Part shown: positions 1 to 64,000 of the stretch, one piece after another
Layout of the letters: the number at the start of each line of letters is the position of its first letter
Numbering within the stretch: position 1 is the first letter of the stretch
DNA from: Geothrix sp. 21YS21S-2
GTDB taxonomy: Bacteria; Acidobacteriota; Holophagae; Holophagales; Holophagaceae
DNA: 64,000 bases
Reading direction: 5' to 3'
NCBI RefSeq assembly: GCF_030846775.1
Contig: NZ_CP132910.1
Location: 1,522,001-1,586,000, forward strand
Made by a program: the position numbers and the translations under genes
The notes under the pieces: model-generated
What the model was told of the DNA's origin: nothing
What the model saw: only the letters and a program-made list of their open reading frames with translations
Databases searched by the model: none

Positions 1-44
1 CGGCCTAGAAAATGGCCGGGCCGATCGTTTCCATTTTTCTTTTC

Positions 45-177
45 CTCGGCGAACCTCGGCCTCCTCGGCGCCTCGGCGATGGGCTTTTCCATGAGCTGTC
101 GGCGCAAGGCTCACCCGCGCCGGCCCACCCATCGAAAGCCCATCGCCGAGGCGCCGAGGAGGCCGAGGTTCGCCGAG
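45..177. repeat. Perfect 43-bp inverted repeat (long hairpin) in a 512-nt non-coding stretch
   Basis: Arm 45-87 is the exact reverse complement of arm 135-177, with a 47-nt spacer. The arms are built from short CCTCGGCG-like units. With one bulged base the pairing extends about 5 more bp. Such units are typical of dispersed intergenic repeats, but only one pair is visible here. No convincing gene lies in 1-512: the open frames there have no family signature and run through the repeat. Positions 178-512 hold the leader of mqnE and nothing else I can name. The hairpin could also act as a terminator for a gene left of the window. Confidence 0.85.
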
Positions 178-512
178 AAAAGGACTCCAGGCTGTGGCTG
201 ACCTTTTCATGGAGTCGCCCAGGGGATGCTGCACTATCCCCACAGCAGGAGGAACGACCGGAGCCCAAGCGCGAAGAGGGCCAAGCGGATCGCTGGGCTA
301 AATATGTATTTCATCAACCTGCCTCCATCCCATTTCAATGAACATCAAATTTCATTTCTCCCTTTCCCCGGCACCAATATAGGTCTTTCCCGGCATCATT
401 CATGCGGCGCCCATGCCTTCCGAACGAAGCGCCTGCCGTCCCGCCGCCATGAACCATTCCAGGATAGGCTTCCTCCTTCCGCGCCCCGCTAGACTGGAGG
501 ATGGAGACGTTC

Positions 513-1631
513 ATGCACAGCCTCAGCCTCGGATTGCAAAGCTACCTCACCGATCCCCGCCTCATCCCCATCGCGGAGAAGGTGGAACAGGGCATCCGGC
601 TCACCTTCGACGACGGCCTCCTGCTCTACGAGAGCCCCGATCTCACGGGCATCGGCGCCATGGCCCACTTCGTCCGGCTGAAGCTCCACGGGAAGAAGAC
701 CTACTACGTGGTGAGCCGGCGCATGTCCTACACGAACATCTGCGTCACCCACTGCCAGTTCTGCGCGTTCCAGGCCCGGCCGGGCGATCCGCGGGCCTAC
801 GTGCTTTCGGCGGACGACATCGTCTCCGAGATGGAGAAGCCCGAGAACCTGGGCGTGCGGGAACTGCACATGGTGGCCGGGCACTACCCCAAGCTCAAGA
901 TCGAGTACTTCGAGGACCTGTTCCGGCGCCTCAAGGCCCGCTTCCCGGACCTGCACCTGAAGGTCTTCACCATGGTGGAGATGGACTACTACGCCCGGGC
1001 GTCCGGGATCCCCATCGAGGCGTTCATCGCCCGCTGCATGGCCGCGGGGCTGGAGAGCTGCCCGGGCGGCGGCGCGGAGATCTTCGACGAGGAGATCCGC
1101 GAGAAGATCTGCATCGGCAAGAAGGACGCCGGCACCTGGCTGCGCGTGGCCGAGCTGAGCCACCGCATGGGCCTGCCCACCAACTGCACCATGCTCTACG
1201 GGCACATCGAACAGGCCCGGCACCGGGTGGACCACCTCCTGCGCCTGCGCGAGCTGCAGGACCGCACGCGGGGGTTCCTGGCCTACATCCCCCTGGCCTA
1301 CCAGATCGAGGACAACGAGCTGGGCCGGACCTACGAGATCCACGAGACCACCGGCCACCAGGACCTGCGGGAAGTGGCCGTGGCCCGCCTCCTCCTGGAC
1401 AACGTCCCGCACATCAAGGCCTACTGGGTCATGATCACCGAGGGCCTGGCCCAGGTCGGCCTCAACTACGGCGCGGACGACCTGGACGGCACCATCATCG
1501 AGGAGTCCATCGCCCACCTCGCCGGCGCCAAGACCCCCCAGGCCCTCACCAAGGCCGAGCTGGAGCGCCTGATCACCGAAGCCGGCTTCGAGCCCCTGGA
1601 ACGCGACAACCTCTACAAAGTCTATGCCTGA
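513..1631 (+). CDS. mqnE: Aminodeoxyfutalosine synthase (radical SAM)
   Basis: MqnE catalyses the radical-SAM step that joins the adenosyl radical to 3-[(1-carboxyvinyl)oxy]benzoate to give aminofutalosine, in the futalosine route to menaquinone. The 372-residue product has the CX3CX2C cluster motif at C77, C81 and C84 (CVTHCQFC), followed by the expected TIM-barrel segments, including TMLYGH and the C-terminal GADDLDGT signature of the MqnE/MqnC/CofH group. I chose ATG 513 because GGAG lies 6 nt upstream; an ATG at 501 abuts its own GGAGG. MqnE is favoured over MqnC by the TMLYGH segment and length. It overlaps the next gene by 8 nt. Menaquinone use fits the NrfH-type quinol dehydrogenase further along the window. 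Confidence 0.85.
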   Translation: MHSLSLGLQSYLTDPRLIPIAEKVEQGIRLTFDDGLLLYESPDLTGIGAMAHFVRLKLHGKKTYYVVSRRMSYTNICVTHCQFCAFQARPGDPRAYVLSADDIVSEMEKPENLGVRELHMVAGHYPKLKIEYFEDLFRRLKARFPDLHLKVFTMVEMDYYARASGIPIEAFIARCMAAGLESCPGGGAEIFDEEIREKICIGKKDAGTWLRVAELSHRMGLPTNCTMLYGHIEQARHRVDHLLRLRELQDRTRGFLAYIPLAYQIEDNELGRTYEIHETTGHQDLREVAVARLLLDNVPHIKAYWVMITEGLAQVGLNYGADDLDGTIIEESIAHLAGAKTPQALTKAELERLITEAGFEPLERDNLYKVYA

Positions 1632-2178
1632 ACTCCGCGACAAGGCCGCGCTGAGGCGGCACCACCTGGCCCTGAGGGACGCCGTCGATCCCCTGGAGCG
1701 GGCCCTCTGGTCCGCGGAGGCCTGCCGGCACCTGGCCGCCTTCTGCGAAGCCCGGGGCATCCATTCCGTCGCGGCCTTCTGGCCCTTCGGGTCCGAGATC
1801 GACCTGCGCCCCCTCCTGGACGCCCACCCCTTCTGGACCTTCCTCTTCCCGAGAATCGTGGAAAAGGCGCCGCCAACCCTGGCCTGGGGCCCGCCTCCGC
1901 TGGGACCCGGCGCCTGGGGCCTCCAGGAGCCGCTGGCGTCCCCCTTCGCCTCCCCACCGGTGCAACTGGTCCTGGTCCCGGGCCTCGCCTTCGCCGCGGA
2001 CGGGCACCGGCTGGGCTACGGGCGGGGCTTCTACGACGCCGTCCTGCCCGGCCTGGCGCCGGAGGTCCTGACCCTGGGCGCGGGCTTCGGGATCCAGAAG
2101 TGCGAAAGCCTGCCCACGGGACCCGGGGACTTCCCCGTCAAGGGACTGGTGGATGAGGATGGGGTAAGGCTCTTCTAG
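1624..2178 (+). CDS. ygfA: 5-formyltetrahydrofolate cyclo-ligase
   Basis: A 184-residue member of the 5-FTHF cyclo-ligase (MTHFS/YgfA) family, which uses ATP to convert 5-formyl-THF to 5,10-methenyl-THF in one-carbon metabolism. The N-terminal segment with basic residues (LRDKAALRRHH) and the C-terminal nucleotide-binding motif GYGRGFYD near residues 132-139 are characteristic. The ATG lies inside the end of mqnE (8-nt overlap) with no clear Shine-Dalgarno, suggesting translational coupling. Its 3' end overlaps the convergent FHA-domain gene by 4 nt. The cytosolic enzyme has normal family length. Confidence 0.85.
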   Translation: MPELRDKAALRRHHLALRDAVDPLERALWSAEACRHLAAFCEARGIHSVAAFWPFGSEIDLRPLLDAHPFWTFLFPRIVEKAPPTLAWGPPPLGPGAWGLQEPLASPFASPPVQLVLVPGLAFAADGHRLGYGRGFYDAVLPGLAPEVLTLGAGFGIQKCESLPTGPGDFPVKGLVDEDGVRLF

Positions 2179-4277
2179 CCCAGCTTGAAGATGCTCTCCC
2201 CGCCCGGGTAGTCCTCGGTCGAGGCCTCCCGCATCCGCTGCAGGACCTGCACCAGCACCCGGATCCTTTCCACCATCTCCATCACCTTCTGGAGCTTGGG
2301 CTCGTCGGGGTACTTGCGGGCCAGGAGCTCGATCTGCATGGAGATCACGGCCAGGGGGTTGTTGATCTCGTGCTTGAGGGTTCCGGCCATCTGGCGCAGG
2401 GAGTCCAGTCGTTCCGCGGCCCGGGCCTTGCGCTGGAGCTCGTCGTGGCCGCGCAGCACCTGGAGCCGGTGGTGGAGGGTCTCCCACCGGAAGCCCTCGG
2501 GAAGGCAGTCCGTGGTGCCCGCGGCCAGGAACTGGGGGAACTGGTCGTCGCGGGCCCGCACCACGAGGATGGGCACCGTGGTGAAGCTGGCGTTGCGCCG
2601 GTAGGCGTCCACGACGGCCACGGGGTCCTGGGTCCCCTTGGCGTCGATGACGAGGTACTTGAACGGGTGGACCGGAGAGCGGGGCGGCTCGGCCTCCAGG
2701 AGGTGGAGGCCCAGTTCCTCGGCCTGGGCCACGCTTTCGAAGAGGCCCACCAGTTCCATCTCCTCCGTGACCAGGCCCAGGAGGGGCAGGGCCCGGCTGT
2801 CCTGGGTGTGGTTGACGTCCTTGGGGAACTCCAGGGTCAGGGCCTGGTCGTTCCAGTGCCAGCGGATGCCCGACTCCTGGAGGGTCCGGAGGGTCCAGGG
2901 GTCCGGCGTGGGGATGGCCATCCCGGAGGAGAAGGCCAGGCGCAGCGTCCAGTCCGAAGTCTGATCCAGCCAGCGGCCCTGCACGGTTCCGCCTTCGGGG
3001 GCCCGCATGAGGAGGGGCTCCACCAGACCCATGAGGGCCTGGGTGGCCAGGTCCCCCGCCACCCACACCGTGCCGGCGGGGACGGACTCGAGGGTCAGTG
3101 GGATGTTCCGGATGGTGAGGAGGTCCCGCCACACCGGCTCCAGCACCTCCTGAAGGGCCTGGAGGCTGGTGGAGACGGGGGTCTCCCGGGGCACTTCCAG
3201 GAGGGTCTCCTGGAGGCCGGATTCCACGAGGTGCTGGATGCGGCTGGTCTGGTGGCGAAGCACCGCGGCCAGGTCGCCGTAGCCGCTCTCGGAATAGCTC
3301 TGGATCCAGCGCAGGCTCGACCCCATGGCCCCCAGCAGCTCCCCCATGCGCTTGACGATGCGCTCGTGCAGGGTCCGAAGGCGCAAATACTCGCCCTGGA
3401 TCTCGGCCTGGCGCATGGCCTTCTGCACGAGCTCCGTGTGGCGCAGGGCCACGGCGCCTTGTCGCACGAAGGCCTGCAGCAGGGCCAGATCGAACCTGGA
3501 AAAGGGCCGGCCCTGCTGGGCGCGGTCCAGGTAGAGCACGCCCTGGATCTCGCCGGCCACCTCCATGGGGGCGCACATGACGGCCCCGACGGTGAGCTCG
3601 AGCAGGCTCTCGCCCCCGAAGCGGGGGTCGATCAGGGGGGAGTTGCTGAGCACCCCGGTGCGGTGGGCGAGGACGTAGGCCACCACGGAATGGGACAGGC
3701 CCTGGCGGTCCTCCACGTCGCCCACGCGGTGCAGGCTCTGCCAGGTCCCGTCCGGGTTCACCATCACCACGAAGCCCCGTTCCGCCCCCATGAGCTTCAG
3801 GGCCTCGGCCAGGATGCTGCGGAACATGATGTACGAGCTGCCCTCCCGCAGCAGGCTCTCGGAGGACCGGTGCAGCAGCTCCAGGGCGCGCAGGAGCACC
3901 ATGGCCTGGCCGGGCTCGGGCTTGATCTCGGCGAACAGGTCGCCCACGCCCTCGATGAAGTTGATCCCGTCCAGGCCGGGGAACCCTTCCGTGAACTTCA
4001 GGCACCAGTCCCCCAGGCCGATCTCGTCCCCGTCCTCCAGGGCGCTCCCGATGGGCGTGGAGACCGAGAGCCCGTTGAGCAGGGTGCCGTTGCGGGACTC
4101 CAGGTCCCGGATCCACCAGCGGCCGCCCACCTTCGCCAGCATGGCGTGGGCCCGCGAGACGCTGACGTCCCCGGGCAGGGCCACGGGGCACAGCACGGGA
4201 TCCCGGCCCAGCTGCACCGGATCGGCAACCTCGTGGCGCCTCACGACGCCTCCCTCGCTCCAGGACAGGTAGGGCAC
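2175..4277 (-). CDS. FHA-GAF protein with degenerate kinase, receiver-like and terminal H-box segments
   Basis: A 700-residue soluble signalling protein. Residues about 20-95 are an FHA domain (GRD, SRAHA, RNGT), which binds phosphothreonine. Residues about 140-290 form a GAF domain. Residues about 385-470 resemble an ATPase domain with an N-box-like start but no recognisable G1/G2 glycine boxes. Residues about 475-600 look like a degenerate receiver. The protein ends with a histidine-kinase dimerisation motif (TLKHEINNPLAV, His near 636) and no ATPase after it. It is therefore probably not an autonomous kinase; it may be a scaffold or phosphoacceptor. It starts at GTG 4277 (GGGAG 6 nt upstream), 12 nt after yhbY, with which it likely forms an operon. 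Confidence 0.75.
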   Translation of the reverse strand: MPYLSWSEGGVVRRHEVADPVQLGRDPVLCPVALPGDVSVSRAHAMLAKVGGRWWIRDLESRNGTLLNGLSVSTPIGSALEDGDEIGLGDWCLKFTEGFPGLDGINFIEGVGDLFAEIKPEPGQAMVLLRALELLHRSSESLLREGSSYIMFRSILAEALKLMGAERGFVVMVNPDGTWQSLHRVGDVEDRQGLSHSVVAYVLAHRTGVLSNSPLIDPRFGGESLLELTVGAVMCAPMEVAGEIQGVLYLDRAQQGRPFSRFDLALLQAFVRQGAVALRHTELVQKAMRQAEIQGEYLRLRTLHERIVKRMGELLGAMGSSLRWIQSYSESGYGDLAAVLRHQTSRIQHLVESGLQETLLEVPRETPVSTSLQALQEVLEPVWRDLLTIRNIPLTLESVPAGTVWVAGDLATQALMGLVEPLLMRAPEGGTVQGRWLDQTSDWTLRLAFSSGMAIPTPDPWTLRTLQESGIRWHWNDQALTLEFPKDVNHTQDSRALPLLGLVTEEMELVGLFESVAQAEELGLHLLEAEPPRSPVHPFKYLVIDAKGTQDPVAVVDAYRRNASFTTVPILVVRARDDQFPQFLAAGTTDCLPEGFRWETLHHRLQVLRGHDELQRKARAAERLDSLRQMAGTLKHEINNPLAVISMQIELLARKYPDEPKLQKVMEMVERIRVLVQVLQRMREASTEDYPGGESIFKLG

Positions 4278-4289
4278 GCCGGACTCCCT

Positions 4290-4586
4290 TCAGGGCAGGG
4301 GATAGGCGGTGGGCTTGTTCCGGCTCGCCCGGAACACCAGGACCGTGTGGCCCAGGACGCGCACCACTTCGAGGCCGGGAACCTTGGCGGTAAGGGCCTC
4401 CACGGCGCTCGCCTCGTCCTCGGGGGTGTTCTGGTTGAGGCGGAGCTTCATGAGTTCGAGGCTTTCGAGCATGACGTCGAGTTCCTGGGCCAGGGCGTCG
4501 GTGAGCCCGGCCTTGCCGATGTGGACGTTGGCTTTGAGGGGGTGGGCCTTGGCCTTGAGGTGCTGGCGTTGTCTGGGGGTGAGCAT
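4290..4586 (-). CDS. yhbY: YhbY/CRS1-CRM family RNA-binding protein
   Basis: A 98-residue single-domain CRM protein. The N-terminal LTPRQRQHLKAKAHPLK and the central HIGKAGLT (the GKxG-type loop) are diagnostic; the C-terminal half carries the expected VLVFRASRNKP strand. E. coli YhbY associates with pre-50S ribosomal particles, so a role in ribosome assembly is inferred. It is transcribed leftward ahead of the FHA-GAF gene with a 12-nt gap, and divergently from the M64 peptidase gene. Confidence 0.85.
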   Translation of the reverse strand: MLTPRQRQHLKAKAHPLKANVHIGKAGLTDALAQELDVMLESLELMKLRLNQNTPEDEASAVEALTAKVPGLEVVRVLGHTVLVFRASRNKPTAYPLP

Positions 4587-4649
4587 GGGGACCTCGAAGG
4601 GGGCCTGGGTTCGGCGGGATTCCTGGAATGTTCTAGTATAGGAGTATCC

Positions 4650-6044
4650 ATGAGGCTTGTGATGCTACGTACCCTTTCCGCCCTGTTCCTCGCTTCCGCA
4701 CTGATGGCCCAGGCCCCCCGGACCCTTCGGGTGGACTACTACCACACCGGAACCGCCGCCTCCGAGACCTTCACCCAGGACCGCACGGTCCTGGAGCCCC
4801 TTCCCTGGCCCGGCGACCCCGCCAAGGCCCTGGACACCTCCAACCTGGGCAAGTATTTCTTCGAGGTGGTGGACCGCGCGACCAACCGGGTCCTCTTCTC
4901 CCGGGGCTTCAATTCCATCTACGGGGAGTGGGAGACCACGGGCGAGGCCCGCTCCACCCCGCGGACCTTCTCCGAGTCCCTGCGCTTCCCCCGTCCCGGA
5001 GGCCCCGTCCAGATCAACGTCAAGAAGCGGGATGCCCGGAACGCCTTCCGCGAGATCTGGTCGTTCTCCCTGGACCCCGCGGACATGTCGGTCGATTCCG
5101 CCCCGCCGCCCTCCCCCGGCGCCCTCATCGCCATCCAGCGGTCCGGCGCCCCGGCGGAAAAGGTGGATCTCCTGATCCTGGGCGACGGCTACACCCGTGA
5201 GGAGCTGCCCCGGTTCGAGCAGCAGGCCCGCAGGCTCACCGAGGCCCTCTTCGCCAGGTCCCCCTTCCGGGAGCACCGGAAGGACTTCAACGTCTGGGCC
5301 CTGTGCCCCCCCGCCGACGCCCCGGGCGTGTCCCGGCCCTCCACCGGCGTCCACCGCCGCAGCCCCCTGGGCACCGCCTACGACGCCTTCGGGAGCGAGC
5401 GCTACATCCTGACCTTCGAGAACCGGGCCCTGCGTGACGCCGCCTCCTTCGCGCCCTACGACTTCCTGGAGATCCTCGTCAACGGCGAGACCTACGGCGG
5501 CGCCGGGATCTTCGGGCAGTTCAGCACCGTGGCGGCCGGGAACCTCTACGCGCCCTACGTCTTCGTGCACGAGTTCGGGCACCACTTCGCGGGCCTGGCC
5601 GACGAGTACTACACCTCCGACGTCGCCTACGAGAGCTCGAAGGATCGCCCCGAGCCCTGGGAGCTCAACGCCACCGCCGACCCCAAGGCCCCCAAGTGGA
5701 AGGCGCTCGTCAGGGCCGGCACGCCGCTGCCCACGCCGTGGCAGAAGGCGGCCTTCGAGAAGGCCAGCCACGAGACCCAGGCCCGGCGCCGGGAACTGCG
5801 CGCGGCCAACCGCCCCGAATCCGAGATGGACGCCCTCTTCGCCGAGGAGAAGGCCTTCGAGACCCGGCTCCTGGGCACGGACGCCCACTCCGGGAAGGTG
5901 GGTGCCTTCGAGGGCTGCAACTACGAGGGCACGGGGTATTTCCGTGCCCAGGAGGACTGCGTCATGTTCACCCGCGACGACGTGCCGTTCTGCGCGGCCT
6001 GCGCGGGCGCCATCGAGCGGGTCATCGCCCTGTACGCCAAATGA
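4650..6044 (+). CDS. Secreted M64 (IgA-peptidase-like) metallopeptidase
   Basis: A 464-residue protein with an N-terminal signal peptide (MRLVMLRTLSALFLASALMA). The zinc site is HEFGHHFAGLADEY, with HExxH starting at His307, typical of peptidase family M64. An N-terminal domain of about 120 residues precedes the catalytic domain (LLILGDGYT..., the family's entry strand). Start ATG 4650 is preceded by GGAG at 4641 with 5-nt spacing. The C-terminal region contains cysteines (GCNYEG, DCVMF, CAACAG) that could form disulfides or bind metal. It probably acts in the periplasm or outside the cell; its substrate is unknown. Its stop overlaps the start of the GT9 gene (ATGA). Confidence 0.8.
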   Translation: MRLVMLRTLSALFLASALMAQAPRTLRVDYYHTGTAASETFTQDRTVLEPLPWPGDPAKALDTSNLGKYFFEVVDRATNRVLFSRGFNSIYGEWETTGEARSTPRTFSESLRFPRPGGPVQINVKKRDARNAFREIWSFSLDPADMSVDSAPPPSPGALIAIQRSGAPAEKVDLLILGDGYTREELPRFEQQARRLTEALFARSPFREHRKDFNVWALCPPADAPGVSRPSTGVHRRSPLGTAYDAFGSERYILTFENRALRDAASFAPYDFLEILVNGETYGGAGIFGQFSTVAAGNLYAPYVFVHEFGHHFAGLADEYYTSDVAYESSKDRPEPWELNATADPKAPKWKALVRAGTPLPTPWQKAAFEKASHETQARRRELRAANRPESEMDALFAEEKAFETRLLGTDAHSGKVGAFEGCNYEGTGYFRAQEDCVMFTRDDVPFCAACAGAIERVIALYAK

Positions 6045-7177
6045 GGGCGAACGGGACGGAAGCCCTCAAGGAGAGCCTGCGGCGCGGGGACGCCCTGCCC
6101 GAGGTGTGGATCCGCTTCCCCAGGCAGCTGGGGGACGTCATCTTCGCCCTGCCCTTCCTGGGAAGCCTCCAGCGGGAATGGAACGCCGCGGCCGCGGAAC
6201 TGGGCGTCACGCTCAAGTGGGTGGCGGTGGGCCACGCCATCGGCGCGGCCGTGTTCAGCGAGGCGGCGCCTTCCGTCATCGCCGAGAGCGTCATCGAGAC
6301 CGGGGGGGTGGGCAAGCCCGACCCCTGGATGCTGCTGCGGCGCTGGCGCAAGGACCGCCCCGTGGCGGTCATCAACCTCAGCCAGTCCGTGCGCCTCATC
6401 CTGGCCGCGTGGATGGCCCGGGTGCCCATCCGGGGCGGCATCGCCGACAACAACCTGAGCCTGCTCTACACCCACCCGTTCAAGTACCGGGACCTGCCCA
6501 TCCACATCGTCCAGCGCTACCAGCCCCTGCTCGAGAAGCTCACGGGCCTGGCCGACCTGCGGTGGCTGCCCATCACCCCCGGGCTCCTGGGGGGAAAGGG
6601 CGCCCTGCCCCTGCTGCGCGCCGCGGGCTGGGACGGCAGGCCCTACGTGGTGCTGGCCTTCGGCACCCGGGGCGAGGAGAAGCGCTGGTTCCCCGAGCAG
6701 GAGAACTGGCCGGAACTGTCCCGGATCCTCATGGACCAGGGCTTCGCCACCGTCCTCCTGGGCAGCCCCGACGAGATGCCCCTGGCCGCGGAGCTGGCGG
6801 CCCTGGCCCCCGGGACCATCGACCTCACCGGCCGCACCACGATCCCCGAGGCCTGCGCGGTCCAGTACCACGCCTACGGCTGCGTGGGCGTCGACACGGG
6901 CCTGTCCCACTGCAGCGCGGGGGCGGGGCGGCCCACGGTCACCCTCATGAACATGTCGCTGGAGCACCTCATCCAGCCCCAGGGTCCCTATTCCGTGGCC
7001 GTGCGGGGTCCCGCCATGGGGCTGGCCGAAGGGGAGCGCCCCGGAAACCCCCGCGGAGGCGGCGCCCACCGCATCACGCCGCTGCGCGCGGCCAACATCC
7101 TGCACGCCCTTGCCCGGGAGGCGGAAAAAGAGCAGGTCGGACCCAGCTCCAACATGGGCAAAATGATGCAAGCGTAG
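6041..7177 (+). CDS. Glycosyltransferase family 9 (heptosyltransferase-like)
   Basis: A 378-residue GT9-family protein. The N-terminal IRFPRQLGDVIFALPFL matches the acceptor-domain start of ADP-heptose:LPS heptosyltransferases, and GVDTGLSHCSAGAGRPTV matches the nucleotide-sugar-binding loop. It probably adds a heptose or related sugar to lipopolysaccharide or another surface glycan at the cytoplasmic face of the inner membrane. Its ATG overlaps the stop of the M64 peptidase gene by 4 nt, so the two are likely co-translated despite unrelated functions. The exact sugar and acceptor cannot be read from sequence. The 69-nt gap after it is AT-rich. Confidence 0.8.
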   Translation: MRANGTEALKESLRRGDALPEVWIRFPRQLGDVIFALPFLGSLQREWNAAAAELGVTLKWVAVGHAIGAAVFSEAAPSVIAESVIETGGVGKPDPWMLLRRWRKDRPVAVINLSQSVRLILAAWMARVPIRGGIADNNLSLLYTHPFKYRDLPIHIVQRYQPLLEKLTGLADLRWLPITPGLLGGKGALPLLRAAGWDGRPYVVLAFGTRGEEKRWFPEQENWPELSRILMDQGFATVLLGSPDEMPLAAELAALAPGTIDLTGRTTIPEACAVQYHAYGCVGVDTGLSHCSAGAGRPTVTLMNMSLEHLIQPQGPYSVAVRGPAMGLAEGERPGNPRGGGAHRITPLRAANILHALAREAEKEQVGPSSNMGKMMQA

Positions 7178-7246
7178 TTCTGGAACCAATAATTAATTAA
7201 TAGCATCCTGACGCCAAAGGTCCACGGCCACTCCTTGGGGAATTGA

Positions 7247-8833
7247 ATGATCCTGTCCAGAAACGGCGCCCTCCACTGCCTCCTGATCACCCTGCCGGGC
7301 CTGGCCCTGGCGGCCCAGGCTCCCGAAGGCTGGAACCGCCGGGAGGTGCTGGGTTCCGGACTGGCCGCCGGCGCGACCTGGTTCGGAGCGGGGCTCTGGA
7401 CCGCGGACCGGCACGGCGCTCCGGCCCCCCTGGTCGACTCCCTGGGCATGGGCAACGGATACATCGGCTCGGGCGTCTCGGCCGAAGCCGGCGCCAGCCT
7501 CGGGCGCTGGAGTTTCGCCATCCAGGGCCTGGCCAACACCGACGCCCAGGGCAGGTCCCACTTCACGGTCATGCGCAGCCACGCGCTCTACCGCCATGGG
7601 GGCTGGACCGCGGGGTTCGAGCAGGAGCCCCTGGTCTGGGGCTACGGCCTCACCGGCGGGTACCTGCTGGGCGAGGCCGCCCGCCCCGTCCCCAAGCTCC
7701 GGGTCGAGACGCCCTACTGGCACCTGTCCCTGGGGAAATGGTCCCTGGGCGAATGGGGCTTCCAGGGGTTCACGGGGCGCCTCGAGAACGGCCGCTCCAT
7801 CCCCGAGAACTCGCAGATGCCCCTGTCCATCGCCCGGAACCTGCAGCTGAACGGGGATCCGCAGAGCCCCTTCTTCTCCGGGTGGCGGACCCAGGGCAGG
7901 TCCCGGGACGGGAAGGTGGAGTTCTACCTCAACTGGACGGTCCTCTGGGGCGGCACCCGCAACGGGGTGTCCATGACCGAGGGCTACAACCTGGGCGAAT
8001 ACCTCACGGCCGTCACGGGCACCAAGGACGTGCTGGCCGAGAGCGGCGTGGACTTCAACGACCCGAACCGCCCGGAACCCGTGCCCGTGAACCGCGCCAA
8101 GAGCTCCACGAACTTCGACGCGGGCCTGCGGTTCCGGTCCGACTGGCTGGCGCGGGTGACCGCCAGCGAAAAGGCCTGGTTCTACGTGGGCCGCGGCAGC
8201 AAGGGCGTCCTGCTCCAGTGGAAGGTGCTGGCCCGCCGGCCCTTCTACTACACCGGCAAGGAGCTCACCGGTGTCCGGAAGGATGCCGCCTCCCTCCGCT
8301 GGTTCCGCATCTGGGACAAGAAGGACAGCTACTACATCCCCAACCTCATCGCGGGCAACGACACCGTCGGCATCCTCCTGGAGTGGCCCGGCGTGCGCCT
8401 GGGCATCGAGCACCACAACACCGCCAATTCCCCCGACATCTCGTACCGTTCCTTCGTGAACAGCACCTACCCTTCGGGCTTCTACACCCATGGCGACCCC
8501 CTGGGCGAGGCCATGGGCGGCGAGGCCAACTCGAACTTCGCGAAGCTGGAACTGGACCTGGGCCCGCGGCTCTCCACCACCACCTGGCTCATCGCCGGCG
8601 TGCGCCCCTTCCGGGACGACCGGGACCTCTGGACCGCCCTGCACCCCGGCCTGTCCCCGGAGGCCGACGCATTCAAGCAGATCCAGCAGGACATCGCCTG
8701 GAAGGTGGACAAGGCGACGACCGTGCGCGCCGGAGCCGCCTGGCAGCGGCACGACGCCGTGGGCTGGGTTCCGGGCGCGGCCCGGAACGGGTTCCGGTAC
8801 TTCGCCGAACTCGAGTTCCGCTGGACCCGCTAG
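7247..8833 (+). CDS. Wzi-like capsule-assembly outer-membrane beta-barrel
   Basis: A 528-residue protein with a signal peptide (hydrophobic LLITLPGLALAAQA) and alternating aromatic/glycine strands typical of an outer-membrane barrel. The layout (WTAGFEQEPLVWG..., YWHLSLGKW, HNTANSP, FYTHGDPLGEAMGG and a terminal YFAELEFRWTR) resembles the Wzi family, which anchors capsular polysaccharide to the outer membrane. No other capsule genes are adjacent apart from the upstream GT9 gene, so a role in surface polysaccharide is likely but its partner is unknown. The start ATG 7247 has only a weak GGGG upstream. It overlaps the convergent serine hydrolase gene by 4 nt. Confidence 0.7.
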   Translation: MILSRNGALHCLLITLPGLALAAQAPEGWNRREVLGSGLAAGATWFGAGLWTADRHGAPAPLVDSLGMGNGYIGSGVSAEAGASLGRWSFAIQGLANTDAQGRSHFTVMRSHALYRHGGWTAGFEQEPLVWGYGLTGGYLLGEAARPVPKLRVETPYWHLSLGKWSLGEWGFQGFTGRLENGRSIPENSQMPLSIARNLQLNGDPQSPFFSGWRTQGRSRDGKVEFYLNWTVLWGGTRNGVSMTEGYNLGEYLTAVTGTKDVLAESGVDFNDPNRPEPVPVNRAKSSTNFDAGLRFRSDWLARVTASEKAWFYVGRGSKGVLLQWKVLARRPFYYTGKELTGVRKDAASLRWFRIWDKKDSYYIPNLIAGNDTVGILLEWPGVRLGIEHHNTANSPDISYRSFVNSTYPSGFYTHGDPLGEAMGGEANSNFAKLELDLGPRLSTTTWLIAGVRPFRDDRDLWTALHPGLSPEADAFKQIQQDIAWKVDKATTVRAGAAWQRHDAVGWVPGAARNGFRYFAELEFRWTR

Positions 8834-9768
8834 ACCCAGGCCCGCAGGGCCTCGAGCCGCCTCGCCTGCAGCTGCGCGGCATCCAGCAGCTCGCCCGCGG
8901 GCCCCACGCGGTGGGCCAGCACGGCCACGCAGAGGCCGTCCTCCGGCCGGAAGAAGAGCGCGGGCCCGGTGAAGCCCAGGTGGTACCAGAAGGCCGAAGG
9001 GGGCCCCGCCGGAGCTTCCGGCACGGGCGGGGAGAGGCGGTCCCGGTCCCATTCCACCACGTGGACGCCGTTCCGGCGGACGCCCTCCAGGAGGGCGCCG
9101 AAGCGTCCCTGGCCCGTGAAGGCCCGTTGGAGGCCCAGGCCCCAGCGCGAACCGTCGGCGCCCTGGGCCGCATCCCGGGACATGGCCAGGGGCGCGCCGG
9201 AGGCCACCCATCGATCCAGGCAGGTTCGCAGGCCCTCGGCATCCGCACCGAACCCCGCGTGGCCGCGCATTCCGGCCCGGGCATTGGCATCGTTGGGCAG
9301 GTGGGGATCCCGCGCAGGAAAGGGCAGCGCGGGCGCAGCGAGGCGCCACATCTCCAGGTCGGGCCCCTGGGGCGCGAAGACCGGCGCCAGGGCCCAGGGC
9401 GCGGGCTCCAGGCCCGAGGAGCGGGCCCCCAGCTCCGGAAAGGGCACTCCGGTCTGCCGCTCCAGGAGCTCGGCCAGCAGGCGGTACCCCAGGTCGGAAT
9501 AGAGGCTGGTGCCCGGGATGCCGAGGGTCAGCTTGGGGTGGGCCCCGGACGGGAAACCCCGCCCCAGCTGGGCCGCCAGGGGCTCGCCCGTGAAGGGGAG
9601 CCAGGGCGGCAGGCCCGCGGAATGGGAGAGGAGCTGGCGCACGGTGAGGGGCTCCGCGCGGTCCAGGAAGCCCAGCTGCGCCCGGCGGTCCTCGTCGAGA
9701 TCCAGGTGCCGGTGCGCCAGGGGCGCGGTCACCAGGGGCTTGGCGAGGGACGCCAGATCGTAGAACAC
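8830..9768 (-). CDS. Beta-lactamase-fold serine hydrolase, short at the N-terminus
   Basis: A 312-residue member of the class C beta-lactamase / penicillin-binding-protein-like serine hydrolases. The active-site tetrad S7-L-A-K10 and the second motif Y90-S-D92 are present. Relatives usually carry 40-50 residues, often with a signal peptide, before SxxK; here SxxK lies at residue 7. The GTG start overlaps the stop of the upstream oxidoreductase (TAGTG), and further upstream the frame only shadows that gene, so this start seems real. Without a signal peptide it would be cytosolic. Substrate unknown: esterase or D-aminopeptidase are possible. Confidence 0.7.
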   Translation of the reverse strand: MFYDLASLAKPLVTAPLAHRHLDLDEDRRAQLGFLDRAEPLTVRQLLSHSAGLPPWLPFTGEPLAAQLGRGFPSGAHPKLTLGIPGTSLYSDLGYRLLAELLERQTGVPFPELGARSSGLEPAPWALAPVFAPQGPDLEMWRLAAPALPFPARDPHLPNDANARAGMRGHAGFGADAEGLRTCLDRWVASGAPLAMSRDAAQGADGSRWGLGLQRAFTGQGRFGALLEGVRRNGVHVVEWDRDRLSPPVPEAPAGPPSAFWYHLGFTGPALFFRPEDGLCVAVLAHRVGPAGELLDAAQLQARRLEALRAWV

Positions 9769-10733
9769 TAGTCGATCTTCAGGTTCGCCAGGGACTCGGC
9801 CACGGATTTCTGGACCATGTCGGCCACCTTCATGGCCTCGAAGGCGTCCTGCCAGGGGCAGAGGTCCTCGCCCTGGCCCAGGCACGCGGCGTAGAAGGCC
9901 TCCAGCTCGAGCTTCAGGGGCTCTCCTTCCACGATGTCGATGACGTCGGGCAGCACCGTCGGACCGTCGGGGCCCATGCCCAGGCGGAGCACCTCGAGCT
10001 TCTGCGCGGCGAAGTCCAGGCTGGCGTAGGCCCGGGCCCCGAAGGCGCGGAGCACCCGCTCCTTCTTGCGGGCCACGCGGCTGGCGGTGACGGTGGCGAA
10101 GGCGCCTCCCTCGAAGCGCAGGCGCGCGTTGACCAGGTCGGCGTACTTGGTGAGCACCGGCACGCCCACGGCCTCCACGGAGACGACGGGGCGCCCGATC
10201 AGCGCCAGGAGGAGGTCCAGGTCGTGGATCATCACGTCCATGATCACGTCCACTTCCATGGAGCGCATGGGGAACGGCGAGACCCGGATGGCCTCGGCGA
10301 AGTGGGGCTTGATGCCCAGGGCGCGAAGCGCGGTCACCGCGGGGTTGAAGCGCTCCAGGTGGCCCACCGCGGCCACGAGCCCGGGCCGGGCCTGGCGCGC
10401 CGCGGCCAGGGCAGCCAGCAGGGCCTTGCCCTCGTCGAGGGTGGCCGCCAGGGGCTTCTCCATGATCACGTGCCGGCCGGCCTTGAGCACCTCGAGCCCC
10501 AGGGCGTGGTGGAAGCCCGTGGGCGCGGCGATCTGGACGGCATCCACCTTGTCCAGGATCCCGGCCATGCCGGGGACCCACTTCGTGCCGAACTTCTCGG
10601 CGATCTCCCGGCCGCGGGCCTCGCCCGGATCAACGACCGCCACCAGCTCGGTGGCCTCCGATCCCGCCGCGATCCGGGCATGGTGCTGGCCCAGGCTGCC
10701 CACTCCGACGACGGCCACACGCAATTTGGACAT
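9768..10733 (-). CDS. Gfo/Idh/MocA family NAD(P)-dependent oxidoreductase
   Basis: A 321-residue protein with an N-terminal Rossmann fold (RVAVVGVGSLGQHH, glycines near 10-15) and the EKPLA motif near residues 94-98 whose Lys is catalytic in the family. The C-terminal half has the alpha/beta substrate domain (VMIHDLDLLLAL). Family members oxidise or reduce sugars, inositols or nucleotide sugars; related proteins are found beside lipid A genes, but no lpx gene is here. Its stop overlaps the serine hydrolase start, indicating translational coupling. purN lies 34 nt upstream in the same direction. Confidence 0.8.
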   Translation of the reverse strand: MSKLRVAVVGVGSLGQHHARIAAGSEATELVAVVDPGEARGREIAEKFGTKWVPGMAGILDKVDAVQIAAPTGFHHALGLEVLKAGRHVIMEKPLAATLDEGKALLAALAAARQARPGLVAAVGHLERFNPAVTALRALGIKPHFAEAIRVSPFPMRSMEVDVIMDVMIHDLDLLLALIGRPVVSVEAVGVPVLTKYADLVNARLRFEGGAFATVTASRVARKKERVLRAFGARAYASLDFAAQKLEVLRLGMGPDGPTVLPDVIDIVEGEPLKLELEAFYAACLGQGEDLCPWQDAFEAMKVADMVQKSVAESLANLKID

Positions 10734-10767
10734 GGTGTCTCCTCAACAATCCGCTGGGTCCAGCCTA

Positions 10768-11346
10768 TCAGAGGGAGGCGAGGAAATCCCGGAGCGCCGC
10801 CGGGTAGAGGGCCATCTCCTGCAGGTACACCCGCTGCTGGAGGGCCTCGGGCGTGTCCCCGGGCAGCACCGGCACCCGGGCCTGGGCCAGGATGCGCCCG
10901 TGGTCGTAAACGTTGTCCACCAGGTGCACGGTGCAGCCGGATTCCGCGGCCCCGGCTTCCAGCACGGCCCGGTGGACGTGCATGCCGAACATCCCCGGGC
11001 CGCCGAAGGCGGGCAGGAGGCCCGGGTGGATGTTGAGGATCCGCCCCTCCCACGCCGCCGGCAGGTCCAGCTTCTTGAGCCAGCCGCAGAGTGCGATCAC
11101 GTCCGCCCCGGCCTCCTCGGCGCGGGCGAGGCAGGCCTGGGAGAAGGCCCGGTCGTCGGTGAAGTCCGGCCGCGCCACCACCGCCACCGGAAGGCCGCGG
11201 GCGGCGAGCCGCTCGACGCCCGCGGCCTTGGCGCTGGAGGAGAGCCCCAGCACGGGCACCGCGGGGACCCGCCCCGCCGCGCAGGCCTCCATGAGGTTCA
11301 GGGCGTTGCCCCCGGTGCCGGAGATGAAGAGGGCCAGTCGTTTCAT
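10768..11346 (-). CDS. purN: Phosphoribosylglycinamide formyltransferase (GART)
   Basis: The third step of de novo purine synthesis: formyl transfer from 10-formyl-THF to GAR. The 192-residue product has the GAR-binding start (LALFISGTGGNALNL), the catalytic segment NIHPGLLPAF with its Asn and His, and the later Asp in VDNVYDHGRIL. I chose ATG 11346 because GAGAGG lies 8 nt upstream; a GTG at 11352 is too close to that site. It is probably co-transcribed with the oxidoreductase and hydrolase downstream. Normal family length. Confidence 0.88.
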   Translation of the reverse strand: MKRLALFISGTGGNALNLMEACAAGRVPAVPVLGLSSSAKAAGVERLAARGLPVAVVARPDFTDDRAFSQACLARAEEAGADVIALCGWLKKLDLPAAWEGRILNIHPGLLPAFGGPGMFGMHVHRAVLEAGAAESGCTVHLVDNVYDHGRILAQARVPVLPGDTPEALQQRVYLQEMALYPAALRDFLASL

Positions 11347-11550
11347 CCCCACATCCTCTCATGGTGCGGGCGGGGAGGAATGCAACCCCATGTTGCCGCC
11401 TGCAACGCCCCCCGGAAAGAAGTCCCTTGAAACCCTCTTAAACCTTTCCTTTATGCTGAATTGTCACCCCTTATAATTTGGCATCCTTCATGCACCTTGC
11501 CTTGCGGGGATGAACCCCACAGCGGCCCAGCCCGCACAAAGGAGACCACC

Positions 11551-11952
11551 ATGGCCAACACCCGCACCTTCGGCATCCTGATCGCAGCCGGCCTCATCAG
11601 CGCGGCCCTCGTGGCCCAGACCCCTGCCCCGCCCCCCGCTCCCGCCGCCCCCACCGGCCAGCAACTGGAGCACCGCGGCGAGAAGAACATCAAGCGCGGC
11701 GCCCGCAAGGAGGTCCGCGGCCAGGCCGAAGTGGCCAAGGGCAAGGCCGCGGAGCGCCGCGCCGGCCGCGAGGAGGCCCGGGCCGGCAAGCTCGCCGCCG
11801 AAGGGAAGACCGACGCCGCCGCGAAGCTGGATGCCAAGGCCGAGCGCACCGAAGCCAAGGGCAAGGCCGAAATCAAGCAGGGCCGCAAGGAGAAGGCCGT
11901 GGGCCGCCGCCAGGTGAACAAGGGCGTGAACCAGCTGGAGAAGGCCAAGTAG
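11551..11952 (+). CDS. Secreted Lys/Arg/Ala/Glu-rich protein with glycine-marked heptads
   Basis: A 133-residue protein of unknown function. A signal peptide (about residues 1-22, ending LISAALVAQ) is followed by a Pro/Ala linker and then an almost purely helical, highly charged body. Glycines recur every seven residues, most clearly near the C-terminus: GKAEIKQ, GRKEKAV, GRRQVNK, GVNQLEK. This suggests a long amphipathic or coiled helix. Start ATG 11551 has AAAGGAG about 6 nt upstream and a TATAAT hexamer at 11472-11477. It is monocistronic, ending in a strong terminator. An upstream extension of the frame to 11461 lacks a signal peptide and is not preferred. A structural or nucleic-acid/polyanion-binding periplasmic role is only a guess. 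Confidence 0.75.
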   Translation: MANTRTFGILIAAGLISAALVAQTPAPPPAPAAPTGQQLEHRGEKNIKRGARKEVRGQAEVAKGKAAERRAGREEARAGKLAAEGKTDAAAKLDAKAERTEAKGKAEIKQGRKEKAVGRRQVNKGVNQLEKAK

Positions 11953-11965
11953 CAAGCGGTTGAAC

Positions 11966-11995
11966 GGGCCGGGAGGGAAGCCTCCCGGCCCTTTT
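11966..11995 (+). terminator. Rho-independent terminator
   Basis: A perfect 11-bp GC-rich stem (11966-11976 with 11981-11991), GAAG loop and TTTT tail directly downstream of the heptad protein gene. The tail touches the stop codon of the convergent gene at 11995. Confidence 0.9.
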
Positions 11996-12318
11996 CACAA
12001 GTCCTTGAGGAACTCCTGGGGATCCCGGCCGGTGCGCTGGAGGAAGTCGGCCGCCAGGCTCGGCACGCCCGAACTGGGCTCGTCCAGGTAGAGCGACTCC
12101 ACCCGCTGCATGGGGAAGAAGCGCGTCCCCAGGGCGATCTGGTCCTCCTCGCCGCGCCGGACCATGGCCAGCACCTCCTCCCACACCCGCAGGTCCAGGC
12201 CCCGGAGGGCGAGGCCGGCGGCCTCCAGGCCCAGCAGCCTTCCCCACATGCGTTCCCGGGGCTCGCGGAGCACCACGACCACCAGCTGGCCAGTTGAGAA
12301 AGGCAGGGAGAGGGGCAT
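11995..12318 (-). CDS. Conserved-looking hypothetical protein
   Basis: A 107-residue soluble protein (starts MPLSLPFSTGQLVVVVLREP) that I do not recognise. It has a predicted beta-rich N-terminal part with LVVVVLREPRERMWGRLLGLEAAGLALRGLDL, resembling a small barrel, then a segment FFPMQRVESLYLDEP and a helical tail. Gene status is supported by typical codon bias and by the frame ending exactly at the convergent terminator. It starts at ATG 12318; the longer frame upstream overlaps the divergent STAS gene and is a shadow. Confidence 0.6.
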   Translation of the reverse strand: MPLSLPFSTGQLVVVVLREPRERMWGRLLGLEAAGLALRGLDLRVWEEVLAMVRRGEEDQIALGTRFFPMQRVESLYLDEPSSGVPSLAADFLQRTGRDPQEFLKDL

Positions 12319-12408
12319 TGGACGGTTCCGATCCGGAGGGTCCGGGCCGCCAGAATAGCAAACCGGGCCGCCCCTGGGTATTCTGGCTGGGACGCCTGGG
12401 AGGGACGC

Positions 12409-12717
12409 ATGAATTTCACGAGCCGGATTGAGGGCCTTACGGCGACGATCGGACTCGAGGGCCGGTTCACATTCGAGGCCCATCCGGGCTTCAAGGCCTG
12501 CACGCGGGAAGCCCTGGAGTCCGGGCCCCTGGAGCGCATCGTCCTGGACATGGAGAAGGTGACCTACCTCGACGCCAGCTCCCTGGGCATGATCCTCCTC
12601 CTTCGCGAGTCCGCCGAGGCCCGCCAGGTGGCCGTCGTGCTCCACCGCCCCTCCCCGCCGGTCATGAACCTCCTGGAAGTGGTGAGGTTCGAGAGACTCT
12701 TCCAGATCACGGACTGA
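12409..12717 (+). CDS. STAS-domain anti-sigma factor antagonist
   Basis: A 102-residue single STAS domain. The segment YLDASSLGMILLL (residues 53-65) aligns with the phosphorylatable DSSGLG loop of SpoIIAA/RsbV proteins, placing the phosphoacceptor at Ser57 or Ser58. Such proteins release a sigma factor or another partner from a serine kinase/anti-sigma factor; no kinase partner is next to it. The start is supported by GGGAGG shortly upstream. arfB follows after 11 nt, so they are probably co-transcribed. Confidence 0.8.
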   Translation: MNFTSRIEGLTATIGLEGRFTFEAHPGFKACTREALESGPLERIVLDMEKVTYLDASSLGMILLLRESAEARQVAVVLHRPSPPVMNLLEVVRFERLFQITD

Positions 12718-12728
12718 GAGGGCGCCGG

Positions 12729-13154
12729 ATGGACGCCCTCGAAGTCACCGGCACGGTCGTCATTCCCGCCGCCGCCTTCCAGGTGAAGGCGGTGAGGGCC
12801 GGAGGCCCCGGGGGCCAGAACGTGAACAAGGTGGCCTCCAAGGTTGAGGTGCGGGTGGACCTCGCCCTCATCGAGGGCCTGGACCCCGCGTCCCTGGACC
12901 GCCTCCGGGGCAGGGTCCGCAACCAGCTGGACGCCGACGGGCGCTGGATCGTCACGAGCTCGCGCACCCGGGACCAGCTGCAGAACCTCGAGGACGCCCG
13001 TTCCAAGGTGGCCGGAGCCGTGCTGGAGGCCCTCAAGGCCCCGATCCCGCGCAGGCCCACCCGCCCCACCCGTTCCAGCAGGACGGTGCGCCTCATCCTC
13101 AAGAAGCGCGCCGGGGCCGTGAAGAAGGACCGCACCCGCAAGGACTGGGACTGA
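12729..13154 (+). CDS. arfB: Alternative ribosome-rescue factor ArfB (peptidyl-tRNA hydrolase)
   Basis: A 141-residue RF-1-domain protein. The catalytic GGQ (28-30, in GGPGGQNVNK) hydrolyses peptidyl-tRNA on stalled ribosomes. The basic C-terminal tail (RRPTRPTRSSRT... KKDRTRKDWD) is the part that enters the empty mRNA channel in ArfB. Its length and lack of codon-recognition domains distinguish it from release factors 1 and 2. It follows the STAS gene closely. Confidence 0.88.
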   Translation: MDALEVTGTVVIPAAAFQVKAVRAGGPGGQNVNKVASKVEVRVDLALIEGLDPASLDRLRGRVRNQLDADGRWIVTSSRTRDQLQNLEDARSKVAGAVLEALKAPIPRRPTRPTRSSRTVRLILKKRAGAVKKDRTRKDWD

Positions 13155-13185
13155 CAGGATCGGCTTCCTTCATTACCATGGGGGA

Positions 13186-14241
13186 GTGATCAATCCCTTC
13201 AGGAACCTTTTCCGCGGCCAGGCCCGCCTTCCCGAGGCCCGGGCCGTCGCCCCGGCGGAGGCCCCCGCCCCGGCGGAGGCTCCCGCCGCGGCGACGGCGC
13301 CGGACCCCTTCGACGGGCCCTGGGCCCTCCTTTCCGGCGCGGCCGAGCCCCCTCCCCGGCCCCTGTCGCCCGGGGAACTGGAGCAGGTGGAGCGGCTGGT
13401 CCCCAGGGTCATGGAGCACTTCGGCCGGAACCATCCGGACCCCACGTCCTTCCCGGCCCTGGCGGTGCGGATCATCGACCTGCTCAACGAGCCGGACGTG
13501 GACATGGCCAGGCTCCTCAAGGCCATCAGCCCCGATCCCGCGATCTCCATGAACGTGCTGCGCGTGGCCAATTCGGCCCTGTACAACCGGGGCACCGACG
13601 TCAACGAGATGCGCATGGCCGTCATGCGCATCGGCCTGCGGGGCGTGGGCGAGATCGCCGCCGGCGTGGCGGGGCGCAGCCTGTTCGACGTGGGGCTGCG
13701 CGTGGAATACGAGATCTTCGGGCAGAGGTGGTCGGACCTCTTCCTGGACACCATGGCCGTGGCTTTCGGAGCCAGCCAGTTCGCATTCGAGCAGCACGTG
13801 GGCCGGGCCGACCGCGCCTTCCTGGCGGGCATGTTCCACGACATGGGCAAATCCCTCGCCCTGCGCTCCCTGGCGGCCCTCGTCATCGCGGGGGAGGTGG
13901 AGGCCCCCCTTCCGGATCCCGTGGTGGACGAGATTCTGGAGCGGGTCCACGTGGACATCGGCTGCGCCGTGCACGAGATCTGGGGCCTCCCCGCCCACCT
14001 CCAGGACATCTGCCGCCGCCACCACGACGCCGCGGTCCCTGACGGCGCGGACGACATGGAGATCCACATCCTGCGCATGGCCTCGGGCGTCCACCGCCTG
14101 GTGAAGGACCCCGCCGACCCGCGCCGCCTGGACGAGACGCGCCAGAGCATCCAGGCCATGCGGCTGGTGCGCAGGGGCGTGAGCCTGCTGCACCGGGAGA
14201 TGCAGCTGCATGTGGAGAAGGTGAAGGTGCTGTTCCCCTAG
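13186..14241 (+). CDS. HDOD-domain signalling protein
   Basis: A 351-residue cytosolic protein with GTG start. Residues 1-60 are a low-complexity Ala/Pro/Glu-rich region containing tandem AEAPAP units. Residues about 85-290 form an HDOD domain (FPALAVRIIDLLNEPDVD, SMNVLRVANSALYN, GMFHDMGKSLAL), an HD-related fold that usually lacks phosphodiesterase activity and works as a protein-interaction module in signalling or stress. HD-like HDMGK and HHDA are present, but a full metal site is not assured. Monocistronic; convergent with speA. Confidence 0.75.
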   Translation: MINPFRNLFRGQARLPEARAVAPAEAPAPAEAPAAATAPDPFDGPWALLSGAAEPPPRPLSPGELEQVERLVPRVMEHFGRNHPDPTSFPALAVRIIDLLNEPDVDMARLLKAISPDPAISMNVLRVANSALYNRGTDVNEMRMAVMRIGLRGVGEIAAGVAGRSLFDVGLRVEYEIFGQRWSDLFLDTMAVAFGASQFAFEQHVGRADRAFLAGMFHDMGKSLALRSLAALVIAGEVEAPLPDPVVDEILERVHVDIGCAVHEIWGLPAHLQDICRRHHDAAVPDGADDMEIHILRMASGVHRLVKDPADPRRLDETRQSIQAMRLVRRGVSLLHREMQLHVEKVKVLFP

Positions 14242-14276
14242 CTGCGGGGGGGCATCTCCAGGCCCCGGCAGTAGAA

Positions 14277-16175
14277 TCAGTGCTCGTTCATCTCCAGGTA
14301 CGTCGGCAGGCTGCGCTGCTGCGTCAGCAGCGCCTTCAGCGCCTCGCCGGCGTCGCTCTTGTTCTGGCGGCGGCGGGTGGGGCCCTCCACCAGCTCGTCG
14401 GGGTCGTAGTGGACGCTGCGCAGGACGTGGTCCATGGTGTCTCCGGGGATGATCTGCTGGATCTTGAAGTCCTCGTCCTCGTTGACCACCACGTGGGCCT
14501 CCGTGGGGGCGCCGAAGAGGTTGTGGCGCATGCCCAGGATGTCCTGGTAGGCGCCGGTGAGGAAGAAGGCCAGGTAGTAGGGCTCGCCGCCCTTGGGCTC
14601 GTGGAGGCTGATCTCGTCCCGCACGTCCTTGAGGTCGATGAACTTCTCCATCTTGCCGTCGCTGTCGCAGGTGATGTCGCAGAGCGTGGCGGAGATGGTG
14701 GGCTTCTCCTTCAGGCGGTGGATGGGCATCACGGGGAAGAGCTGGTCGATGGCCCAGTGGTCGGGCATGGACTGGAAGAGGCTGAAGTTGGCGATGAGCT
14801 TGTCGGCCAGGCTCTTGGAGAGGTCCTGGAACTCCTCGGGGATGTACTTCAGGCTCTTGTAGCTGAAGATCTTCGAGAGCTTGCGGCACACCTCCCAGAA
14901 AAGGATCTCGCCCTTGGCGCGGTCGTCCAGGGACAGGTAGCCCAGGTTGAAGAGCGTGATGAGCTCGTCCTTCTGGGTGATGGCGTCGTGGTACATCTCC
15001 GCGAAGTTCTTCACCGAGAGGTTGTCCCGGGTGTAGGCCAGCTCCTTGAGCACCTGGGCCTCGTTGCCCGTGAGCTCGACGCGGTACTTGGTGTGCGTGG
15101 TGTCGATGAGGCCGATGATGTCCACCACGACGACTTCGTGGAAGGCCGCGATGGCCCGGCCCGACTCGCTCAGGAGGTTGGGCACCGGCACCTGCTCCTG
15201 GGTGCACACGTCCTGGGTGGTGTAGACCACGTCGGAGGCGTACTCGTCGATCGTGTAGTTCATGGAGGAGCTGAAGGTGGTGCGGCTGCCGTCGTAGTCC
15301 ACGCCCAGGCCGCCGCCCACGTTGAGGTACTTCAGGGGAACGCCGCGCTTGTAGAGCTTGGCGTACATGCGGGTCGCCTCCTTCATGGCGGTCTTCACCC
15401 GGCGGATGTCGGTGATCTGGCTGCCGATGTGGAAGTGCAGCTCCACCACGGAGTCCAGGAGGCCCTTCTTCTCCAGGGTCTCCACCGCCTCCAGCAGCTC
15501 CTGGGTGTTGAGCCCGAACTTGGAGTGGTCGCCCGCCGAGCTCTCCCACTTCCCGCTCCCCATGGCGTTGAGCTTGAAGCGCAGCCCCAGGAGCGGCTCG
15601 ACCTTGAGCTCCTTGGCCACCTTCAGGATCATGGGAAGTTCGGTCATCTTCTCGACGGTGATGAGCACATTGCGTCCGGCCTTGCGGGCCAGGAGGGCCA
15701 TGCGCATGAAGGTCTCGTCCTTGTATCCGTTGCAGGTGACCAGGGCGTCCGGGTGGAGGTTCATGGACAGCGCGATCATCAGTTCGGGCTTGGAGCCCGC
15801 CTCCAGGCCGTAGCGGTACTTGTAGCCCGCCTTCACCACCTGGTCGACGACCTCCTTGATCTGGTTGGTCTTCACGGGGTATACGCCCTGGTAGCTGCCG
15901 GCGTAGTCGTACTCGCGCATGGCCTTGTGGAAGGCCTCGTTCAGCTCCGTGACCCGGGCCGCGAGTATCTGGGGGAAGCGCAGGATCAGGGGCGTGGCCA
16001 CACCCTTCTTCCGCAGGTGCTGGACGATGTCGAACACGTCGCAGGACAGGTTTTCGTCCCGCGTGGGGTGGACGACGAGGTGCCCCTTGCTGTTCACGCC
16101 GAAGAAACCATAGCCCCATTCCTTGACGCCGTACATCGACATCGCGTCCTGGACCGTGAAATTCTTTATCGCCAT
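14277..16175 (-). CDS. speA: Biosynthetic arginine decarboxylase
   Basis: A 632-residue PLP enzyme converting arginine to agmatine, the entry to putrescine and spermidine. The Schiff-base lysine is K102 in GVYPVKTNQ; GLEAGSKPELM, HFHIGSQI and the glycine-rich YLNVGGGLGVDYDG phosphate-binding loop are typical of the SpeA branch of alanine-racemase-fold decarboxylases. Full family length with the C-terminal extension. No agmatine-using gene (speB, aguA/B) is in the window. queG lies 76 nt upstream in the same direction. Confidence 0.92.
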   Translation of the reverse strand: MAIKNFTVQDAMSMYGVKEWGYGFFGVNSKGHLVVHPTRDENLSCDVFDIVQHLRKKGVATPLILRFPQILAARVTELNEAFHKAMREYDYAGSYQGVYPVKTNQIKEVVDQVVKAGYKYRYGLEAGSKPELMIALSMNLHPDALVTCNGYKDETFMRMALLARKAGRNVLITVEKMTELPMILKVAKELKVEPLLGLRFKLNAMGSGKWESSAGDHSKFGLNTQELLEAVETLEKKGLLDSVVELHFHIGSQITDIRRVKTAMKEATRMYAKLYKRGVPLKYLNVGGGLGVDYDGSRTTFSSSMNYTIDEYASDVVYTTQDVCTQEQVPVPNLLSESGRAIAAFHEVVVVDIIGLIDTTHTKYRVELTGNEAQVLKELAYTRDNLSVKNFAEMYHDAITQKDELITLFNLGYLSLDDRAKGEILFWEVCRKLSKIFSYKSLKYIPEEFQDLSKSLADKLIANFSLFQSMPDHWAIDQLFPVMPIHRLKEKPTISATLCDITCDSDGKMEKFIDLKDVRDEISLHEPKGGEPYYLAFFLTGAYQDILGMRHNLFGAPTEAHVVVNEDEDFKIQQIIPGDTMDHVLRSVHYDPDELVEGPTRRRQNKSDAGEALKALLTQQRSLPTYLEMNEH

Positions 16176-16251
16176 CTAGGTCTTCTCCGGTGGGTTTCCC
16201 CTCGTGCCACGTTATAGAAAAACGGCTTGGGAATAAACAAGGAAACCCGCC

Positions 16252-17181
16252 CTAGCCCAATATCCTGCCCAGGGTGGCAAGCCAGTGCCGGTGCCGGACC
16301 CTCCGCAGCGCCGTCCCGCGGGTCAGCGACTGCCACCTTCCGACGCCCATCCGGCCCGCCTCCGCGGGCTGGGTGTGGAGCGGGCTTGCCCCCCCCCACA
16401 GCCCGCCGTCGCCCCAGAGCGGCGCGCGGTTCCAGGGACAGACCTCCTGGCAGAGGTCGCAGCCCGCGGCCCACCGGGTGGCGGCCAGGGCCGCCTCCAC
16501 CGCGGGCGGCGGCGGCGCCTCGGTCTCCACGGTGTAGGTGGTCAGGCAGAGGCCGGGGTCCAGCCTGAAGGGCTCCAGGGCTCCGGTGGGGCAGACATCC
16601 AGGCACCGCGTGCAGGAGCCGCACCGCTCCCCGGGAAAGGGCGGATCCGGGGGCAGCTCGGCATCCAGCAGCACCACCCCCAGGAAGCCCCAGGAGCCGC
16701 CCTTGCCGGCGATGAGGAGCGTGTGCTTGCCCTGCCAGCCCAGGCCGGCCCTGGCGGCCAGCTGGCGCTCCAGGATCGGGGCCGTGTCCACGCACACCCG
16801 GCCCTGGAGGCCGGGCCAGAGCTCCTGGGCCTCTGCGAGGAGGGCCTTGAGCCGGGGCTTGAGGATCCGGTGGTAGTCCGGGCCCCAGACGTAGCGGCTC
16901 ACCTTCAGGGAGCCCTCGGCGGCGCCGGGCACGGCCGCGGGCCGGGCGTAGGGGAAGAACCCCACCAGGGCCGTGCGGGCCCCCTCCATCACCGAGGCGG
17001 GGTCGGCCAGGGCCTCCTCCCGCAGGTAGGGCAGGAGCGCGCCCCGGCCCTCCTGGAACCACCGGGAGAGCCGTTCCCGGTCGAAGGGCGCGCAGGAGGC
17101 GAAGCCCACGCGGGCGAATCCCCGTTCCATCGCGGCGGTCCGCAGCCATTCCTTGAACTCTTCGGCTTTCGGTGTGGACAA
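16252..17181 (-). CDS. queG: Epoxyqueuosine reductase
   Basis: Reduces epoxyqueuosine to queuosine in tRNA anticodons, using cobalamin and two [4Fe-4S] clusters. About 309 residues, with ferredoxin-type motifs CGSCTRCLDVCPTGA and CDLCQEVCPWN and the QueG-specific region YVWGPDYHRILKPRL and GWQGKHTLLI. The start is uncertain: TTG 17181 has GGAG 10 nt upstream and gives the usual N-terminus (AEEFKEWLRTAA); there is no ATG there, and the open frame continues upstream into the divergent gene. The two genes' starts are only 18 nt apart, so they share a promoter region. Confidence 0.85.
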   Translation of the reverse strand: MSTPKAEEFKEWLRTAAMERGFARVGFASCAPFDRERLSRWFQEGRGALLPYLREEALADPASVMEGARTALVGFFPYARPAAVPGAAEGSLKVSRYVWGPDYHRILKPRLKALLAEAQELWPGLQGRVCVDTAPILERQLAARAGLGWQGKHTLLIAGKGGSWGFLGVVLLDAELPPDPPFPGERCGSCTRCLDVCPTGALEPFRLDPGLCLTTYTVETEAPPPPAVEAALAATRWAAGCDLCQEVCPWNRAPLWGDGGLWGGASPLHTQPAEAGRMGVGRWQSLTRGTALRRVRHRHWLATLGRILG

Positions 17182-17199
17182 AAGATTTAAACTCCAGTC

Positions 17200-17805
17200 A
17201 TGGATATCCTGACCCTGGAACTCTTCGATGTCACAGTCTCCGAGGCCCTCCGGGAGGTGAGCCGGGTGCTGGAGGACCATCCCGGCCTCCCCCTGCGCGT
17301 GATCATCGGCGGCGACGAGATGCTCCTGCACAACGTCCAGCGGTTCCTGGAGCGCTCCGGGCGCACCGCCACGCCCTACCGGGAGGGCTCGGGCTGGCGC
17401 GTCGAGACGGCCGGCGCGGACGCGCCGGCGCCCGCCCCGGTTCGCGCCGTCGAGCCCGTGACCCGCGTCGTCCCCGCCCCGCTCCAGGCCCGGCCCCGGC
17501 CCCTCCTGCTCACCCGGGCATCGCTCGGCGCCGGCAACGGCGGCGTGGGAAGGCGCCTCCTCCTGGGCGTGCTGCGCGAGCTGGACCCCCAGGTGCCCTG
17601 GGTGGGCCTGGCCCTGGAGGCCACCGGCCTCCTGGAGGACCCGGAGGCCCTGGCGCTCCTGACGGCCCTGCAGGCCCGCGGGACCCGGGTGCGCGTCTCC
17701 CGGGAGAGCCTCCTCTTTCCCGACGGCCCCGAGGGCGCCTTCGAGGTCATCGAGGACTCCCAGTGGCAGAGGCTGGCCGGAAAAGGGGATTTGACGATAA
17801 TATAA
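17200..17805 (+). CDS. Cysteine-free YedF-like TusA-DsrE fusion protein
   Basis: A 201-residue two-domain protein. Residues 1-72 look like a TusA/SirA domain (LTLELFDVTVSEALREV, LRVIIGGDE, NVQRFLERSG). After a Pro/Ala linker, residues about 103-200 match the DsrE-like half of YedF selenium-metabolism proteins (LLLTRASLGAGNGGVGRRLL, VIEDSQW). The catalytic cysteines of both families are absent: there is no cysteine anywhere, and the usual CGTCL segment reads RVSRESLLF. Sulfur or selenium transfer by persulfide is therefore excluded, and a binding or regulatory role is inferred. It is divergent from queG. Confidence 0.6.
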   Translation: MDILTLELFDVTVSEALREVSRVLEDHPGLPLRVIIGGDEMLLHNVQRFLERSGRTATPYREGSGWRVETAGADAPAPAPVRAVEPVTRVVPAPLQARPRPLLLTRASLGAGNGGVGRRLLLGVLRELDPQVPWVGLALEATGLLEDPEALALLTALQARGTRVRVSRESLLFPDGPEGAFEVIEDSQWQRLAGKGDLTII

Positions 17806-17925
17806 ACGATTAAAGCCAACTCCTTCGATGGGTTGAACAGCCTCCGGAGCCGTTAGACTGGAGCTTCAACCTGGAAGACGATTCGACCCTCCATCGCCGA
17901 GAGCCCTGAAAGTGCCCCTTATCCC

Positions 17926-18582
17926 ATGACCGTACCCAACTACCTGACCCTCGCCCGGATCCTCATGGTGCCCATCCTCGTGGTGGTGCTCCTGACGCGG
18001 GTTACCAATCATGAAATCATCGGCGTCCTGGTCTTCTGGGCGGCGAGCCTTACCGACCTCCTGGACGGCTACCTGGCGCGCAAATGGGGCCAGGTGACCA
18101 CCCTGGGCAAGCTCCTGGACCCCCTGGCGGACAAGCTCCTCATCATGGGCGCCCTCATCAGCCTGGTGGAGCTGGGCATGGCCCCGGCCTGGATGACCTT
18201 CATCATCCTGGGGCGGGAAATGGCCATCACGGGCCTCCGGGGCATCGCGAGCGAGGAGGGCGTCACCATCGCCGCCGAGCGCCTGGGCAAATGGAAGCTG
18301 GGCTTCCAGATCGCCGCCATCTCCTGCCTGCTCCTGGGGCCGGTGCTCGACGGCTGGCTCCTGGACTGGACCGGCCTGCCGATCTTCCGGGTCTTCATCC
18401 ATTTCCCCAGGCCCTACAGCTTCTTCTGGGGCATGGGCGTGCTGCTGCTCTGGGTGGCCATGATCCTTTCCATCTGGAGCGCGGTGACCTACTTCCGGAA
18501 GTTCTGGAGCAAGCTGGGCCCCAGCCTCCTCGCAGGCCACGGGCGCCTGTCGGCCCACGAGTCCCCCGACCGGAAGGTGTGA
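17926..18582 (+). CDS. pgsA: CDP-diacylglycerol--glycerol-3-phosphate 3-phosphatidyltransferase
   Basis: Makes phosphatidylglycerol phosphate, the precursor of phosphatidylglycerol and cardiolipin, at the inner membrane. The 218-residue protein has the complete CDP-alcohol phosphotransferase motif: D44, D47-G48, A51-R52, G61, D65, D69. Several hydrophobic helices follow. Alternative members of this superfamily (for example Pss or cardiolipin synthase types) are less likely given the N-terminal PNYLTLARILMVPILV. The DUF502 gene follows after 7 nt, so an operon is likely. Confidence 0.85.
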   Translation: MTVPNYLTLARILMVPILVVVLLTRVTNHEIIGVLVFWAASLTDLLDGYLARKWGQVTTLGKLLDPLADKLLIMGALISLVELGMAPAWMTFIILGREMAITGLRGIASEEGVTIAAERLGKWKLGFQIAAISCLLLGPVLDGWLLDWTGLPIFRVFIHFPRPYSFFWGMGVLLLWVAMILSIWSAVTYFRKFWSKLGPSLLAGHGRLSAHESPDRKV

Positions 18583-18589
18583 GGCAAAC

Positions 18590-19207
18590 ATGTTCAGGAA
18601 ATATCTGCTGGCGGGATTCTTCACGCTGCTGCCCTCGGTGGTGACGTTCTGGATCCTCCGTGCCATCTTCAACTCCCTGGTGGACATCTTCCGGGGGCCG
18701 GCCTCCATGGTCGCCGCCATGCTCCACCTGCCGGTGCCGCCCGCCTGGGGCCTGGCCCTCATCTCCGCGGCGGCCACCATCTCCCTCCTGCTGCTGGCCG
18801 GGGCCCTGGTGGGCAACTTCGTGGGCCGCCAGATCCTCGGGTGGCTGGACGAGCTGGTGATGTACATCCCGGTCGTCAAGGGCATCTACGGCGCCACCAA
18901 GCAGCTCATGAGCGCCATCCAGAGCGGCCAGGGCGGCTCGTTCAAGGAAGTGGTGCGGGTGGAATGGCCCCGGCCCGGCGCCTACACCCTGGGCTTCGTG
19001 GCCCACCGGGACTGCACCTGGGCCGGCTTCGGGCAGGGCGAGGAGATGGTGGCCGTCTACGTCCCTACGGCGCCCAACCCAACCTCCGGCTACGTGATCA
19101 TGGTGGAGGCCTCCAAGGTCACCCCCATGCCCATCAGCCCCGAGCAGGCCCTCACCTGGGCCGTCTCCGGCGGCGTGGTGACGCCCTCCGGCGTCAAGCT
19201 CCCGTGA
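18590..19207 (+). CDS. DUF502 family membrane protein
   Basis: A 205-residue protein with two N-terminal transmembrane segments (FRKYLLAGFFTLLPSVVTFWI and ISLLLLAGALVGNFVG) followed by a soluble domain, the usual DUF502 layout including PVVKGIYGATKQ and GFVAHRD. Function is unknown; DUF502 proteins are widespread in bacteria and plants. It is sandwiched between pgsA and an SDR gene, whose GTG overlaps its stop (GTGA), so all three are likely translated from one transcript. Confidence 0.8.
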   Translation: MFRKYLLAGFFTLLPSVVTFWILRAIFNSLVDIFRGPASMVAAMLHLPVPPAWGLALISAAATISLLLLAGALVGNFVGRQILGWLDELVMYIPVVKGIYGATKQLMSAIQSGQGGSFKEVVRVEWPRPGAYTLGFVAHRDCTWAGFGQGEEMVAVYVPTAPNPTSGYVIMVEASKVTPMPISPEQALTWAVSGGVVTPSGVKLP

Positions 19208-19932
19208 AGCCCTTCCTGGGCAGGCGGATCCTGGTGACGGGGGCCGGCTCGGGCATCGGCCGGGCCTGCGCCCGGCGCCTGGACGCGCTGGGCGCGGAAC
19301 TGATCCTGGCCGGCCGCCGCGGGGAGGCCCTGAAGGAGACCCTGCCCCACGCCGTCCGGGCCGTCCTGGACCACACCCGGGACGAGGCCGTGCTGGCGTT
19401 CGCGAAGGACTGCCCCCCCCTGGACGGCATGGTGCTGGCCGCGGGCTCCCTGCTCACCGGCAGCGTGGAGGGGACATCGACCCTCGCATTCGAATGCATG
19501 ATCGCATCCAACCTGAAGGGCCCCTGGCTCCTCTGCCATCACCTGGGCGGCCTCCTCAAGGACGGCGCCAGCGTCGTGCTGGTGGGCTCGAACGTGGGCA
19601 TCCGGGCCATCCCCGACACCGCCGCCTACAGCGTGGCCAAGGCGGGCGTGCACATGCTGGCCCAGGTGCTGGCCCTGGAGTGGGCCCCGCGCGCCATCCG
19701 CTGCAACGCCGTCGCCCCGGGACCCGTCCACACCGCCATGGTGGACGCGCGCCTCAAGGCCGCCCCGGATCCGGCCGCGGCCCTGCACGCGCTCTCCCGG
19801 GTCAATCCCCTGCGCCGCCTCGGCCGCGAGGAGGAGGTGGCCGCTCTGGCCATCCACCTCCTCGGGGACGAGAGCCGCTGGACGACGGGGACGGTCATCC
19901 CCATCGACGGCGGCGCCGCCGCCGTGTTCTGA
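19204..19932 (+). CDS. Short-chain dehydrogenase/reductase
   Basis: A 242-residue classical SDR. NAD(P) loop GAGSGIG at 13-19, catalytic Tyr142 and Lys146 (YSVAK), and the C-terminal GTVIPIDGG strand typical of FabG-like enzymes. An oxo-group substrate cannot be assigned: its position after pgsA and DUF502 hints at lipid metabolism, but that is inference. The GTG start overlaps the preceding stop by 4 nt. Confidence 0.8.
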   Translation: MKPFLGRRILVTGAGSGIGRACARRLDALGAELILAGRRGEALKETLPHAVRAVLDHTRDEAVLAFAKDCPPLDGMVLAAGSLLTGSVEGTSTLAFECMIASNLKGPWLLCHHLGGLLKDGASVVLVGSNVGIRAIPDTAAYSVAKAGVHMLAQVLALEWAPRAIRCNAVAPGPVHTAMVDARLKAAPDPAAALHALSRVNPLRRLGREEEVAALAIHLLGDESRWTTGTVIPIDGGAAAVF

Positions 19933-19938
19933 AGCCCT

Positions 19939-21168
19939 TCAGCGCTCCAGGAAGTCCAGGTCCCGCCCATGGGTCTCCGCCAGTCCCCAGAGGGTGAGCA
20001 GGGCGATCCCGATGGCCAGCGCGCCCACGGCCAGGGCCGAGCCCACCAGGCCCATGGGGGCCTTCAGGGCGGCGAAGAGCAGGGCCATGGGCACCAGGCC
20101 GCCCCGCACGAAGTTGGGCACCGTGATCGTGACCGTGGCCCGCAGGTTCGTGCCGAACTGCTCGGCGGCGATCGTCATGAAGACCGCCCAGTAGCCGATG
20201 GTGTAGCCCAGGGCCGCGCAGAGGCCGTACAGGAAGGCCGGGCTCCGCCCATGGAGCCCGAAGAGGTAGGCCAGCACCACCAGGGCGTCGAGCACCAGGA
20301 ACGCGGCCACCGCCCCCCGGCGGCTGCGGAGCACCTGGCTCAGCACGCCCGAGGACACGTCCCCGAGCACCAGCCCCGCGTAGCAGAACGCCACGGCGGT
20401 GCCGGCCTTCACGGTGCCGATGACGCCCAGGGTCCGTGCGAATTCCGGGGAGAAGGTCACCAGGATGCCCACCACGTACCAGGTGGGCATGCCGATGGCG
20501 ATGCACGCCATGTAGCGGAAGAGCCGGTCCCGGTCGTTCACGAGCATCCAGAGGCTGCCCCTCGCCACCCCCCCGGTCTTCATCTGGGCGAACATCCCGC
20601 TTTCGGCCACCCCGATGCGCAGGAGCAGGAGCGCGAAGCCCAGGCTCCCGCCCACCAGGTAGGCCACCTTCCAGGTCATGTAGTTGCCCACGAGCCCCGC
20701 CACCACGGCCCCGGACACCCCCACCGCCGCCACCAGGGTGGTGCCGTAGGCCCGGGTCTCCCTGGAGAGGACCTCGCTCACCAGGGTGATGGCCGCCCCC
20801 AGCTCCCCGGCCAGGCCGAAGCCCGCCACGAAGCGGCACACGGCGTAGAGGGGCACCGAGGCGGCGAAGGCGTTGGCGAAATTGGCGGCGGAGTAGAGGG
20901 CGATGGACCCGAACAGGACCGAGAGCCTGCCCTTCTTGTCGCCCATGACCCCCCAGAGGATGCCCCCCAGGAGCATGCCGGTCATCTGGACGTTCAGGAG
21001 GAAGGCCCCGGTGTCCAGCAGCCCCGAGGGCGGCACGCCGATGGCCAGGAGGCTCTGCTGCCGGACGATGGGGAACAGCAGCAGGTCGAAGATGTCCACG
21101 AAATACCCCAGGGCCGCCACCAGGACGGTGAGGTTGAGGACCGCCAGGAATCCCTTCCGGTGCGACAT
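19939..21168 (-). CDS. Major facilitator superfamily transporter
   Basis: A 409-residue protein with about 12 transmembrane helices. The loop motif GDKKGR between helices 2 and 3 and RFVAGFGLAGELGAA in helix 4 are typical of the metabolite:H+ symporter-like (sugar/organic acid) branch. Start ATG 21168 is supported by GAGGAG 8 nt upstream; a longer frame to 21210 is less likely. The substrate is not predictable. Convergent with the SDR gene (6-nt gap) and divergent from fba. Confidence 0.8.
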   Translation of the reverse strand: MSHRKGFLAVLNLTVLVAALGYFVDIFDLLLFPIVRQQSLLAIGVPPSGLLDTGAFLLNVQMTGMLLGGILWGVMGDKKGRLSVLFGSIALYSAANFANAFAASVPLYAVCRFVAGFGLAGELGAAITLVSEVLSRETRAYGTTLVAAVGVSGAVVAGLVGNYMTWKVAYLVGGSLGFALLLLRIGVAESGMFAQMKTGGVARGSLWMLVNDRDRLFRYMACIAIGMPTWYVVGILVTFSPEFARTLGVIGTVKAGTAVAFCYAGLVLGDVSSGVLSQVLRSRRGAVAAFLVLDALVVLAYLFGLHGRSPAFLYGLCAALGYTIGYWAVFMTIAAEQFGTNLRATVTITVPNFVRGGLVPMALLFAALKAPMGLVGSALAVGALAIGIALLTLWGLAETHGRDLDFLER

Positions 21169-21271
21169 GGGCTTTGCTCCTCGATGGAAACCGGGCGCCG
21201 AAGGACTCACATTGCCCCAGGCCCCGGGCAGGTGTCAAACTGAATCGACCTGACCAGAAAAGAGGAATCCG

Positions 21272-22297
21272 ATGCCGGTTGTCACCCCCGCCCAATACCT
21301 CACGATGCTCGACAAGGCGCAGCAAGGGAAGTACGCCTACGCGGCCTTCAACGTCACCTCCACCGAGACCGCCAACGCGGTCCTCCTCGGCCTCAAGACC
21401 GCCAAGGCCGACGGCATCGTCCAGATCTCGACCGGCGGCGCCGAGTTCATGAGCGGCCTGGGCGTCAAGAGCATGGCCTACGGAGCCATCGCCCTGGCCC
21501 AGTACGTCCACTACATGGCCCAGCACTACGAAGTGAACGTGGCCCTGCACACGGACCACTGCCACCCCAAGTACCTCGAGACCTTCGTGCTCCCCCTCAT
21601 CGCCGAGACCGAGCGCCGCCGTGCCGCGGGCCAGGGCAACCTCTTCAACGCCCACATGTTCGACGGCTCCGAGCTGCCCCTGGACGAGAACATCCGGCGC
21701 TCCGCGGAACTCCTGAAGCGGTGCGCCGCCAGCGAGATCATCCTGGAGGTGGAGACCGGCGTCGTGGGCGGCGAGGAGGACGGCCACGACACCAGCGGCG
21801 TCCCCAAGGACAAGCTCTACACCACCCCCGAGGACATGGTGGAAGTGCACAGGGCCCTGTCCCCCCTGGGCAGGTACCTTCTGGCCGCCACCTTCGGCAA
21901 CGTGCACGGCGTCTACAAGCCCGGCAACGTCGTCCTGCGCCCCGAGATCCTCCGGGACGGCCAGGCCGCCATCGACAAGGCCTTCCCCGGCCAGCGCAGC
22001 CGCCTCGTCTTCCACGGCGGCTCCGGCTCGAGCCTGGCCGAGATCCACGCCACCCTGGACTACGGCGTGGTGAAGATGAACGTGGACACCGACACCCAGT
22101 ACGCCTTCACCCGCGCCATCGCCGGCCACATGTTCAAGAACTACGACGGCGTCCTGAAGATCGACGGCGAAGTGGGCGACAAGAAGGCCTACGATCCCCG
22201 CCCCTACATGAAGAAGGCCGAGCAGAGCATGGCCGACCGCGTCGTCCGCGCCTGCGAGGACCTGCGCAGCGCCGGGAAGACCCTGGGCCAGATCTAG
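21272..22297 (+). CDS. fba: Class II fructose-bisphosphate aldolase
   Basis: A 341-residue zinc-dependent aldolase of glycolysis/gluconeogenesis. Zinc and substrate ligands lie in ALHTDHCHP, EVETGVVGGEEDG, GNVHGVY and VFHGGSGS; NVDTDTQYAFTR closes the phosphate site. Length and EDGH insertion fit the class IIA/actinobacterial-type branch. RBS AGAGGA precedes ATG 21272. A second, unrelated class I aldolase is encoded at 30136-31053. A strong palindromic terminator follows. Confidence 0.9.
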   Translation: MPVVTPAQYLTMLDKAQQGKYAYAAFNVTSTETANAVLLGLKTAKADGIVQISTGGAEFMSGLGVKSMAYGAIALAQYVHYMAQHYEVNVALHTDHCHPKYLETFVLPLIAETERRRAAGQGNLFNAHMFDGSELPLDENIRRSAELLKRCAASEIILEVETGVVGGEEDGHDTSGVPKDKLYTTPEDMVEVHRALSPLGRYLLAATFGNVHGVYKPGNVVLRPEILRDGQAAIDKAFPGQRSRLVFHGGSGSSLAEIHATLDYGVVKMNVDTDTQYAFTRAIAGHMFKNYDGVLKIDGEVGDKKAYDPRPYMKKAEQSMADRVVRACEDLRSAGKTLGQI

Positions 22298-22388
22298 AGG
22301 TTGATTCCCGAATCGCAAAGCATTCAGGTTCCAATCCTCACCGCCCGCCGAATGCTTGGATTCCGGATTTCAATTTTTTTTCCTTGTT

Positions 22389-22447
22389 CATCCCCGTTCA
22401 TCGCCGGCAAATTCATTCGCATGATTTGCCGGCGATGAACGGGGATG
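22389..22447. terminator. 24-bp perfect inverted repeat, probable bidirectional terminator
   Basis: Arms 22389-22412 and 22424-22447 are exact reverse complements with an 11-nt loop. A T-rich run (22373-22381) and an A-rich segment flank the sides, so it can terminate both the aldolase transcript and the convergent aquaporin transcript. The arms contain the CATCCCCGTTCATC motif that also resembles the dispersed repeats elsewhere in the window. Confidence 0.75.
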
Positions 22448-22490
22448 GACGGGGAAAATAAAATGGATAAAAGAAAGCCATCCTTGCAGG

Positions 22491-23192
22491 CTATGAATCC
22501 TTGTCCAGCCTGGGGAACACGAGGCCCGCCAGGGCGGCCCCGGCCAGCGGAGCCACCCAGAACAGCCACAGTTGCCCCAGGGCCCAGCCCCCGTCCGCGA
22601 AGAAGGCCACCCCGGTGCTCCGGGCGGGGTTCACGCTGGTGTTGGTCACGGGGATGCTCACCAGGTGGATGAGGGTCAGGCACAGGCCGATGGCGATGGG
22701 GGCGAACCCGGCGGGCGCCTTGCGGGACGTGGCGCCGAGGATCACGAACAGGAAGAAGAAGGTCATCACGACCTCCGTGAGGAAGGCCGAGCCCAGCGAA
22801 TACTGCCCGGGGCTGTGGAGGCCGTACCCGTTGCTGGCGAACCCGCCGGCCTGGAACAGGGGCTTGCCGGAGGCGATGAGGAAGAGCACCCCGCCCGCGA
22901 GGACCGCGCCCGCAACCTGCGCGGCCCAGTAGGGGGCGACGTCCTTCCACGCGAAGCGCCCGCCCACGGCCAGCCCCAGGGTCACGGCCGGGTTCAGGTG
23001 GCAGCCTGAGATGGGGCCCACGGCGTAGGCCATGGTGAGGACGGTGAGCCCGAAGGCCAGGCTCACGCCGTGCAGGCCGATGCCCACGCCGGGGAAGGCC
23101 GCGGCCAGCACGGCGCTGCCGCAGCCGCCCAGCACCAGCCAGAAGGTTCCGAAGACTTCCGCGGACAAACGATGGGTCAGTGGCACGGGCAC
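22491..23192 (-). CDS. aqpZ: Aquaporin Z-like water channel
   Basis: A 233-residue MIP-family channel in the inner membrane. Both NPA boxes are intact (N67 in HLNPAVT, N188 in SVNPARS). [18 protein letters not shown] and the selectivity-filter Arg after the second NPA point to water-selective AqpZ and not GlpF. Six transmembrane helices are apparent. It lies 90 nt downstream of the Rrf2 gene in the same direction, but I see no functional link to the nitrate genes. Confidence 0.88.
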
Positions 23193-23282
23193 CTCCTCAT
23201 GGAAAATTCCCCTGCATTCTACAAGCCGTGCCCCTGAGTTCCAGGTAAAAGTGCCCCTTCCGGCTTCGCGGGGCCCCGCCCT

Positions 23283-23738
23283 TCAGACCGCTCCCTCCGC
23301 CATGCACTTCACGCGGGGCACCACCTTCAGGGTCGAGAGGTCCAGGCGGTAGAGATCGCTGATGGTCACCTCGGCCATGGTGTGGTCGAGGGTGGCCTTG
23401 GCGTCGCACCAGGCGACGTGCAGCGGGCAGGGCTTCCCCTTGCTCAGGCAGTCGGTGAAGCCCATGACGCAGACGGTGGTGGTGTCCATGGTGTTCAGGA
23501 TGGCCACCACCTCGCCCACCGTGATGGAGGCCGCGGGGCGGGCCAGCCGGAAGCCGCCGTGGGGCCCCCGCATGGACTCCAGGATGCCGCCGTGGGCCAG
23601 GGTCTGGAGGACCTTGGCCAGGTAGGGCCCGGGGAGTTCCACGCGGCCCGCGAGCTCCTTGGCCAGGAGGTAGGACCCGTCCTCGGGCAGCGCGGAAAGC
23701 GCGCGCAGGGCATAGCCGGTCGCCATGGAATACAACAT
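23283..23738 (-). CDS. Rrf2 family transcriptional regulator with four-cysteine motif
   Basis: A 151-residue winged-helix regulator. The N-terminal YALRALSALPEDGSYLLAKELA and LQTLAHGGILESMRGPHGGFRL are the Rrf2 HTH and wing. Cysteines at 90, 97, 104 and 111 (CX6CX6CX6C) occupy the region that binds an Fe-S cluster in IscR and NsrR. It ends the hcp-nrf-nap gene set (36 nt before napB's end), so a role as NO- or redox-sensing regulator of that set is inferred. IscR is less likely because no isc/suf genes are near. Confidence 0.75.
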   Translation of the reverse strand: MLYSMATGYALRALSALPEDGSYLLAKELAGRVELPGPYLAKVLQTLAHGGILESMRGPHGGFRLARPAASITVGEVVAILNTMDTTTVCVMGFTDCLSKGKPCPLHVAWCDAKATLDHTMAEVTISDLYRLDLSTLKVVPRVKCMAEGAV

Positions 23739-23773
23739 CGCCTGTCCCTCGATCCCCTGAGGTTACCTGAAAT

Positions 23774-24208
23774 CTAGCCCAGGTGGCAGGACAGGCAGTT
23801 GGCCCGTCCCGGGTGGGGATTGCGCCTCATTCCGGGATGGACCTCCCGGCCATGGCAGGCCAGGCAGTTCTCCCGCATCGCCACGGCGTGGGGCAGCGCG
23901 GGCGGGGCGCCCGGGTAGGCCCTGGCGCCCCTCGCTCGGGAGGCCGGCTCGCCCTTGAACGCGTTGGCGCGGAAGGGGGCCGCGGCGCCGGAGGGCACGT
24001 GGCAGGACTGGCACCAGCCGCCGGCCTTGTGGGGCACGGCGGGCACGCCGCCGCTGATCTCCCTGGCGTGGCAGCCGGTGCAGGATGCGTCCTTGTGGAG
24101 GTCGTGGGGGATGACCGGCGGAGCGTAGGCGTGGAGGCGCTCCGGGGCCCTGGCGGGGAGGACCGGGGCCAGCCCGGCCAGAAGCAGGGACAGCGCCAGG
24201 GTTCTCAT
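23774..24208 (-). CDS. napB: Tetrahaem NapB-like electron-transfer subunit
   Basis: A 144-residue periplasmic cytochrome with signal peptide. The first half matches NapB, the dihaem small subunit of periplasmic nitrate reductase (PPVIPH, CTGCH 43-47, CQSCH 66-70, CHVPSGAAAPF). The second half repeats a PPALPH entry and adds CLACH 115-119 and CLSCH 138-142, resembling another dihaem module. It therefore appears to be a NapB fused to a second dihaem unit. Its ATG overlaps the napA stop (ATGA). It likely passes electrons to NapA. Confidence 0.75.
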   Translation of the reverse strand: MRTLALSLLLAGLAPVLPARAPERLHAYAPPVIPHDLHKDASCTGCHAREISGGVPAVPHKAGGWCQSCHVPSGAAAPFRANAFKGEPASRARGARAYPGAPPALPHAVAMRENCLACHGREVHPGMRRNPHPGRANCLSCHLG

Positions 24209-26532
24209 GCCTTCTCCACCTTGCAGGCGCACTTCTTGTAGTCCGGCTCGGCGCTGATGGGGCAGATGCTGTCCTGGGTGACGGCGTTGATGAGCTGGGA
24301 CTCGTCGAAGAACGACGTGTAGACGGTGCCCCTGGGCACCTGGCCCCGGGCCTCGAAGCGGCACGGCAGCGTGACGCTGCCCCGTCGGGAGGTGACCTTC
24401 ACGAGGCCGCCGTCGGCTACGCCGACGGCCTTGGCGTCCTCGGGGTGGATCTCCAGGAAGCCCTTGGGCTGGGCCCTGTTCAGCTGGGGGACGCGCCGGG
24501 TCATGGTGCCGGTGTGCCAGTGCTCCAGCATGCGGCCGGTGGTGAACCACAGCGGGTACTCGGCGTCCGGGACCTCCGCGGGGCCTTCCCAGGGGCGCAG
24601 CCACACCACGGCCCTGCCGCCGTCGGCCTTGTTCTTGTAGAACGAGATGCCTTCCCCGGCCTTCACGTAGGGATCCTCCCCCTCCACGTAGCGGCGGGCG
24701 GTCTCCTTCCCCTTCACCACGGGCCAGCGCAGGCCCCGGTTCGCCTTGAGCTCCTCGTAGGTGCCGATGTCCTTGCCGGTGCCCACCGTGAACTGCCGGT
24801 ATTCCTCGTAGAGGTCCTTCACGTAGGTGGCCCGGTCCCTGGGGAAGAGGTCGCCCATGCCCATGCGGCGGGCCACTTCGACGATCTGCCAGTCGTCGGG
24901 GAGGCAGCCCTTGGGGGGCTCGGCCAGCTGGTCCCAGTGCTGGGTGCGCCGGTCGCTGTTGCCGAAGAAGCCCTCCCGCTCGACCCACATGGCGCTGGGG
25001 AGCACCACGTCGGCGAACCCGGTGGTCTCCGTGGGATAGACGTCCGACACCACGATGAACCGCCCGTCCTTGCGGGCCCCCTTGCGGAAGCGGTCCACGT
25101 TGGGCAGGCTCACGAAGGGGTTGGTGACCTGGATCCACATGCAGGTGACGTCGCCCCGGTCCAGGGCCCGGAACATCTCCACCGTGTGGTAGCCGGGCTT
25201 GGGGTTGATGCGCTCCACCGGCACCTTCCAGATCTTCGCCGCGATGGCCCGGTGCTCGGGGTTCATGACCACCATGTCGGCCGGGAGCCGGTGGGCGAGG
25301 TCGCCCACTTCCCGCACGGTTCCGCAGGCGCTGGGCTGGCCCGTGACGGAGTAGGCCGTGGAGCCGGGCTTGCAGATCTTGCCGGTGAGGAGGTGGAGGT
25401 TGTAGATGAGGTTGTTCATCCAGGTGCCCCGGCTGTGCTGGTTCACGCCCATGCACCACACCGACATCACCTTGAGCTTCGGGTCGGCGAAATACCCCGC
25501 CAGCTGCTCCAGGGCGGCCACGGAAAGGCCGCTGAGCCTGGCCACGTGCTCGGGCGTGTAGGTCTCCAGGAAGGCCGCGTACTCCTCGAAGGTGACCTTC
25601 TTCGCCTCGTCGGCGAACCTGGACTTGTCCGCCAGGCCGTAGCCGATCTGTTCCTTGCCCCGCTTGAAGACCACGTGCTTTTCCACGAAGGCCTTGTCCA
25701 CGGCGCCCTTCTTCAGGAGCAGGTGCGCGATGCCGTTGGCGATGGCCAGGTCGCTCTGGGGGGCCATGAGCAGGTGGCTGTCGGCGAAGTCGGAGGTGGG
25801 GGTGCGCCGCGTGGCGAGGTCCACGATGCGCTTGGCGGGGTTGGCGCCCTTGCTCTCCAGCACCTGGCCGAAGAGCACCGGGTGGGCCTCGGCCATGTTG
25901 TTGCCCCACATGATCAGCACGTCGCACAGGGCCAGGTCCTCGAAGCAGCCCATGGGCTCGTCGCTGCCGAAGGTGCTCATGAACCCCGTGACGGCGCTGG
26001 CCATGCACAGCCGGGCGTTGGCCTCCACGTTGTTGCTGCCCATGCCGGCCCGGAACCACTTGGTGGCCGCGTAGCCGTCGGTGATCATCCACTGGCCGCT
26101 GCCGTAGATGGCCACGGCCTCGGGGCCCTTGGCGGCGAGGGTCTCCTTGAATCTGCGGGCCACCAGGTCCAGGGCCTCGTCCCAGGTGGCCTTCACCAGC
26201 CTTCCGTTCTTCCGGATCAGGGGCGAGGTGAGCCGGTCGCCGCCGGTGAGGATGCCCGGGAGGCTGTAGCCCTTGGCGCACAGGAGGCCCTTGCTTCCCG
26301 GGTGCTGGTCGTCGCCCTTCACGGCGACCACCCTGCCCTGCCGGCTTCCCACCATTACGCCGCAGCCCACGCCGCAGAAGCGGCAGGGGGCCTTGGCCCA
26401 GGCGATGCCGGGCCCCTTGGGGGCCCCCTTGGCCACCGCGGCGGCGGCCAGGGGAGAGGAAGCCAGGGTCGCGGCGGTGGCGCAGAGGCCACCCTCGCGA
26501 AGGAAATCGCGTCGGGTCAGGGGCTTGGACAT
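24205..26532 (-). CDS. napA: Periplasmic nitrate reductase catalytic subunit
   Basis: Reduces nitrate to nitrite in the periplasm. The 775-residue protein has a Tat signal (RRDFL at 7-11), [4Fe-4S] cysteines C50, C53, C57 and C85, and molybdenum-ligand Cys176 (NARLCMASAV), the NapA/Nas signature. Bis-MGD binding regions run to the C-terminus. GGAGG sits 5 nt before ATG 26532. It lies 16 nt downstream of nrfA and overlaps napB. No napC, napD, napF, napG or napH gene is present, which is unusual. A formate dehydrogenase (also Mo/W, [4Fe-4S]) is excluded by the NapA-like Cys context. Confidence 0.9.
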   Translation of the reverse strand: MSKPLTRRDFLREGGLCATAATLASSPLAAAAVAKGAPKGPGIAWAKAPCRFCGVGCGVMVGSRQGRVVAVKGDDQHPGSKGLLCAKGYSLPGILTGGDRLTSPLIRKNGRLVKATWDEALDLVARRFKETLAAKGPEAVAIYGSGQWMITDGYAATKWFRAGMGSNNVEANARLCMASAVTGFMSTFGSDEPMGCFEDLALCDVLIMWGNNMAEAHPVLFGQVLESKGANPAKRIVDLATRRTPTSDFADSHLLMAPQSDLAIANGIAHLLLKKGAVDKAFVEKHVVFKRGKEQIGYGLADKSRFADEAKKVTFEEYAAFLETYTPEHVARLSGLSVAALEQLAGYFADPKLKVMSVWCMGVNQHSRGTWMNNLIYNLHLLTGKICKPGSTAYSVTGQPSACGTVREVGDLAHRLPADMVVMNPEHRAIAAKIWKVPVERINPKPGYHTVEMFRALDRGDVTCMWIQVTNPFVSLPNVDRFRKGARKDGRFIVVSDVYPTETTGFADVVLPSAMWVEREGFFGNSDRRTQHWDQLAEPPKGCLPDDWQIVEVARRMGMGDLFPRDRATYVKDLYEEYRQFTVGTGKDIGTYEELKANRGLRWPVVKGKETARRYVEGEDPYVKAGEGISFYKNKADGGRAVVWLRPWEGPAEVPDAEYPLWFTTGRMLEHWHTGTMTRRVPQLNRAQPKGFLEIHPEDAKAVGVADGGLVKVTSRRGSVTLPCRFEARGQVPRGTVYTSFFDESQLINAVTQDSICPISAEPDYKKCACKVEKA

Positions 26533-26548
26533 GGGTGCCTCCGGGGCC

Positions 26549-28042
26549 TTACTTCTTGGCGGTCTTGGTCTTGTCCCGCAGGTCGCGCAGGGCGAGCTGG
26601 CCCTGGCGGGCGAAGTCGATGGCCTCGCCGAGGATGCGGGCCACTTCCTGGGGCGCGTGGAAGCCCATGGAGTTCTCGGCGTTGACGAAGTCCGTGCGCC
26701 ACTGGGCCTTGCGCTGCAGCTCGAAGATGTCGCCCAGGGCGGTCTCGGGGATGCCGTCGTTCTTGGCCTTCTCCAGGTCGTTGATGAGCGCCACCACGGC
26801 GTCCTCGGCGCGGAGCATAAGGGTGTGGGTCTTGTCCTGGATGGCCTCGACGCGGGCCTTGAGCTCGGCCTCGGGGAAGCGGTGGCAGGTCTGGCAGGCG
26901 CGGGAGATGTTGAGCAGGGGGCTGCGCACCTGGTGGTCGCTGATCTTCAGGGCGCCTTCACGCACGTAGGGCATGTGGCAGTCGGCGCAGGACACGCCGG
27001 ACCGGGCGTGGACGCCCTGGCTCCACATCTCGAACTCGGGGTGCTGGGCCTTGAGGACCTCGGCGCCGGTGCGCTTGTGCTTCCAGTCGAAGAACCGGTG
27101 CCCGTCGGAGAACTTGTAGTCGGAGTAGGTGGCCTCGATCTGCTCGACCTTCAGGCCCTTGTTCCAGGGGAAGAAGAGGGTGGTCTTGGGGCCGCAGTAG
27201 TATTCCACGTGGCACTGGCCGCAGACCATGGAGCGCATCTCCTGCCGGGAGGCGTCCATGTTGGCGTCGTAGTTCCGGGAACGGTCGCCCTTGCGCCAGG
27301 TCTCGATGGAGGGCAGGTGGGGCACCGGCTCGCCGCTCCGGGCCAGGGCGTCGATGCCGTTGATGAAGCCGGGCTTGGTCACGCGCAGGGCCATGGTCTT
27401 GGGATCGTGGCAGTCGATGCAGGCCACGGGGTGCTTCACGAGCTTGGTGGCCTCGGCGTAGGGGAGCTTGCCGACGGCCTGGAACCCGGCCTGGAGCTGG
27501 GCCTGGGCGTTGGGGCTGTCCAGGGCCTCGTCGAGGCTGCCGGGCGCCCCGGCCTTGATGCCGGCCTCGCGGTAGGGCACGGTGGTCGACGCGTGGCAGT
27601 GGAGGCAGGCGCCGGGCTGGGGGCGGTCCGTGACGCGCTTGGTGGCGCGCTGGTCGTCCAGCATGTAGGCGTGGCCCCGGCGCTGGCGGTAGTCCAGGGC
27701 GAAGGCGTAGCCGTCGAAGATGACGGGCAGGCGCGGGTCCTCGGTGAGCTTGCTGATGGCCAGGGTCTCGCTGCCGCCGCCGCCGTACTTGGTTCCGGAG
27801 CGTTCGATGGTGCGCAGGTAGCCGTCATACTGGCGGGGGAAGTTCTTGCCCCAGATCGCGGGATCCACGGACTTCTCGTCCATGTCCACCACGCGCACGC
27901 TGGTCTTGGAGGCCTCTGCCTTGTGCTTGGAGATGTTGGCGTTGAGCAGGAGCACGAGGATCGTGCCAGCCGCGGCCGCGGCGGCGATGAGGCCCAGCCT
28001 GAAGGCGGGTCGGTTGAACAGGGGCGGCTTGGTCTCGGTCAT
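26549..28042 (-). CDS. nrfA: Ammonia-forming cytochrome c nitrite reductase, CXXCH type
   Basis: Reduces nitrite to ammonium with six electrons. The 497-residue protein has an N-terminal membrane/signal helix (RLGLIAAAAAAGTILVLLL) and five haem motifs: CLHCH (146-150), CIDCH, CGQCH, CADCH and CQTCH. The first, active-site motif is CXXCH and not the CXXCK of E. coli; CXXCH NrfAs are known in several delta- and epsilonproteobacteria. The catalytic Tyr (CHVEYY) and His (KAQHPEFEMW) are present. RBS GAGG lies 6 nt before ATG 28042. It sits directly downstream of nrfH. Confidence 0.9.
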   Translation of the reverse strand: MTETKPPLFNRPAFRLGLIAAAAAAGTILVLLLNANISKHKAEASKTSVRVVDMDEKSVDPAIWGKNFPRQYDGYLRTIERSGTKYGGGGSETLAISKLTEDPRLPVIFDGYAFALDYRQRRGHAYMLDDQRATKRVTDRPQPGACLHCHASTTVPYREAGIKAGAPGSLDEALDSPNAQAQLQAGFQAVGKLPYAEATKLVKHPVACIDCHDPKTMALRVTKPGFINGIDALARSGEPVPHLPSIETWRKGDRSRNYDANMDASRQEMRSMVCGQCHVEYYCGPKTTLFFPWNKGLKVEQIEATYSDYKFSDGHRFFDWKHKRTGAEVLKAQHPEFEMWSQGVHARSGVSCADCHMPYVREGALKISDHQVRSPLLNISRACQTCHRFPEAELKARVEAIQDKTHTLMLRAEDAVVALINDLEKAKNDGIPETALGDIFELQRKAQWRTDFVNAENSMGFHAPQEVARILGEAIDFARQGQLALRDLRDKTKTAKK

Positions 28043-28087
28043 GGTCAGCCTCGCGGAATCAGGATGGAAGGAAGGGAGGTTCGGGTT

Positions 28088-28579
28088 TCAGTTGCCATGG
28101 CCCACGCCGGGATGGCAGCGGACGCAGCCGAAAAGGTCGGCCCTGCGCGCGGGGTCCGTGGGCACCCCGAGGGTGCCGTGGGCCGTGATGTCGCCCGTGA
28201 GGCCCGCGTGGCAGCGCACGCAGTTGGCCTCCAGCACCGCGGCGTTGCCGGGCTTGATCCGGATGGGGTCGGGATAGCCGCCCACGGTGAAGGCCTGGGA
28301 GTGGTGCCAGCCGTTGGCGGCCTTCACGTAGAACTTGTGCACGACGTTGTCGTGGGGCAGGTGGCAGTCGTTGCACGTGGCCACCGCGTGGTGGGACCCG
28401 TGAAGCCACCCGTCGTAGTTCTCCTGCATGACGTGGCAGTTGGTGCACACCGCCGGCTTGTCGGAGAGGTACGACGTCCCGTTGGCCGCGACGAAGGTGT
28501 AGACGCCGGACCCGAAGAACACCCCGAGGAGAATCGGGATGGCCAGACCCAGAACGATGACGGAGCTCTTGGCTTTCAC
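28088..28579 (-). CDS. nrfH: Tetrahaem quinol dehydrogenase NrfH (NapC/NirT family)
   Basis: A 163-residue membrane-anchored cytochrome that takes electrons from menaquinol to NrfA. One N-terminal transmembrane helix (SVIVLGLAIPILLGVFFG) is followed by four haem motifs: CTNCH (45-49), CNDCH and two CVRCH. Start is GTG 28579 with GAGG 8 nt upstream; the frame extends further to 28642 without a plausible site. It lies 34 nt downstream of hcp and 45 nt upstream of nrfA. As the only quinol dehydrogenase in the cluster, it may also feed NapAB. Confidence 0.88.
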   Translation of the reverse strand: MKAKSSVIVLGLAIPILLGVFFGSGVYTFVAANGTSYLSDKPAVCTNCHVMQENYDGWLHGSHHAVATCNDCHLPHDNVVHKFYVKAANGWHHSQAFTVGGYPDPIRIKPGNAAVLEANCVRCHAGLTGDITAHGTLGVPTDPARRADLFGCVRCHPGVGHGN

Positions 28580-28613
28580 GTGGAAATCCTCGGGTGGGGG
28601 GGTCGCGATGCGA

Positions 28614-29894
28614 TCATACCAGGGCCAGGTCCGCCAGGGCATCCGTTCCTGTGAGCTTCAGCCCGTAGGCGTCCTGGAGCACCTTGAAGACGTTCGGGCT
28701 GAGGAAGGCGGGGGCGGCCGGGCCCACGGCGATGTTCCTCACGCCCAGGTGGAGGAGGGTGAGGAGCACGGCCACGGCCTTCTGCTCGAACCATGAGAGG
28801 ACAATCGTCAGGGGCAGGTCGTTGACGCCGCAGTTGAGGGCGCCGGCCAGGCCGGCGGCGACCTGGATGGCGCCGTACGCGTTGTTGCACTGCCCCATGT
28901 CCAGGAGCCGGGGCAGGCCCAGGAGCGTGCCGTAGTCGTGGTCCAGGATGCGGAACTTGCCGCAGCCGAGGGTCAGGATGAACGAGGTGGCCGGCGCGTT
29001 CTTCGCGTAGTCGCTGAAGTAGTTGCGCCCGGGTTCCGCCCCGTCGCAGCCGCCGATGACGAAGAACCGGGTCACCTCGCCCTTGGCCACCGCCTCGAGG
29101 ATGGCGGGCGCCGCGCCCAGGATCACGCTCTGGTGGAAGCCCACGGTCAGCGAAGGCCCGGTGCGCTCCGGCAGCGGTCCCAGGGCCTTGGCCCGGGCGA
29201 TGACGGAGGCGAAGTCGTCGCCGCGCAGCCGGGTGCCGCCGGGAACGGCCGTGACGCGCGTGGTGAAGACGCGGTCCCGGTAGGATTCGCGGGGCTCCAG
29301 GATGCAGTTGGTGGTGGCCAGGATGGCGCCGCCGAAGGCCTCGAACTCGGACTTCTGCAGCTGCCAGGCCCCGCCGTAATGACCGGCCAGGTTGGGGTGG
29401 TTCTTCAGGACCGGATACATGTGGGCCGGCAGCATCTCGCCGTGGGTGTACACCAGGACATCCGTGCCCGCCACCTGGGCCAGGAGGTTCTCCAGGTCCA
29501 CCATGTCGTGGCCGGTGACGAGGATGCCGGGCTGCGGGCGGGTGCCCGTGGCCACGGCGCCCACGGCGGGCTGTCCGTAGCGCTCCACGTGGCCCTCGTC
29601 GAGGAGCTGCATGACCCGGAGGTTCTGCTTGCCGCACTCCAGCACCAGCTCCAGGAGGCTGGGCACGTCGAAGTTGACGTTGGTCATGGTGGCGAAGAGG
29701 GCCTCCTCCATGAAGGCCGAGACGGAATCGTCCACCTTGCCCAGGCGCCGGGCGTGGTGGGCGTAGGCGGCCATGCCCTTGAGGCCGTAGAGGAGGGTCT
29801 CCTGCAGCGACTGGACGTCCTCGTCCTTGCCGCAGATGCCGAAATCCTCGCAGCCGGTGCCTTTGGCGGCCTGCTCACACTGGTTGCAGAACAT
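28614..29894 (-). CDS. hcp: Hybrid cluster protein (hydroxylamine reductase), short form
   Basis: A 426-residue Hcp, shorter than the roughly 550 of class I proteins, consistent with class III, which lacks one helix bundle. N-terminal cysteines C3, C6, C15 and C21 bind the [4Fe-4S] cluster; later GGCDGAEPGRNY, TLGCGK and NNAYGAIQVA ligate the hybrid cluster. Hcp reduces nitric oxide or hydroxylamine, both by-products of nitrite reduction. It starts the nrf/nap gene set. Start ATG 29894 gives the canonical MFCNQCEQ; longer frames upstream are spurious. No hcr reductase gene is beside it. Confidence 0.9.
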   Translation of the reverse strand: MFCNQCEQAAKGTGCEDFGICGKDEDVQSLQETLLYGLKGMAAYAHHARRLGKVDDSVSAFMEEALFATMTNVNFDVPSLLELVLECGKQNLRVMQLLDEGHVERYGQPAVGAVATGTRPQPGILVTGHDMVDLENLLAQVAGTDVLVYTHGEMLPAHMYPVLKNHPNLAGHYGGAWQLQKSEFEAFGGAILATTNCILEPRESYRDRVFTTRVTAVPGGTRLRGDDFASVIARAKALGPLPERTGPSLTVGFHQSVILGAAPAILEAVAKGEVTRFFVIGGCDGAEPGRNYFSDYAKNAPATSFILTLGCGKFRILDHDYGTLLGLPRLLDMGQCNNAYGAIQVAAGLAGALNCGVNDLPLTIVLSWFEQKAVAVLLTLLHLGVRNIAVGPAAPAFLSPNVFKVLQDAYGLKLTGTDALADLALV

Positions 29895-29949
29895 GGTGCT
29901 CCTCCACGGTTGGATGGGATCAGGGTCCCAGGGGCCGGAACCGGACACC

Positions 29950-29963
29950 TTGACGGGAATCAA
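29950..29963 (-). promoter_or_regulatory. FNR/CRP-type operator upstream of hcp
   Basis: TTGACGGGAATCAA matches the FNR-family palindrome TTGAT-N4-ATCAA at 9 of 10 consensus positions. It is embedded in a longer palindrome (CCTTGA...TCAAGG). Its centre is about 62 nt before the hcp start, compatible with activation from about -41.5 with a short leader. Confidence 0.6.
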
Positions 29964-29977
29964 GGATCCGGGCGAAT

Positions 29978-29991
29978 TGAGAAATTTTTCA
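29978..29991. promoter_or_regulatory. Candidate second palindromic operator before hcp
   Basis: TGAGAAATTTTTCA is a near-perfect 14-bp palindrome 14 bp upstream of the FNR-type box. It could be the target of the Rrf2 regulator encoded at the end of the same gene set, but this is speculative. The rest of the 241-nt gap 29895-30135 shows no gene. Confidence 0.3.
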
Positions 29992-30135
29992 CGATTGATG
30001 GTGCAACACTTTTCCCCGGCCGCCCGGATGGGCAGACGTTCCTCCTCGTCAGGCGCCGCCAACCCCGCGGCGGAACCCGGACAGACCCAGCCTAGGACCC
30101 TTCAAAATCGGAATGTGAACTCTTTAAACTTTTCT

Positions 30136-31053
30136 TCAGGCCCCGGCGTGGATGGCCATGACGGCGGCCAGCAGCTCAAGCGCGTCCTTCTTCGGCCGCT
30201 GGAAGGCGTTGCGACCCATGATGCTCCCGAAGCCTCCGCCGGCGGCGATCTCGCGCACCTCGGCGAGCACCTCCTCGGTGCCCTTGGCCTCGCCGCCGGA
30301 GAAGATCACGATGCGCCGGCCGTTGAAGGCGGACTGCACCACGTGGCGGATGCGGTCCCGCAGGGTCGCCGACGGGATGGCGTACTTCTCGTAGACCTTC
30401 TTGGCCTCGGCCTGTTCCAGGAAATCCTTCGGGGGTTTCACCTTGATGATGTGCGCGCCCATCTGCGCCGCCATCTGCGCGGCGTAGGCCACCACGTCGA
30501 GCGCGGTCTCGCCCTCCTTGGAGACGCCCGCGCCCCGGGGATAGGCCCACACCACGGTGGGCAGCCCCACGGCCTTGGCCTCCAGGACCAGCTCGCGCAG
30601 GGCCTCGTACTGGGCGTTGCGCTCCCCGCTGCCGGGGTAGATGGTGTAGCCGATGGCGGTGCAGCCCAGGCGCAGCGCGTCCTCCACCGAGCCGGTCACC
30701 GCCGAGCAGGGCTCGCCCACCTTGGCCAGGCTGTCGCTGTTGTTGAGCTTGAGGATCAGGGGGATGTCCCCGGCGTAGTCGCCGGCCACGGCCTCCAGGA
30801 AGCCCAGGGGCGCCGCGTAGGCGTTGCACCCGGCCTCGATGGCCAGCTCCACGTGGTAGCGCGGGTCGTAGCCGGCGGGGTTGGGGGCGAAGCTGCGGGC
30901 GGGGCCGTGCTCGAAGCCCTGGTCCACGGGCAGGATCACGAACTTGCCGGTGCCGGCCAGCTTCCCGGTGTTCATGAGGCGGGCAAGGTTGGCCTTCACG
31001 CCCGGGCTGTCCGAGCCGTACCACGATAGGATTTCTTTGACGCGAGCGGTCAT
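30136..31053 (-). CDS. fbaB: Class I fructose-bisphosphate aldolase (FbaB/DhnA type)
   Basis: A 305-residue Schiff-base aldolase. FVILPVDQGFEHGP, AYPRGAGVS and the lysine segment AHIIKVKPP are the landmarks of the archaeal-type DhnA/FbaB family, unrelated to the zinc enzyme at 21272. It may serve gluconeogenesis while the class II enzyme serves glycolysis, but that is inference. GGAGG lies 5 nt before ATG 31053. The aldo/keto reductase gene ends 30 nt upstream in the same direction. Confidence 0.88.
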   Translation of the reverse strand: MTARVKEILSWYGSDSPGVKANLARLMNTGKLAGTGKFVILPVDQGFEHGPARSFAPNPAGYDPRYHVELAIEAGCNAYAAPLGFLEAVAGDYAGDIPLILKLNNSDSLAKVGEPCSAVTGSVEDALRLGCTAIGYTIYPGSGERNAQYEALRELVLEAKAVGLPTVVWAYPRGAGVSKEGETALDVVAYAAQMAAQMGAHIIKVKPPKDFLEQAEAKKVYEKYAIPSATLRDRIRHVVQSAFNGRRIVIFSGGEAKGTEEVLAEVREIAAGGGFGSIMGRNAFQRPKKDALELLAAVMAIHAGA

Positions 31054-31083
31054 CTCGTCCTCCGGATTGTGGGATGCCCTATG

Positions 31084-32043
31084 CTACGCCGGATGCGCGG
31101 CCATGAAGTCGGCGATTTCCGACTCCTCGTGCTGGGAGAGGCGGAAATTTGCGGCTCCGGCCACCCCCGCCACCTGGGCGGCGCTGCGCACCCCCACGAT
31201 GGCCCCGGTGACCTGGGGGCGGCGGAGGCACCAGGCGATCGCGGCCTCCCCCGCGGAGCGTCCGTGGCGGGCCCCGATGGCCCCGAGCAGGTCGGCAAGG
31301 GCCAGGTTCCTTGTGAGCCTGGGCTCCTGGAACTGGGCCTTGCCCTTGCGGAAGTCGTCATCGGGCATGGCGGCCACCCGCTCCCGGGTCATCTTGCCGG
31401 TGAGCAGGCCGCTCTTCATGGGGCTGTAGACGATCACCCCCACGCCCTCCCGGGCGCACAGCGGCAGGAGTTCCGTCTCCACCTCGGGGGAGATGACGGA
31501 GTAGGGCGGCTGCAGGGAGGCGACCTCCTCCGGCCAGCCCAGGCGCGCCAGCTGCTGCGGGTTGAAGTTGCACACGCCGGCCCACCGGATCTTGCCCTGG
31601 GCCTTGAGGCCCCGGATGGCCTCCCAGGCCTCCTCGATGTCGGGGGACGGGTCGGGCCAGTGGATCTGGTAGAGGTCGAGGGTGTCGACCCCCAGGCGCC
31701 GGAGGCTCTCCTCGCACTCGCGCACCACCGACTCGCGCTTGAGGCGCCCCGAGACCTTCCGGTCCTCGTCCCACACCAGGCCGCACTTGGTGAAGACCAT
31801 GGGGCGGTCCGCCAGCCCCTGGAGAGCCCGGGCCACCACCTCCTCCGAGTGCCCCAGGCCGTACACGGGGGCCGTGTCGATCCAGTTCCAGCCGGCCTCA
31901 AGCGCGGCGTGGATGGCCGCGATGGAGTCCGCGTCGTCCTGGGGGCCCCAGCCGAAGGCCCAGTTGTTGCCCCCCATGGCCCAGGCGCCCACGCCCAGGG
32001 AGGTGATCATCAGGTCGCTCCTGCCCAGCCGCCGCTTTTCCAT
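31084..32043 (-). CDS. Aldo/keto reductase
   Basis: A 319-residue TIM-barrel NADP-dependent oxidoreductase. The catalytic tetrad region DTAPVYGLGHSE (Asp and Tyr), a Lys in VFTKCG and a His in YQIHWPDPS are present; GVCNFN and VIVYSPMKSGLLTGK match the AKR family. Start ATG 32043 follows GGAGG by 7 nt; the open frame upstream to 32280 is a shadow of the divergent gene. Substrate not assigned. Confidence 0.85.
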   Translation of the reverse strand: MEKRRLGRSDLMITSLGVGAWAMGGNNWAFGWGPQDDADSIAAIHAALEAGWNWIDTAPVYGLGHSEEVVARALQGLADRPMVFTKCGLVWDEDRKVSGRLKRESVVRECEESLRRLGVDTLDLYQIHWPDPSPDIEEAWEAIRGLKAQGKIRWAGVCNFNPQQLARLGWPEEVASLQPPYSVISPEVETELLPLCAREGVGVIVYSPMKSGLLTGKMTRERVAAMPDDDFRKGKAQFQEPRLTRNLALADLLGAIGARHGRSAGEAAIAWCLRRPQVTGAIVGVRSAAQVAGVAGAANFRLSQHEESEIADFMAAHPA

Positions 32044-32137
32044 GGCCCGTCCTCCGGTTTCGCATCCATTATGACCCGCGGGGCCAGAACTGCCCACGAG
32101 ACTCGTTCTCAGGTAGAATGGGGACCGAGGCGACATC

Positions 32138-32641
32138 ATGTCCCATCTGCCCGAACCCTTCCAGCCCCTGCCCGATTCCGCCCGCCTCTGGCTGGTGGCC
32201 CTGGACCCGGCGCCGTCCCCGGAGACCCGGGCCCGCCTGCAGGAGGGCATGGAGGCCATCCTGGCCCAGTGGCGCCACAAGGGGCACGCCTACCAGGGCG
32301 CATTCGCGATGGTGAAGGACCGGATCCTGGCGGTGGCCGAGCCGGAACTGGCCTCGGCCCCCTCGGGCTGCGCCATCGACGGCATGCTGCGCAAGGTGCG
32401 CCGGCTGGTGGGCGACCTTGGATTGGCGGAGGTGGACCCCGCGGCCTCCGTGCTGGTGGACGCGGGAGGCCTGCGCGCCGTCCCGAAGGGGGACCTGGAG
32501 GCCCGCCTCCAGGACGGGACCCTGGGCCCGGACACCACCGTGCTGGACCTCTCCCTGTACAGCCTGGGCGACCTGCGCTCCGGGAGGCTGGAGACGCCCC
32601 TGGCCCGCACCTGGATCGGCCGGAAGTTCAAGGTAGCCTGA
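32138..32641 (+). CDS. Conserved protein resembling the misnamed 'ABC transporter ATPase' family
   Basis: A 167-residue soluble protein. Its plan (SARLWLVALDPAPSPE, LAQWRHKGHAYQGAF, SGCAIDGMLRKVRRL and a terminal TWIGRKF) resembles a small uncharacterised family, common in Bacteroidota, often labelled ABC transporter ATPase although no Walker motifs exist. None are present here either. A TAGAAT hexamer at 32114-32119 is a candidate -10 element. Its 3' end overlaps the convergent OsmC gene by 14 nt. Function unknown. Confidence 0.65.
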   Translation: MSHLPEPFQPLPDSARLWLVALDPAPSPETRARLQEGMEAILAQWRHKGHAYQGAFAMVKDRILAVAEPELASAPSGCAIDGMLRKVRRLVGDLGLAEVDPAASVLVDAGGLRAVPKGDLEARLQDGTLGPDTTVLDLSLYSLGDLRSGRLETPLARTWIGRKFKVA

Positions 32642-33098
32642 CGGGTTCCTCCACCACGATCTCGGTGATGAGGGAATTGGCGATCATGCAGCACTCGTGG
32701 GAGGCCTCATGGAGTTCCCTCAGCTGCCGGGCCGTGGGCGCCTGTCCCGAGAAGGTGATCTCGGGACGCAGCGCGATGCGCGTCATGGCCACCTTCCCCA
32801 GGGGGTTGCGGCCCATGATCCCCACCGCCTCGTCCACGTAGGCGTCCACCACGAAGCCCTTGCCGGCGGCGATGGAGAGGAACCAGAGCATGTGGCAGCT
32901 GCTCGCGGCCGCCACCAGGGCCTCTTCGGGGTCCACGTGGGCGGGGTCCGACATGGGCGGCGGCACCACGAGGGGGGAGGAGGAGGCCGGCACCCGGGCA
33001 CCGCCGTCGAAGACCCACTCGTGGGCCCGGCTGTACCGCGAATCCACGAAGGCCGCCTCACCGCGGTTCCAGGCGATGCGCACCTGATGCTTGCCCAT
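32628..33098 (-). CDS. OsmC family peroxiredoxin-like protein
   Basis: A 156-residue OsmC/Ohr-fold protein. The two reactive cysteines are in SSCHMLWFL and HECCMIANS, as in thiol-dependent peroxidases that remove organic hydroperoxides. The DPEEALVAAASSCH context fits the OsmC-like subgroup more than Ohr. A TATAAA at 33121-33126 (minus strand) is a candidate -10 element. Cytosolic, single-gene unit. Confidence 0.85.
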   Translation of the reverse strand: MGKHQVRIAWNRGEAAFVDSRYSRAHEWVFDGGARVPASSSPLVVPPPMSDPAHVDPEEALVAAASSCHMLWFLSIAAGKGFVVDAYVDEAVGIMGRNPLGKVAMTRIALRPEITFSGQAPTARQLRELHEASHECCMIANSLITEIVVEEPVRLP

Positions 33099-33212
33099 GG
33101 GATCCTCCTTCGTGAATTCTTTTATACAAGAACGTTATTGGCAATATAAACAGATTTCGCGTTCGCGGAAGAGGGAAGGACATCAAACTTCCTCCCACCG
33201 CATACTTTCACC

Positions 33213-33854
33213 ATGGCACCCCCACAGCGCCCCTCCCTCCTGTCCCCCTGGGACCTCCTGGCCGTGGCCGGGTTCGGGGGCCTTGCCCTCTTCTACGCCT
33301 GGATCCTCCCGTCCCTCCCGGACCCCGTGCCCATGCACTTCGACGCCCGCGGGGTCGCCAACGGCTGGACCCCCAAGGCCGCCCTGCCCTGGGTCGTCTT
33401 CGGGATCCCCGTGCTGATCTGGGCCTTCACCACCGCCCTGGGCATCCTGCTGGCCCTCTCGCAGAAGGACCCGCTGAAGGCACGGGCCATGGCCATGGCG
33501 CCCATGCGGGGCCTGCTGGGCCTGGGCCTGGCGGTGGTGATGGGTTTCGTCCTGCTGGCCCCCGCGCACGGCCCCGGCGTCATCCTGGCCGGCGTCGGGG
33601 CCTTCCTGGCCCTGATGGTGGCGGGGATCGCCCTCATGGCCCGGGACTTCGTCCGGCTCAGGCCGGTGGACGCGAGCCTGGCGTTCTACAGGTGGGGGCT
33701 CTTCTACGTGAACCCCGACGACGCCCGGATCTGGGTGCCCAAGCCCATCGGCGTGGGGTGGACCCTGAACTTCGCCAAACCGGCGTCCTGGGCCGTCCTG
33801 GCCCTGCTGCTGCTGCCGGTGGCCGTGATCATCCTCGTGACGAGGACGCGCTAG
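33213..33854 (+). CDS. DUF1648/DUF5808 membrane protein
   Basis: A 213-residue protein with about five transmembrane helices. The N-terminal PDPVPMHFDARGVANGWTPK is the DUF1648 signature, found in SdpI-like and regulatory membrane proteins. The C-terminal GLFYVNPDDARIWVPK...GWTLNFAKP is the DUF5808 motif, usually near the membrane. Function unknown; relatives include SdpI-type immunity proteins, but no toxin gene is adjacent. Confidence 0.75.
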   Translation: MAPPQRPSLLSPWDLLAVAGFGGLALFYAWILPSLPDPVPMHFDARGVANGWTPKAALPWVVFGIPVLIWAFTTALGILLALSQKDPLKARAMAMAPMRGLLGLGLAVVMGFVLLAPAHGPGVILAGVGAFLALMVAGIALMARDFVRLRPVDASLAFYRWGLFYVNPDDARIWVPKPIGVGWTLNFAKPASWAVLALLLLPVAVIILVTRTR

Positions 33855-33920
33855 CCAGGTCCTGCCCGCAAACCCGGGGACCTTCCGAACAAGGATGAAG
33901 TGGCAACTCCCACGATGACC

Positions 33921-33990
33921 TATCCCCTTTTATCCCATATATCTGCGTTAGTCCCTGTTTCCGCAGGGCCAACGCTGGGGTGGGTCGCAG
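33921..33990 (-). repeat. Dispersed intergenic repeat, copy A
   Basis: About 70 nt whose reverse complement (CCTGCGGAAACAGGG, then AACGCAGATATATGGGAT, then AAAAGGGGAT) matches copies B and C at 40196-40350. It adjoins the GxxExxY remnant in the 389-nt gap 33855-34243. Confidence 0.65.
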
Positions 33991-33996
33991 CAGGTG

Positions 33997-34215
33997 TCAT
34001 TGGACGTCCTTGACCTCGAGTTCCAGGGCCCCGGTTCCTTCGCGAGGCTTCATTCCCAGCCTGCGAACCTCGATCCTCCCTTTGCCGGAATTGATGAGAA
34101 GGCAGGTAGGAAGTCCAGAGCGTCCTCGCACCCCTTCTCGACGAACCCGTGGCCCAGGGTGTTCGCAATTCGGTGGCGGAAGCCGGTGATCTGCTGGGTG
34201 AGGGGGGCCCAGCGA
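33997..34215 (-). pseudogene. Remnant of a GxxExxY protein gene
   Basis: The minus strand encodes, from about 34215, LTQQITGFRHRIANTLG and HGFVEKGCEDAL, matching the N-terminal GxxExxY core (LG-x-GFxE). After a shift of frame and loss of the middle, LLINSGKGRIEVRRLG, the typical C-terminus of the family, follows, ending at a stop at 33997. So the ends of the gene survive while roughly half is missing. GxxExxY proteins are of unknown function and are often found with dispersed repeats. Confidence 0.6.
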
Positions 34216-34243
34216 TTCACAGCTTTGGGTTTTCCGGCACGCC

Positions 34244-34879
34244 CTATTCGAACTGCCCCCGGAACGCCTCGAACTCCGCCCTAAGTTGCGCCAACTCCCC
34301 CTTCAGCGCGGCCACCTCCGCCTCCAGGGCCGCGGAACGGGACGGCGCGGCGGGTGCCGGCGCGGAGGCGGCGGCCTCGGGAGGGTCGCCCAGGAGGTGG
34401 GCGTAGCGGGTCTCCTTCGTCCCGGGCAGCCGCGGGAGTCTGGCCACCAGCGGTTCCTCCGCCTCCAGCATCAGCTCCAGCACCGCCTCCACCTCGGCAA
34501 GGTCCGGGAAGGGATACATCCGGGTGCTGCGGTTGCGCAGTTCACCGGGGGTCTGGGGACCGCGCAGCAGGAGCTCGGCGAGGATGGCGCACTCCTGCAC
34601 GGACAGGCCCCGGGACTCCGCCAGGCGGTGGCTGTACTTCTGCACCCGGCTCCCGGCCGCGCCCACGAACCACACGGCCTGGCCGTCCCGCAGCTCCTGG
34701 AGCGCCTCCAGGACGGCGGCCTCGTCCAGGGCCATCACCGGATCGCGGTTGGTGCTCTGGTTGCAGGCGTTCACCAGGGCATTGAGGGTCAGGGGGTAGT
34801 AGTCGGGCGTGGAGAGGTGCTTCTCCATCAGGCAGCCCAGGACGCGCTGCTCCGTTGCGGTAAGGCGATGCTCGGCCAT
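34244..34879 (-). CDS. yceH: YceH family (DUF480) protein
   Basis: A 211-residue protein with two winged-helix repeats. LTATEQRVLGCLMEKHLSTPDYYPLTLNALVNACNQ and SVQECAILAELLLRGPQTPGELR are the DUF480 landmarks. A Pro/Ala linker leads to a C-terminal coiled coil (AALEAEVAALKGELAQLRAEF). Function unknown. Start ATG 34879; the upstream in-frame extension to 34999 is a shadow. Confidence 0.85.
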   Translation of the reverse strand: MAEHRLTATEQRVLGCLMEKHLSTPDYYPLTLNALVNACNQSTNRDPVMALDEAAVLEALQELRDGQAVWFVGAAGSRVQKYSHRLAESRGLSVQECAILAELLLRGPQTPGELRNRSTRMYPFPDLAEVEAVLELMLEAEEPLVARLPRLPGTKETRYAHLLGDPPEAAASAPAPAAPSRSAALEAEVAALKGELAQLRAEFEAFRGQFE

Positions 34880-35023
34880 CGGCGGTCTCCTTCCCGCCAT
34901 CTTCTCATGGAGGGGCCATGGACAGGCTTTGTCGCATACCTCCACCCGCCCCCGGCCCGCCATTTCCCGCGGGCGCGGACCCGGGTGGGTTAGTATCAAC
35001 GGATGGGCCCCAATGGAGATGGG

Positions 35024-35437
35024 ATGGACGAGCTAGTCTGGTCGGAAGACCTGAACACGGGGATCGACCAGATCGACCAGGAACACAAGGGCCTCTTCGC
35101 CATCTACGCCGAACTCCACGCGGGGATCCGCTCGGGGGCCTCCCCGGCCCAGCTTTACGCCATCCTCTTCAAACTCACGACCCACGCCGAGGCGCACTTC
35201 AAGGCCGAGGAGATCCAGATGCTGGCCGTGGCCTTCCCCGGCTTCAGGCCGCACCAGGAAAAGCATGTCCAGCTGCTGACCGAGGTGGGCCTCCTGACGC
35301 TGCAGTTCGGCGACCCGGCCCTGGAAGCCCCGCGCAGGCTCCTGGAGATCCTGCGCCCCTGGCTCCTGGACCACCTTCTCAACGACGACCTCGCCTTCGC
35401 GGACTGGGTCAGGGCTTCCCGCCAGGCAGGGTGTTGA
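35024..35437 (+). CDS. Bacteriohemerythrin
   Basis: A 137-residue four-helix hemerythrin that binds O2 (or NO) at a di-iron site. Ligands appear in DQEHKGL, HAEAHFKAEE, HQEKH and LLDHLLNDD. The start at ATG 35024 (MDELVWSED, GGAG 5 nt upstream) matches the family start; an ATG at 35003 is possible. O2 storage or sensing is inferred for a micro-oxic lifestyle. It overlaps the convergent DUF4384 gene by 29 nt. Confidence 0.85.
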   Translation: MDELVWSEDLNTGIDQIDQEHKGLFAIYAELHAGIRSGASPAQLYAILFKLTTHAEAHFKAEEIQMLAVAFPGFRPHQEKHVQLLTEVGLLTLQFGDPALEAPRRLLEILRPWLLDHLLNDDLAFADWVRASRQAGC

Positions 35438-36944
35438 CCACCGCGGTGTCCTCGGCGTACTGGGCCTCGGCCTTGCGCAAGGTGATGCCCCGGGCGTGGC
35501 CGACGATGGAGGCCAGGTCCGCGCGCACGGCCTGGAGCCCCTGGGGCGCGGCCGCGGGCGGGTCCAGCGGGGCGGTGGACGCCATGACCTTCACCATCTC
35601 CACGCCGAAGGGCTCCTGCACCTCCAGGTTGAAGCTGTCGTCGTCCGGGGGGATCTGGTAGAGGCGGTCGCGCTGGATGCGGGCGTCGGGGTGGTAGGCG
35701 TTGGGGAAGACCACCACGTTGGTGCCGTCCACCTGGTGGTAGAGCACCTTCACGTAGCAGTCCATGTTCGCCTTGAGGAACAGGTGGAGTCGGTCCCCCT
35801 TGCGGTAGATGCCGCCGTCGCCCCGGTCCAGGGCCAGCTTCACCTTCAGGCTGGAGGCCTGGACCCTGGCGTCGCAGATGGCCAGGGTCTTCCGGGCGTC
35901 CTCGAGGTTGTCCGGGGCCGGCTTCAGTCCGGCCTTGGCCAGGAGGGCCGCGGGGATCCCGAAGGAGGCCGCCGCCAACTCCTCGCCGGAGGCGGCCGTC
36001 ACCCGCAGGCTGAGCCTCACCTCCTCGCCCAGGTCGAAGCAGGTGCCGCGCACCACCGCCTGGGAGCGCAGTGTCTCGGCGTAGTCGGCGCCCAGGTTCC
36101 CCTGGCGGATGGCCTCGGCGGCCGCGGTCTTGTCCACGATCTTCACCTGGCCGCAGGCCACCAGTTCGGCCCCCAGCGCCTGTTCCAGGTAGGCCGAAAG
36201 GCTCCCGCAGAAGGGGGTGTCGGCGTAGGTGATGCGATCCATGAGCACCCGGATCCCCCGGGGCAGCCCGCCCCCCAGGTCCAGGGCGGCCGTGGCCACG
36301 AGGCCGTCCAGGCCCTTGCGGGCCGCCAGCGCCTTGCGCAGCTCCCGGTCGATGTCCGCCCCGGGGGGGCAGGACACCGGCGTGGCCGCCCCGCCCAGCA
36401 CGGCCCGCACCAGCAGGGACTCCTCCAGGCCCTCGCGCAGCTGGCGCGCCCGCAGGAGCCCCGGGACGTCGCCGCCGGCCCGGGATCGCTCGAAGGCGCC
36501 GGCGCACTCCCGGGCCTGGCGGTCCACCTTGTCCCCCAGGAGCTGGAGGGCCCGGGGCTTGTCCAGCACGGCCAGGGCGTGGGTGACCCTGGACGCGGGA
36601 TCGGCCCACGCCAGGAGGGTGTCCAGCCCGTCCAGCTCGACGTCGGCGCGGGTGCGCACGAGGTTCTGGGCGAACCGGGTCATGTGCTGGTCCTGCTGGG
36701 TGACCCTGCTGGTGAAGTCGGAGGTGACCCGGGTGCGGATGGAGGCCGCCAGGGCCTCGCGCGCCATGGCCAGGGCCTGGGAGCGCTGCTGGGCCTCGGA
36801 CCCGCCCGGGCTGGAGAGGCCATAGCCGGTGAGGTACCGGGCCGCGGGGTAGGCCTCGGGATCGACGCCGCCCTTCTGCACCCAGGCAGGGGGGGCCGCC
36901 GCGAGGCCCAGGGAGAGGAACAGGACTGCCGCGGATCGGAGCAT
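35409..36944 (-). CDS. Secreted LPP20/DUF4384 domain protein
   Basis: A 511-residue protein with signal peptide (MLRSAAVLFLSLGLAAAPPA). The N-terminal half resembles LPP20-type domains (YLTGYGLSSPG..., TRVTSDFTSRVTQQ). The C-terminal third, about 380-460, is DUF4384 (GGIYRKGDRLHLFLKANMDCYVKVLYHQVDG, VVFPNAYHPDARI). Such proteins are found in the periplasm or as lipoproteins; here there is no lipobox. Function unknown. Divergent from the DUF4337 gene. Confidence 0.7.
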   Translation of the reverse strand: MLRSAAVLFLSLGLAAAPPAWVQKGGVDPEAYPAARYLTGYGLSSPGGSEAQQRSQALAMAREALAASIRTRVTSDFTSRVTQQDQHMTRFAQNLVRTRADVELDGLDTLLAWADPASRVTHALAVLDKPRALQLLGDKVDRQARECAGAFERSRAGGDVPGLLRARQLREGLEESLLVRAVLGGAATPVSCPPGADIDRELRKALAARKGLDGLVATAALDLGGGLPRGIRVLMDRITYADTPFCGSLSAYLEQALGAELVACGQVKIVDKTAAAEAIRQGNLGADYAETLRSQAVVRGTCFDLGEEVRLSLRVTAASGEELAAASFGIPAALLAKAGLKPAPDNLEDARKTLAICDARVQASSLKVKLALDRGDGGIYRKGDRLHLFLKANMDCYVKVLYHQVDGTNVVVFPNAYHPDARIQRDRLYQIPPDDDSFNLEVQEPFGVEMVKVMASTAPLDPPAAAPQGLQAVRADLASIVGHARGITLRKAEAQYAEDTAVVNTLPGGKP

Positions 36945-37027
36945 GGGAACTCCCGGGAGGAACGGTGCGGATTCCGGAACGGAGGATCGATCCTACCACT
37001 ATACTTTGTTCGCGACAGGAGCCCCCC

Positions 37028-37630
37028 ATGCCCGATGCCCTCGAACCCATCCAGAACGAAGTGCAGGACCATGCCGGAGACAGCCGGTTCAACGGGTTCA
37101 TCGCCCTCTTCGTGGCCGTGGTGGCCACCTTCATGGCCCTGTGCAACGTCAAGGACGGCAACGTCGTCCAGGCCATGCAGCAGTCCCAGGCCCGCGCCGT
37201 GGACCAGTGGGCCTACTACCAGAGCAAGAGCACCAAGCAGCACATCGCCGAGAATTCCGCCGACCTCCTCCGCGCCGTCCTGGAGTCCGCCCCCGCCATG
37301 CGGCCCGAGGCCAAGGCGCGCGTGGAGGCCCGCATCGCCGCCCAGGAGGCCGCCGCGAAGAAGGCCGATGCGGAGAAGACCCAGATCAGGGCCGAAGCGG
37401 AACAGGCCGCCAGGGACTACGATGCCATGAACGTCCACGACGACCAGTTCGACCTGGCGGAGGCGTGCCTGAGCGTCGGCATCGCGCTGGCGGGCGTCAC
37501 GGCCCTCACCCGGAAGCGGTGGCTCTTCAGGGTGGCCATGGTCTTCGCGGGCCTGGGCTTCCTGTTCGGGCTGGCCGGGTTCCTGCACTGGAACCTGCAC
37601 TCGGACTTCATGGCCAAGGTGCTCGGCTAG
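37028..37630 (+). CDS. DUF4337 membrane protein
   Basis: A 200-residue protein: an N-terminal transmembrane helix (FNGFIALFVAVVATFMALCNV), a long soluble coiled region (EARIAAQEAAAKKADAEKTQIRAEAEQA) and a C-terminal hairpin of two helices. WAYYQSKSTKQHIAE is the DUF4337 signature. Function unknown. ATG 37028 is preceded by a TATACT hexamer at 37000-37005. Confidence 0.8.
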   Translation: MPDALEPIQNEVQDHAGDSRFNGFIALFVAVVATFMALCNVKDGNVVQAMQQSQARAVDQWAYYQSKSTKQHIAENSADLLRAVLESAPAMRPEAKARVEARIAAQEAAAKKADAEKTQIRAEAEQAARDYDAMNVHDDQFDLAEACLSVGIALAGVTALTRKRWLFRVAMVFAGLGFLFGLAGFLHWNLHSDFMAKVLG

Positions 37631-37649
37631 AGGTTGCCGGGACAGGCGC

Positions 37650-38963
37650 CTAGACGTCCTGCAGATCCCCGTCGAAGTAGGCCTCGTAGGCCGCCAGGTC
37701 CAGCATGCCGTGCCCCGACATGTTGAACACGATGACCTTCTTCCTTCCTTCCTCCCTGGCGGCCAGGGCCTCCCGGATCGCGGCGGCGATGGCGTGGCCG
37801 GACTCGGGGGCGGGGAGCAGGCCTTCCGTCCTGGCAAAGGTGGCCGAGGCGCTGAAGACTTCGCGCTGCTTGACGGCGGTGGCCTCGATGAGGCCCAGCT
37901 TCAGGGCGTGGCTGACGGTGGGGGCCATGCCGTGGTACCGGAGGCCGCCGGCGTGGATGCTGGGGGGCATGAAGTCCGAGCCCAGGGTGTACATCATCAT
38001 CAGGGGCGTCATTTTCGCCATGTCCCCGAAGTCGTAGCGCAGCTCGCCCCGGGTCAGGGTCGGGCAGGCCGAGGGCTCCACGGCGACGATGCGGGTGGGG
38101 CGCTTGTCCCGGATCTTCTGCTGGAGGAAGGGGAAGGCGATGCCCGCGAAGTTGCTGCCGCCGCCGGCGCAGCCGATGACGATGTCGGGGTACTCCCCGG
38201 CCAGTTCCATCTGGGCGATGGCCTCCTGCCCGATGACGGTCTGGTGGAGGCATACGTGGTTCAGCACGCTGCCCAGGGAGTACTTGGTCCCGGGGGTGGT
38301 GACGGTGGCCTCGATGGCCTCGCTGATGGCGATGCCCAGGCTGCCGGCGCAGTGGGGGTCCTTCTCCAGGATGCTGCGTCCGAAGGCGGTCTGGTCGCTG
38401 GGGCTGGAGTAGACCTTGGCGTCGTAGGTCTCCATGAGCATCCGCCGGTAGGGCTTCTGGTGGTAGCTCACCTTCACCATCCACACCTTGCAGTCCAGGC
38501 CCATGAGCTTGCAGGCGAAAGCCACGCTGGACCCCCACTGCCCCGCCCCGGTCTCGGTGGCGATGTGCTTGACCCCCTCCTGCTTGTTGTACCAGACCTG
38601 GGGCACGGCGGTGTTGGGCTTGTGGCTGCCGGCGGGGCTCACGCCCTCGTACTTGTAGTAGATGTGGGCCGGCGTATCCAGGAGCTTCTCCAGCCGCACC
38701 GCCCGGAACAGGGGCGTGGGGCGCCAGAGGGCAAGGATCTCCCGCACTTCGTCGGGGATGGCGATGTGGCGCTCGGTGCTGGCCTCCTGGTGCACCAGGG
38801 CCTCGGGGAAGATGGCCAGGAGCGCCTCGGGCCCCACGGGTTCCCTCGTCCCCGGGTGGAGCGGGGGGGCCATGGGCTCGGGGAAGTCCGCGGCGATGTT
38901 GTACCACTGCCCGGGGATGTCCTTCTGGGTGAGGTCGAAACGGGTCTGCAGCAAGGCACGCAC
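37650..38963 (-). CDS. trpB2: Tryptophan synthase beta-like protein TrpB2
   Basis: A 437-residue PLP enzyme. The Schiff-base lysine is K115 in [10 protein letters not shown], and [10 protein letters not shown] forms the phosphate site. The N-terminal extension and residue pattern fit TrpB2, which acts without a TrpA partner, more than TrpB1. It may condense indole with serine. No other trp genes are nearby. A palindrome lies upstream (38991-39008). The 5'-most ATG 38963 is used. Confidence 0.85.
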
Positions 38964-38990
38964 TCCTTCGGGACATCCTGGGGCCGGGTT

Positions 38991-39008
38991 TGATGACTTG
39001 GATCATCA
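38991..39008. promoter_or_regulatory. Candidate operator palindrome upstream of trpB2
   Basis: TGATGA-CTTGGA-TCATCA: two perfect 6-bp half-sites separated by 6 bp, 28 nt before the trpB2 start. I cannot name the regulator. Confidence 0.4.
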
Positions 39009-39043
39009 TAAACCCAGGAATTAATGTTTCAACCCAGACGGTG

Positions 39044-39592
39044 TCATGGGCCCGCGGGGTCGGGACGGTCCGCCGGGGGCAGCGCGGACCGGGTCATGAC
39101 GAGGTCCCGCTGGGGATCCGTCCCCACGACGAAGACGTGCTCCCCCACCGCCTCGAACCCCCATTTCCGGTAGAACGCGATGGCTCGAGGGTTGCGCTCC
39201 CACACGCCCAGCCACACCTGGTCCGCGCCGCCCGCCTCCGCCAGGGCGATGGCCGTGCCCATGAGGCTCTGGGCCACGCCCCTGCCGTGCCATGCCCGGT
39301 CCACGTAGAGGCGCAGGATCTCCCAGGGGCTCGAACCGGGAACGCAGGCCGGGGCGGGTCCCCCCCGCAGCTGGACGAAGCCGCCCAGGCCCCCCTCGTG
39401 CTCCCACACCAGGGTGGCGAGCCCCGGATCCCGGAATTCCCGGGCCTGGATCGCCTCGCCGTACGAGGCCCGGCAGTGGAGATCCATGTCACCGGGCGTA
39501 TTCTCGGCGGCGAAGGCGTCCCGGAAGGCGCGCTCGGCCAGGGCCGCCAGGGGCGCGGCGTCGCGGGGTTCGGCTGGGCGGAGGACGGACAT
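39044..39592 (-). CDS. GNAT family N-acetyltransferase
   Basis: A 182-residue GNAT-fold protein. ILRLYVDRAWHGRGVAQSLM contains the acetyl-CoA pyrophosphate loop (R-x-x-G-x-A pattern), and GVWERNPRAIAFYRKWGFEAVG is the C-terminal signature. Acceptor unknown. Start ATG 39592 (MSVLRPAEP); the long upstream frame is a shadow. Divergent from ybaK. Confidence 0.85.
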   Translation of the reverse strand: MSVLRPAEPRDAAPLAALAERAFRDAFAAENTPGDMDLHCRASYGEAIQAREFRDPGLATLVWEHEGGLGGFVQLRGGPAPACVPGSSPWEILRLYVDRAWHGRGVAQSLMGTAIALAEAGGADQVWLGVWERNPRAIAFYRKWGFEAVGEHVFVVGTDPQRDLVMTRSALPPADRPDPAGP

Positions 39593-39646
39593 GTCCCCAT
39601 GGTATCGCGGGGCCGTTCTGGGACAATGTCCCCGGGGGGTCGCCGC

Positions 39647-40120
39647 ATGGTTCCGGAAAAGGTCCAGAAGGTGTTCCGCGATCACGGCCTGGAGGCCATC
39701 GAGTTCGAGCCGGGCAGCACCCACACCGTGGAGCTGGCCGCGGCCCGCCACGGCGTCGAGCCCGCGCGCATCGCCAAGTCGCTCCTCTTCCGGAACAAGG
39801 CCGAGGCCTACACCCTGGTGGTGTGCCCCGGCGACAAGCGGATCCCCTCGGGCACCCTCAAGCGCGTCCTGGGCTCCAAGGTCTCCATGGCCGACGCCGG
39901 GGAGACCGAGCGGGTCACCGGCTACCGTCCCGGCGGCGTGTGCCCTTTCGCCCTGGAGGGGGTCGAGATCCTCCTGGACCGCGAGCTGGGCCGGTATGAA
40001 ACCATCTTCCCCGCCGCGGGCACCGACGCCACCTCCGTGCGCACGACCCTCGAGGCCCTGGCCCGCATCACCGGGGGGCGCGTCGTGGACTTCGTGGACG
40101 CCGCCGGCGCGCCGCTCTGA
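39647..40120 (+). CDS. ybaK: Cys-tRNA(Pro)/Cys-tRNA(Cys) deacylase YbaK
   Basis: A 157-residue trans-editing protein that hydrolyses mischarged Cys-tRNA(Pro). The conserved lysine is K44 in RIAKSLLFRNK, and GYRPGGVCPFAL is the family's GxxPG-type loop. Normal family length. The 299-nt gap that follows contains the repeats B and C. Confidence 0.85.
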   Translation: MVPEKVQKVFRDHGLEAIEFEPGSTHTVELAAARHGVEPARIAKSLLFRNKAEAYTLVVCPGDKRIPSGTLKRVLGSKVSMADAGETERVTGYRPGGVCPFALEGVEILLDRELGRYETIFPAAGTDATSVRTTLEALARITGGRVVDFVDAAGAPL

Positions 40121-40195
40121 TCCCGCGGCCTGGGCCCTGCAAATCTTGGATTTCAATAAGAGATGGTGATGCGCACGAAATGGGAGTCTGCGGCC

Positions 40196-40350
40196 CCATC
40201 CCTTTTCATCCCAAATATCGGCGTTCATCCCGGTTACGCAGGGCCAGCGATGGTCTGGGCCGGTGCGCGCATGACCCGCCTGCGCCGACCCATCCAAGCC
40301 CTTGCCCTGCGAAACAGGGACAAACATCGATGTCTGGGATGAAGGTGATG
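40196..40350. repeat. Inverted pair of the dispersed repeat (copies B and C)
   Basis: Copy B (40196-40267) lies in the same orientation as copy A; copy C (about 40283-40350) is inverted. The pair can fold back on itself with a short spacer. About 70% of aligned positions agree between B and C (eg. GCGTAACCGGGATGAACG against GCGAAACAGGGACAAACA). No gene is visible in 40121-40419. Confidence 0.6.
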
Positions 40351-40419
40351 AAACCCGCCAATCTCCGGCGACGAGCCTTGGTGTTGTTACCACATCGAAT
40401 TCAAATTCATGCCAAGGGC

Positions 40420-41073
40420 CTACCGGTCCCCATCCCGGGCGAGCACCACGTGCATGGCCTTCGGCGTGGCCACCTGCTCGACGCAGCGGTACCCCAGCAC
40501 CGGCAGATCCAGGCCGGCCAGCAGCGGCTCCCCGGACCCCAGCAGCACCGGCGAGATGGCCAGGTGAAGCTCATCCACCAGCCCCGCGGCCAGGTACTGC
40601 CGGATCGTCGCGGCCCCGCCCCCCAGCCGCACATCCTGCCCCCCGGCGGCCGCGAAGGCCCGCTCCAGCGCCTCGTGGATGCCGCCGGTCACGAAGTGGA
40701 AGACCGTCCCCCCGGCCATGGGCAGGGCCTCCCGGGGATGGTGGGTCAGGACGAACACGTCGGTGTGGTAGGGCGGCTCGTCCCCCCACCAGCCCTTCCA
40801 GGAACCGTCGGGCCAGGGTCCCCGCACGGGCCCGAACATGTTCCGGCCCAGGATCCACGCCCCGATGCCCCGGAATCCCCGGGCCGCGAAGTCCTCGTCC
40901 GGGCCCGGCGTTCCCCCCGGCTGCCCAGTCATGCGCCGGAAGGTCGGGGTGTCCATGAACCACCCGTGCAGGGCCATGCCGCCCACCCCCATCGGCTGGT
41001 CCAGGCTCTGGTCCGGCCCGGCGCCGAAACCGTCGATGGACATCGAGAAGCACTGCACCCGCAGCTTCGGCAT
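40420..41073 (-). CDS. Dihydrofolate-reductase/RibD C-terminal domain protein
   Basis: A 217-residue stand-alone RibD-C fold, common in many bacteria as an uncharacterised NADPH-dependent reductase. IGAWILGRNMF, DVFVLTHHPRE, DVRLGGGAATIRQYLAAGLVDELHLAISPVLLG form the nucleotide-binding fold. Start ATG 41073 has GGAGG 5 nt upstream. Substrate unknown; it lacks the deaminase domain of RibD. Confidence 0.8.
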   Translation of the reverse strand: MPKLRVQCFSMSIDGFGAGPDQSLDQPMGVGGMALHGWFMDTPTFRRMTGQPGGTPGPDEDFAARGFRGIGAWILGRNMFGPVRGPWPDGSWKGWWGDEPPYHTDVFVLTHHPREALPMAGGTVFHFVTGGIHEALERAFAAAGGQDVRLGGGAATIRQYLAAGLVDELHLAISPVLLGSGEPLLAGLDLPVLGYRCVEQVATPKAMHVVLARDGDR

Positions 41074-41094
41074 GGACACCTCCGCCAGGGCCTT

Positions 41095-41322
41095 CTAGCC
41101 TCTGGGCTTCCGGATCTTAAGGTAGTTCTGGAAAAGCCGGAAGGCCCCGATGAAGGAGAAGGCCGCCGCGAAGAAGTAGGCGGTCTTGTCCTTGGCCGTC
41201 ATGCACACCATGGCGGCGAGGATGCCGGCGTAGACGCACACGGCGCAGAGCCCGAGGTTGACCCAGGGGTAGGCGAAGGGCGATTTCGCCGGCTCGGGGG
41301 TGGGGGGGCGTCGGGTGGCCAT
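41095..41322 (-). CDS. Small two-helix membrane protein
   Basis: A 75-residue protein of unknown function with two hydrophobic helices (WVNLGLCAVCVYAGILAAMV and AYFFAAAFSFIGAFRLF), a cytosolic Pro-rich N-terminus and a basic C-terminus (KIRKPRG). It sits between the RibD-like gene and the DinB-like gene in the same direction. Confidence 0.6.
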   Translation of the reverse strand: MATRRPPTPEPAKSPFAYPWVNLGLCAVCVYAGILAAMVCMTAKDKTAYFFAAAFSFIGAFRLFQNYLKIRKPRG

Positions 41323-41347
41323 GCGTGCTCCTGACGTCCAATCTACA

Positions 41348-41884
41348 CTAGGAGAGGCCGCCCCCTCCCAGGTAGCGCTCCTGGAGCACCTCCAGGTGAT
41401 GGGCGGCGTGGCCGGCGATGACGAGGCCCAGGTGGCTGGCGGCGACCGTCTTGCCGTTGACGGTGCCCTGGCGGGTCCAGGCCTCGGGCGCCAAGCCCCG
41501 CACCAGGGTGAGGGTGGCCCGGCGCACCGCCACGAAGTCCGCGGCGAGCTCCGCCAGCGGGCGGGCGTCGGCCCGCGCCGCCCGGGCGTAGTCGTCCTCC
41601 TCGAACCCGGGCAGGGGCGTCCTCTCCTCCCGGGCGACGCAGAGCAGGCGGTAGCTCATGATCCGCTCGGTGTCGGCGAGGTGCCCCACCAGGTCCTTGA
41701 TGCTCCACTTCCCCGGCGCATAGCGGAAGGCGCCGCGCTCTTCGGGGATCGCGGCCAGCAGTTCGGCCAGCTGCCTTTCCTGGCGCTCCAGAAGGACATC
41801 CAGGTCCCCCTCGGGAACCTGGGCGGCATACCCGGCGTAGCTGGCGGGGATCTCCCCGGGGGCGGGTCTGGGAATGGCGACCAT
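41348..41884 (-). CDS. DinB-like metal-binding four-helix protein
   Basis: A 178-residue DinB/YfiT-fold protein. KWSIKDLVGHLADTERIMSYR and LVIAGHAAHHLEVLQERYL carry three histidines at metal-ligand positions of the fold. Some relatives are bacillithiol or mycothiol transferases; that function is not assured. Start ATG 41884 has GGAGG 5 nt upstream. Divergent from a second DinB-like gene. Confidence 0.8.
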   Translation of the reverse strand: MVAIPRPAPGEIPASYAGYAAQVPEGDLDVLLERQERQLAELLAAIPEERGAFRYAPGKWSIKDLVGHLADTERIMSYRLLCVAREERTPLPGFEEDDYARAARADARPLAELAADFVAVRRATLTLVRGLAPEAWTRQGTVNGKTVAASHLGLVIAGHAAHHLEVLQERYLGGGGLS

Positions 41885-41953
41885 GGGTACCTCCTCCCTG
41901 AAGCCGCCATGATATCCCGCTCCCCCGCTTCCGGGTGGTAACCTTGTCGCCTC

Positions 41954-42430
41954 ATGGAGACTCCCGTGGACCCGCGCGAATTCCTCCGTCACCTGCTCGC
42001 CACCCTTGCCTACCGGGGTGGCAAATGCCTCCGCGGCGCCCCTCCCGCCTTCGCCGGGTTCGAGGGCGGCGGCAAGACCCCCCTGGCCATCCTCTCCCAC
42101 ATCAGCGACCTCCTGGACTGGACCCACTCCATGGTCATCGGCGAGAGGCGGTGGCAGGTGGCCGTGCCGGAAGCCTGGGACATCGAATCGGCCCGCTTCC
42201 ACGCGGCCCTGGAGAGGCTGGACGAACGGCTGGCCTCAGGTCCGGCGGTCACCGACTGGGAGCGCCTGGTGCACGGCCCCCTGGCGGACGCCCTGACCCA
42301 CGTGGGCCAGCTGGCGATGCTCCGGCGCATGGCGGGGTGCCCGCTTGCCGGGGAGAGCTACTACGCCGCCGAGATCGCCACCGGCCGGGTGGGGGCGGAC
42401 CAGGCCCCGCCCCGCAAGCCGTTCGCCTGA
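41954..42430 (+). CDS. DinB-like protein, second copy
   Basis: A 158-residue DinB-fold protein with KTPLAILSHISDLLDWTHSMV and ALTHVGQLAMLRRMAG as likely ligand helices. It has poor similarity to the divergent neighbour, so this is a paralogous fold and not a recent duplicate. The adenylate cyclase gene starts 7 nt after it. Confidence 0.7.
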   Translation: METPVDPREFLRHLLATLAYRGGKCLRGAPPAFAGFEGGGKTPLAILSHISDLLDWTHSMVIGERRWQVAVPEAWDIESARFHAALERLDERLASGPAVTDWERLVHGPLADALTHVGQLAMLRRMAGCPLAGESYYAAEIATGRVGADQAPPRKPFA

Positions 42431-42437
42431 ACGTCCC

Positions 42438-44516
42438 ATGAAGCGCTACTCGCTCAAGGTCGCGATCTCCACCCTGGTCTCCGGGCTGATCCTGCTCGCC
42501 GCGGCCTCGGTGGCCACGGCCCTCTGGTTCGGCACCCGCCAGGCGCTCTACCTAACCACCCGCCAGGCCATGGGGCGCCTCTCCCGTTCCGTCAGCGACA
42601 AGCTCGAGTCCCGGCTGGCGGGGGCGGAGCGCCTGAACCTCCTCCTGGCCTCCCTGATCCGCACCGGGAACCTGGACCCCGCCCGGGAGGCCTCCTTCAC
42701 GGGCTTCCTCGTGGACGCCCTGGCCGTGAACCCCTCCCTCACCGTCATCGACGTGGGGTTGCCCTCGGGGCACAAGTACCAGGCCCGCACCATGCCCGAC
42801 GGGACCATCTCCCGCCGCCTCGTGCACCGGTCCGCCCGCGAGGTCGTCAGCGTCTGGCACCACGCCAACCCGGCCTACGCCAAGGACTACCCCGACACCC
42901 GCACGGGCCTGGACACGGGGTACGACCCCCGCCTCCGGCCCTGGTACAAGGCCGGCCTCGAGGCCGGCAAGCTCACGTGGACGGACGTCTACGGCACCCG
43001 CGCGGGCCTGAACTACTCCAACGTCAATCCGGTGTACGACGAAAAGGGCGGCCTGCTCTGCGTCACCGCCATCGACCTCAACATCGCGGGCATCTCGAGC
43101 TTCCTGGAAGGCCTGCGGGTGGGCCGGACGGGCAAGGCCTTCATCATCGACGCGGCCGACCACGTGGTGGCCATGCCCATGGGCGCCGGGCATGACCTGG
43201 GCCTGATCATCAAGGCCACCCCCAGGGATGGCCGGATGGAATACGGCCTGCGGGAGATCGGCGAGCTGGCCGATCCCGCCGTGCGGGAGGCGGTGCTGGC
43301 CCGCCGGACGGCGCCCGCCATGAAGGGCTGGGACTTCCTGGCCTTCAGGGACCCTTCCGGGCGCCGGATGCTGGCCTCCTTCCGGCCCGAGCCGGTCTAC
43401 CACTTCACCATCGGCGTGGTGGTGCCCGAGGAGGAGATCCTGGGCAGCATCAAGCACAGCCTGCGCCTCACGGCGGGGATCACCCTGCTTTTCGTCGGGC
43501 TCAGCCTCGTGCTGGCCTTCGCCATCTCCCGGGCCATCGCGCGGCCCCTGGGCGAACTCGTGGGCGAAGTGGACCGCATCCGCCTCCTGGACCTGGGGGA
43601 CGCGCCGGAGATCCCCACCTCCATCCTCGAGGTGGTGCAGATCGGCCAGTCCATCCGGAACATGCGCAACGGCCTGCGCAGCTTCAAGAAGTACGTGCCC
43701 TCCGACGTGGTGCTCGGCCTCATGCGCCTGGGCAGGGAGGCCGTGATCGGCGTCGAGAAGCGCGAGCTCACCTTCTTCTTCTCCGACATCAAGGACTTCA
43801 CCAGCATCTCCGAGCAGGTGGACCCGGAGGAGCTGGTGGCCAAGCTGGGCGCCTACTTCGAGGCCGTCACCCGGATCCTCATCGAGCACGGCGGCACCGT
43901 GGACAAGTTCATCGGGGACTCCGTCATGGGCTTCTGGAACGCCCCCAACCCCGTGGCCGACCACGCCCTGCGGGCCTGCGCCAGCGCCCTGAGGGCCCAG
44001 GACCGCATCCGGGAGCTGAACGCGGCCTGGGCCGGCATCGCCTTCCACACCCGCATCGGCATCCACACCGGCACGGCCGTGGTGGGCAACATCGGGTACG
44101 ACGCCCGCATGAACTACACCACCATCGGCGACAACGTGAACCTCGCCAGCCGCCTGGAGGGCCTGAACAAGGTCTACGGCACCCGCATCCTTGTGAGCGA
44201 GGCCACGGTGGCCGCGGCCGGAAGCGCCATCCTCACGCGGCCCGTGGACCGGGTCACCGTGAAGGGCAAGCAGGTTCCCATCGGGCTCCACGAGCTCATC
44301 GCCCTCAGGGCCGAGGCCACCCCGGAGCAGGTGGCCGCCGCCTCGCGCTTCGGGGAGGCCTTCGCCCGCTACCAGGCCGGGCGCTGGGGGGAGGCCCTGG
44401 CCCTGCTGGACGAAGGCGACGGCCCCGGCCGCCTCCTGGCGGAGCGGTGCCGGCACTACCTCTCCGATCCGCCCGGGCCCGGATGGAACGGGGTCTTCGA
44501 GCACCACGAGAAGTAG
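42438..44516 (+). CDS. Membrane-bound class III adenylate cyclase with Cache sensor and HAMP
   Basis: A 692-residue receptor cyclase: N-terminal transmembrane helix, a periplasmic Cache-like sensor (about 40-330, DPRLRPWYKAGLEAGKLTWT), a second transmembrane helix, HAMP (about 355-410) and a catalytic domain (about 440-620). Metal-binding Asp450 and Asp494 (FFSDIKDFT, FIGDSV) are intact, and Lys490 (DKFIGD) plus the TIGDNVN segment fit ATP rather than GTP. It should make cAMP in response to an extracellular ligand. No cAMP-binding regulator is adjacent. Confidence 0.85.
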   Translation: MKRYSLKVAISTLVSGLILLAAASVATALWFGTRQALYLTTRQAMGRLSRSVSDKLESRLAGAERLNLLLASLIRTGNLDPAREASFTGFLVDALAVNPSLTVIDVGLPSGHKYQARTMPDGTISRRLVHRSAREVVSVWHHANPAYAKDYPDTRTGLDTGYDPRLRPWYKAGLEAGKLTWTDVYGTRAGLNYSNVNPVYDEKGGLLCVTAIDLNIAGISSFLEGLRVGRTGKAFIIDAADHVVAMPMGAGHDLGLIIKATPRDGRMEYGLREIGELADPAVREAVLARRTAPAMKGWDFLAFRDPSGRRMLASFRPEPVYHFTIGVVVPEEEILGSIKHSLRLTAGITLLFVGLSLVLAFAISRAIARPLGELVGEVDRIRLLDLGDAPEIPTSILEVVQIGQSIRNMRNGLRSFKKYVPSDVVLGLMRLGREAVIGVEKRELTFFFSDIKDFTSISEQVDPEELVAKLGAYFEAVTRILIEHGGTVDKFIGDSVMGFWNAPNPVADHALRACASALRAQDRIRELNAAWAGIAFHTRIGIHTGTAVVGNIGYDARMNYTTIGDNVNLASRLEGLNKVYGTRILVSEATVAAAGSAILTRPVDRVTVKGKQVPIGLHELIALRAEATPEQVAAASRFGEAFARYQAGRWGEALALLDEGDGPGRLLAERCRHYLSDPPGPGWNGVFEHHEK

Positions 44517-44968
44517 TCAGGTGGGCGACGCCAGCCGCACCCGCTCGAAGGCGAAGGGCTCGTCCCGCACGATGCCGTACCACCCGCTGAGGGGCCGCCG
44601 AAGCCCGTCCAGCAGCGTCGAGCCCTGGCTGCCTCCCCGCAGGAGGAACCAGTCGCCGCGGTTGTCCAGGCCGTACACGTCGGCGTTCACGCCCGGCGCG
44701 TAGCGGAGGATCTCCTGCATGGTGCGGGCGCCCTGCTCCCGGATCTGGTCGGCCGTGATGACGGTGATGGCCTGGGGCGTCTCGGCCAGGGGCAGGTCCA
44801 GCTTCGTGGCGGCGGTGCGGGTGGCCACGTACCCCGCCACGGGGGCCTTGGGGTCCTCCTTGGCGGCGCGGCCGCGCACCTTCACTTCGGGGAGGGAGGC
44901 CTCCTGCGGGGGGCCTGGGACAGCAGGGGCAGCGCCAGGAGGGCGAGGGACAAGGTTCGAGCGGACAT
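44517..44968 (-). pseudogene. Frameshifted, truncated TonB-dependent siderophore-receptor gene
   Basis: From ATG 44968 a signal peptide (MSARTLSLALLALPLLSQAP) is read; the frame then shifts at a run of six G (forward strand 44908-44913). Adding one base restores SQAPPQEASLPEV followed by a plug domain (LPLAETPQAITVITADQIR, RYAPGVNADVYGLDNRGDWF). The frame stops at 44517, just where the barrel should begin, directly after the cyclase stop codon. No barrel remains. So the gene is doubly broken: a homopolymer frameshift and a deletion. It lies 52 nt after tonB. Confidence 0.7.
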
Positions 44969-45020
44969 GGGACTCCTGGGGGCGCCCGGGGCGCCCCGGC
45001 AAAGGGGGGGTTGGGGACGC

Positions 45021-45758
45021 CTAGGCGTCCAGGTTGAAGGTGATGGGAATGAGCACCCAGGCAGGCACCTTGTCGGCGCCGCGCCGTGCGGGCACGAAGC
45101 GCCAGCGGCGGACGGTCTGGATACCCGTCTGGTCAAGGCGGGGATGGCCGGTGCTGGTGCGGACCTCGATGTCCTCGGCCCGGCCGTCCACCCCCACCCG
45201 GACCCGGAGCACCAGGCGCCCCTCCTCCCGCAGGCGGCGGGAGAGCGGCGGATAGTCCGGGGCTGGGTTCTGCAGGTAGGCCGCATCGAAGACCGGGGGC
45301 AGGACGCCGTCAAGCTGTCCGCCCGGAGTTCCGCCCACCTGTCCTCCCGGCACGCCAGCCGGCGCGCCGGCTGGCGTGCCGCCGGGCACTCCGGAAGGTC
45401 CCCCGGAACCAACCGGACCAGAGACCGCTGGGGCAGGCGCCGTGGGCAGATGGGTAGGCGCCACGACCGGCACCTCCTCCTCGGCGGGTTGAGGGGGGGT
45501 GGCCCGGACCGCCGTGGGGGCGCCGCCCCCTGCGGGCGGGGGTGGCGGCGGGGCGGCCATGGGCAGGGCCTCCTCCAGGGAGATGGCGATGGTCGGCCTC
45601 ACGGCCGCTTCCCCCGGCCGCACGGAGAGGACCGCCAGGGCGCCCGCCACCAGGGCGTAGAACGGCAGCGACAGGAGGAGGGCACTCAGGGGCCGCCCCT
45701 TGGGCAGGCCGCCCAGATCAGGCGGAGGCAGGAGGAAGTTGGAACATTGGCGACCCAT
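45021..45758 (-). CDS. tonB: TonB energy transducer
   Basis: A 245-residue protein: short cytosolic N-terminus, transmembrane helix (LLLSLPFYALVAGALAVLSV), a long Pro/Gly/Ala linker to span the periplasm, and a C-terminal TonB domain (YPPLSRRLREEGRLVLRVRVGVDGR, RRWRFVPARRG). It couples proton-motive force to outer-membrane receptors; ExbB/ExbD are not in the window. A Fur-like box lies just upstream. The following receptor gene is broken. Confidence 0.88.
   Translation of the reverse strand: MGRQCSNFLLPPPDLGGLPKGRPLSALLLSLPFYALVAGALAVLSVRPGEAAVRPTIAISLEEALPMAAPPPPPPAGGGAPTAVRATPPQPAEEEVPVVAPTHLPTAPAPAVSGPVGSGGPSGVPGGTPAGAPAGVPGGQVGGTPGGQLDGVLPPVFDAAYLQNPAPDYPPLSRRLREEGRLVLRVRVGVDGRAEDIEVRTSTGHPRLDQTGIQTVRRWRFVPARRGADKVPAWVLIPITFNLDA
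45349..45380. repeat. 32-bp perfect palindrome inside tonB
   Basis: GGCACGCCAGCCGGCG followed by its exact reverse complement, with no spacer. It encodes part of the Pro/Gly/Ala linker (GTPAGAPAGV) and would form a very stable hairpin in the mRNA. Confidence 0.8.
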
Positions 45759-45776
45759 GGGTTAAGAATATAATAA

Positions 45777-45791
45777 TGAGATTGAGTCTCA
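45777..45791. promoter_or_regulatory. Fur-box-like palindrome upstream of tonB
   Basis: TGAGATTGAGTCTCA fits the 7-1-7 inverted-repeat model of Fur sites with one half-site mismatch, within an AT-rich AATAATGAGATTGAGTCTCA context. It lies 19 nt before the tonB start and overlaps a likely -10 (TATATT), a position suited to iron-dependent repression. The rest of 45759-45954 shows no gene. Confidence 0.5.
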
Positions 45792-45954
45792 TAGTACTTT
45801 TTTATGGCGGAATTATCCTGAGCTACGCTTGAAATGATTGCACTTCTTGTGGATGTTCCCGGCCAGGCCTGTATTTTGCAAAAAAAGGGACTCAACGGCT
45901 TCCGCGGGAAGGTCGTAGAACAGGGCTGGATTCCAGAACACCCGGGAGGCAGCT

Positions 45955-47403
45955 TTGAAAGAAGCGTTACAAATTGAAAATTTGAAGTGTTTCACCAACC
46001 TCCCGGCCTTGGCCAGGATGGCCGCCCCCATGGCCGCCATGCTCGCCCTCGCGGCCTGCGGGGGGGGCTCCGGATCGAGCCCGGCGCCGGCCCCGGCCGC
46101 CCAGCTGCGGATCGACGCGTCGACCCTCAAGGTCAAGGGCGAGACCCGGGTCACCGCAACCGACGTCCAGGGCCACCCCATTCCGGCGGTCTACGAGGTC
46201 GTGGAACCCGGGGGCGGCACCGTGGACGCGGCCGGACGCTACGTCGCCCCGGACGCCCCGGGCGTCTACCACGTCCGGGCCCGGGCCGCGGGCGGGTCCG
46301 TCGCCCAGGCGGCCCTGACCGTGGAAGGCTTCTGGGTCGACCTGCAGCGCCGGACGGACCTGCTGGTCAGCCGGGTCAACCACACGGCCTCCCTTCTGGC
46401 CGACGGCAGCGTCCTGGTGGTGGGCGGGGTGGAGTCCAGCCTGGCGGAGCGGTTCATCCCGGCCAGCCAGACCTTCCTGTCCGCGGGCGAAACGGGCGGC
46501 AAGCGCTGGAGCCACACGGCCTCGCCCCTGCCCGGAGGGGGCTGGCTCTTCCTGGGCGGCCTGGGGGTCGAAGCCGCCCAGAGCCGGATGGTGGCCCTGG
46601 CTTCAGCGATGGTCTACCAGGACGGCGCCTTCTCCACCCTCGACGCCGGGATGCTGACCCCGCGCTTTGACCACGGCGCGGCCCCCCTGGCCGACGGGCG
46701 CATCCTGGTCACGGGCGGCCTGCCGCTCCCCGGCTCCGATGTCTCCGCCCTCCCGGCCGCCGAGGTGTTCGACCCGGTCCAGAAGCGGTTCGCGGCCACG
46801 GGAGCCATGGCCCTGCCCCGCGCGGGCCACACGGCCACGACCCTCCAGGACGGCCGGGTCCTGGTCGTGGGAGGGCGGGACAGCACCTGCGCCTACACCT
46901 GCGGCCAGAGGACCTGGCGCAACGCCGAGCTCTACGACCCCGCCACCGGCACCTTCTCCCCCGCGGGCGCGCCTGCCCAGGCCCGCTTCAACCACACCGC
47001 CACCCTGCTGCCCGACGGCCGGGTCCTCATCGCGGGCGGCACGACCCCCGACCTCGAGGGCACCGACGTCTCCTCCCTCGTGGAGGTGTACGACCCCGCC
47101 GCCAACCGGTTCCAGACCCTCGGCACGATGCTTCGCCCCCGCGCCAGCCATACGGCCACCCTCCTGGGGGACGGGAAGGTGCTGCTGGCGGGTGGGCTGA
47201 CCTACGCCTCCTCCGGCGAGAATTCCATGGCCACGGCCACGGTGGAGGCCTTCGATCCCGGCACCGGGCAGAGCCGGTTGGCGATGTCCGCGGTCACCAC
47301 CCGGTACCGCCATGCGGCCGCCCGCCTCGCCTCCGGCCACGTGGTGCTGCTGGGGGGGTCGGAGGGGGGCGGGGCGATCCGCATCGTGGAGGTGTTCGAC
47401 TAG
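45955..47403 (+). CDS. Kelch-repeat lipoprotein
   Basis: A 482-residue protein with a lipobox LALAAC preceded by a hydrophobic stretch, followed by an Ig-like segment (about 50-125) and Kelch repeats (HTASLLADGSVLVVGG and several similar copies such as HTATLLPDGRVLIAGG) forming a beta-propeller. Start TTG 45955 has GGGAGG 6 nt upstream. Probably anchored in a membrane leaflet; ligand unknown. Its stop is directly adjacent to that of the convergent peptidase gene. Confidence 0.75.
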   Translation: MKEALQIENLKCFTNLPALARMAAPMAAMLALAACGGGSGSSPAPAPAAQLRIDASTLKVKGETRVTATDVQGHPIPAVYEVVEPGGGTVDAAGRYVAPDAPGVYHVRARAAGGSVAQAALTVEGFWVDLQRRTDLLVSRVNHTASLLADGSVLVVGGVESSLAERFIPASQTFLSAGETGGKRWSHTASPLPGGGWLFLGGLGVEAAQSRMVALASAMVYQDGAFSTLDAGMLTPRFDHGAAPLADGRILVTGGLPLPGSDVSALPAAEVFDPVQKRFAATGAMALPRAGHTATTLQDGRVLVVGGRDSTCAYTCGQRTWRNAELYDPATGTFSPAGAPAQARFNHTATLLPDGRVLIAGGTTPDLEGTDVSSLVEVYDPAANRFQTLGTMLRPRASHTATLLGDGKVLLAGGLTYASSGENSMATATVEAFDPGTGQSRLAMSAVTTRYRHAAARLASGHVVLLGGSEGGGAIRIVEVFD

Positions 47404-49476
47404 CTACCAGACCTTGAGGCGGTCCGGGGGGGCCAGGTAGAGCTTCTGGCCTTCCTTGACCCCGAAGGCCTGGTACCACGCGTCCAGGTTGCGCGCCACG
47501 TTGGGCCGCAGGAAGCCGGGGGTGTGGGGGTCGGTGGTCACGCGGTTGAGGAGGGCCTCGTCGCGGTACTTGCTCCGCCACACCTGGGCGAACCCCAGGA
47601 AGAAGCGCTGGTCGCCGGTGAAGCCGCCGAGCACCTTGGCGGGCTTGCCCTGCAGGGACGCGTGGTAGGCGTCGAAGGCCACGTTGATGCCCGCCAGATC
47701 GGCCATGTTCTCGCCCAGGGTCAGCTCGCCGTTCACGTGGGTGCCCGGCAGGGGCTCGTAGGCGGCGTACTGCCGGACCACCTTGTCCGTGAGGGCGGTG
47801 AAGCGCTTGACGTCCTCGGGCGTCCACCAGTCGGAGAGCTTGCCGTCCTTGTCGTACTTGCGGCCCTGGTCGTCGAAGTGGTGGCTGATCTCGTGGCCGA
47901 TGACGACGCCGATGCCGCCGTAGTTCACCGCGGGGTCGGCCTTGGGGTCGAAGAAGGGCGCCTGCAGGATGGCCGCGGGGAAGACGATCTCGTTCCAGGC
48001 GGGGTTGGCGTAGGCGTTCACCGTCATGGGCGTCATGTTCCATTCGGAGCGGTCGATGGGCTTGCCGATCTTGTCCAGCTGGCGCTGGTACTGGAACTCG
48101 GCGGCCCGGCGCAGGTTGCCCAGGGCGTCCCCGCGGCGGATCTCCAGCGTGGAGTAGTCACGCCACGTGTCGGGGTAGCCGATCTTGGGCGTGAAGCGGG
48201 CCAGCTTGGCCCGGGCCTCGGCCTTGGTCGCGGGGTCCATCCAGGCGAGGTCGGCCAGGCGCTGGTCCATGGCCTGGATGACGTTCCTGACCAGCACGTC
48301 CATCTGGCGCTTGGCCTCGGGGGGGAAATACTTGGCCACGTAAAGCTTGCCCACGGCCTCGCCGAGCACCCGGCTGGTCATGTCCACGCCGCGCTTCCAC
48401 CGGGGCTGGTCCTCGGGCTGGCCCGCCAGGACCTTGCCGTGGAAGGCGAAGGCCTCCTCCACGAAGGCCTTGGGCAGGCACTGGGCGGCGCCCTCCAGGG
48501 CATGGAAGGCCAGGTAGTCCTTCCAGGTCTCCAGGGGCTCCGTGGCCATGAGCCGGCCTTCGCCGGCCACGGCGCTGGGGTTGGAGACGATGATGACCTT
48601 CTGGTCCTGGACGCCCGCGGCCGCCAGGAGGGAGGCCCAGCCCACGCCGGGGTAGGCCGTCTCCAGCTCCGCCGCGGGGGTGGGATTGTAGAGCTTCTCC
48701 CGCTGGCGCTGCTGGACCCGGGTCCAGTGGGTGGCGGCGATCTTCGCCTCCAGGCCGAAGATCCCCCGGGCCCGCGCCTCGGCGTCGCCGAAGCCCGCCA
48801 GGCGCAACATCGTGGCGATGTGGGCCACGTACTTGACGCGGATCCCTTCGAACTTGGGGTTCTTCGTGTCCAGGTAGTAGTCCCGGTCCGGCAGGCCCAG
48901 GCCGCCCTGCCCCACGCTCACGGACATGATGCCGGGGTCCTTCATGTCCTGGCCGATGCGCAGGCCCAGGGGCATGCGCATGCCCTGGCGCGTGGCCTCG
49001 CCGAAGTAGGTCGCCAGCCGGGCGCGGTCGTCGATGGCCTGGATGGCGTCCAGCGTTGGCTTCAGGGGCGCGAGGCCCTTGGCCTCGATGGCCGCCTCGT
49101 CCATGAAGGTGGCGTAGAAGTCCCCCACCTTCCGGGCCTCGGACCCCGCCTTCGCGCCCTTCAGCCGGGCCTGGGCCTCCACGATGTCCCGGGTCTGCTT
49201 CTGGCTGAGGTCCCGCAGGAGGGCGAACATGCCCGAATCGGCGCGGTCGGCGGGGATGGCGAGGTTCCTGATGTAGGTGCCGCTGGCGAACCGGCCGAAA
49301 TCGTCCCCGGGGGCGACGGTGCGGTCCATGCCGGCGGTGTCGAAGCCGAAGGTGCCGTAGACGGGACGGCTGGCCGTGGCGGCGGCGGGGTGGCTGCCGG
49401 GACCGGCGGCGGCCAGGGGACTGGCCAGGATCAGGGAACCGGCCACGAGCTGGGCCATGAGGCCATTTCTTTGCAT
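47404..49476 (-). CDS. pepO: M13 family (neprilysin/PepO-like) zinc metallopeptidase
   Basis: A 690-residue secreted peptidase with signal peptide (MQRNGLMAQLVAGSLILASP). Zinc-binding HExxH is in VIGHEISHHFDDQG, the third ligand Glu in ENMADLAG, and the substrate-binding NAYANPAWNEIVFPA. Acts on small peptides in the periplasm or outside the cell. Full family length; convergent with the Kelch lipoprotein gene with no gap. Confidence 0.9.
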   Translation of the reverse strand: MQRNGLMAQLVAGSLILASPLAAAGPGSHPAAATASRPVYGTFGFDTAGMDRTVAPGDDFGRFASGTYIRNLAIPADRADSGMFALLRDLSQKQTRDIVEAQARLKGAKAGSEARKVGDFYATFMDEAAIEAKGLAPLKPTLDAIQAIDDRARLATYFGEATRQGMRMPLGLRIGQDMKDPGIMSVSVGQGGLGLPDRDYYLDTKNPKFEGIRVKYVAHIATMLRLAGFGDAEARARGIFGLEAKIAATHWTRVQQRQREKLYNPTPAAELETAYPGVGWASLLAAAGVQDQKVIIVSNPSAVAGEGRLMATEPLETWKDYLAFHALEGAAQCLPKAFVEEAFAFHGKVLAGQPEDQPRWKRGVDMTSRVLGEAVGKLYVAKYFPPEAKRQMDVLVRNVIQAMDQRLADLAWMDPATKAEARAKLARFTPKIGYPDTWRDYSTLEIRRGDALGNLRRAAEFQYQRQLDKIGKPIDRSEWNMTPMTVNAYANPAWNEIVFPAAILQAPFFDPKADPAVNYGGIGVVIGHEISHHFDDQGRKYDKDGKLSDWWTPEDVKRFTALTDKVVRQYAAYEPLPGTHVNGELTLGENMADLAGINVAFDAYHASLQGKPAKVLGGFTGDQRFFLGFAQVWRSKYRDEALLNRVTTDPHTPGFLRPNVARNLDAWYQAFGVKEGQKLYLAPPDRLKVW

Positions 49477-49605
49477 GGGATCTCCAGGGACTTGAGGGGA
49501 TGCAGGATCGACCCGGGCGGAGGGCGGGAGGTTTAGGGGCCGCGCCAGAATAACCTGGACGCCTCGCGCTCCGGATCAAGCCCCCTTATGTTCGCCTTGT
49601 GGACC

Positions 49606-52600
49606 TCAGTGGATGACGCGCCAGGTGCGCATGCGGAACCCGCGGCTGCTCTCCTGGTCCTTCACGGACTTGATGTCGGGGGTATTGGCGCCCACCTGCT
49701 GGGTGAAGGAGCCGGTCTTGGCGCTCACGGCCCCGCCCTGCACCACCCGGTCCCCGGCGTCGGCGAGCTGGCTGCTCAGGGAATTGAAGTAGAAGGCCAG
49801 GCCGGAGCAGTTGTCGGCGCCCTTGTTGAGGGTCGTGATGTCGCCCACGGTGGAATTGGCCTGCACCTGGGTGTCCACCGCCAGGGGCCGCATGATGTCG
49901 CATTCCCGGAAGGTGCGGGTGAAGGCGTTGGAGGAGCAGCCGAAGCCGGAATTGCCGTTGATGTTGAAGATCGAGAAGAAGAGCGTGCCCAGCTTGGTCA
50001 GCGGGCTCACCAGTACCTTGTCGTGGGTCACGCCGCCCACCGCGGAGGGCAGGGCTCCGTCCTTGAGAGTGAAGTAGTACCCCGTCTTGTTCTTGAACAG
50101 GTAGTTGGGGTCGCCGGGGGTGACCCGGGGGTCGGCGTACGTGGTCGTCCAGGACCCGTAGGTGATGGGCTGGAGGCTGGTGTCGGGGATGCCCGTGGTG
50201 TCGTAGCCCAGGTTCTGGCTGTCCTGGCGGTCGGCCAGGACCAGCATCCGGTTGAGGGTGGGCGGGGTGACGGACGCGTTGGTGGGGTACGTCTCGGGCG
50301 CGTCGGTGGGGTTGTTGTTGTCGCCGGACCCGGCGCTCACCATGACGGTCAGGGGCTTGAGGGTCCCGGTGCTGCTTCCGGAGCTGTCGGGCACCGCCAC
50401 GGGGTAGTTGCCGTCCAGCCGGAACGCGTCGGGCCTCTGGGTGAACCGCATGCCGGCGTTGCTGTAGATGAACCGGGGGGCGGTGATCCAGGTGCTGACG
50501 TTGCTGGAATCCAGCCGGAAGGTGGCCTCGGTGGCCTTCAGGTTGGAGTTCAGGGCCATCACGTTGCCCTTCATGTCGGTGAAGTAGACCCGCTGGATTA
50601 TGGGGAAGGTGTTGAAGATGCTCACGGGAGTCACGCCGGCGGGGATGGATCCCACGGCGGTGCTGGCGGAGAAGTCCCAGGTCCTGAGGGGGGCGCCGGT
50701 GAACACGTCCAGGGCCAGGATGGACCGGCCCATGCCCTCGGCGTTCGTGATGGTGCCCTTGGTGCGGTAGGCGCTGTCCACCTGGGCGTTGGCGTAGCCC
50801 CCGGTGAGGAAGACCACGGCCTTCTGGGTGCTGATGGTCCCGTCGGTGGTCACGTAGGTGAACACCGGCACGGAGGTGCTCATGGCCATCTTCTTGACCA
50901 CGTCGCTGGAGGAGGCCAGCTGGGGATCCACGACCCACTGGATCTTGAAGTTCTCGGGGGTCACCGAACCGTCCGTGGCGGACGACAGGCCCAGGGCGTA
51001 GTAGCTGCGGGCGCCCTTGCGCATGCCGAAGACGACGATGGCGTTCTCGGCGCCCAGGGAGACGCGGCTGTCGCCGATGAGCTGCCCGGAAACCGGCTTG
51101 TCCTCCCAGAACAGGGCGGGATCGCCGTCCACCAGGTACCGGTGGGGCACGGTGTCCTCCACGTCCTGGTTGAGGTAGACGTCGTACATGGTGCCCAGCA
51201 TGTCGGGCGGCACGAAGGCCCAGAGCTCGGCGGCCCTGGCGGTCACCACGCCGGCGTTGCTGTTGGCGGCCTCGATGAAGCAGTGCAGGAAGCCCTGGTT
51301 GGTGCCCACCAGCAGGAGGCGGGCGTGGGGATCCGTCCCGCCGGGCCAGGTGAGGCCCGTCGGCAGGTTGCCGGGGCCCAGTTCGATGGCCAGGGGCGCG
51401 GAGTTGATGATGTCACCGAAGATGCCCACGCGGTTCCGGGTGGCGTCGGTGGCGGCCTTGCCGCAATAGTAGTCGAGGAAGGCCTGCACGGAAGCCGTCC
51501 GCGCGGCGGCGGTGGAGAGGGTGGAGGGGAACAGGCCCGCGGCGGCGAACTGGGTCACCAGGGTGCTCACCAGCGCGCTGTTGCTCGACCGGAAGCGCAC
51601 CTTGGCGGTCGTGCCCGGCGTCAGGGTCCAGATGGTGCGGTCGCTCCACAGGGTGGGGGTCCCGGACAGCGTGTTCTCGGGATGGACGGTCGCGCCCAGG
51701 GGCAGGTCGGCGGCGACGTAGGTGCCGAAGATGTCGAAGGCGCTCCACAGGTGGTGGTCGTCGAAGTTGTTCAGGCCGCACTGGTAGGTGGGCTTGCCCG
51801 AGGCGTCCAGTACCGGGTCGCCGTTGGTGTCCAGGATCATCACGCACCCGATGGTGCTCTCGCCCTGGTTGCCGTAGAAGGAGAAGACCTCGGTGTTGGT
51901 GACGGTGTCGAGGGTGCGCTTGATGCCCACGGAGAAGAGGTTGCCGGTCCAGGCGGGCTTGCGGCTGGTCTTGAAGATGCCGAAGTAGGCCTGGGTGGTG
52001 GTCTTGGTGCCCGTGGTAGGCGTGGCGGGGGCGCTGAGGGCGGCCGCGCCGGAGACCATGTAGTTGGCCACGTCGTTGAGGTTGGCCTCCAGGGCCGAAG
52101 GGCTTCCGGAGGGGTAGTAGAAGACCTGGCCCCCGTCCAGCTTGGACTGATCCGGGTTGTTCCCCTTGCTGGGGCGCCAGCCTCCGTAGCCCAGGTCCGT
52201 GCGGGACGGATCGGCCCACTGGGCGATCTTGAAGAACTCGCCCTCGTAGGAGCGCTGGTTGTGGGCGGAATCGTAGTTCAGGTTGCCGGGCAGGCCCACG
52301 CTCACCACCATGGTCTGGATGCCCGGGTTGGCGGCGGACCGCGCCCGGCCGGGAGCGACCTCCCAGGCCGCGCCCCAGCTGCCGGAGTTGTTGGAGCTGT
52401 CGCCGAAGGCCGCGATGTCCGACAGGACGCCCGGGTGGAAGTTGTCCGTGGTGGGCGTGAGGGCCGTGATGGACGGGGCCTTGAGGTAGGCCCCCGTGCC
52501 GCCCTTGTTCAGGCCGGAGTTGCCGTTGGTGGTGTAGTTCTGGTACGCCACGGCGGCGTCCTGCGAGATGCGCGTGGGCGAGCCCGTGTCCGTGGAGTCC

Positions 52601-54096
52601 GTGAGGCCCAGGGTGGGGAAGATCACGACGTAGGTCTTGCCCGGGCAGGAGGCGTTGGACGCCTCGAACACGGTGGAGTTCACTTCGATGCTGGCGCGGT
52701 AGTAGGTGTTGGCCAGGGCGTAGGCCCAGGGCTGCGGGGTGCGGGGATCCATGGGCCCGATGGGGGCGCTGTTGCCGGTGGCCGACACGGCGTCCATGGC
52801 GTCATAGCTGGCAGGGGCGGAGGCGTAGGCCTGGACCCAGCCCGAGGGCCCCATCAGCTGCAGGCTGGTCCCGTTGGTGGTCAGCCCCCCTCCCGTGCCG
52901 TCCAGGCCGGAAATGAGCTTTCGCAGGAAGCGCCGGTTGGCGACGGTGGTGTCGGCCCAGAGGGCGCTCTGGCTGGGATTGGCCGTGATGGAGGTGGTGG
53001 GGGCGCCGCCCTCCTCCGAGTTGCCCGGGTTGTCGACCCGGCCGTCGACGTAGCGGTAGATCCAGTTGAACTTGCCGTCCTTGCGAAGGAGCACGTCGAT
53101 GCAGGCGATCTTCTGCGCCTGGTACCGGGTGAGCACGGGCAGGCCGTTGGCCCAGCCCTCCGCGGGGGTGGAGGCCGCGAAATCGGGGACCGTCGTGTTC
53201 TCGGTGGTGGCGGGGACGGCGTAGCCTCCGGGGGAGGCGTAGTTCCCGCTGGTGGGGGCGCTGCGCCAGTCCACCCCGTTGGTGCCGCGGATCAGCTTGC
53301 TGCCGTAGATCCAGCACAGGTAGTCCAGGGGATAGTAGAAGTTGCCCATGCCCGCATAGCCGGCGGGGATGTTCGCCAGGATCCCTCCCGTGGCGGGGTT
53401 CACGGCCGTGTTGTTGGCCTCCGACCAGGGGTCGTACTGGATGGTGGTGCCCCCGGCGACGCGCTTCTGGTAGTTGGTGACGAGGGTGTTGCCGGGGGCG
53501 GTGGGCACCGTCGCGGAGGCGGCGTAGGGGCTGTTCCACACCTGCGAGGGGCAGGGAAGGTCGATGGAGCGGGTCGTGCTGCCGGTCCTGAGCGCGAAGC
53601 GCACATGGGTGATCTGGGCGATGGTGGCCGAGGCCGTGCCCTGCCAGGTGACCACGGTGCCCGTGAAGCTCCCGTTGAAGTTGTAGGGCGTGCCGGCGAC
53701 CGGGGCGCCGCCTTCCGAATAGAAGGTCTGCGTCTGAGCCCACTGGTAGAGGTAGACGTTCACCGGGGTGCCCACCGTCGGGACGGCGGGGGTCTTCAGG
53801 AGGAAGATGAAGCCGTAGTCCTTCCCGGTCCTCTTCACCGTGAGCCCCGAGAGCGGCACGGCGTCGACCCACTTGTCGCGCCCGGAATAGGTGGAGTACG
53901 TGCCCACCTCGTAGATGGCGCGGCTGCTGGTCATGAAGTCCAGGATCGTGATGAGCTGGCTCCGGCCCGCGTCGGTCTTGTACACGTCCAGCAGGTCCGT
54001 GCGCGTGAGGAGCTGGGGCTCCACCTGGGCGCTTGCGGGCAGGGCGAGGCAGAGCAGGGTCAGGGCGGCTGTGAGGAAACGGTTCCTGGCAAGCAT
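49606..54096 (-). CDS. pilY1: Type IV pilus tip adhesin PilY1 / PilC-like
   Basis: A 1496-residue secreted protein with signal peptide (LTAALTLLCLALPASA). The N-terminal half is a variable, possibly adhesive region; the C-terminal part, from about residue 860, contains the PilY1 beta-propeller (for example ENAIVVFGMRKGARSYYAL). A calcium-binding EF-hand-like loop LDTNGDPVLD is near residue 750. PilY1 sits at the pilus tip and, with PilV, W and X, primes pilus assembly. It follows pilX by 18 nt. Confidence 0.85.
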   Translation of the reverse strand: MLARNRFLTAALTLLCLALPASAQVEPQLLTRTDLLDVYKTDAGRSQLITILDFMTSSRAIYEVGTYSTYSGRDKWVDAVPLSGLTVKRTGKDYGFIFLLKTPAVPTVGTPVNVYLYQWAQTQTFYSEGGAPVAGTPYNFNGSFTGTVVTWQGTASATIAQITHVRFALRTGSTTRSIDLPCPSQVWNSPYAASATVPTAPGNTLVTNYQKRVAGGTTIQYDPWSEANNTAVNPATGGILANIPAGYAGMGNFYYPLDYLCWIYGSKLIRGTNGVDWRSAPTSGNYASPGGYAVPATTENTTVPDFAASTPAEGWANGLPVLTRYQAQKIACIDVLLRKDGKFNWIYRYVDGRVDNPGNSEEGGAPTTSITANPSQSALWADTTVANRRFLRKLISGLDGTGGGLTTNGTSLQLMGPSGWVQAYASAPASYDAMDAVSATGNSAPIGPMDPRTPQPWAYALANTYYRASIEVNSTVFEASNASCPGKTYVVIFPTLGLTDSTDTGSPTRISQDAAVAYQNYTTNGNSGLNKGGTGAYLKAPSITALTPTTDNFHPGVLSDIAAFGDSSNNSGSWGAAWEVAPGRARSAANPGIQTMVVSVGLPGNLNYDSAHNQRSYEGEFFKIAQWADPSRTDLGYGGWRPSKGNNPDQSKLDGGQVFYYPSGSPSALEANLNDVANYMVSGAAALSAPATPTTGTKTTTQAYFGIFKTSRKPAWTGNLFSVGIKRTLDTVTNTEVFSFYGNQGESTIGCVMILDTNGDPVLDASGKPTYQCGLNNFDDHHLWSAFDIFGTYVAADLPLGATVHPENTLSGTPTLWSDRTIWTLTPGTTAKVRFRSSNSALVSTLVTQFAAAGLFPSTLSTAAARTASVQAFLDYYCGKAATDATRNRVGIFGDIINSAPLAIELGPGNLPTGLTWPGGTDPHARLLLVGTNQGFLHCFIEAANSNAGVVTARAAELWAFVPPDMLGTMYDVYLNQDVEDTVPHRYLVDGDPALFWEDKPVSGQLIGDSRVSLGAENAIVVFGMRKGARSYYALGLSSATDGSVTPENFKIQWVVDPQLASSSDVVKKMAMSTSVPVFTYVTTDGTISTQKAVVFLTGGYANAQVDSAYRTKGTITNAEGMGRSILALDVFTGAPLRTWDFSASTAVGSIPAGVTPVSIFNTFPIIQRVYFTDMKGNVMALNSNLKATEATFRLDSSNVSTWITAPRFIYSNAGMRFTQRPDAFRLDGNYPVAVPDSSGSSTGTLKPLTVMVSAGSGDNNNPTDAPETYPTNASVTPPTLNRMLVLADRQDSQNLGYDTTGIPDTSLQPITYGSWTTTYADPRVTPGDPNYLFKNKTGYYFTLKDGALPSAVGGVTHDKVLVSPLTKLGTLFFSIFNINGNSGFGCSSNAFTRTFRECDIMRPLAVDTQVQANSTVGDITTLNKGADNCSGLAFYFNSLSSQLADAGDRVVQGGAVSAKTGSFTQQVGANTPDIKSVKDQESSRGFRMRTWRVIH

Positions 54097-54114
54097 GGCG
54101 GATCTCCCGGGAGC

Positions 54115-54708
54115 CTAGTTGATGTACTGGACGACGGATTCGCGGCGCGAAACGAAGGACTGGTTGGTGCCGGCGATGTTGGCCCGGCCCGTGGTCTGCA
54201 GCAGCCAGAGGCTCTGGCTGCTCTTGATGAGGCTGCTCTGGGTCGTGTTGCTCAGCTGGTAGGCCCCCAGGTAGCGGAGCTCGGCGTCGAAGGAGGGCTG
54301 GACGGCGGTGGACTGGAGGTAGGAGGACGTCGGCGGCGTCATGTTGCCGCCGATGACGGATCCGGTCAGAGCGGTGCGCATGGTGCCCGAAGCGTCGGTG
54401 TAGGCGCTCCTGTTGGTGTCCGAGTAGATCGCGGCCAGCAGCGCGGTCATGCTGCTCTGGAGGCTCGCGGCGGCGGGGTCGGCTGCGGTGTTGGAGTAGG
54501 GGCTGCCCCAGGTGAGGGTCCAGTCCATGGCCGAGTCGGCGGTCTCGAAGGCCTTGCGCCCCGTGGACTCGTTGCCCACGATGAGCATCTCCCGCAGCGA
54601 CGTGCGGCTCAGGCCCATGGCGGCCACGGTGACCACGCTCAGCAGGATCAGGGCCACGACGATGGAAATGCCTCCAGCTTCCCTGGGGTTGTAGCGCATG
54701 GTCAGCAT
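54115..54708 (-). CDS. pilX: PilX-like minor pilin
   Basis: A 197-residue protein with an N-terminal basic segment followed by a hydrophobic helix (GGISIVVALILLSVVTVAAMGL), LREMLIVGNESTGRKAFETADSAMDW being the PilX hallmark. It lacks the classical GFTLxE processing site, as PilX proteins often do. It is 4 nt downstream of pilW and followed by pilY1. Confidence 0.75.
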   Translation of the reverse strand: MLTMRYNPREAGGISIVVALILLSVVTVAAMGLSRTSLREMLIVGNESTGRKAFETADSAMDWTLTWGSPYSNTAADPAAASLQSSMTALLAAIYSDTNRSAYTDASGTMRTALTGSVIGGNMTPPTSSYLQSTAVQPSFDAELRYLGAYQLSNTTQSSLIKSSQSLWLLQTTGRANIAGTNQSFVSRRESVVQYIN

Positions 54709-54712
54709 CTCC

Positions 54713-55891
54713 TCAAGGGGCGCCGAGCCCGAAATTCCGGGGGGACAGCATGATGGTTTCCCGCCGCGTGCGGTAGGCGACGGGGCTCGCCGCCCCGGCC
54801 CGCGCGTAGTCGGTGCGCTGGACCTCCGAGCGGGTGGTGACGTTGAGCTGGATGAGCACGGGCGCGTAGTTCATCCAGAAGGGATCGGCCAGGCTGGTTC
54901 CGCCCGCGGCCAGCTTGGTCAGGGGGCTGGCGCTGGCGGCGAGGGCCTGGTTCAGGGCCGTGCGGATGGAGGTCCAGGCGTCCCCGGCCCCGCCTGCGCG
55001 CAGCCAGGTCCTGCCTGCGTCCAGGCTCCAGTCCACCGTGAAGCCCACGACGTTCTCCAGGAGGATCTGCTCCTGGGCGGGCGCCACGACGGCGGCGGTG
55101 CCCGGCGCGAAGATGGCGCCGGCGTTGCCCGCGAGGGGCTGCGACTGGCGCACGAGGCAGGGCACCACGGCCGCGGGGTCGGCGGGATTCAGGTTCCGGG
55201 GCACCACGGTGTAGCGCACCACCTGGAGGGGACGGAAGACGCTGATCTGGGCCCCGGGCAGGTGGGGCTTCTGCACCAGGGCATGCACCAGGGGGTTGGT
55301 GTCATTGCCGTAGGCGTCGACCAGATTCTCCTGGGCGCCCACGATGTTGACCGTGAAGCCCACGGCGCCTCCGGGGTTGGGTGCGGCGCCCACCTGGAAC
55401 ACTTCCCAGTTGGAGTCCTGGACGAACAGGATGTCGCCGGCCTGGATGATGTTTCCACCGTAGGACATGTTGACCTGCAGGGAGGCGTCGCCCAGGGCGC
55501 AGCCCGCGGCCAGGGTGCCCCGGGCGTTCAGCGGAAGATCGAGGACGATCTGGAGCTCGTCCACGGCGGCGGTTCCGCCGGGGGGCACGTAGCCCGTGGA
55601 CTGCATGAGCATGGGGGGCTGGGACGCGGCGCTGGTGGGATCGATCTCGGCGACGACGCGCTTGTAGTAGAGGTGCCCCGCGGCCAGGACCTCCTCCTGG
55701 AGCTGCACCAGGCCCTGGCGCGACTTGCGCTGGACGTTCATGGTCTCCATGCCGCTGACCATCACCGAGGTGGACCCGGCGAAGAGTCTGACCATGCCGG
55801 CCATGAGGATGCCCATGAAGACCATGGCCACGGCCATCTCGACGAGGGAGAAGCCGCGCCTGGAGGCGAGGGGGAGATCAGATCCGGACAT
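54713..55891 (-). CDS. pilW: PilW-like minor pilin
   Basis: A 392-residue prepilin with leader ending ASRRG and processing site G|FSLVEMAVAMVFMGILMAGM. The large C-terminal domain fits PilW. It overlaps pilV by 14 nt and is 4 nt from pilX, so the five genes are translated as one operon. Confidence 0.82.
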   Translation of the reverse strand: MSGSDLPLASRRGFSLVEMAVAMVFMGILMAGMVRLFAGSTSVMVSGMETMNVQRKSRQGLVQLQEEVLAAGHLYYKRVVAEIDPTSAASQPPMLMQSTGYVPPGGTAAVDELQIVLDLPLNARGTLAAGCALGDASLQVNMSYGGNIIQAGDILFVQDSNWEVFQVGAAPNPGGAVGFTVNIVGAQENLVDAYGNDTNPLVHALVQKPHLPGAQISVFRPLQVVRYTVVPRNLNPADPAAVVPCLVRQSQPLAGNAGAIFAPGTAAVVAPAQEQILLENVVGFTVDWSLDAGRTWLRAGGAGDAWTSIRTALNQALAASASPLTKLAAGGTSLADPFWMNYAPVLIQLNVTTRSEVQRTDYARAGAASPVAYRTRRETIMLSPRNFGLGAP

Positions 55892-56420
55892 TGCGCCCCA
55901 CCGAGAAGTATTTGGAGGCGCTGGCCGTGGCGCCCCCGCTGGTACGGACGAGTTCCTGCCACTGGACGTTGACGACGAAGTTGGCCACGGCGTTCTTCTG
56001 GCCGGCCAGGACCCCCGCGTCCCGCTGCCAGGAGAGGGTGAAGATCCGGTTCGGGCTGTTGGCGGCGACGGCCGTCCCGGTGATGTCGAAGAAGAGGTTC
56101 TCGGCCGCGGAGGAGGCGTGGGCGGTGTAGAGGACGGGATCGATGTAGCGGTAGCCCCCGGTGGTCACGGCGCCCGTGGGGCTCTGCATGCGCTCGCCTG
56201 AGCTCAAGATGCCCTCCGCGGTGACCGCGTCCATGAAGTTGTGCGCCAGGAGGATGGCGGTTCCGCGCTCCCGCCCCGCGGTGGCCGAGGCGAGGGAGGC
56301 CCCCTGGAGGGTCAGCAGTCCCAGGAGGCCGATGGCCATGATGAAGGCCACCATCAGCATCTCCACCATGCTGAATCCGGCCTCGTGGCGGGGAGGCGGC
56401 ATCAGTCCAGGCGTTTCCAT
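55878..56420 (-). CDS. pilV: PilV-like minor pilin
   Basis: A 180-residue prepilin with G|FSMVEMLMVAFIMAIGLLG processing and N-methylation region, followed by a globular domain with a RERGTAILLAHNFMDAV segment typical of PilV. ATG 56420 (GGAG 5 nt upstream) is chosen; ATG 56402 (TGATG overlap with fimT) is an alternative that also leaves the leader intact. Confidence 0.8.
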   Translation of the reverse strand: METPGLMPPPRHEAGFSMVEMLMVAFIMAIGLLGLLTLQGASLASATAGRERGTAILLAHNFMDAVTAEGILSSGERMQSPTGAVTTGGYRYIDPVLYTAHASSAAENLFFDITGTAVAANSPNRIFTLSWQRDAGVLAGQKNAVANFVVNVQWQELVRTSGGATASASKYFSVGRNVRI

Positions 56421-57097
56421 TTCAGCTCCGGGGGGGTGTCGAGTTGGCTGTCCGCCTTGTAGAAGGCGAGGGTCATTCCCTGTTCGTTCACCAGGACCAC
56501 GCCGTAGGGCACGCCCTGACGGTTGGCGCTGGCGCCGGTCACGCCGATCCAGCCGCCCCCCACCAGGGTGGCGGCGGATCCGCCGGAGGCGGCCACCGAC
56601 TGGAGGTTGCCGGTGGCGTTGAACCCGAACAGCCGGGAGGAGGAACCCAGCGGGGCGTTCCAGAAGGCGGTGCCGCCCATGAAGGTCGTCATGGCCGCGA
56701 CGTCGCCCGGGGGCGCCACTTCATTCGCCGCCAGGGGGAGGCTCAGCCCCACCTTGGCGTACCGGCGCCAGGAGGCGTCCAGGGCGGTGGTGAGGCGAGG
56801 GGTGGTCTCCAGCTGGAGGTAGCCGGGGCTGGCGGGGTCAAGGCTCTGGATGGCGACGTACTGGACGGTGCCCGTCGTGAAATCGGGCCTCATGACCACC
56901 GTCTGCCCGGTGGATAGCGCGAGGCTCCGGGCCTGGAGCACCATGCCTCGCACGTCCTGCAGGCCATGCTGGACCGCCCGGGGCGTCCTCGGGGCGAAGC
57001 TGGAGGCCGTGGCGATGGCGAGGATGGCGACGATGGCCAGGACCACGAGCAGTTCCGTCAGGGAAAACCCCGATTCTCTGGATGGCTGGGTCCGCAT
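56402..57097 (-). CDS. fimT: FimT/GspH-like minor pilin
   Basis: A 231-residue prepilin. Processing site G|FSLTELLVVLAIVAILAIA at about residues 10-11 and a C-terminal GspH/FimT domain (RSLALSTGQTVVMRPDF, the region surrounding the FimT landmark). It opens the minor-pilin operon and may initiate pilus assembly. A sigma-54-like promoter lies about 170 nt upstream. Confidence 0.8.
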   Translation of the reverse strand: MRTQPSRESGFSLTELLVVLAIVAILAIATASSFAPRTPRAVQHGLQDVRGMVLQARSLALSTGQTVVMRPDFTTGTVQYVAIQSLDPASPGYLQLETTPRLTTALDASWRRYAKVGLSLPLAANEVAPPGDVAAMTTFMGGTAFWNAPLGSSSRLFGFNATGNLQSVAASGGSAATLVGGGWIGVTGASANRQGVPYGVVLVNEQGMTLAFYKADSQLDTPPELKWKRLD

Positions 57098-57266
57098 TCG
57101 GGGTGTCCTCTCGTACTCGGGGAAGGTGTCGGGGCTTGGAAACAGATGGCGCTCAATGAAATGCCGATCACCTGCCCGAGACCACCTTGATGTTCTCCAT
57201 GGACCCTGATTTCAGGCGGGGGGGCTTGGCATTCCAAGACCTGGACCTTCGGTTTGCACTTTTTCA

Positions 57267-57282
57267 ATCAATAAGCGTGCCA
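57267..57282 (-). promoter_or_regulatory. Candidate sigma-54 (-24/-12) promoter for the minor-pilin operon
   Basis: TGGCACG-CTTA-TTGAT with GG and GA 12 bp apart. The -24 element is perfect; the -12 element has A for the conserved C. It lies in the 277-nt gap between the FecR gene and fimT, upstream of the pilins, next to a sigma-54 activator gene. No gene is seen in the gap. Confidence 0.45.
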
Positions 57283-57374
57283 CGGCCTCCCGGAAGGATT
57301 CCCGGCCGTTCCCCGGCCGCCTTCGCGTCATTTCGACCCGTTCTCGACCCCGCCGCGGGTCCGATCGACTCGCC

Positions 57375-58073
57375 TTATTTGGTCTTGGGACCGCCGGGCG
57401 TCGGGTGCGGCTTGCCCTGCCCCACCACCGCCGGCACGCGGGCCCCGGGGGCCAGGACGGTGTCCGGGCGCCCGCCCTGGCTCCAGGCCTTGTGCAGGTA
57501 GCCCTGGCCGTGGACGACCTCCACCTTCGGCGTTTCAGCCGGGCTGAACGTGGACATTTCGCCCGCCTTCACCTGGAACGGCATGCCCTGGTGCCCCTTG
57601 GCCAGGACCTCGACCACGCCCTCGAAGACGGTCAGGGTGGTCCGGCCCGCCCAGTCCACCTCCACCCCGTATGTCGTCCCCCGGACCGCCAGCAGGGCGC
57701 CGGGTACGGCGATCTTCCGCTCCTGCGGGCCTCCGGTAAGGGCCTTGAAAAAGCACATGATGCGTCCCTGATCCAGGGTCAGCAGCACCCCCGGCTCCCC
57801 CCCCGCGAGCTTGACGTGCGTGCTGGCGAGGATTTCGAACCGGGCGCCGCGGGAGGGAACGGCCAGGACCGTGCGGCCCCACCAGCCGGTGCGCACCGCA
57901 TCCCCCGGGGGGGCGGTGTCTCCCTGGGCCGCCTTGCGTTCCTTGGTCCTGTCCCCTCCGGGCCAGCGCTGGACGGAGGGCTTGACCTCCTCGAACTGGT
58001 ACAGGAGAACGTCCGGCTGCGGCACGGGCGCCTGGAGAAGATTCAACAGCAGCGGGGCCATCAGCCAATTCAT
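57375..58073 (-). CDS. FecR-domain protein
   Basis: A 232-residue protein with a short hydrophobic N-terminus (MNWLMAPLLLNLLQA) and a FecR core (KIAVPGALLAVRGTTYGVEVD, FEGVVEVLAKG), a beta-rich domain. FecR-domain proteins often occur with CHASE2 sensors and are thought to be envelope ligands or sensors. No sigma factor is present here, so it is not a classic FecR anti-sigma factor. It overlaps the response regulator gene by 4 nt. Confidence 0.75.
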   Translation of the reverse strand: MNWLMAPLLLNLLQAPVPQPDVLLYQFEEVKPSVQRWPGGDRTKERKAAQGDTAPPGDAVRTGWWGRTVLAVPSRGARFEILASTHVKLAGGEPGVLLTLDQGRIMCFFKALTGGPQERKIAVPGALLAVRGTTYGVEVDWAGRTTLTVFEGVVEVLAKGHQGMPFQVKAGEMSTFSPAETPKVEVVHGQGYLHKAWSQGGRPDTVLAPGARVPAVVGQGKPHPTPGGPKTK

Positions 58074-59443
58074 GATTCATCTCCATCCGGCAGGTCCACG
58101 CCGTACGCATCGACCGGCTTGAGCTTGCGGGCGAGGGTCTTCCGTTCGATGCCGAGGATCCGGGCGGCCTCGGTCTTGTTCCCCCGCTCATGGGCGAGCA
58201 CGGCGAGGAGGTACATCCGCTCCATCTCCTCCAGGGACACGAAGGGCGCCTGGAACGCGGCGGGCGACAGGGCCGTCCCGGCCCCCTGCCCCTCCAGGCC
58301 TCCGAGGATGCGCCGCACGGTGTCGGGGTCGTCCAGGGAGCCGCACTCGATGAGCGCGCGGCGGACCACGTGGCCCAGTTCGCGCACGTTGCCCGGCCAG
58401 GGGTGCGCCGCCAGGAGCGCCAGCACGTCCCGGGAAAGCGCCCCGATCCCCGGCAGCCCCAGCTCGCCCAGGAACCGCGACTGGAAGTGCGCGATCAGCG
58501 CGGGCAGGTCCGAAAGCCGGTCCCGGAGGGGCGGGACCCGGATCTCGTAACCCGCGAGGCGGTAGTAGAGGTCCTCCCGGAAGGCGCCGCTGGCCACCAT
58601 GGCCTTCAGGTCCCGGTAGGTGGCGGTCACCACCCGCACCTCCACGGGTTCCGGGCGTTCCGCCCCGAGGGGCTGGATGACGCCGTCCTCGAGGAACCGC
58701 AGCAGCTTGACCTGGAAGACGGGGGAGATCTCGCCGATCTCGTCCAGGAAGACGGTCCCGCCGTTCGCCAGGGCCAGGGCGCCCTGGCGGTCCCGGTGGG
58801 CGTCCGTGAAGGCCCCCCTCCGGTGGCCGAAAAGCTCGCTTTCAATGAGCGTGTCGGGGAGGGCGCCGCAGTGGACGGGCACGAAGGGCCCCTCGGGGTG
58901 CCTGCCGAAGCTGTGGAGGGCCCGGGCCACCAGCTCCTTCCCCGTGCCGGTCTCCCCGAAGATCATGACCGGGACGTGCATGGGCGCGACCCGGCCGGCG
59001 GCCTTGTAGACCTCCACGATGGAAGGATGCGAGCCGATGATGACGCTCGCAGGACCGCTTTCGACGGCCGGAACCTCGGGCGCCCGCTGCCGGAGCGCGG
59101 CCCGCACGCATCCGATCATGTCCTGGAGATCGAACGGCTTGGCCAGGTAGTCCGCGACCCCCTCCTTCAGGGCCTGGGCGGCGGTCTCGATGGAGCCCCT
59201 GGCCGTGATGATGATGACGGGCGGGGGATCCGGCAGTTCCCGGACCTCCCTCAGCAGGTCCATCCCGCTCCCGTCCGGCAGGTAGATGTCGGCGAGCACC
59301 GCATCCGGCCGCCGGTCCCGGATGGCGCGCCGGGCCGCCGCCAGATTCTCGGCCCGGGCCACCCGGTAGCCGGTCTTCTCCAGGGCGAGGGCCGCCATCT
59401 CACGGATCGCCAGGTCGTCGTCCACCACGAGAACCCACGTCAT
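58070..59443 (-). CDS. Sigma-54-dependent response regulator (NtrC-like)
   Basis: A 457-residue regulator. REC domain with phosphoacceptor D52 (DAVLADIYLPDGSG), AAA+ ATPase with Walker A GETGTGKE and ESELFGHRRGAFTDA, and a Fis-type HTH (NKTEAARILGIERKTL). The loop contacting sigma-54 is GAFTDA where GAFTGA is canonical. Pairs with the CHASE2 kinase (4-nt overlap). Likely target: the minor-pilin promoter. It may also control the block itself. Confidence 0.88.
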   Translation of the reverse strand: MTWVLVVDDDLAIREMAALALEKTGYRVARAENLAAARRAIRDRRPDAVLADIYLPDGSGMDLLREVRELPDPPPVIIITARGSIETAAQALKEGVADYLAKPFDLQDMIGCVRAALRQRAPEVPAVESGPASVIIGSHPSIVEVYKAAGRVAPMHVPVMIFGETGTGKELVARALHSFGRHPEGPFVPVHCGALPDTLIESELFGHRRGAFTDAHRDRQGALALANGGTVFLDEIGEISPVFQVKLLRFLEDGVIQPLGAERPEPVEVRVVTATYRDLKAMVASGAFREDLYYRLAGYEIRVPPLRDRLSDLPALIAHFQSRFLGELGLPGIGALSRDVLALLAAHPWPGNVRELGHVVRRALIECGSLDDPDTVRRILGGLEGQGAGTALSPAAFQAPFVSLEEMERMYLLAVLAHERGNKTEAARILGIERKTLARKLKPVDAYGVDLPDGDES

Positions 59444-61185
59444 TCCGCCCTCCGGACCAGCGGGAGTCTAACACGGAACACACTGCCGTCCCCCGGGCCC
59501 TCCAGGACCCCGACCTCGCCGCGGTGCCAGGCGACCACCTCCGCCACCAGGGCGAGACCCAGGCCCAGGCCCTGCGCCATCCCCTGGGCGCTGCCCCGGG
59601 CGAACCGCCCGAAGATTCGCTCCCGCTCCCCGGGGGGGATGCCGGGCCCGCGGTCGGCGACCTCCAGGACGGCCCAGCCCTCCGCCTCCCGGAGGGCGAC
59701 GGCCACCGGGGCCCCCTCCGGGGAGAACTTGACCGCGTTGGCGACGAGGTTCTCCAGGACCCGGTCCAGGAGGGCCGGGTCTCCCAGCACCCCCAGGCCG
59801 GCGGCCAGGTCCGCGGTGATCGCCCGCGAGGTGCCGGCGCGGAGGAAGTCCACCCGCTTTCCCCACAGGGCGGAGAGGTCCAGGGGCCGGGCGTCCCGGT
59901 GGAAATCCCGCAGGCCCAGGCGTTCCAGGTCAAGGAGGTCATCCACCATCCGGGCGAGCCGTGAGGTTTCGGACACCACCATCCCGGCGACGCGGTTCCG
60001 TTCCTCCACCGAAAGGTTGAACTGGGCCAGGAGCTGGGCCAGCCCCTTCATGGATGTCAGGGGGGTCTTGAGCTCGTGGGCCACCCTCCGGCGGGCCTCG
60101 GCATCCTGGGTCCGCAGCGCCGCCTGGGCGGCCTGGAGGCGCTCCAGTTCCTCGATCCGGGACCGTGCGTCGCCCTCGGCCCGCCCCGCCCGCCGCACCC
60201 GCGCCAATCCCGCCAGGATGACCAGGGGCAGCAGCATCGCCAGGGGAGCCAGTTCGACCTTGAGGAAGGCCTGGGCCGCCAGGGCGAACAAGGGCGGGGC
60301 CAGAAGGACGGCGGGGGCGAGGGCGCGGCGGACCCGGCCCGGAGCCTCCGTCAGGAAGGCCCCCAGGAGGGCGAGGCCGAAGGCCAGCAGCGCGTCCACG
60401 AGGGGCGGAGCCTCCCGCATCAGGTCCCCGGACAGGATGGCCTCGGCCGCCACCGCCTCCACCAGCACCCCGGGATCCGGGGAGCCGTCCCTGGAAAGGG
60501 GCGAGACGAACCGGTCCCCGACGCCCGCGGCGCTTATGCCGATGAAGACGATCCGCTGCCGGAGGGCCTCCGCCGGACGACCCGCGAGCACCGTGGCGGC
60601 GTCCACCGCGGGGACCGGCCAGGTGCGGTAGCCGGGCCGGAGGGTCACGGCCACGGGCACCGGCCGGCGCGGATCGCCGAGGCGCGCGGCCGCGACAGAG
60701 AGCGCGGGGAGGACCCGTCCACCCCGCTCCTTGGTGGAGGAGAACCGGCGCACCACCCCGTCCCGGTCCAGGTCGTAGCTCACATGTCCCACCGCGGCCC
60801 CCCGCAGGGCCCGGTTCGGAAGCACCCACTCGCCCGAATCGTCCATGCCGGCGGCGAGCAGGGACGGCCCCCGCTCCAGGGCGCGCGCCAGCAGGGCGTC
60901 TCCCGCCCTCTCCTCCGGCAGCAGCAGATCGATCACGACGCCCTTGGCCCCCGCGTCGAACACCCCCTGGACCAGGGCGGCCAGCCGCGCCCGGTCCCAG
61001 GGCCAGCTGCCGCCCGCGCGGAGGGCCTCCTCGTCGATGAGCACGACCGCGACCTTGGCGGCCGGCTTGGAGGGGAGACGGCGCAGCAGGGCATCGCGGA
61101 GGAGCAGCTCGGCCGGATCCACGATCCCCGCCAGGCGCAGACCGAGGGTGACGGCAAAGACCAGCGCGGGCCAGAGCGGTTTCAG
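59440..61185 (-). CDS. CHASE2-domain sensor histidine kinase
   Basis: About 581 residues. N-terminal transmembrane helix (LWPALVFAVTLGLRLAG), periplasmic CHASE2 domain (about 40-260), three further helices, then HisKA (RRVAHELKTPLTSMKGL) and HATPase (LENLVANAVKFSPEG, DRGPGIPPGE, GLGLGLALV). Start: the first GTG (61122) would remove the helix; an in-frame CTG at 61185 is 7 nt after a perfect AGGAGG and no ATG, GTG or TTG lies between the upstream stop and 61122, so CTG is preferred. Confidence 0.85.
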   Translation of the reverse strand: MKPLWPALVFAVTLGLRLAGIVDPAELLLRDALLRRLPSKPAAKVAVVLIDEEALRAGGSWPWDRARLAALVQGVFDAGAKGVVIDLLLPEERAGDALLARALERGPSLLAAGMDDSGEWVLPNRALRGAAVGHVSYDLDRDGVVRRFSSTKERGGRVLPALSVAAARLGDPRRPVPVAVTLRPGYRTWPVPAVDAATVLAGRPAEALRQRIVFIGISAAGVGDRFVSPLSRDGSPDPGVLVEAVAAEAILSGDLMREAPPLVDALLAFGLALLGAFLTEAPGRVRRALAPAVLLAPPLFALAAQAFLKVELAPLAMLLPLVILAGLARVRRAGRAEGDARSRIEELERLQAAQAALRTQDAEARRRVAHELKTPLTSMKGLAQLLAQFNLSVEERNRVAGMVVSETSRLARMVDDLLDLERLGLRDFHRDARPLDLSALWGKRVDFLRAGTSRAITADLAAGLGVLGDPALLDRVLENLVANAVKFSPEGAPVAVALREAEGWAVLEVADRGPGIPPGERERIFGRFARGSAQGMAQGLGLGLALVAEVVAWHRGEVGVLEGPGDGSVFRVRLPLVRRAE

Positions 61186-61221
61186 GGCAGGGCCTCCTCT
61201 CCAAGGGCGGGCATCGGATCC

Positions 61222-61995
61222 TCAGGGGCGGTAGGAGAGGGAGAGCCCGAAGCGGGTCCTGGGGGCTCCATCGTTCAGCCCCGCGCCGAAGGAGGCGCCG
61301 AGGGCGAAGGGATACCCGAGGCTCTGGTACAGCTCCAACGCGACCTCCCGCGGGGCGGGCATTCCCGGATACTGGGAACCCTGGCCCAGCCACGTGAGGG
61401 AGACCTTGGAACGTCTGCCTTCGTAGGAAAGCCCGGCGCCGGCCGTGTAGATGCCTGCGCGGATGGGAGTCCCGGCCGCGTCCTTGCTGGAGGAGCTCTG
61501 GATCCAGCCGCCGGACGCCGAGAACTGGATCCGGCCAAACCGCTGGTGGGCCGCCAGGAAGCCGCCCACATCGGTCAGCCCGGTCCCAAGTCCCTTGTCT
61601 TTCTTGGCAGTGGGCAGCTTCACGGCCAGGCCCCCGTCCAGGGCCTGGCCGCCGAGGGTCTCGGGCAGGATGCGGCGGAGGCCCCGGACGAGGACGTCCC
61701 CCAACCCGGTCGTCCTTATGGTCTTGCCCCCCTCCTGGCTTTCAACCCGCAGGTAGGGGACCGCCACGTTCACGTCGTAGCTGGAGGTGGCCAGGCCTGC
61801 CGCGCCGTAGGCCAGGTCCAGGCGGTTGGTGGTGGCGAGGCCGTAGTCCCCCTGCCGGCGCCCGATCCCGGCCTCGAGGTAGCCCGAGGGCGCCTGGGCA
61901 GGGAGACCCGCGGACGAGAATGCCGCCACCCAGGCCAACAGGCCCATCCGCGCCCATGCCCCGGCGGAAGGAAGGGATCCGACGCCGTTTCCCAC
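61222..61995 (-). CDS. Outer-membrane beta-barrel-like protein
   Basis: A 257-residue secreted protein with signal peptide (ARMGLLAWVAAFSSAGLPAQA) and alternating strands (YLEAGIGRRQGDYGL, VNVAVPYLRVESQ, GLSYEGRRSKVSLTWLG, ending RFGLSLSYRP), fitting an outer-membrane barrel of unknown class. GTG 61995 is chosen because AAGGAG lies 6 nt upstream; the longer frame upstream has no signal peptide. It precedes the CHASE2 kinase by 36 nt and probably belongs to the same signalling operon. A porin-like sensor role is inferred. Confidence 0.65.
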   Translation of the reverse strand: MGNGVGSLPSAGAWARMGLLAWVAAFSSAGLPAQAPSGYLEAGIGRRQGDYGLATTNRLDLAYGAAGLATSSYDVNVAVPYLRVESQEGGKTIRTTGLGDVLVRGLRRILPETLGGQALDGGLAVKLPTAKKDKGLGTGLTDVGGFLAAHQRFGRIQFSASGGWIQSSSSKDAAGTPIRAGIYTAGAGLSYEGRRSKVSLTWLGQGSQYPGMPAPREVALELYQSLGYPFALGASFGAGLNDGAPRTRFGLSLSYRP

Positions 61996-62167
61996 GCAAT
62001 GCTCCTTGAACAGGGTGATCTGAATCGAGACTCCCATCATGACCAGAACCGGGGTGGGCACCAACCCTTGAAAAAGGGATGGGGTCGGCAGAAGGCATGG
62101 ATCCGGGGGACTTCCTGCCGGAACGGGGCCGCGGGAGGGGCGCCCGGGACCTCGGCTTCCATGATCC

Positions 62168-62197
62168 TTCACGGTTCCAGGACTTTGGTTGTATAAT
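62168..62197 (+). promoter_or_regulatory. Sigma-70-like promoter for the propeller protein gene
   Basis: -35-like TTCACG (62168-62173) and perfect -10 TATAAT (62192-62197), spaced 18 nt, in an AT-rich island in the 302-nt gap 61996-62297. A 12-bp palindrome (AGCAAGCTTGCT) lies at 62242-62253. Confidence 0.5.
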
Positions 62198-62306
62198 ATT
62201 TGCATTCCAGCTAAATTACAAAAGCTGAAACAATTAGCAGAAGCAAGCTTGCTACGATCGCCCTTCCATGGTCCGGAGCAAGCCTAGGGGGCCTGCCTTG
62301 GCAACC

Positions 62307-64000
62307 ATGAACGACCTCTTGCGGCTGACCCTGGCCCTGCTGGTGGGCCTGGGATCGCTGCGGGCTCGCCCGCCGGAGCCCCCCGGCCGCTTGAAGTGGC
62401 TGGAATTCGGACTCGAGGACGGCCTTCAGGACCTAAACATTTCAACACTCAGCCAGGACAGGGACGGGTTCGTCTGGGTCGGCACCGAGACGGGCCTGCA
62501 CCGCTTCGACGGGAAATCCTTCCAGAGCTTTAGGCGTCCGAATGGGCTGCCCAGCAGCGTGGTCCAGGCGGTCCTGGTCCATCCCGACGGGAAGCTCTGG
62601 ATCGGCACCTTCCGGGGCCTGGCCCGCAGCGAGGGGGACCGGTTCGTTGCCGTGGGCGCCGGCCTGCCCGATCCGGCCCCGTCCATCACGGCCCTGGCCG
62701 TCGGACCCGGGGGGCGCCTCCATGTGGGAACCGCCACCGGCCCCTACCGGCAAACCACCGGGGATCATTTCGAAACCATGCCCTCCTGGCCCGGGGGCGC
62801 CGTTGCCGCCCTTGCATCCCTGCCCGAAGGAGGGGGGCTGGTCGCCTCCTCCTGGGATGGTCACCGGGCCCGGGTGTTCAGGGCGGAGGGCGGGGCCTGG
62901 CAGGAGCTTGCGGGCCCCGCGGGTTTCGGGAAACGGCCCCTGCGTGCGCTCGCGGTGGATGGAACGGGAACGCTCTGGGCCCGTTCGACGGAGGCCCTCT
63001 GGTGCCTCAGGCAGGGGAGGTTCGAACCCGCGCCGTTCCCGGTGAAACGAACCAATGGGGGCGTGAGCCTCCACGTGGACGGACGGGGACGGCTCTGGAT
63101 GCCGGGCAACAGCGAGCTTGTGTGGCTGGACAAGGGGGACGTCCTGAGGATGGGCGTGAAGGAGGGGTGGCCCGGAGGGCTCGGAGCGGCCGTCCTGATG
63201 GATCGGGGGGGCGCCCTCTGGGCGGGTGGACGGGGGCTCGGGAGGGTCAAGGGCCGCCGGTTCTGGCGCAGCCATGGCGCCGAGAGCGGCCTGGCGGATC
63301 CGTGCGTCTGGAGCCTGATCCGGGACAGGTTCGGGACGATGTTCGCGGGGACCCAGCGGGGACTGGCCCGGCTGGGGCCCGGCGGATGGCAGATGATCCC
63401 CGGAACGGAGGACACCCAGGTCCGGTCCGTGGTCCAGGGGCCTGATGGCGCCTTCTATCTGGCGGGCTCGGCCTGGGTGCGGCGGTGGGACCCGGCCACG
63501 GGACAGACCGTTAAATTCGGGCCGCAGCAGGGGGTTCGAGCCGATGGCCGCATCTTCCGCCTGGTGTTCGACCGCTCGGGCACGCTGTGGGTGGCGACGG
63601 ATTCAGGCGGCCTTTTGCGGGGAACCGGCCATGGGAGCCTGTGGGGCTTCACCCCTGAACCGCTGCCTGGCGGCACACCCAGGGAATCCATCGGGGACCT
63701 CCACGAGGATGCCGAAGGCCGGCTCTGGGCCGCGGGCGAACATGGCCTGGCCCTCCGCGAAGGCGGCCGATGGCGCCGCTTCACCCGCCAGGACGGCCTG
63801 CGCGAGGACGCCCTGGACTTCACGCGGTCCCTTCGCAACGGCGACCTGCTCCTGGCCTACTCCAGCAACCTCGGGGTGGCGCGGGCCCGCTACGACAAGG
63901 GGCGGTTCCGCATCCTGAAGCATTTCGACGCGGAGATCGATCCGGCCCTGACGATCTTCCTCCTGGGTGAGGATGTCCACGGCAACCTGTGGGTCGGCTC
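62307..64000 (+). CDS. Two-component-regulator propeller protein (partial, runs off window)
   Basis: Open to the window end without a stop (about 564 codons). After a signal-like helix (LLRLTLALLVGLGSL), repeated Reg_prop motifs occur (DGFVWVGTETGLHRFDG, GKLWIGTFRGLARS, GTLWVATDSGGLLRG, GRLWAAGEHGLALREGG), forming a periplasmic beta-propeller sensor. Such proteins usually continue with a Y_Y_Y domain, a membrane helix and a kinase, cyclase or GGDEF output, which would lie beyond the window. Starts at ATG 62307, or possibly TTG 62298 or ATG 62268 in frame. Confidence 0.75.
   Translation, partial: MNDLLRLTLALLVGLGSLRARPPEPPGRLKWLEFGLEDGLQDLNISTLSQDRDGFVWVGTETGLHRFDGKSFQSFRRPNGLPSSVVQAVLVHPDGKLWIGTFRGLARSEGDRFVAVGAGLPDPAPSITALAVGPGGRLHVGTATGPYRQTTGDHFETMPSWPGGAVAALASLPEGGGLVASSWDGHRARVFRAEGGAWQELAGPAGFGKRPLRALAVDGTGTLWARSTEALWCLRQGRFEPAPFPVKRTNGGVSLHVDGRGRLWMPGNSELVWLDKGDVLRMGVKEGWPGGLGAAVLMDRGGALWAGGRGLGRVKGRRFWRSHGAESGLADPCVWSLIRDRFGTMFAGTQRGLARLGPGGWQMIPGTEDTQVRSVVQGPDGAFYLAGSAWVRRWDPATGQTVKFGPQQGVRADGRIFRLVFDRSGTLWVATDSGGLLRGTGHGSLWGFTPEPLPGGTPRESIGDLHEDAEGRLWAAGEHGLALREGGRWRRFTRQDGLREDALDFTRSLRNGDLLLAYSSNLGVARARYDKGRFRILKHFDAEIDPALTIFLLGEDVHGNLWVG

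Follow-up and report, generated by a model that had tools for sequence, protein, structure and literature searches.

A histidine kinase with a CHASE2 domain, a regulator of the NtrC type, a FecR-domain protein and an outer-membrane barrel are encoded directly before the genes of a minor-pilin/PilY1 operon in the 64,000-nucleotide stretch of DNA analysed here (the window). This neighbourhood raises the question of whether the regulator governs pilus-tip assembly, and whether such a link is a general property of these signalling genes or particular to one lineage. The host, a soil Acidobacteriota, has a genome of 5.25 Mb on a single contig. We called domains with Pfam and NCBIfam scans of the block genes together with the list of open reading frames (ORFs), and compared the locus with those of relatives.

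Gene content of the block

The first gene set (61995-57375, minus strand) encodes the outer-membrane barrel, the CHASE2 histidine kinase, the NtrC-type regulator and the FecR protein. It is followed after 277 nt by FimT-, PilV-, PilW-, PilX- and PilY1-like genes (57097-49606, minus strand). A previous sequence-only reading had described nine genes in this order and in one direction, and the ORF list and domain scans bear this out, as they do the 4-nt overlaps between the kinase and regulator genes and between the regulator and FecR genes. The 36-nt gap reported between barrel and kinase genes holds if the kinase starts at CTG 61185; the next in-frame start is GTG 61122.

The barrel gene (61222..61995, minus strand) likely starts at GTG 61995, within a longer ORF that begins at 62205. 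Its product has a weak Phenol_MetA_deg match, and its AlphaFold model is a barrel with 13 assigned strands and a mean pLDDT of 76. The best structural neighbours found with Foldseek are FapF and COG4313 outer-membrane channels, at an identity of about 13-16% and a TM score of about 0.6, and no further Fap components were identified among the neighbours of the gene. A candidate sigma-70-like promoter for the four genes of this set (TTGTAA-17-TATTAT; 62193..62221, minus strand) was called by consensus match only. A large open frame with propeller-like repeats (62268-63998, plus strand), judged by eye to be of a sensor type, diverges from the barrel gene across a common intergenic region and continues past the window end.

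The kinase (59440..61185, minus strand, when read from CTG 61185) carries a CHASE2 domain (E=7e-38), HisKA and HATPase, and it is the sole CHASE2 protein of the host genome. The regulator (58070..59443, minus strand) has the REC, sigma-54 AAA+ and Fis HTH domains of the NtrC family, its gene overlaps that of the partner kinase, and rpoN is present in the genome. Its loop reads GAFTDA in place of GAFTGA, as does that of every regulator of such modules matched by motif search; two other activators of the host genome share it. The FecR-domain protein (57375..58073, minus strand) scores 23.4 bits, slightly below the Pfam cut-off of 24.0. It ends in a Met-free tail, and an alignment of 18 homologues revealed the secreted domain only, with the anti-sigma region absent.

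The order of the five downstream genes, all on the minus strand, and their prepilin signals are those of a type IVa minor-pilin/PilY1 operon. The FimT/GspH-like protein (56402..57097) has an N_methyl match, the PilV-like protein (55878..56420) matches TIGR02523 with 38.3 bits, below the cut-off of 52.2, the PilW-like protein (54713..55891) was assigned by position and a weak N_methyl match, and the PilX-like protein (54115..54708) matches PilX_N with 34.2 bits. The PilY1-like tip protein (49606..54096; 1,496 aa) gave no Pfam or NCBIfam match, and the proteins of its relatives are likewise unnamed; a profile built from ten relatives matches PilY1 of P. aeruginosa (PDB 3HX6) with E=1.5e-11.

A composite element between fecR and fimT

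Activators of sigma-54 bind upstream activating sequences (UAS) and remodel the sigma-54 polymerase at -24/-12 promoters. The fecR-fimT gap, whose content the sequence-only reading had left unmentioned, holds tandem palindromes of the type CGGGTC-N5-GACCCG followed by TGGCACG-N4-TTGA. UAS-1 (CGAGTCGATCGGACCCG; 57356..57372) and UAS-2 (CGGGTCGAAATGACGCG; 57324..57340), both on the minus strand, each agree with 11 of 12 consensus positions and lie 73 and 41 nt, respectively, before the -24 element of a sigma-54-type promoter (TGGCACG-CTTA-TTGA; 57268..57282, minus strand) that is conserved in relatives. UAS-2 recurs as an identical 17-bp palindrome before the host's own DUF4382 gene. Neither a terminator nor a sigma-70 promoter was matched on the minus strand between fecR and fimT.

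Exact TGGCACGNNNNTTGA sites occur twice in the 5.25-Mb genome, once as the gap promoter and once between hisS and a MarR-like gene (L088; C1:3630022-3630036). We disregarded the latter, as it does not fit the composite pattern. The canonical TGGCACG-N4-TTGC has no site genome-wide, and YTGGCACR-N4-TTGCW has a single match, outside the window. The -12 dinucleotide of the window promoter is GA, as opposed to the usual GC, and the promoter of the congener UBA692 (G005, locus L048, a metagenome-assembled genome (MAG)) reads TTGT at this position. Because further activators of this genome also have GAFTDA, we make no claim that the loop is tied to GA at -12.

Close homologues of the kinase, full or fragmented, are patchily distributed over 17 genomes of the family Holophagaceae, which includes Geothrix paludis, UBA692 and UBA706 (congener G003) as well as the window genome, and two genomes from a different family of this phylum. 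The kinase, regulator and FecR genes are consecutive in all 19 relative loci that are intact at contig ends; the barrel gene is usually near this triad, in variable position. In most of these loci TGGCACG-N4-TTGA follows directly after fecR, or after the barrel gene where the latter follows fecR, and in some it stands before another gene of the cluster. Two of the 16 family loci with the triad lack such a site (L036, L046), and in the other family, where the triad is present, a -24/-12-like site was seen at one locus only, without palindromes. Across 19 compared sites, TGG and TTG are invariant, CACG is almost invariant, and TTG is followed by A in 18.

Most loci have two palindromes before the promoter, which end some 30 and 62 nt upstream of -24. 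The corresponding distances are 41 and 73 nt in the window and 61 and 92 nt in UBA692, so that the spacing between them stays near the 32 bp found in most loci while the pair as a whole is shifted by about three helical turns in UBA692 and by about one in the window, where both palindromes lie 11 bp farther from the promoter than usual. A search for the composite pattern in 150 relatives yielded 15 matches, compared to 4 for the reversed pattern that served as control. Of the 15, twelve are located at the module or beside genes of the DUF4382/DUF5666 type. Two others come from genomes that lack the kinase, and the remaining one, from UBA706, is seemingly spurious. The own genome, searched in the same way, holds the element exactly twice, before the pilins and before the DUF4382 lipoprotein gene (control: zero), and these two are its predicted target units.

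Targets in relatives and origin of the pilin pairing

Separation of the block from the pilin set in relatives, which the earlier reading had named as an outcome that would refute it, is largely what the family shows. Pilins stand next to the kinase module in 2 of the 17 family genomes with the kinase, those of the window and of UBA692. The best-matching pilin operons of the other relatives have the identical five-gene order at separate loci, and the composite element is absent from these standalone operons as well as from the host's second copy (L127; own genome C1:180000-199000), a FimT-PilV-PilW-PilX-PilY1-like operon strongly diverged from that of the window. Most standalone operons carry a palindrome GTGTAT..ATACAC, which the window operon lacks. 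This GTGTATNCTTTTTATACAC-type palindrome, found about 90-215 nt before the FimT-like start in L116, L117, L119-L122, L126 and L127, is likely an operator.

The usual targets of the element are DUF4382 lipoproteins (L041, L044, L048), DUF4382/DUF5666 or DUF5666 lipoproteins (L033, L037, L039, L043 and, by likeness, L038, L040, L042, L045) and small Met-rich secreted proteins (L034, L035, L037). The proposal that the sigma-54 regulator switches on the pilins finds good support in cis for the host genome, from the tandem UAS and -24/-12 promoter in the gap and from the recurrence of this element behind the regulator in most relatives, but not as a case of a conserved pilus regulator. Together, the rarity of the pilin neighbourhood and the nature of the usual targets point to a regulator of lipoproteins that gained a pilin operon; judged by these comparisons, the pairing is lineage-specific, the pilins having apparently been captured by a pre-existing lipoprotein regulon.

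The nine-gene block is found again in the independent UBA692 MAG, where an additional gene separates FecR from FimT; together with the constant order of the triad, this recurrence speaks against a chance neighbourhood. In UBA692, the order is promoter, DUF4382, FimT, and the DUF4382 and FimT genes touch. No DUF4382 gene is present at the window locus. The genome does have a homologue at a distance of 195 kb (L082:874-2025, corresponding to C1:1382330-1383481 of the own genome), which shares 74% identity with the UBA692 copy and is preceded by the UAS-2 palindrome and TGGTACG-N4-TTGA. TatA-like, multihaem cytochrome-like and ArsR-like regulator genes adjoin it.

In phylogenetic trees, the window module groups in one clade with those of UBA692 and congener G002, and the pilins of the window and UBA692 fall among Geothrix copies, separate from those of congener G001. 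Synonymous divergence between the window genome and UBA692 is 0.38-0.52 for the module genes and 0.31-0.43 for the pilins, and in the same comparison the pilins are under purifying selection, which is stronger than on the module for most pilin genes. We considered and rejected a recent exchange of the pilin operon between these two genomes, given the similar synonymous divergence of operon and module; this likeness suggests that the arrangement probably predates the split of the host genome and UBA692 and has been kept since.

The most likely history thus reconstructed has a DUF4382-pilin intermediate. Ancestrally, the module would have controlled lipoproteins. In the ancestor of the host species and UBA692, a Geothrix-like minor-pilin operon would have been placed behind the DUF4382 gene, under the same promoter, a stage that UBA692 appears to retain. 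In the window lineage, the locus presumably lost DUF4382, of which a homologue elsewhere retained an element of its own, and the pilins would as a result have become the first genes of the transcript.

A further pattern concerns the FecR C-termini. In 11 systems the last 50 residues contain 5-9 Met, and the targets are Met-rich where readable; in four (window, G002, G005, G047) they contain none, and the lipoprotein targets are Met-poor. The tail type changed at least twice on the tree. Most module FecR proteins outside the window's genus have His/Met-rich tails reminiscent of metal-binding proteins, an observation made on the C-termini of L033-L043, L045, L046, L049 and L050. In this small sample (11 versus 4 systems), the pattern hints at a metal- or product-linked signal. 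Tentatively, these modules might form an undescribed CHASE2/FecR class of sigma-54 systems in Acidobacteriota, with a portable promoter of two palindromes and TTGA, cargo that varies by lineage and a FecR tail matched to it, although we consider this proposal as a whole rather doubtful. If true, the class would read envelope or metal state, with lipoproteins, Met-rich proteins and a pilus-tip operon as its cargo, and the match of tail and cargo would make FecR a sensor linked to the products of its regulon. Our literature search, which lay mostly outside subscription journals, returned no report joining DUF4382 or CHASE2-FecR with sigma-54.

Proposed control of the pilins and known systems

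We consider it probable that an envelope-sensing CHASE2/NtrC/FecR module, an older lipoprotein regulator, drives the pilin operon through the UAS and the sigma-54-type promoter of the gap. The barrel channel and the secreted FecR are probable sensory partners of the CHASE2 kinase in a joint sensor, and the kinase would phosphorylate the regulator. The latter would bind the two tandem 17-bp palindromes just after fecR and, by analogy with QseEGF, act on sigma-54 polymerase to remodel and open it at TGGCACG-N4-TTGA, which would be the main promoter of the minor-pilin/PilY1 operon. We infer binding, phosphorylation, sigma-54 dependence, signal and phenotype alike from sequence comparison. With the lipoprotein regulator's switch now before pilus-tip genes, one envelope signal is predicted to control pilus priming; as the element also precedes the DUF4382 gene, this signal should co-induce a surface lipoprotein.

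The element precedes lipoprotein genes in most relatives and the host's DUF4382 gene has its own copy, so the module might serve the lipoprotein regulon only, with the pilins behind a relict promoter and either silent or expressed from elsewhere. The longer UAS distance of the window would fit such decay. However, the UAS pair and promoter are intact, shifted by a helical turn and undegraded, the pilin reading frames are open and show purifying selection, and the gap has no other promoter match, which makes a relict improbable. We regard as somewhat less probable still that the pilins are the distal part of a single transcript running from the barrel gene to PilY1 from the sigma-70-like promoter at 62221-62193, with a minor role for the gap element. 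All genes are indeed co-directional, no terminator was matched in the gap, and read-through from the fecR transcript could be an alternative source of pilin expression; against this stand the 277-nt gap, the occurrence of the two-part element just twice in 5.25 Mb, and its position in relatives before unrelated cargo, partly away from the module. The FecR-like domain might also suggest an iron-uptake neighbourhood in which FecR is the classical anti-sigma regulator of an ECF sigma factor. This is highly implausible, since no sigma factor gene adjoins among the block genes, the FecR protein always follows an NtrC-type regulator, and neither the adjacent ECF gene nor the anti-sigma part of FecR that define FecIR systems was found in the block.

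Under control by the gap element, the locus would illustrate in cis, down to single bases, how an operon for pilus priming can pass from one regulator to another: the window operon lacks the upstream palindrome of its standalone kin and has the lipoprotein regulator's element instead, with an intermediate in a congener. It also predicts the DNA sites at which a CHASE2/FecR regulator would act, and thereby makes signal and regulon directly testable.

In its working, the module resembles QseE-QseG-QseF of E. coli, which likewise consists of a kinase, an envelope accessory protein and an NtrC-type regulator; QseF, bound to several UAS, activates a sigma-54 promoter next to the operon that encodes it (PMC6075780). 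However, QseEGF has no CHASE2 or FecR, its accessory protein is the lipoprotein QseG, its UAS is TGT-N12-ACA and its targets are glmY and rpoE (PMC6075780). As the window module has a CHASE2 kinase instead of QseE and FecR instead of QseG, it does not belong to that system. Closer in composition is the BiofilmReg operon of Burkholderia contaminans, which combines a response regulator, a FecR-domain secreted protein and a CHASE2 kinase, and in which an insertion in the regulator gene abolished biofilm formation (PMC5192318). The window likewise encodes a CHASE2 kinase and a FecR-domain secreted protein with a response regulator. In BiofilmReg, however, the regulator is of the OmpR/CreB type, LysM is part of FecR and PAS of the kinase, and DUF4136 is next (PMC5192318), whereas the window has an NtrC-type regulator and an outer-membrane barrel, followed by the sigma-54-type element, with no match for LysM on FecR or for DUF4136 among the scanned block genes. 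The proposed regulatory link may help to explain the biofilm effect of the CHASE2/FecR system in Burkholderia. As regards the target, the closest parallel is FimS-AlgR of P. aeruginosa, whose kinase and regulator belong to the LytS and LytTR families. This two-component system positively controls the minor-pilin/PilY1 operon fimU-pilVWXY1E, and the text consulted describes no sigma-54-type promoter (PMC5979040). In contrast to FimS-AlgR, the window regulator is of the NtrC rather than the LytTR type, and its gene is adjacent to the pilins.
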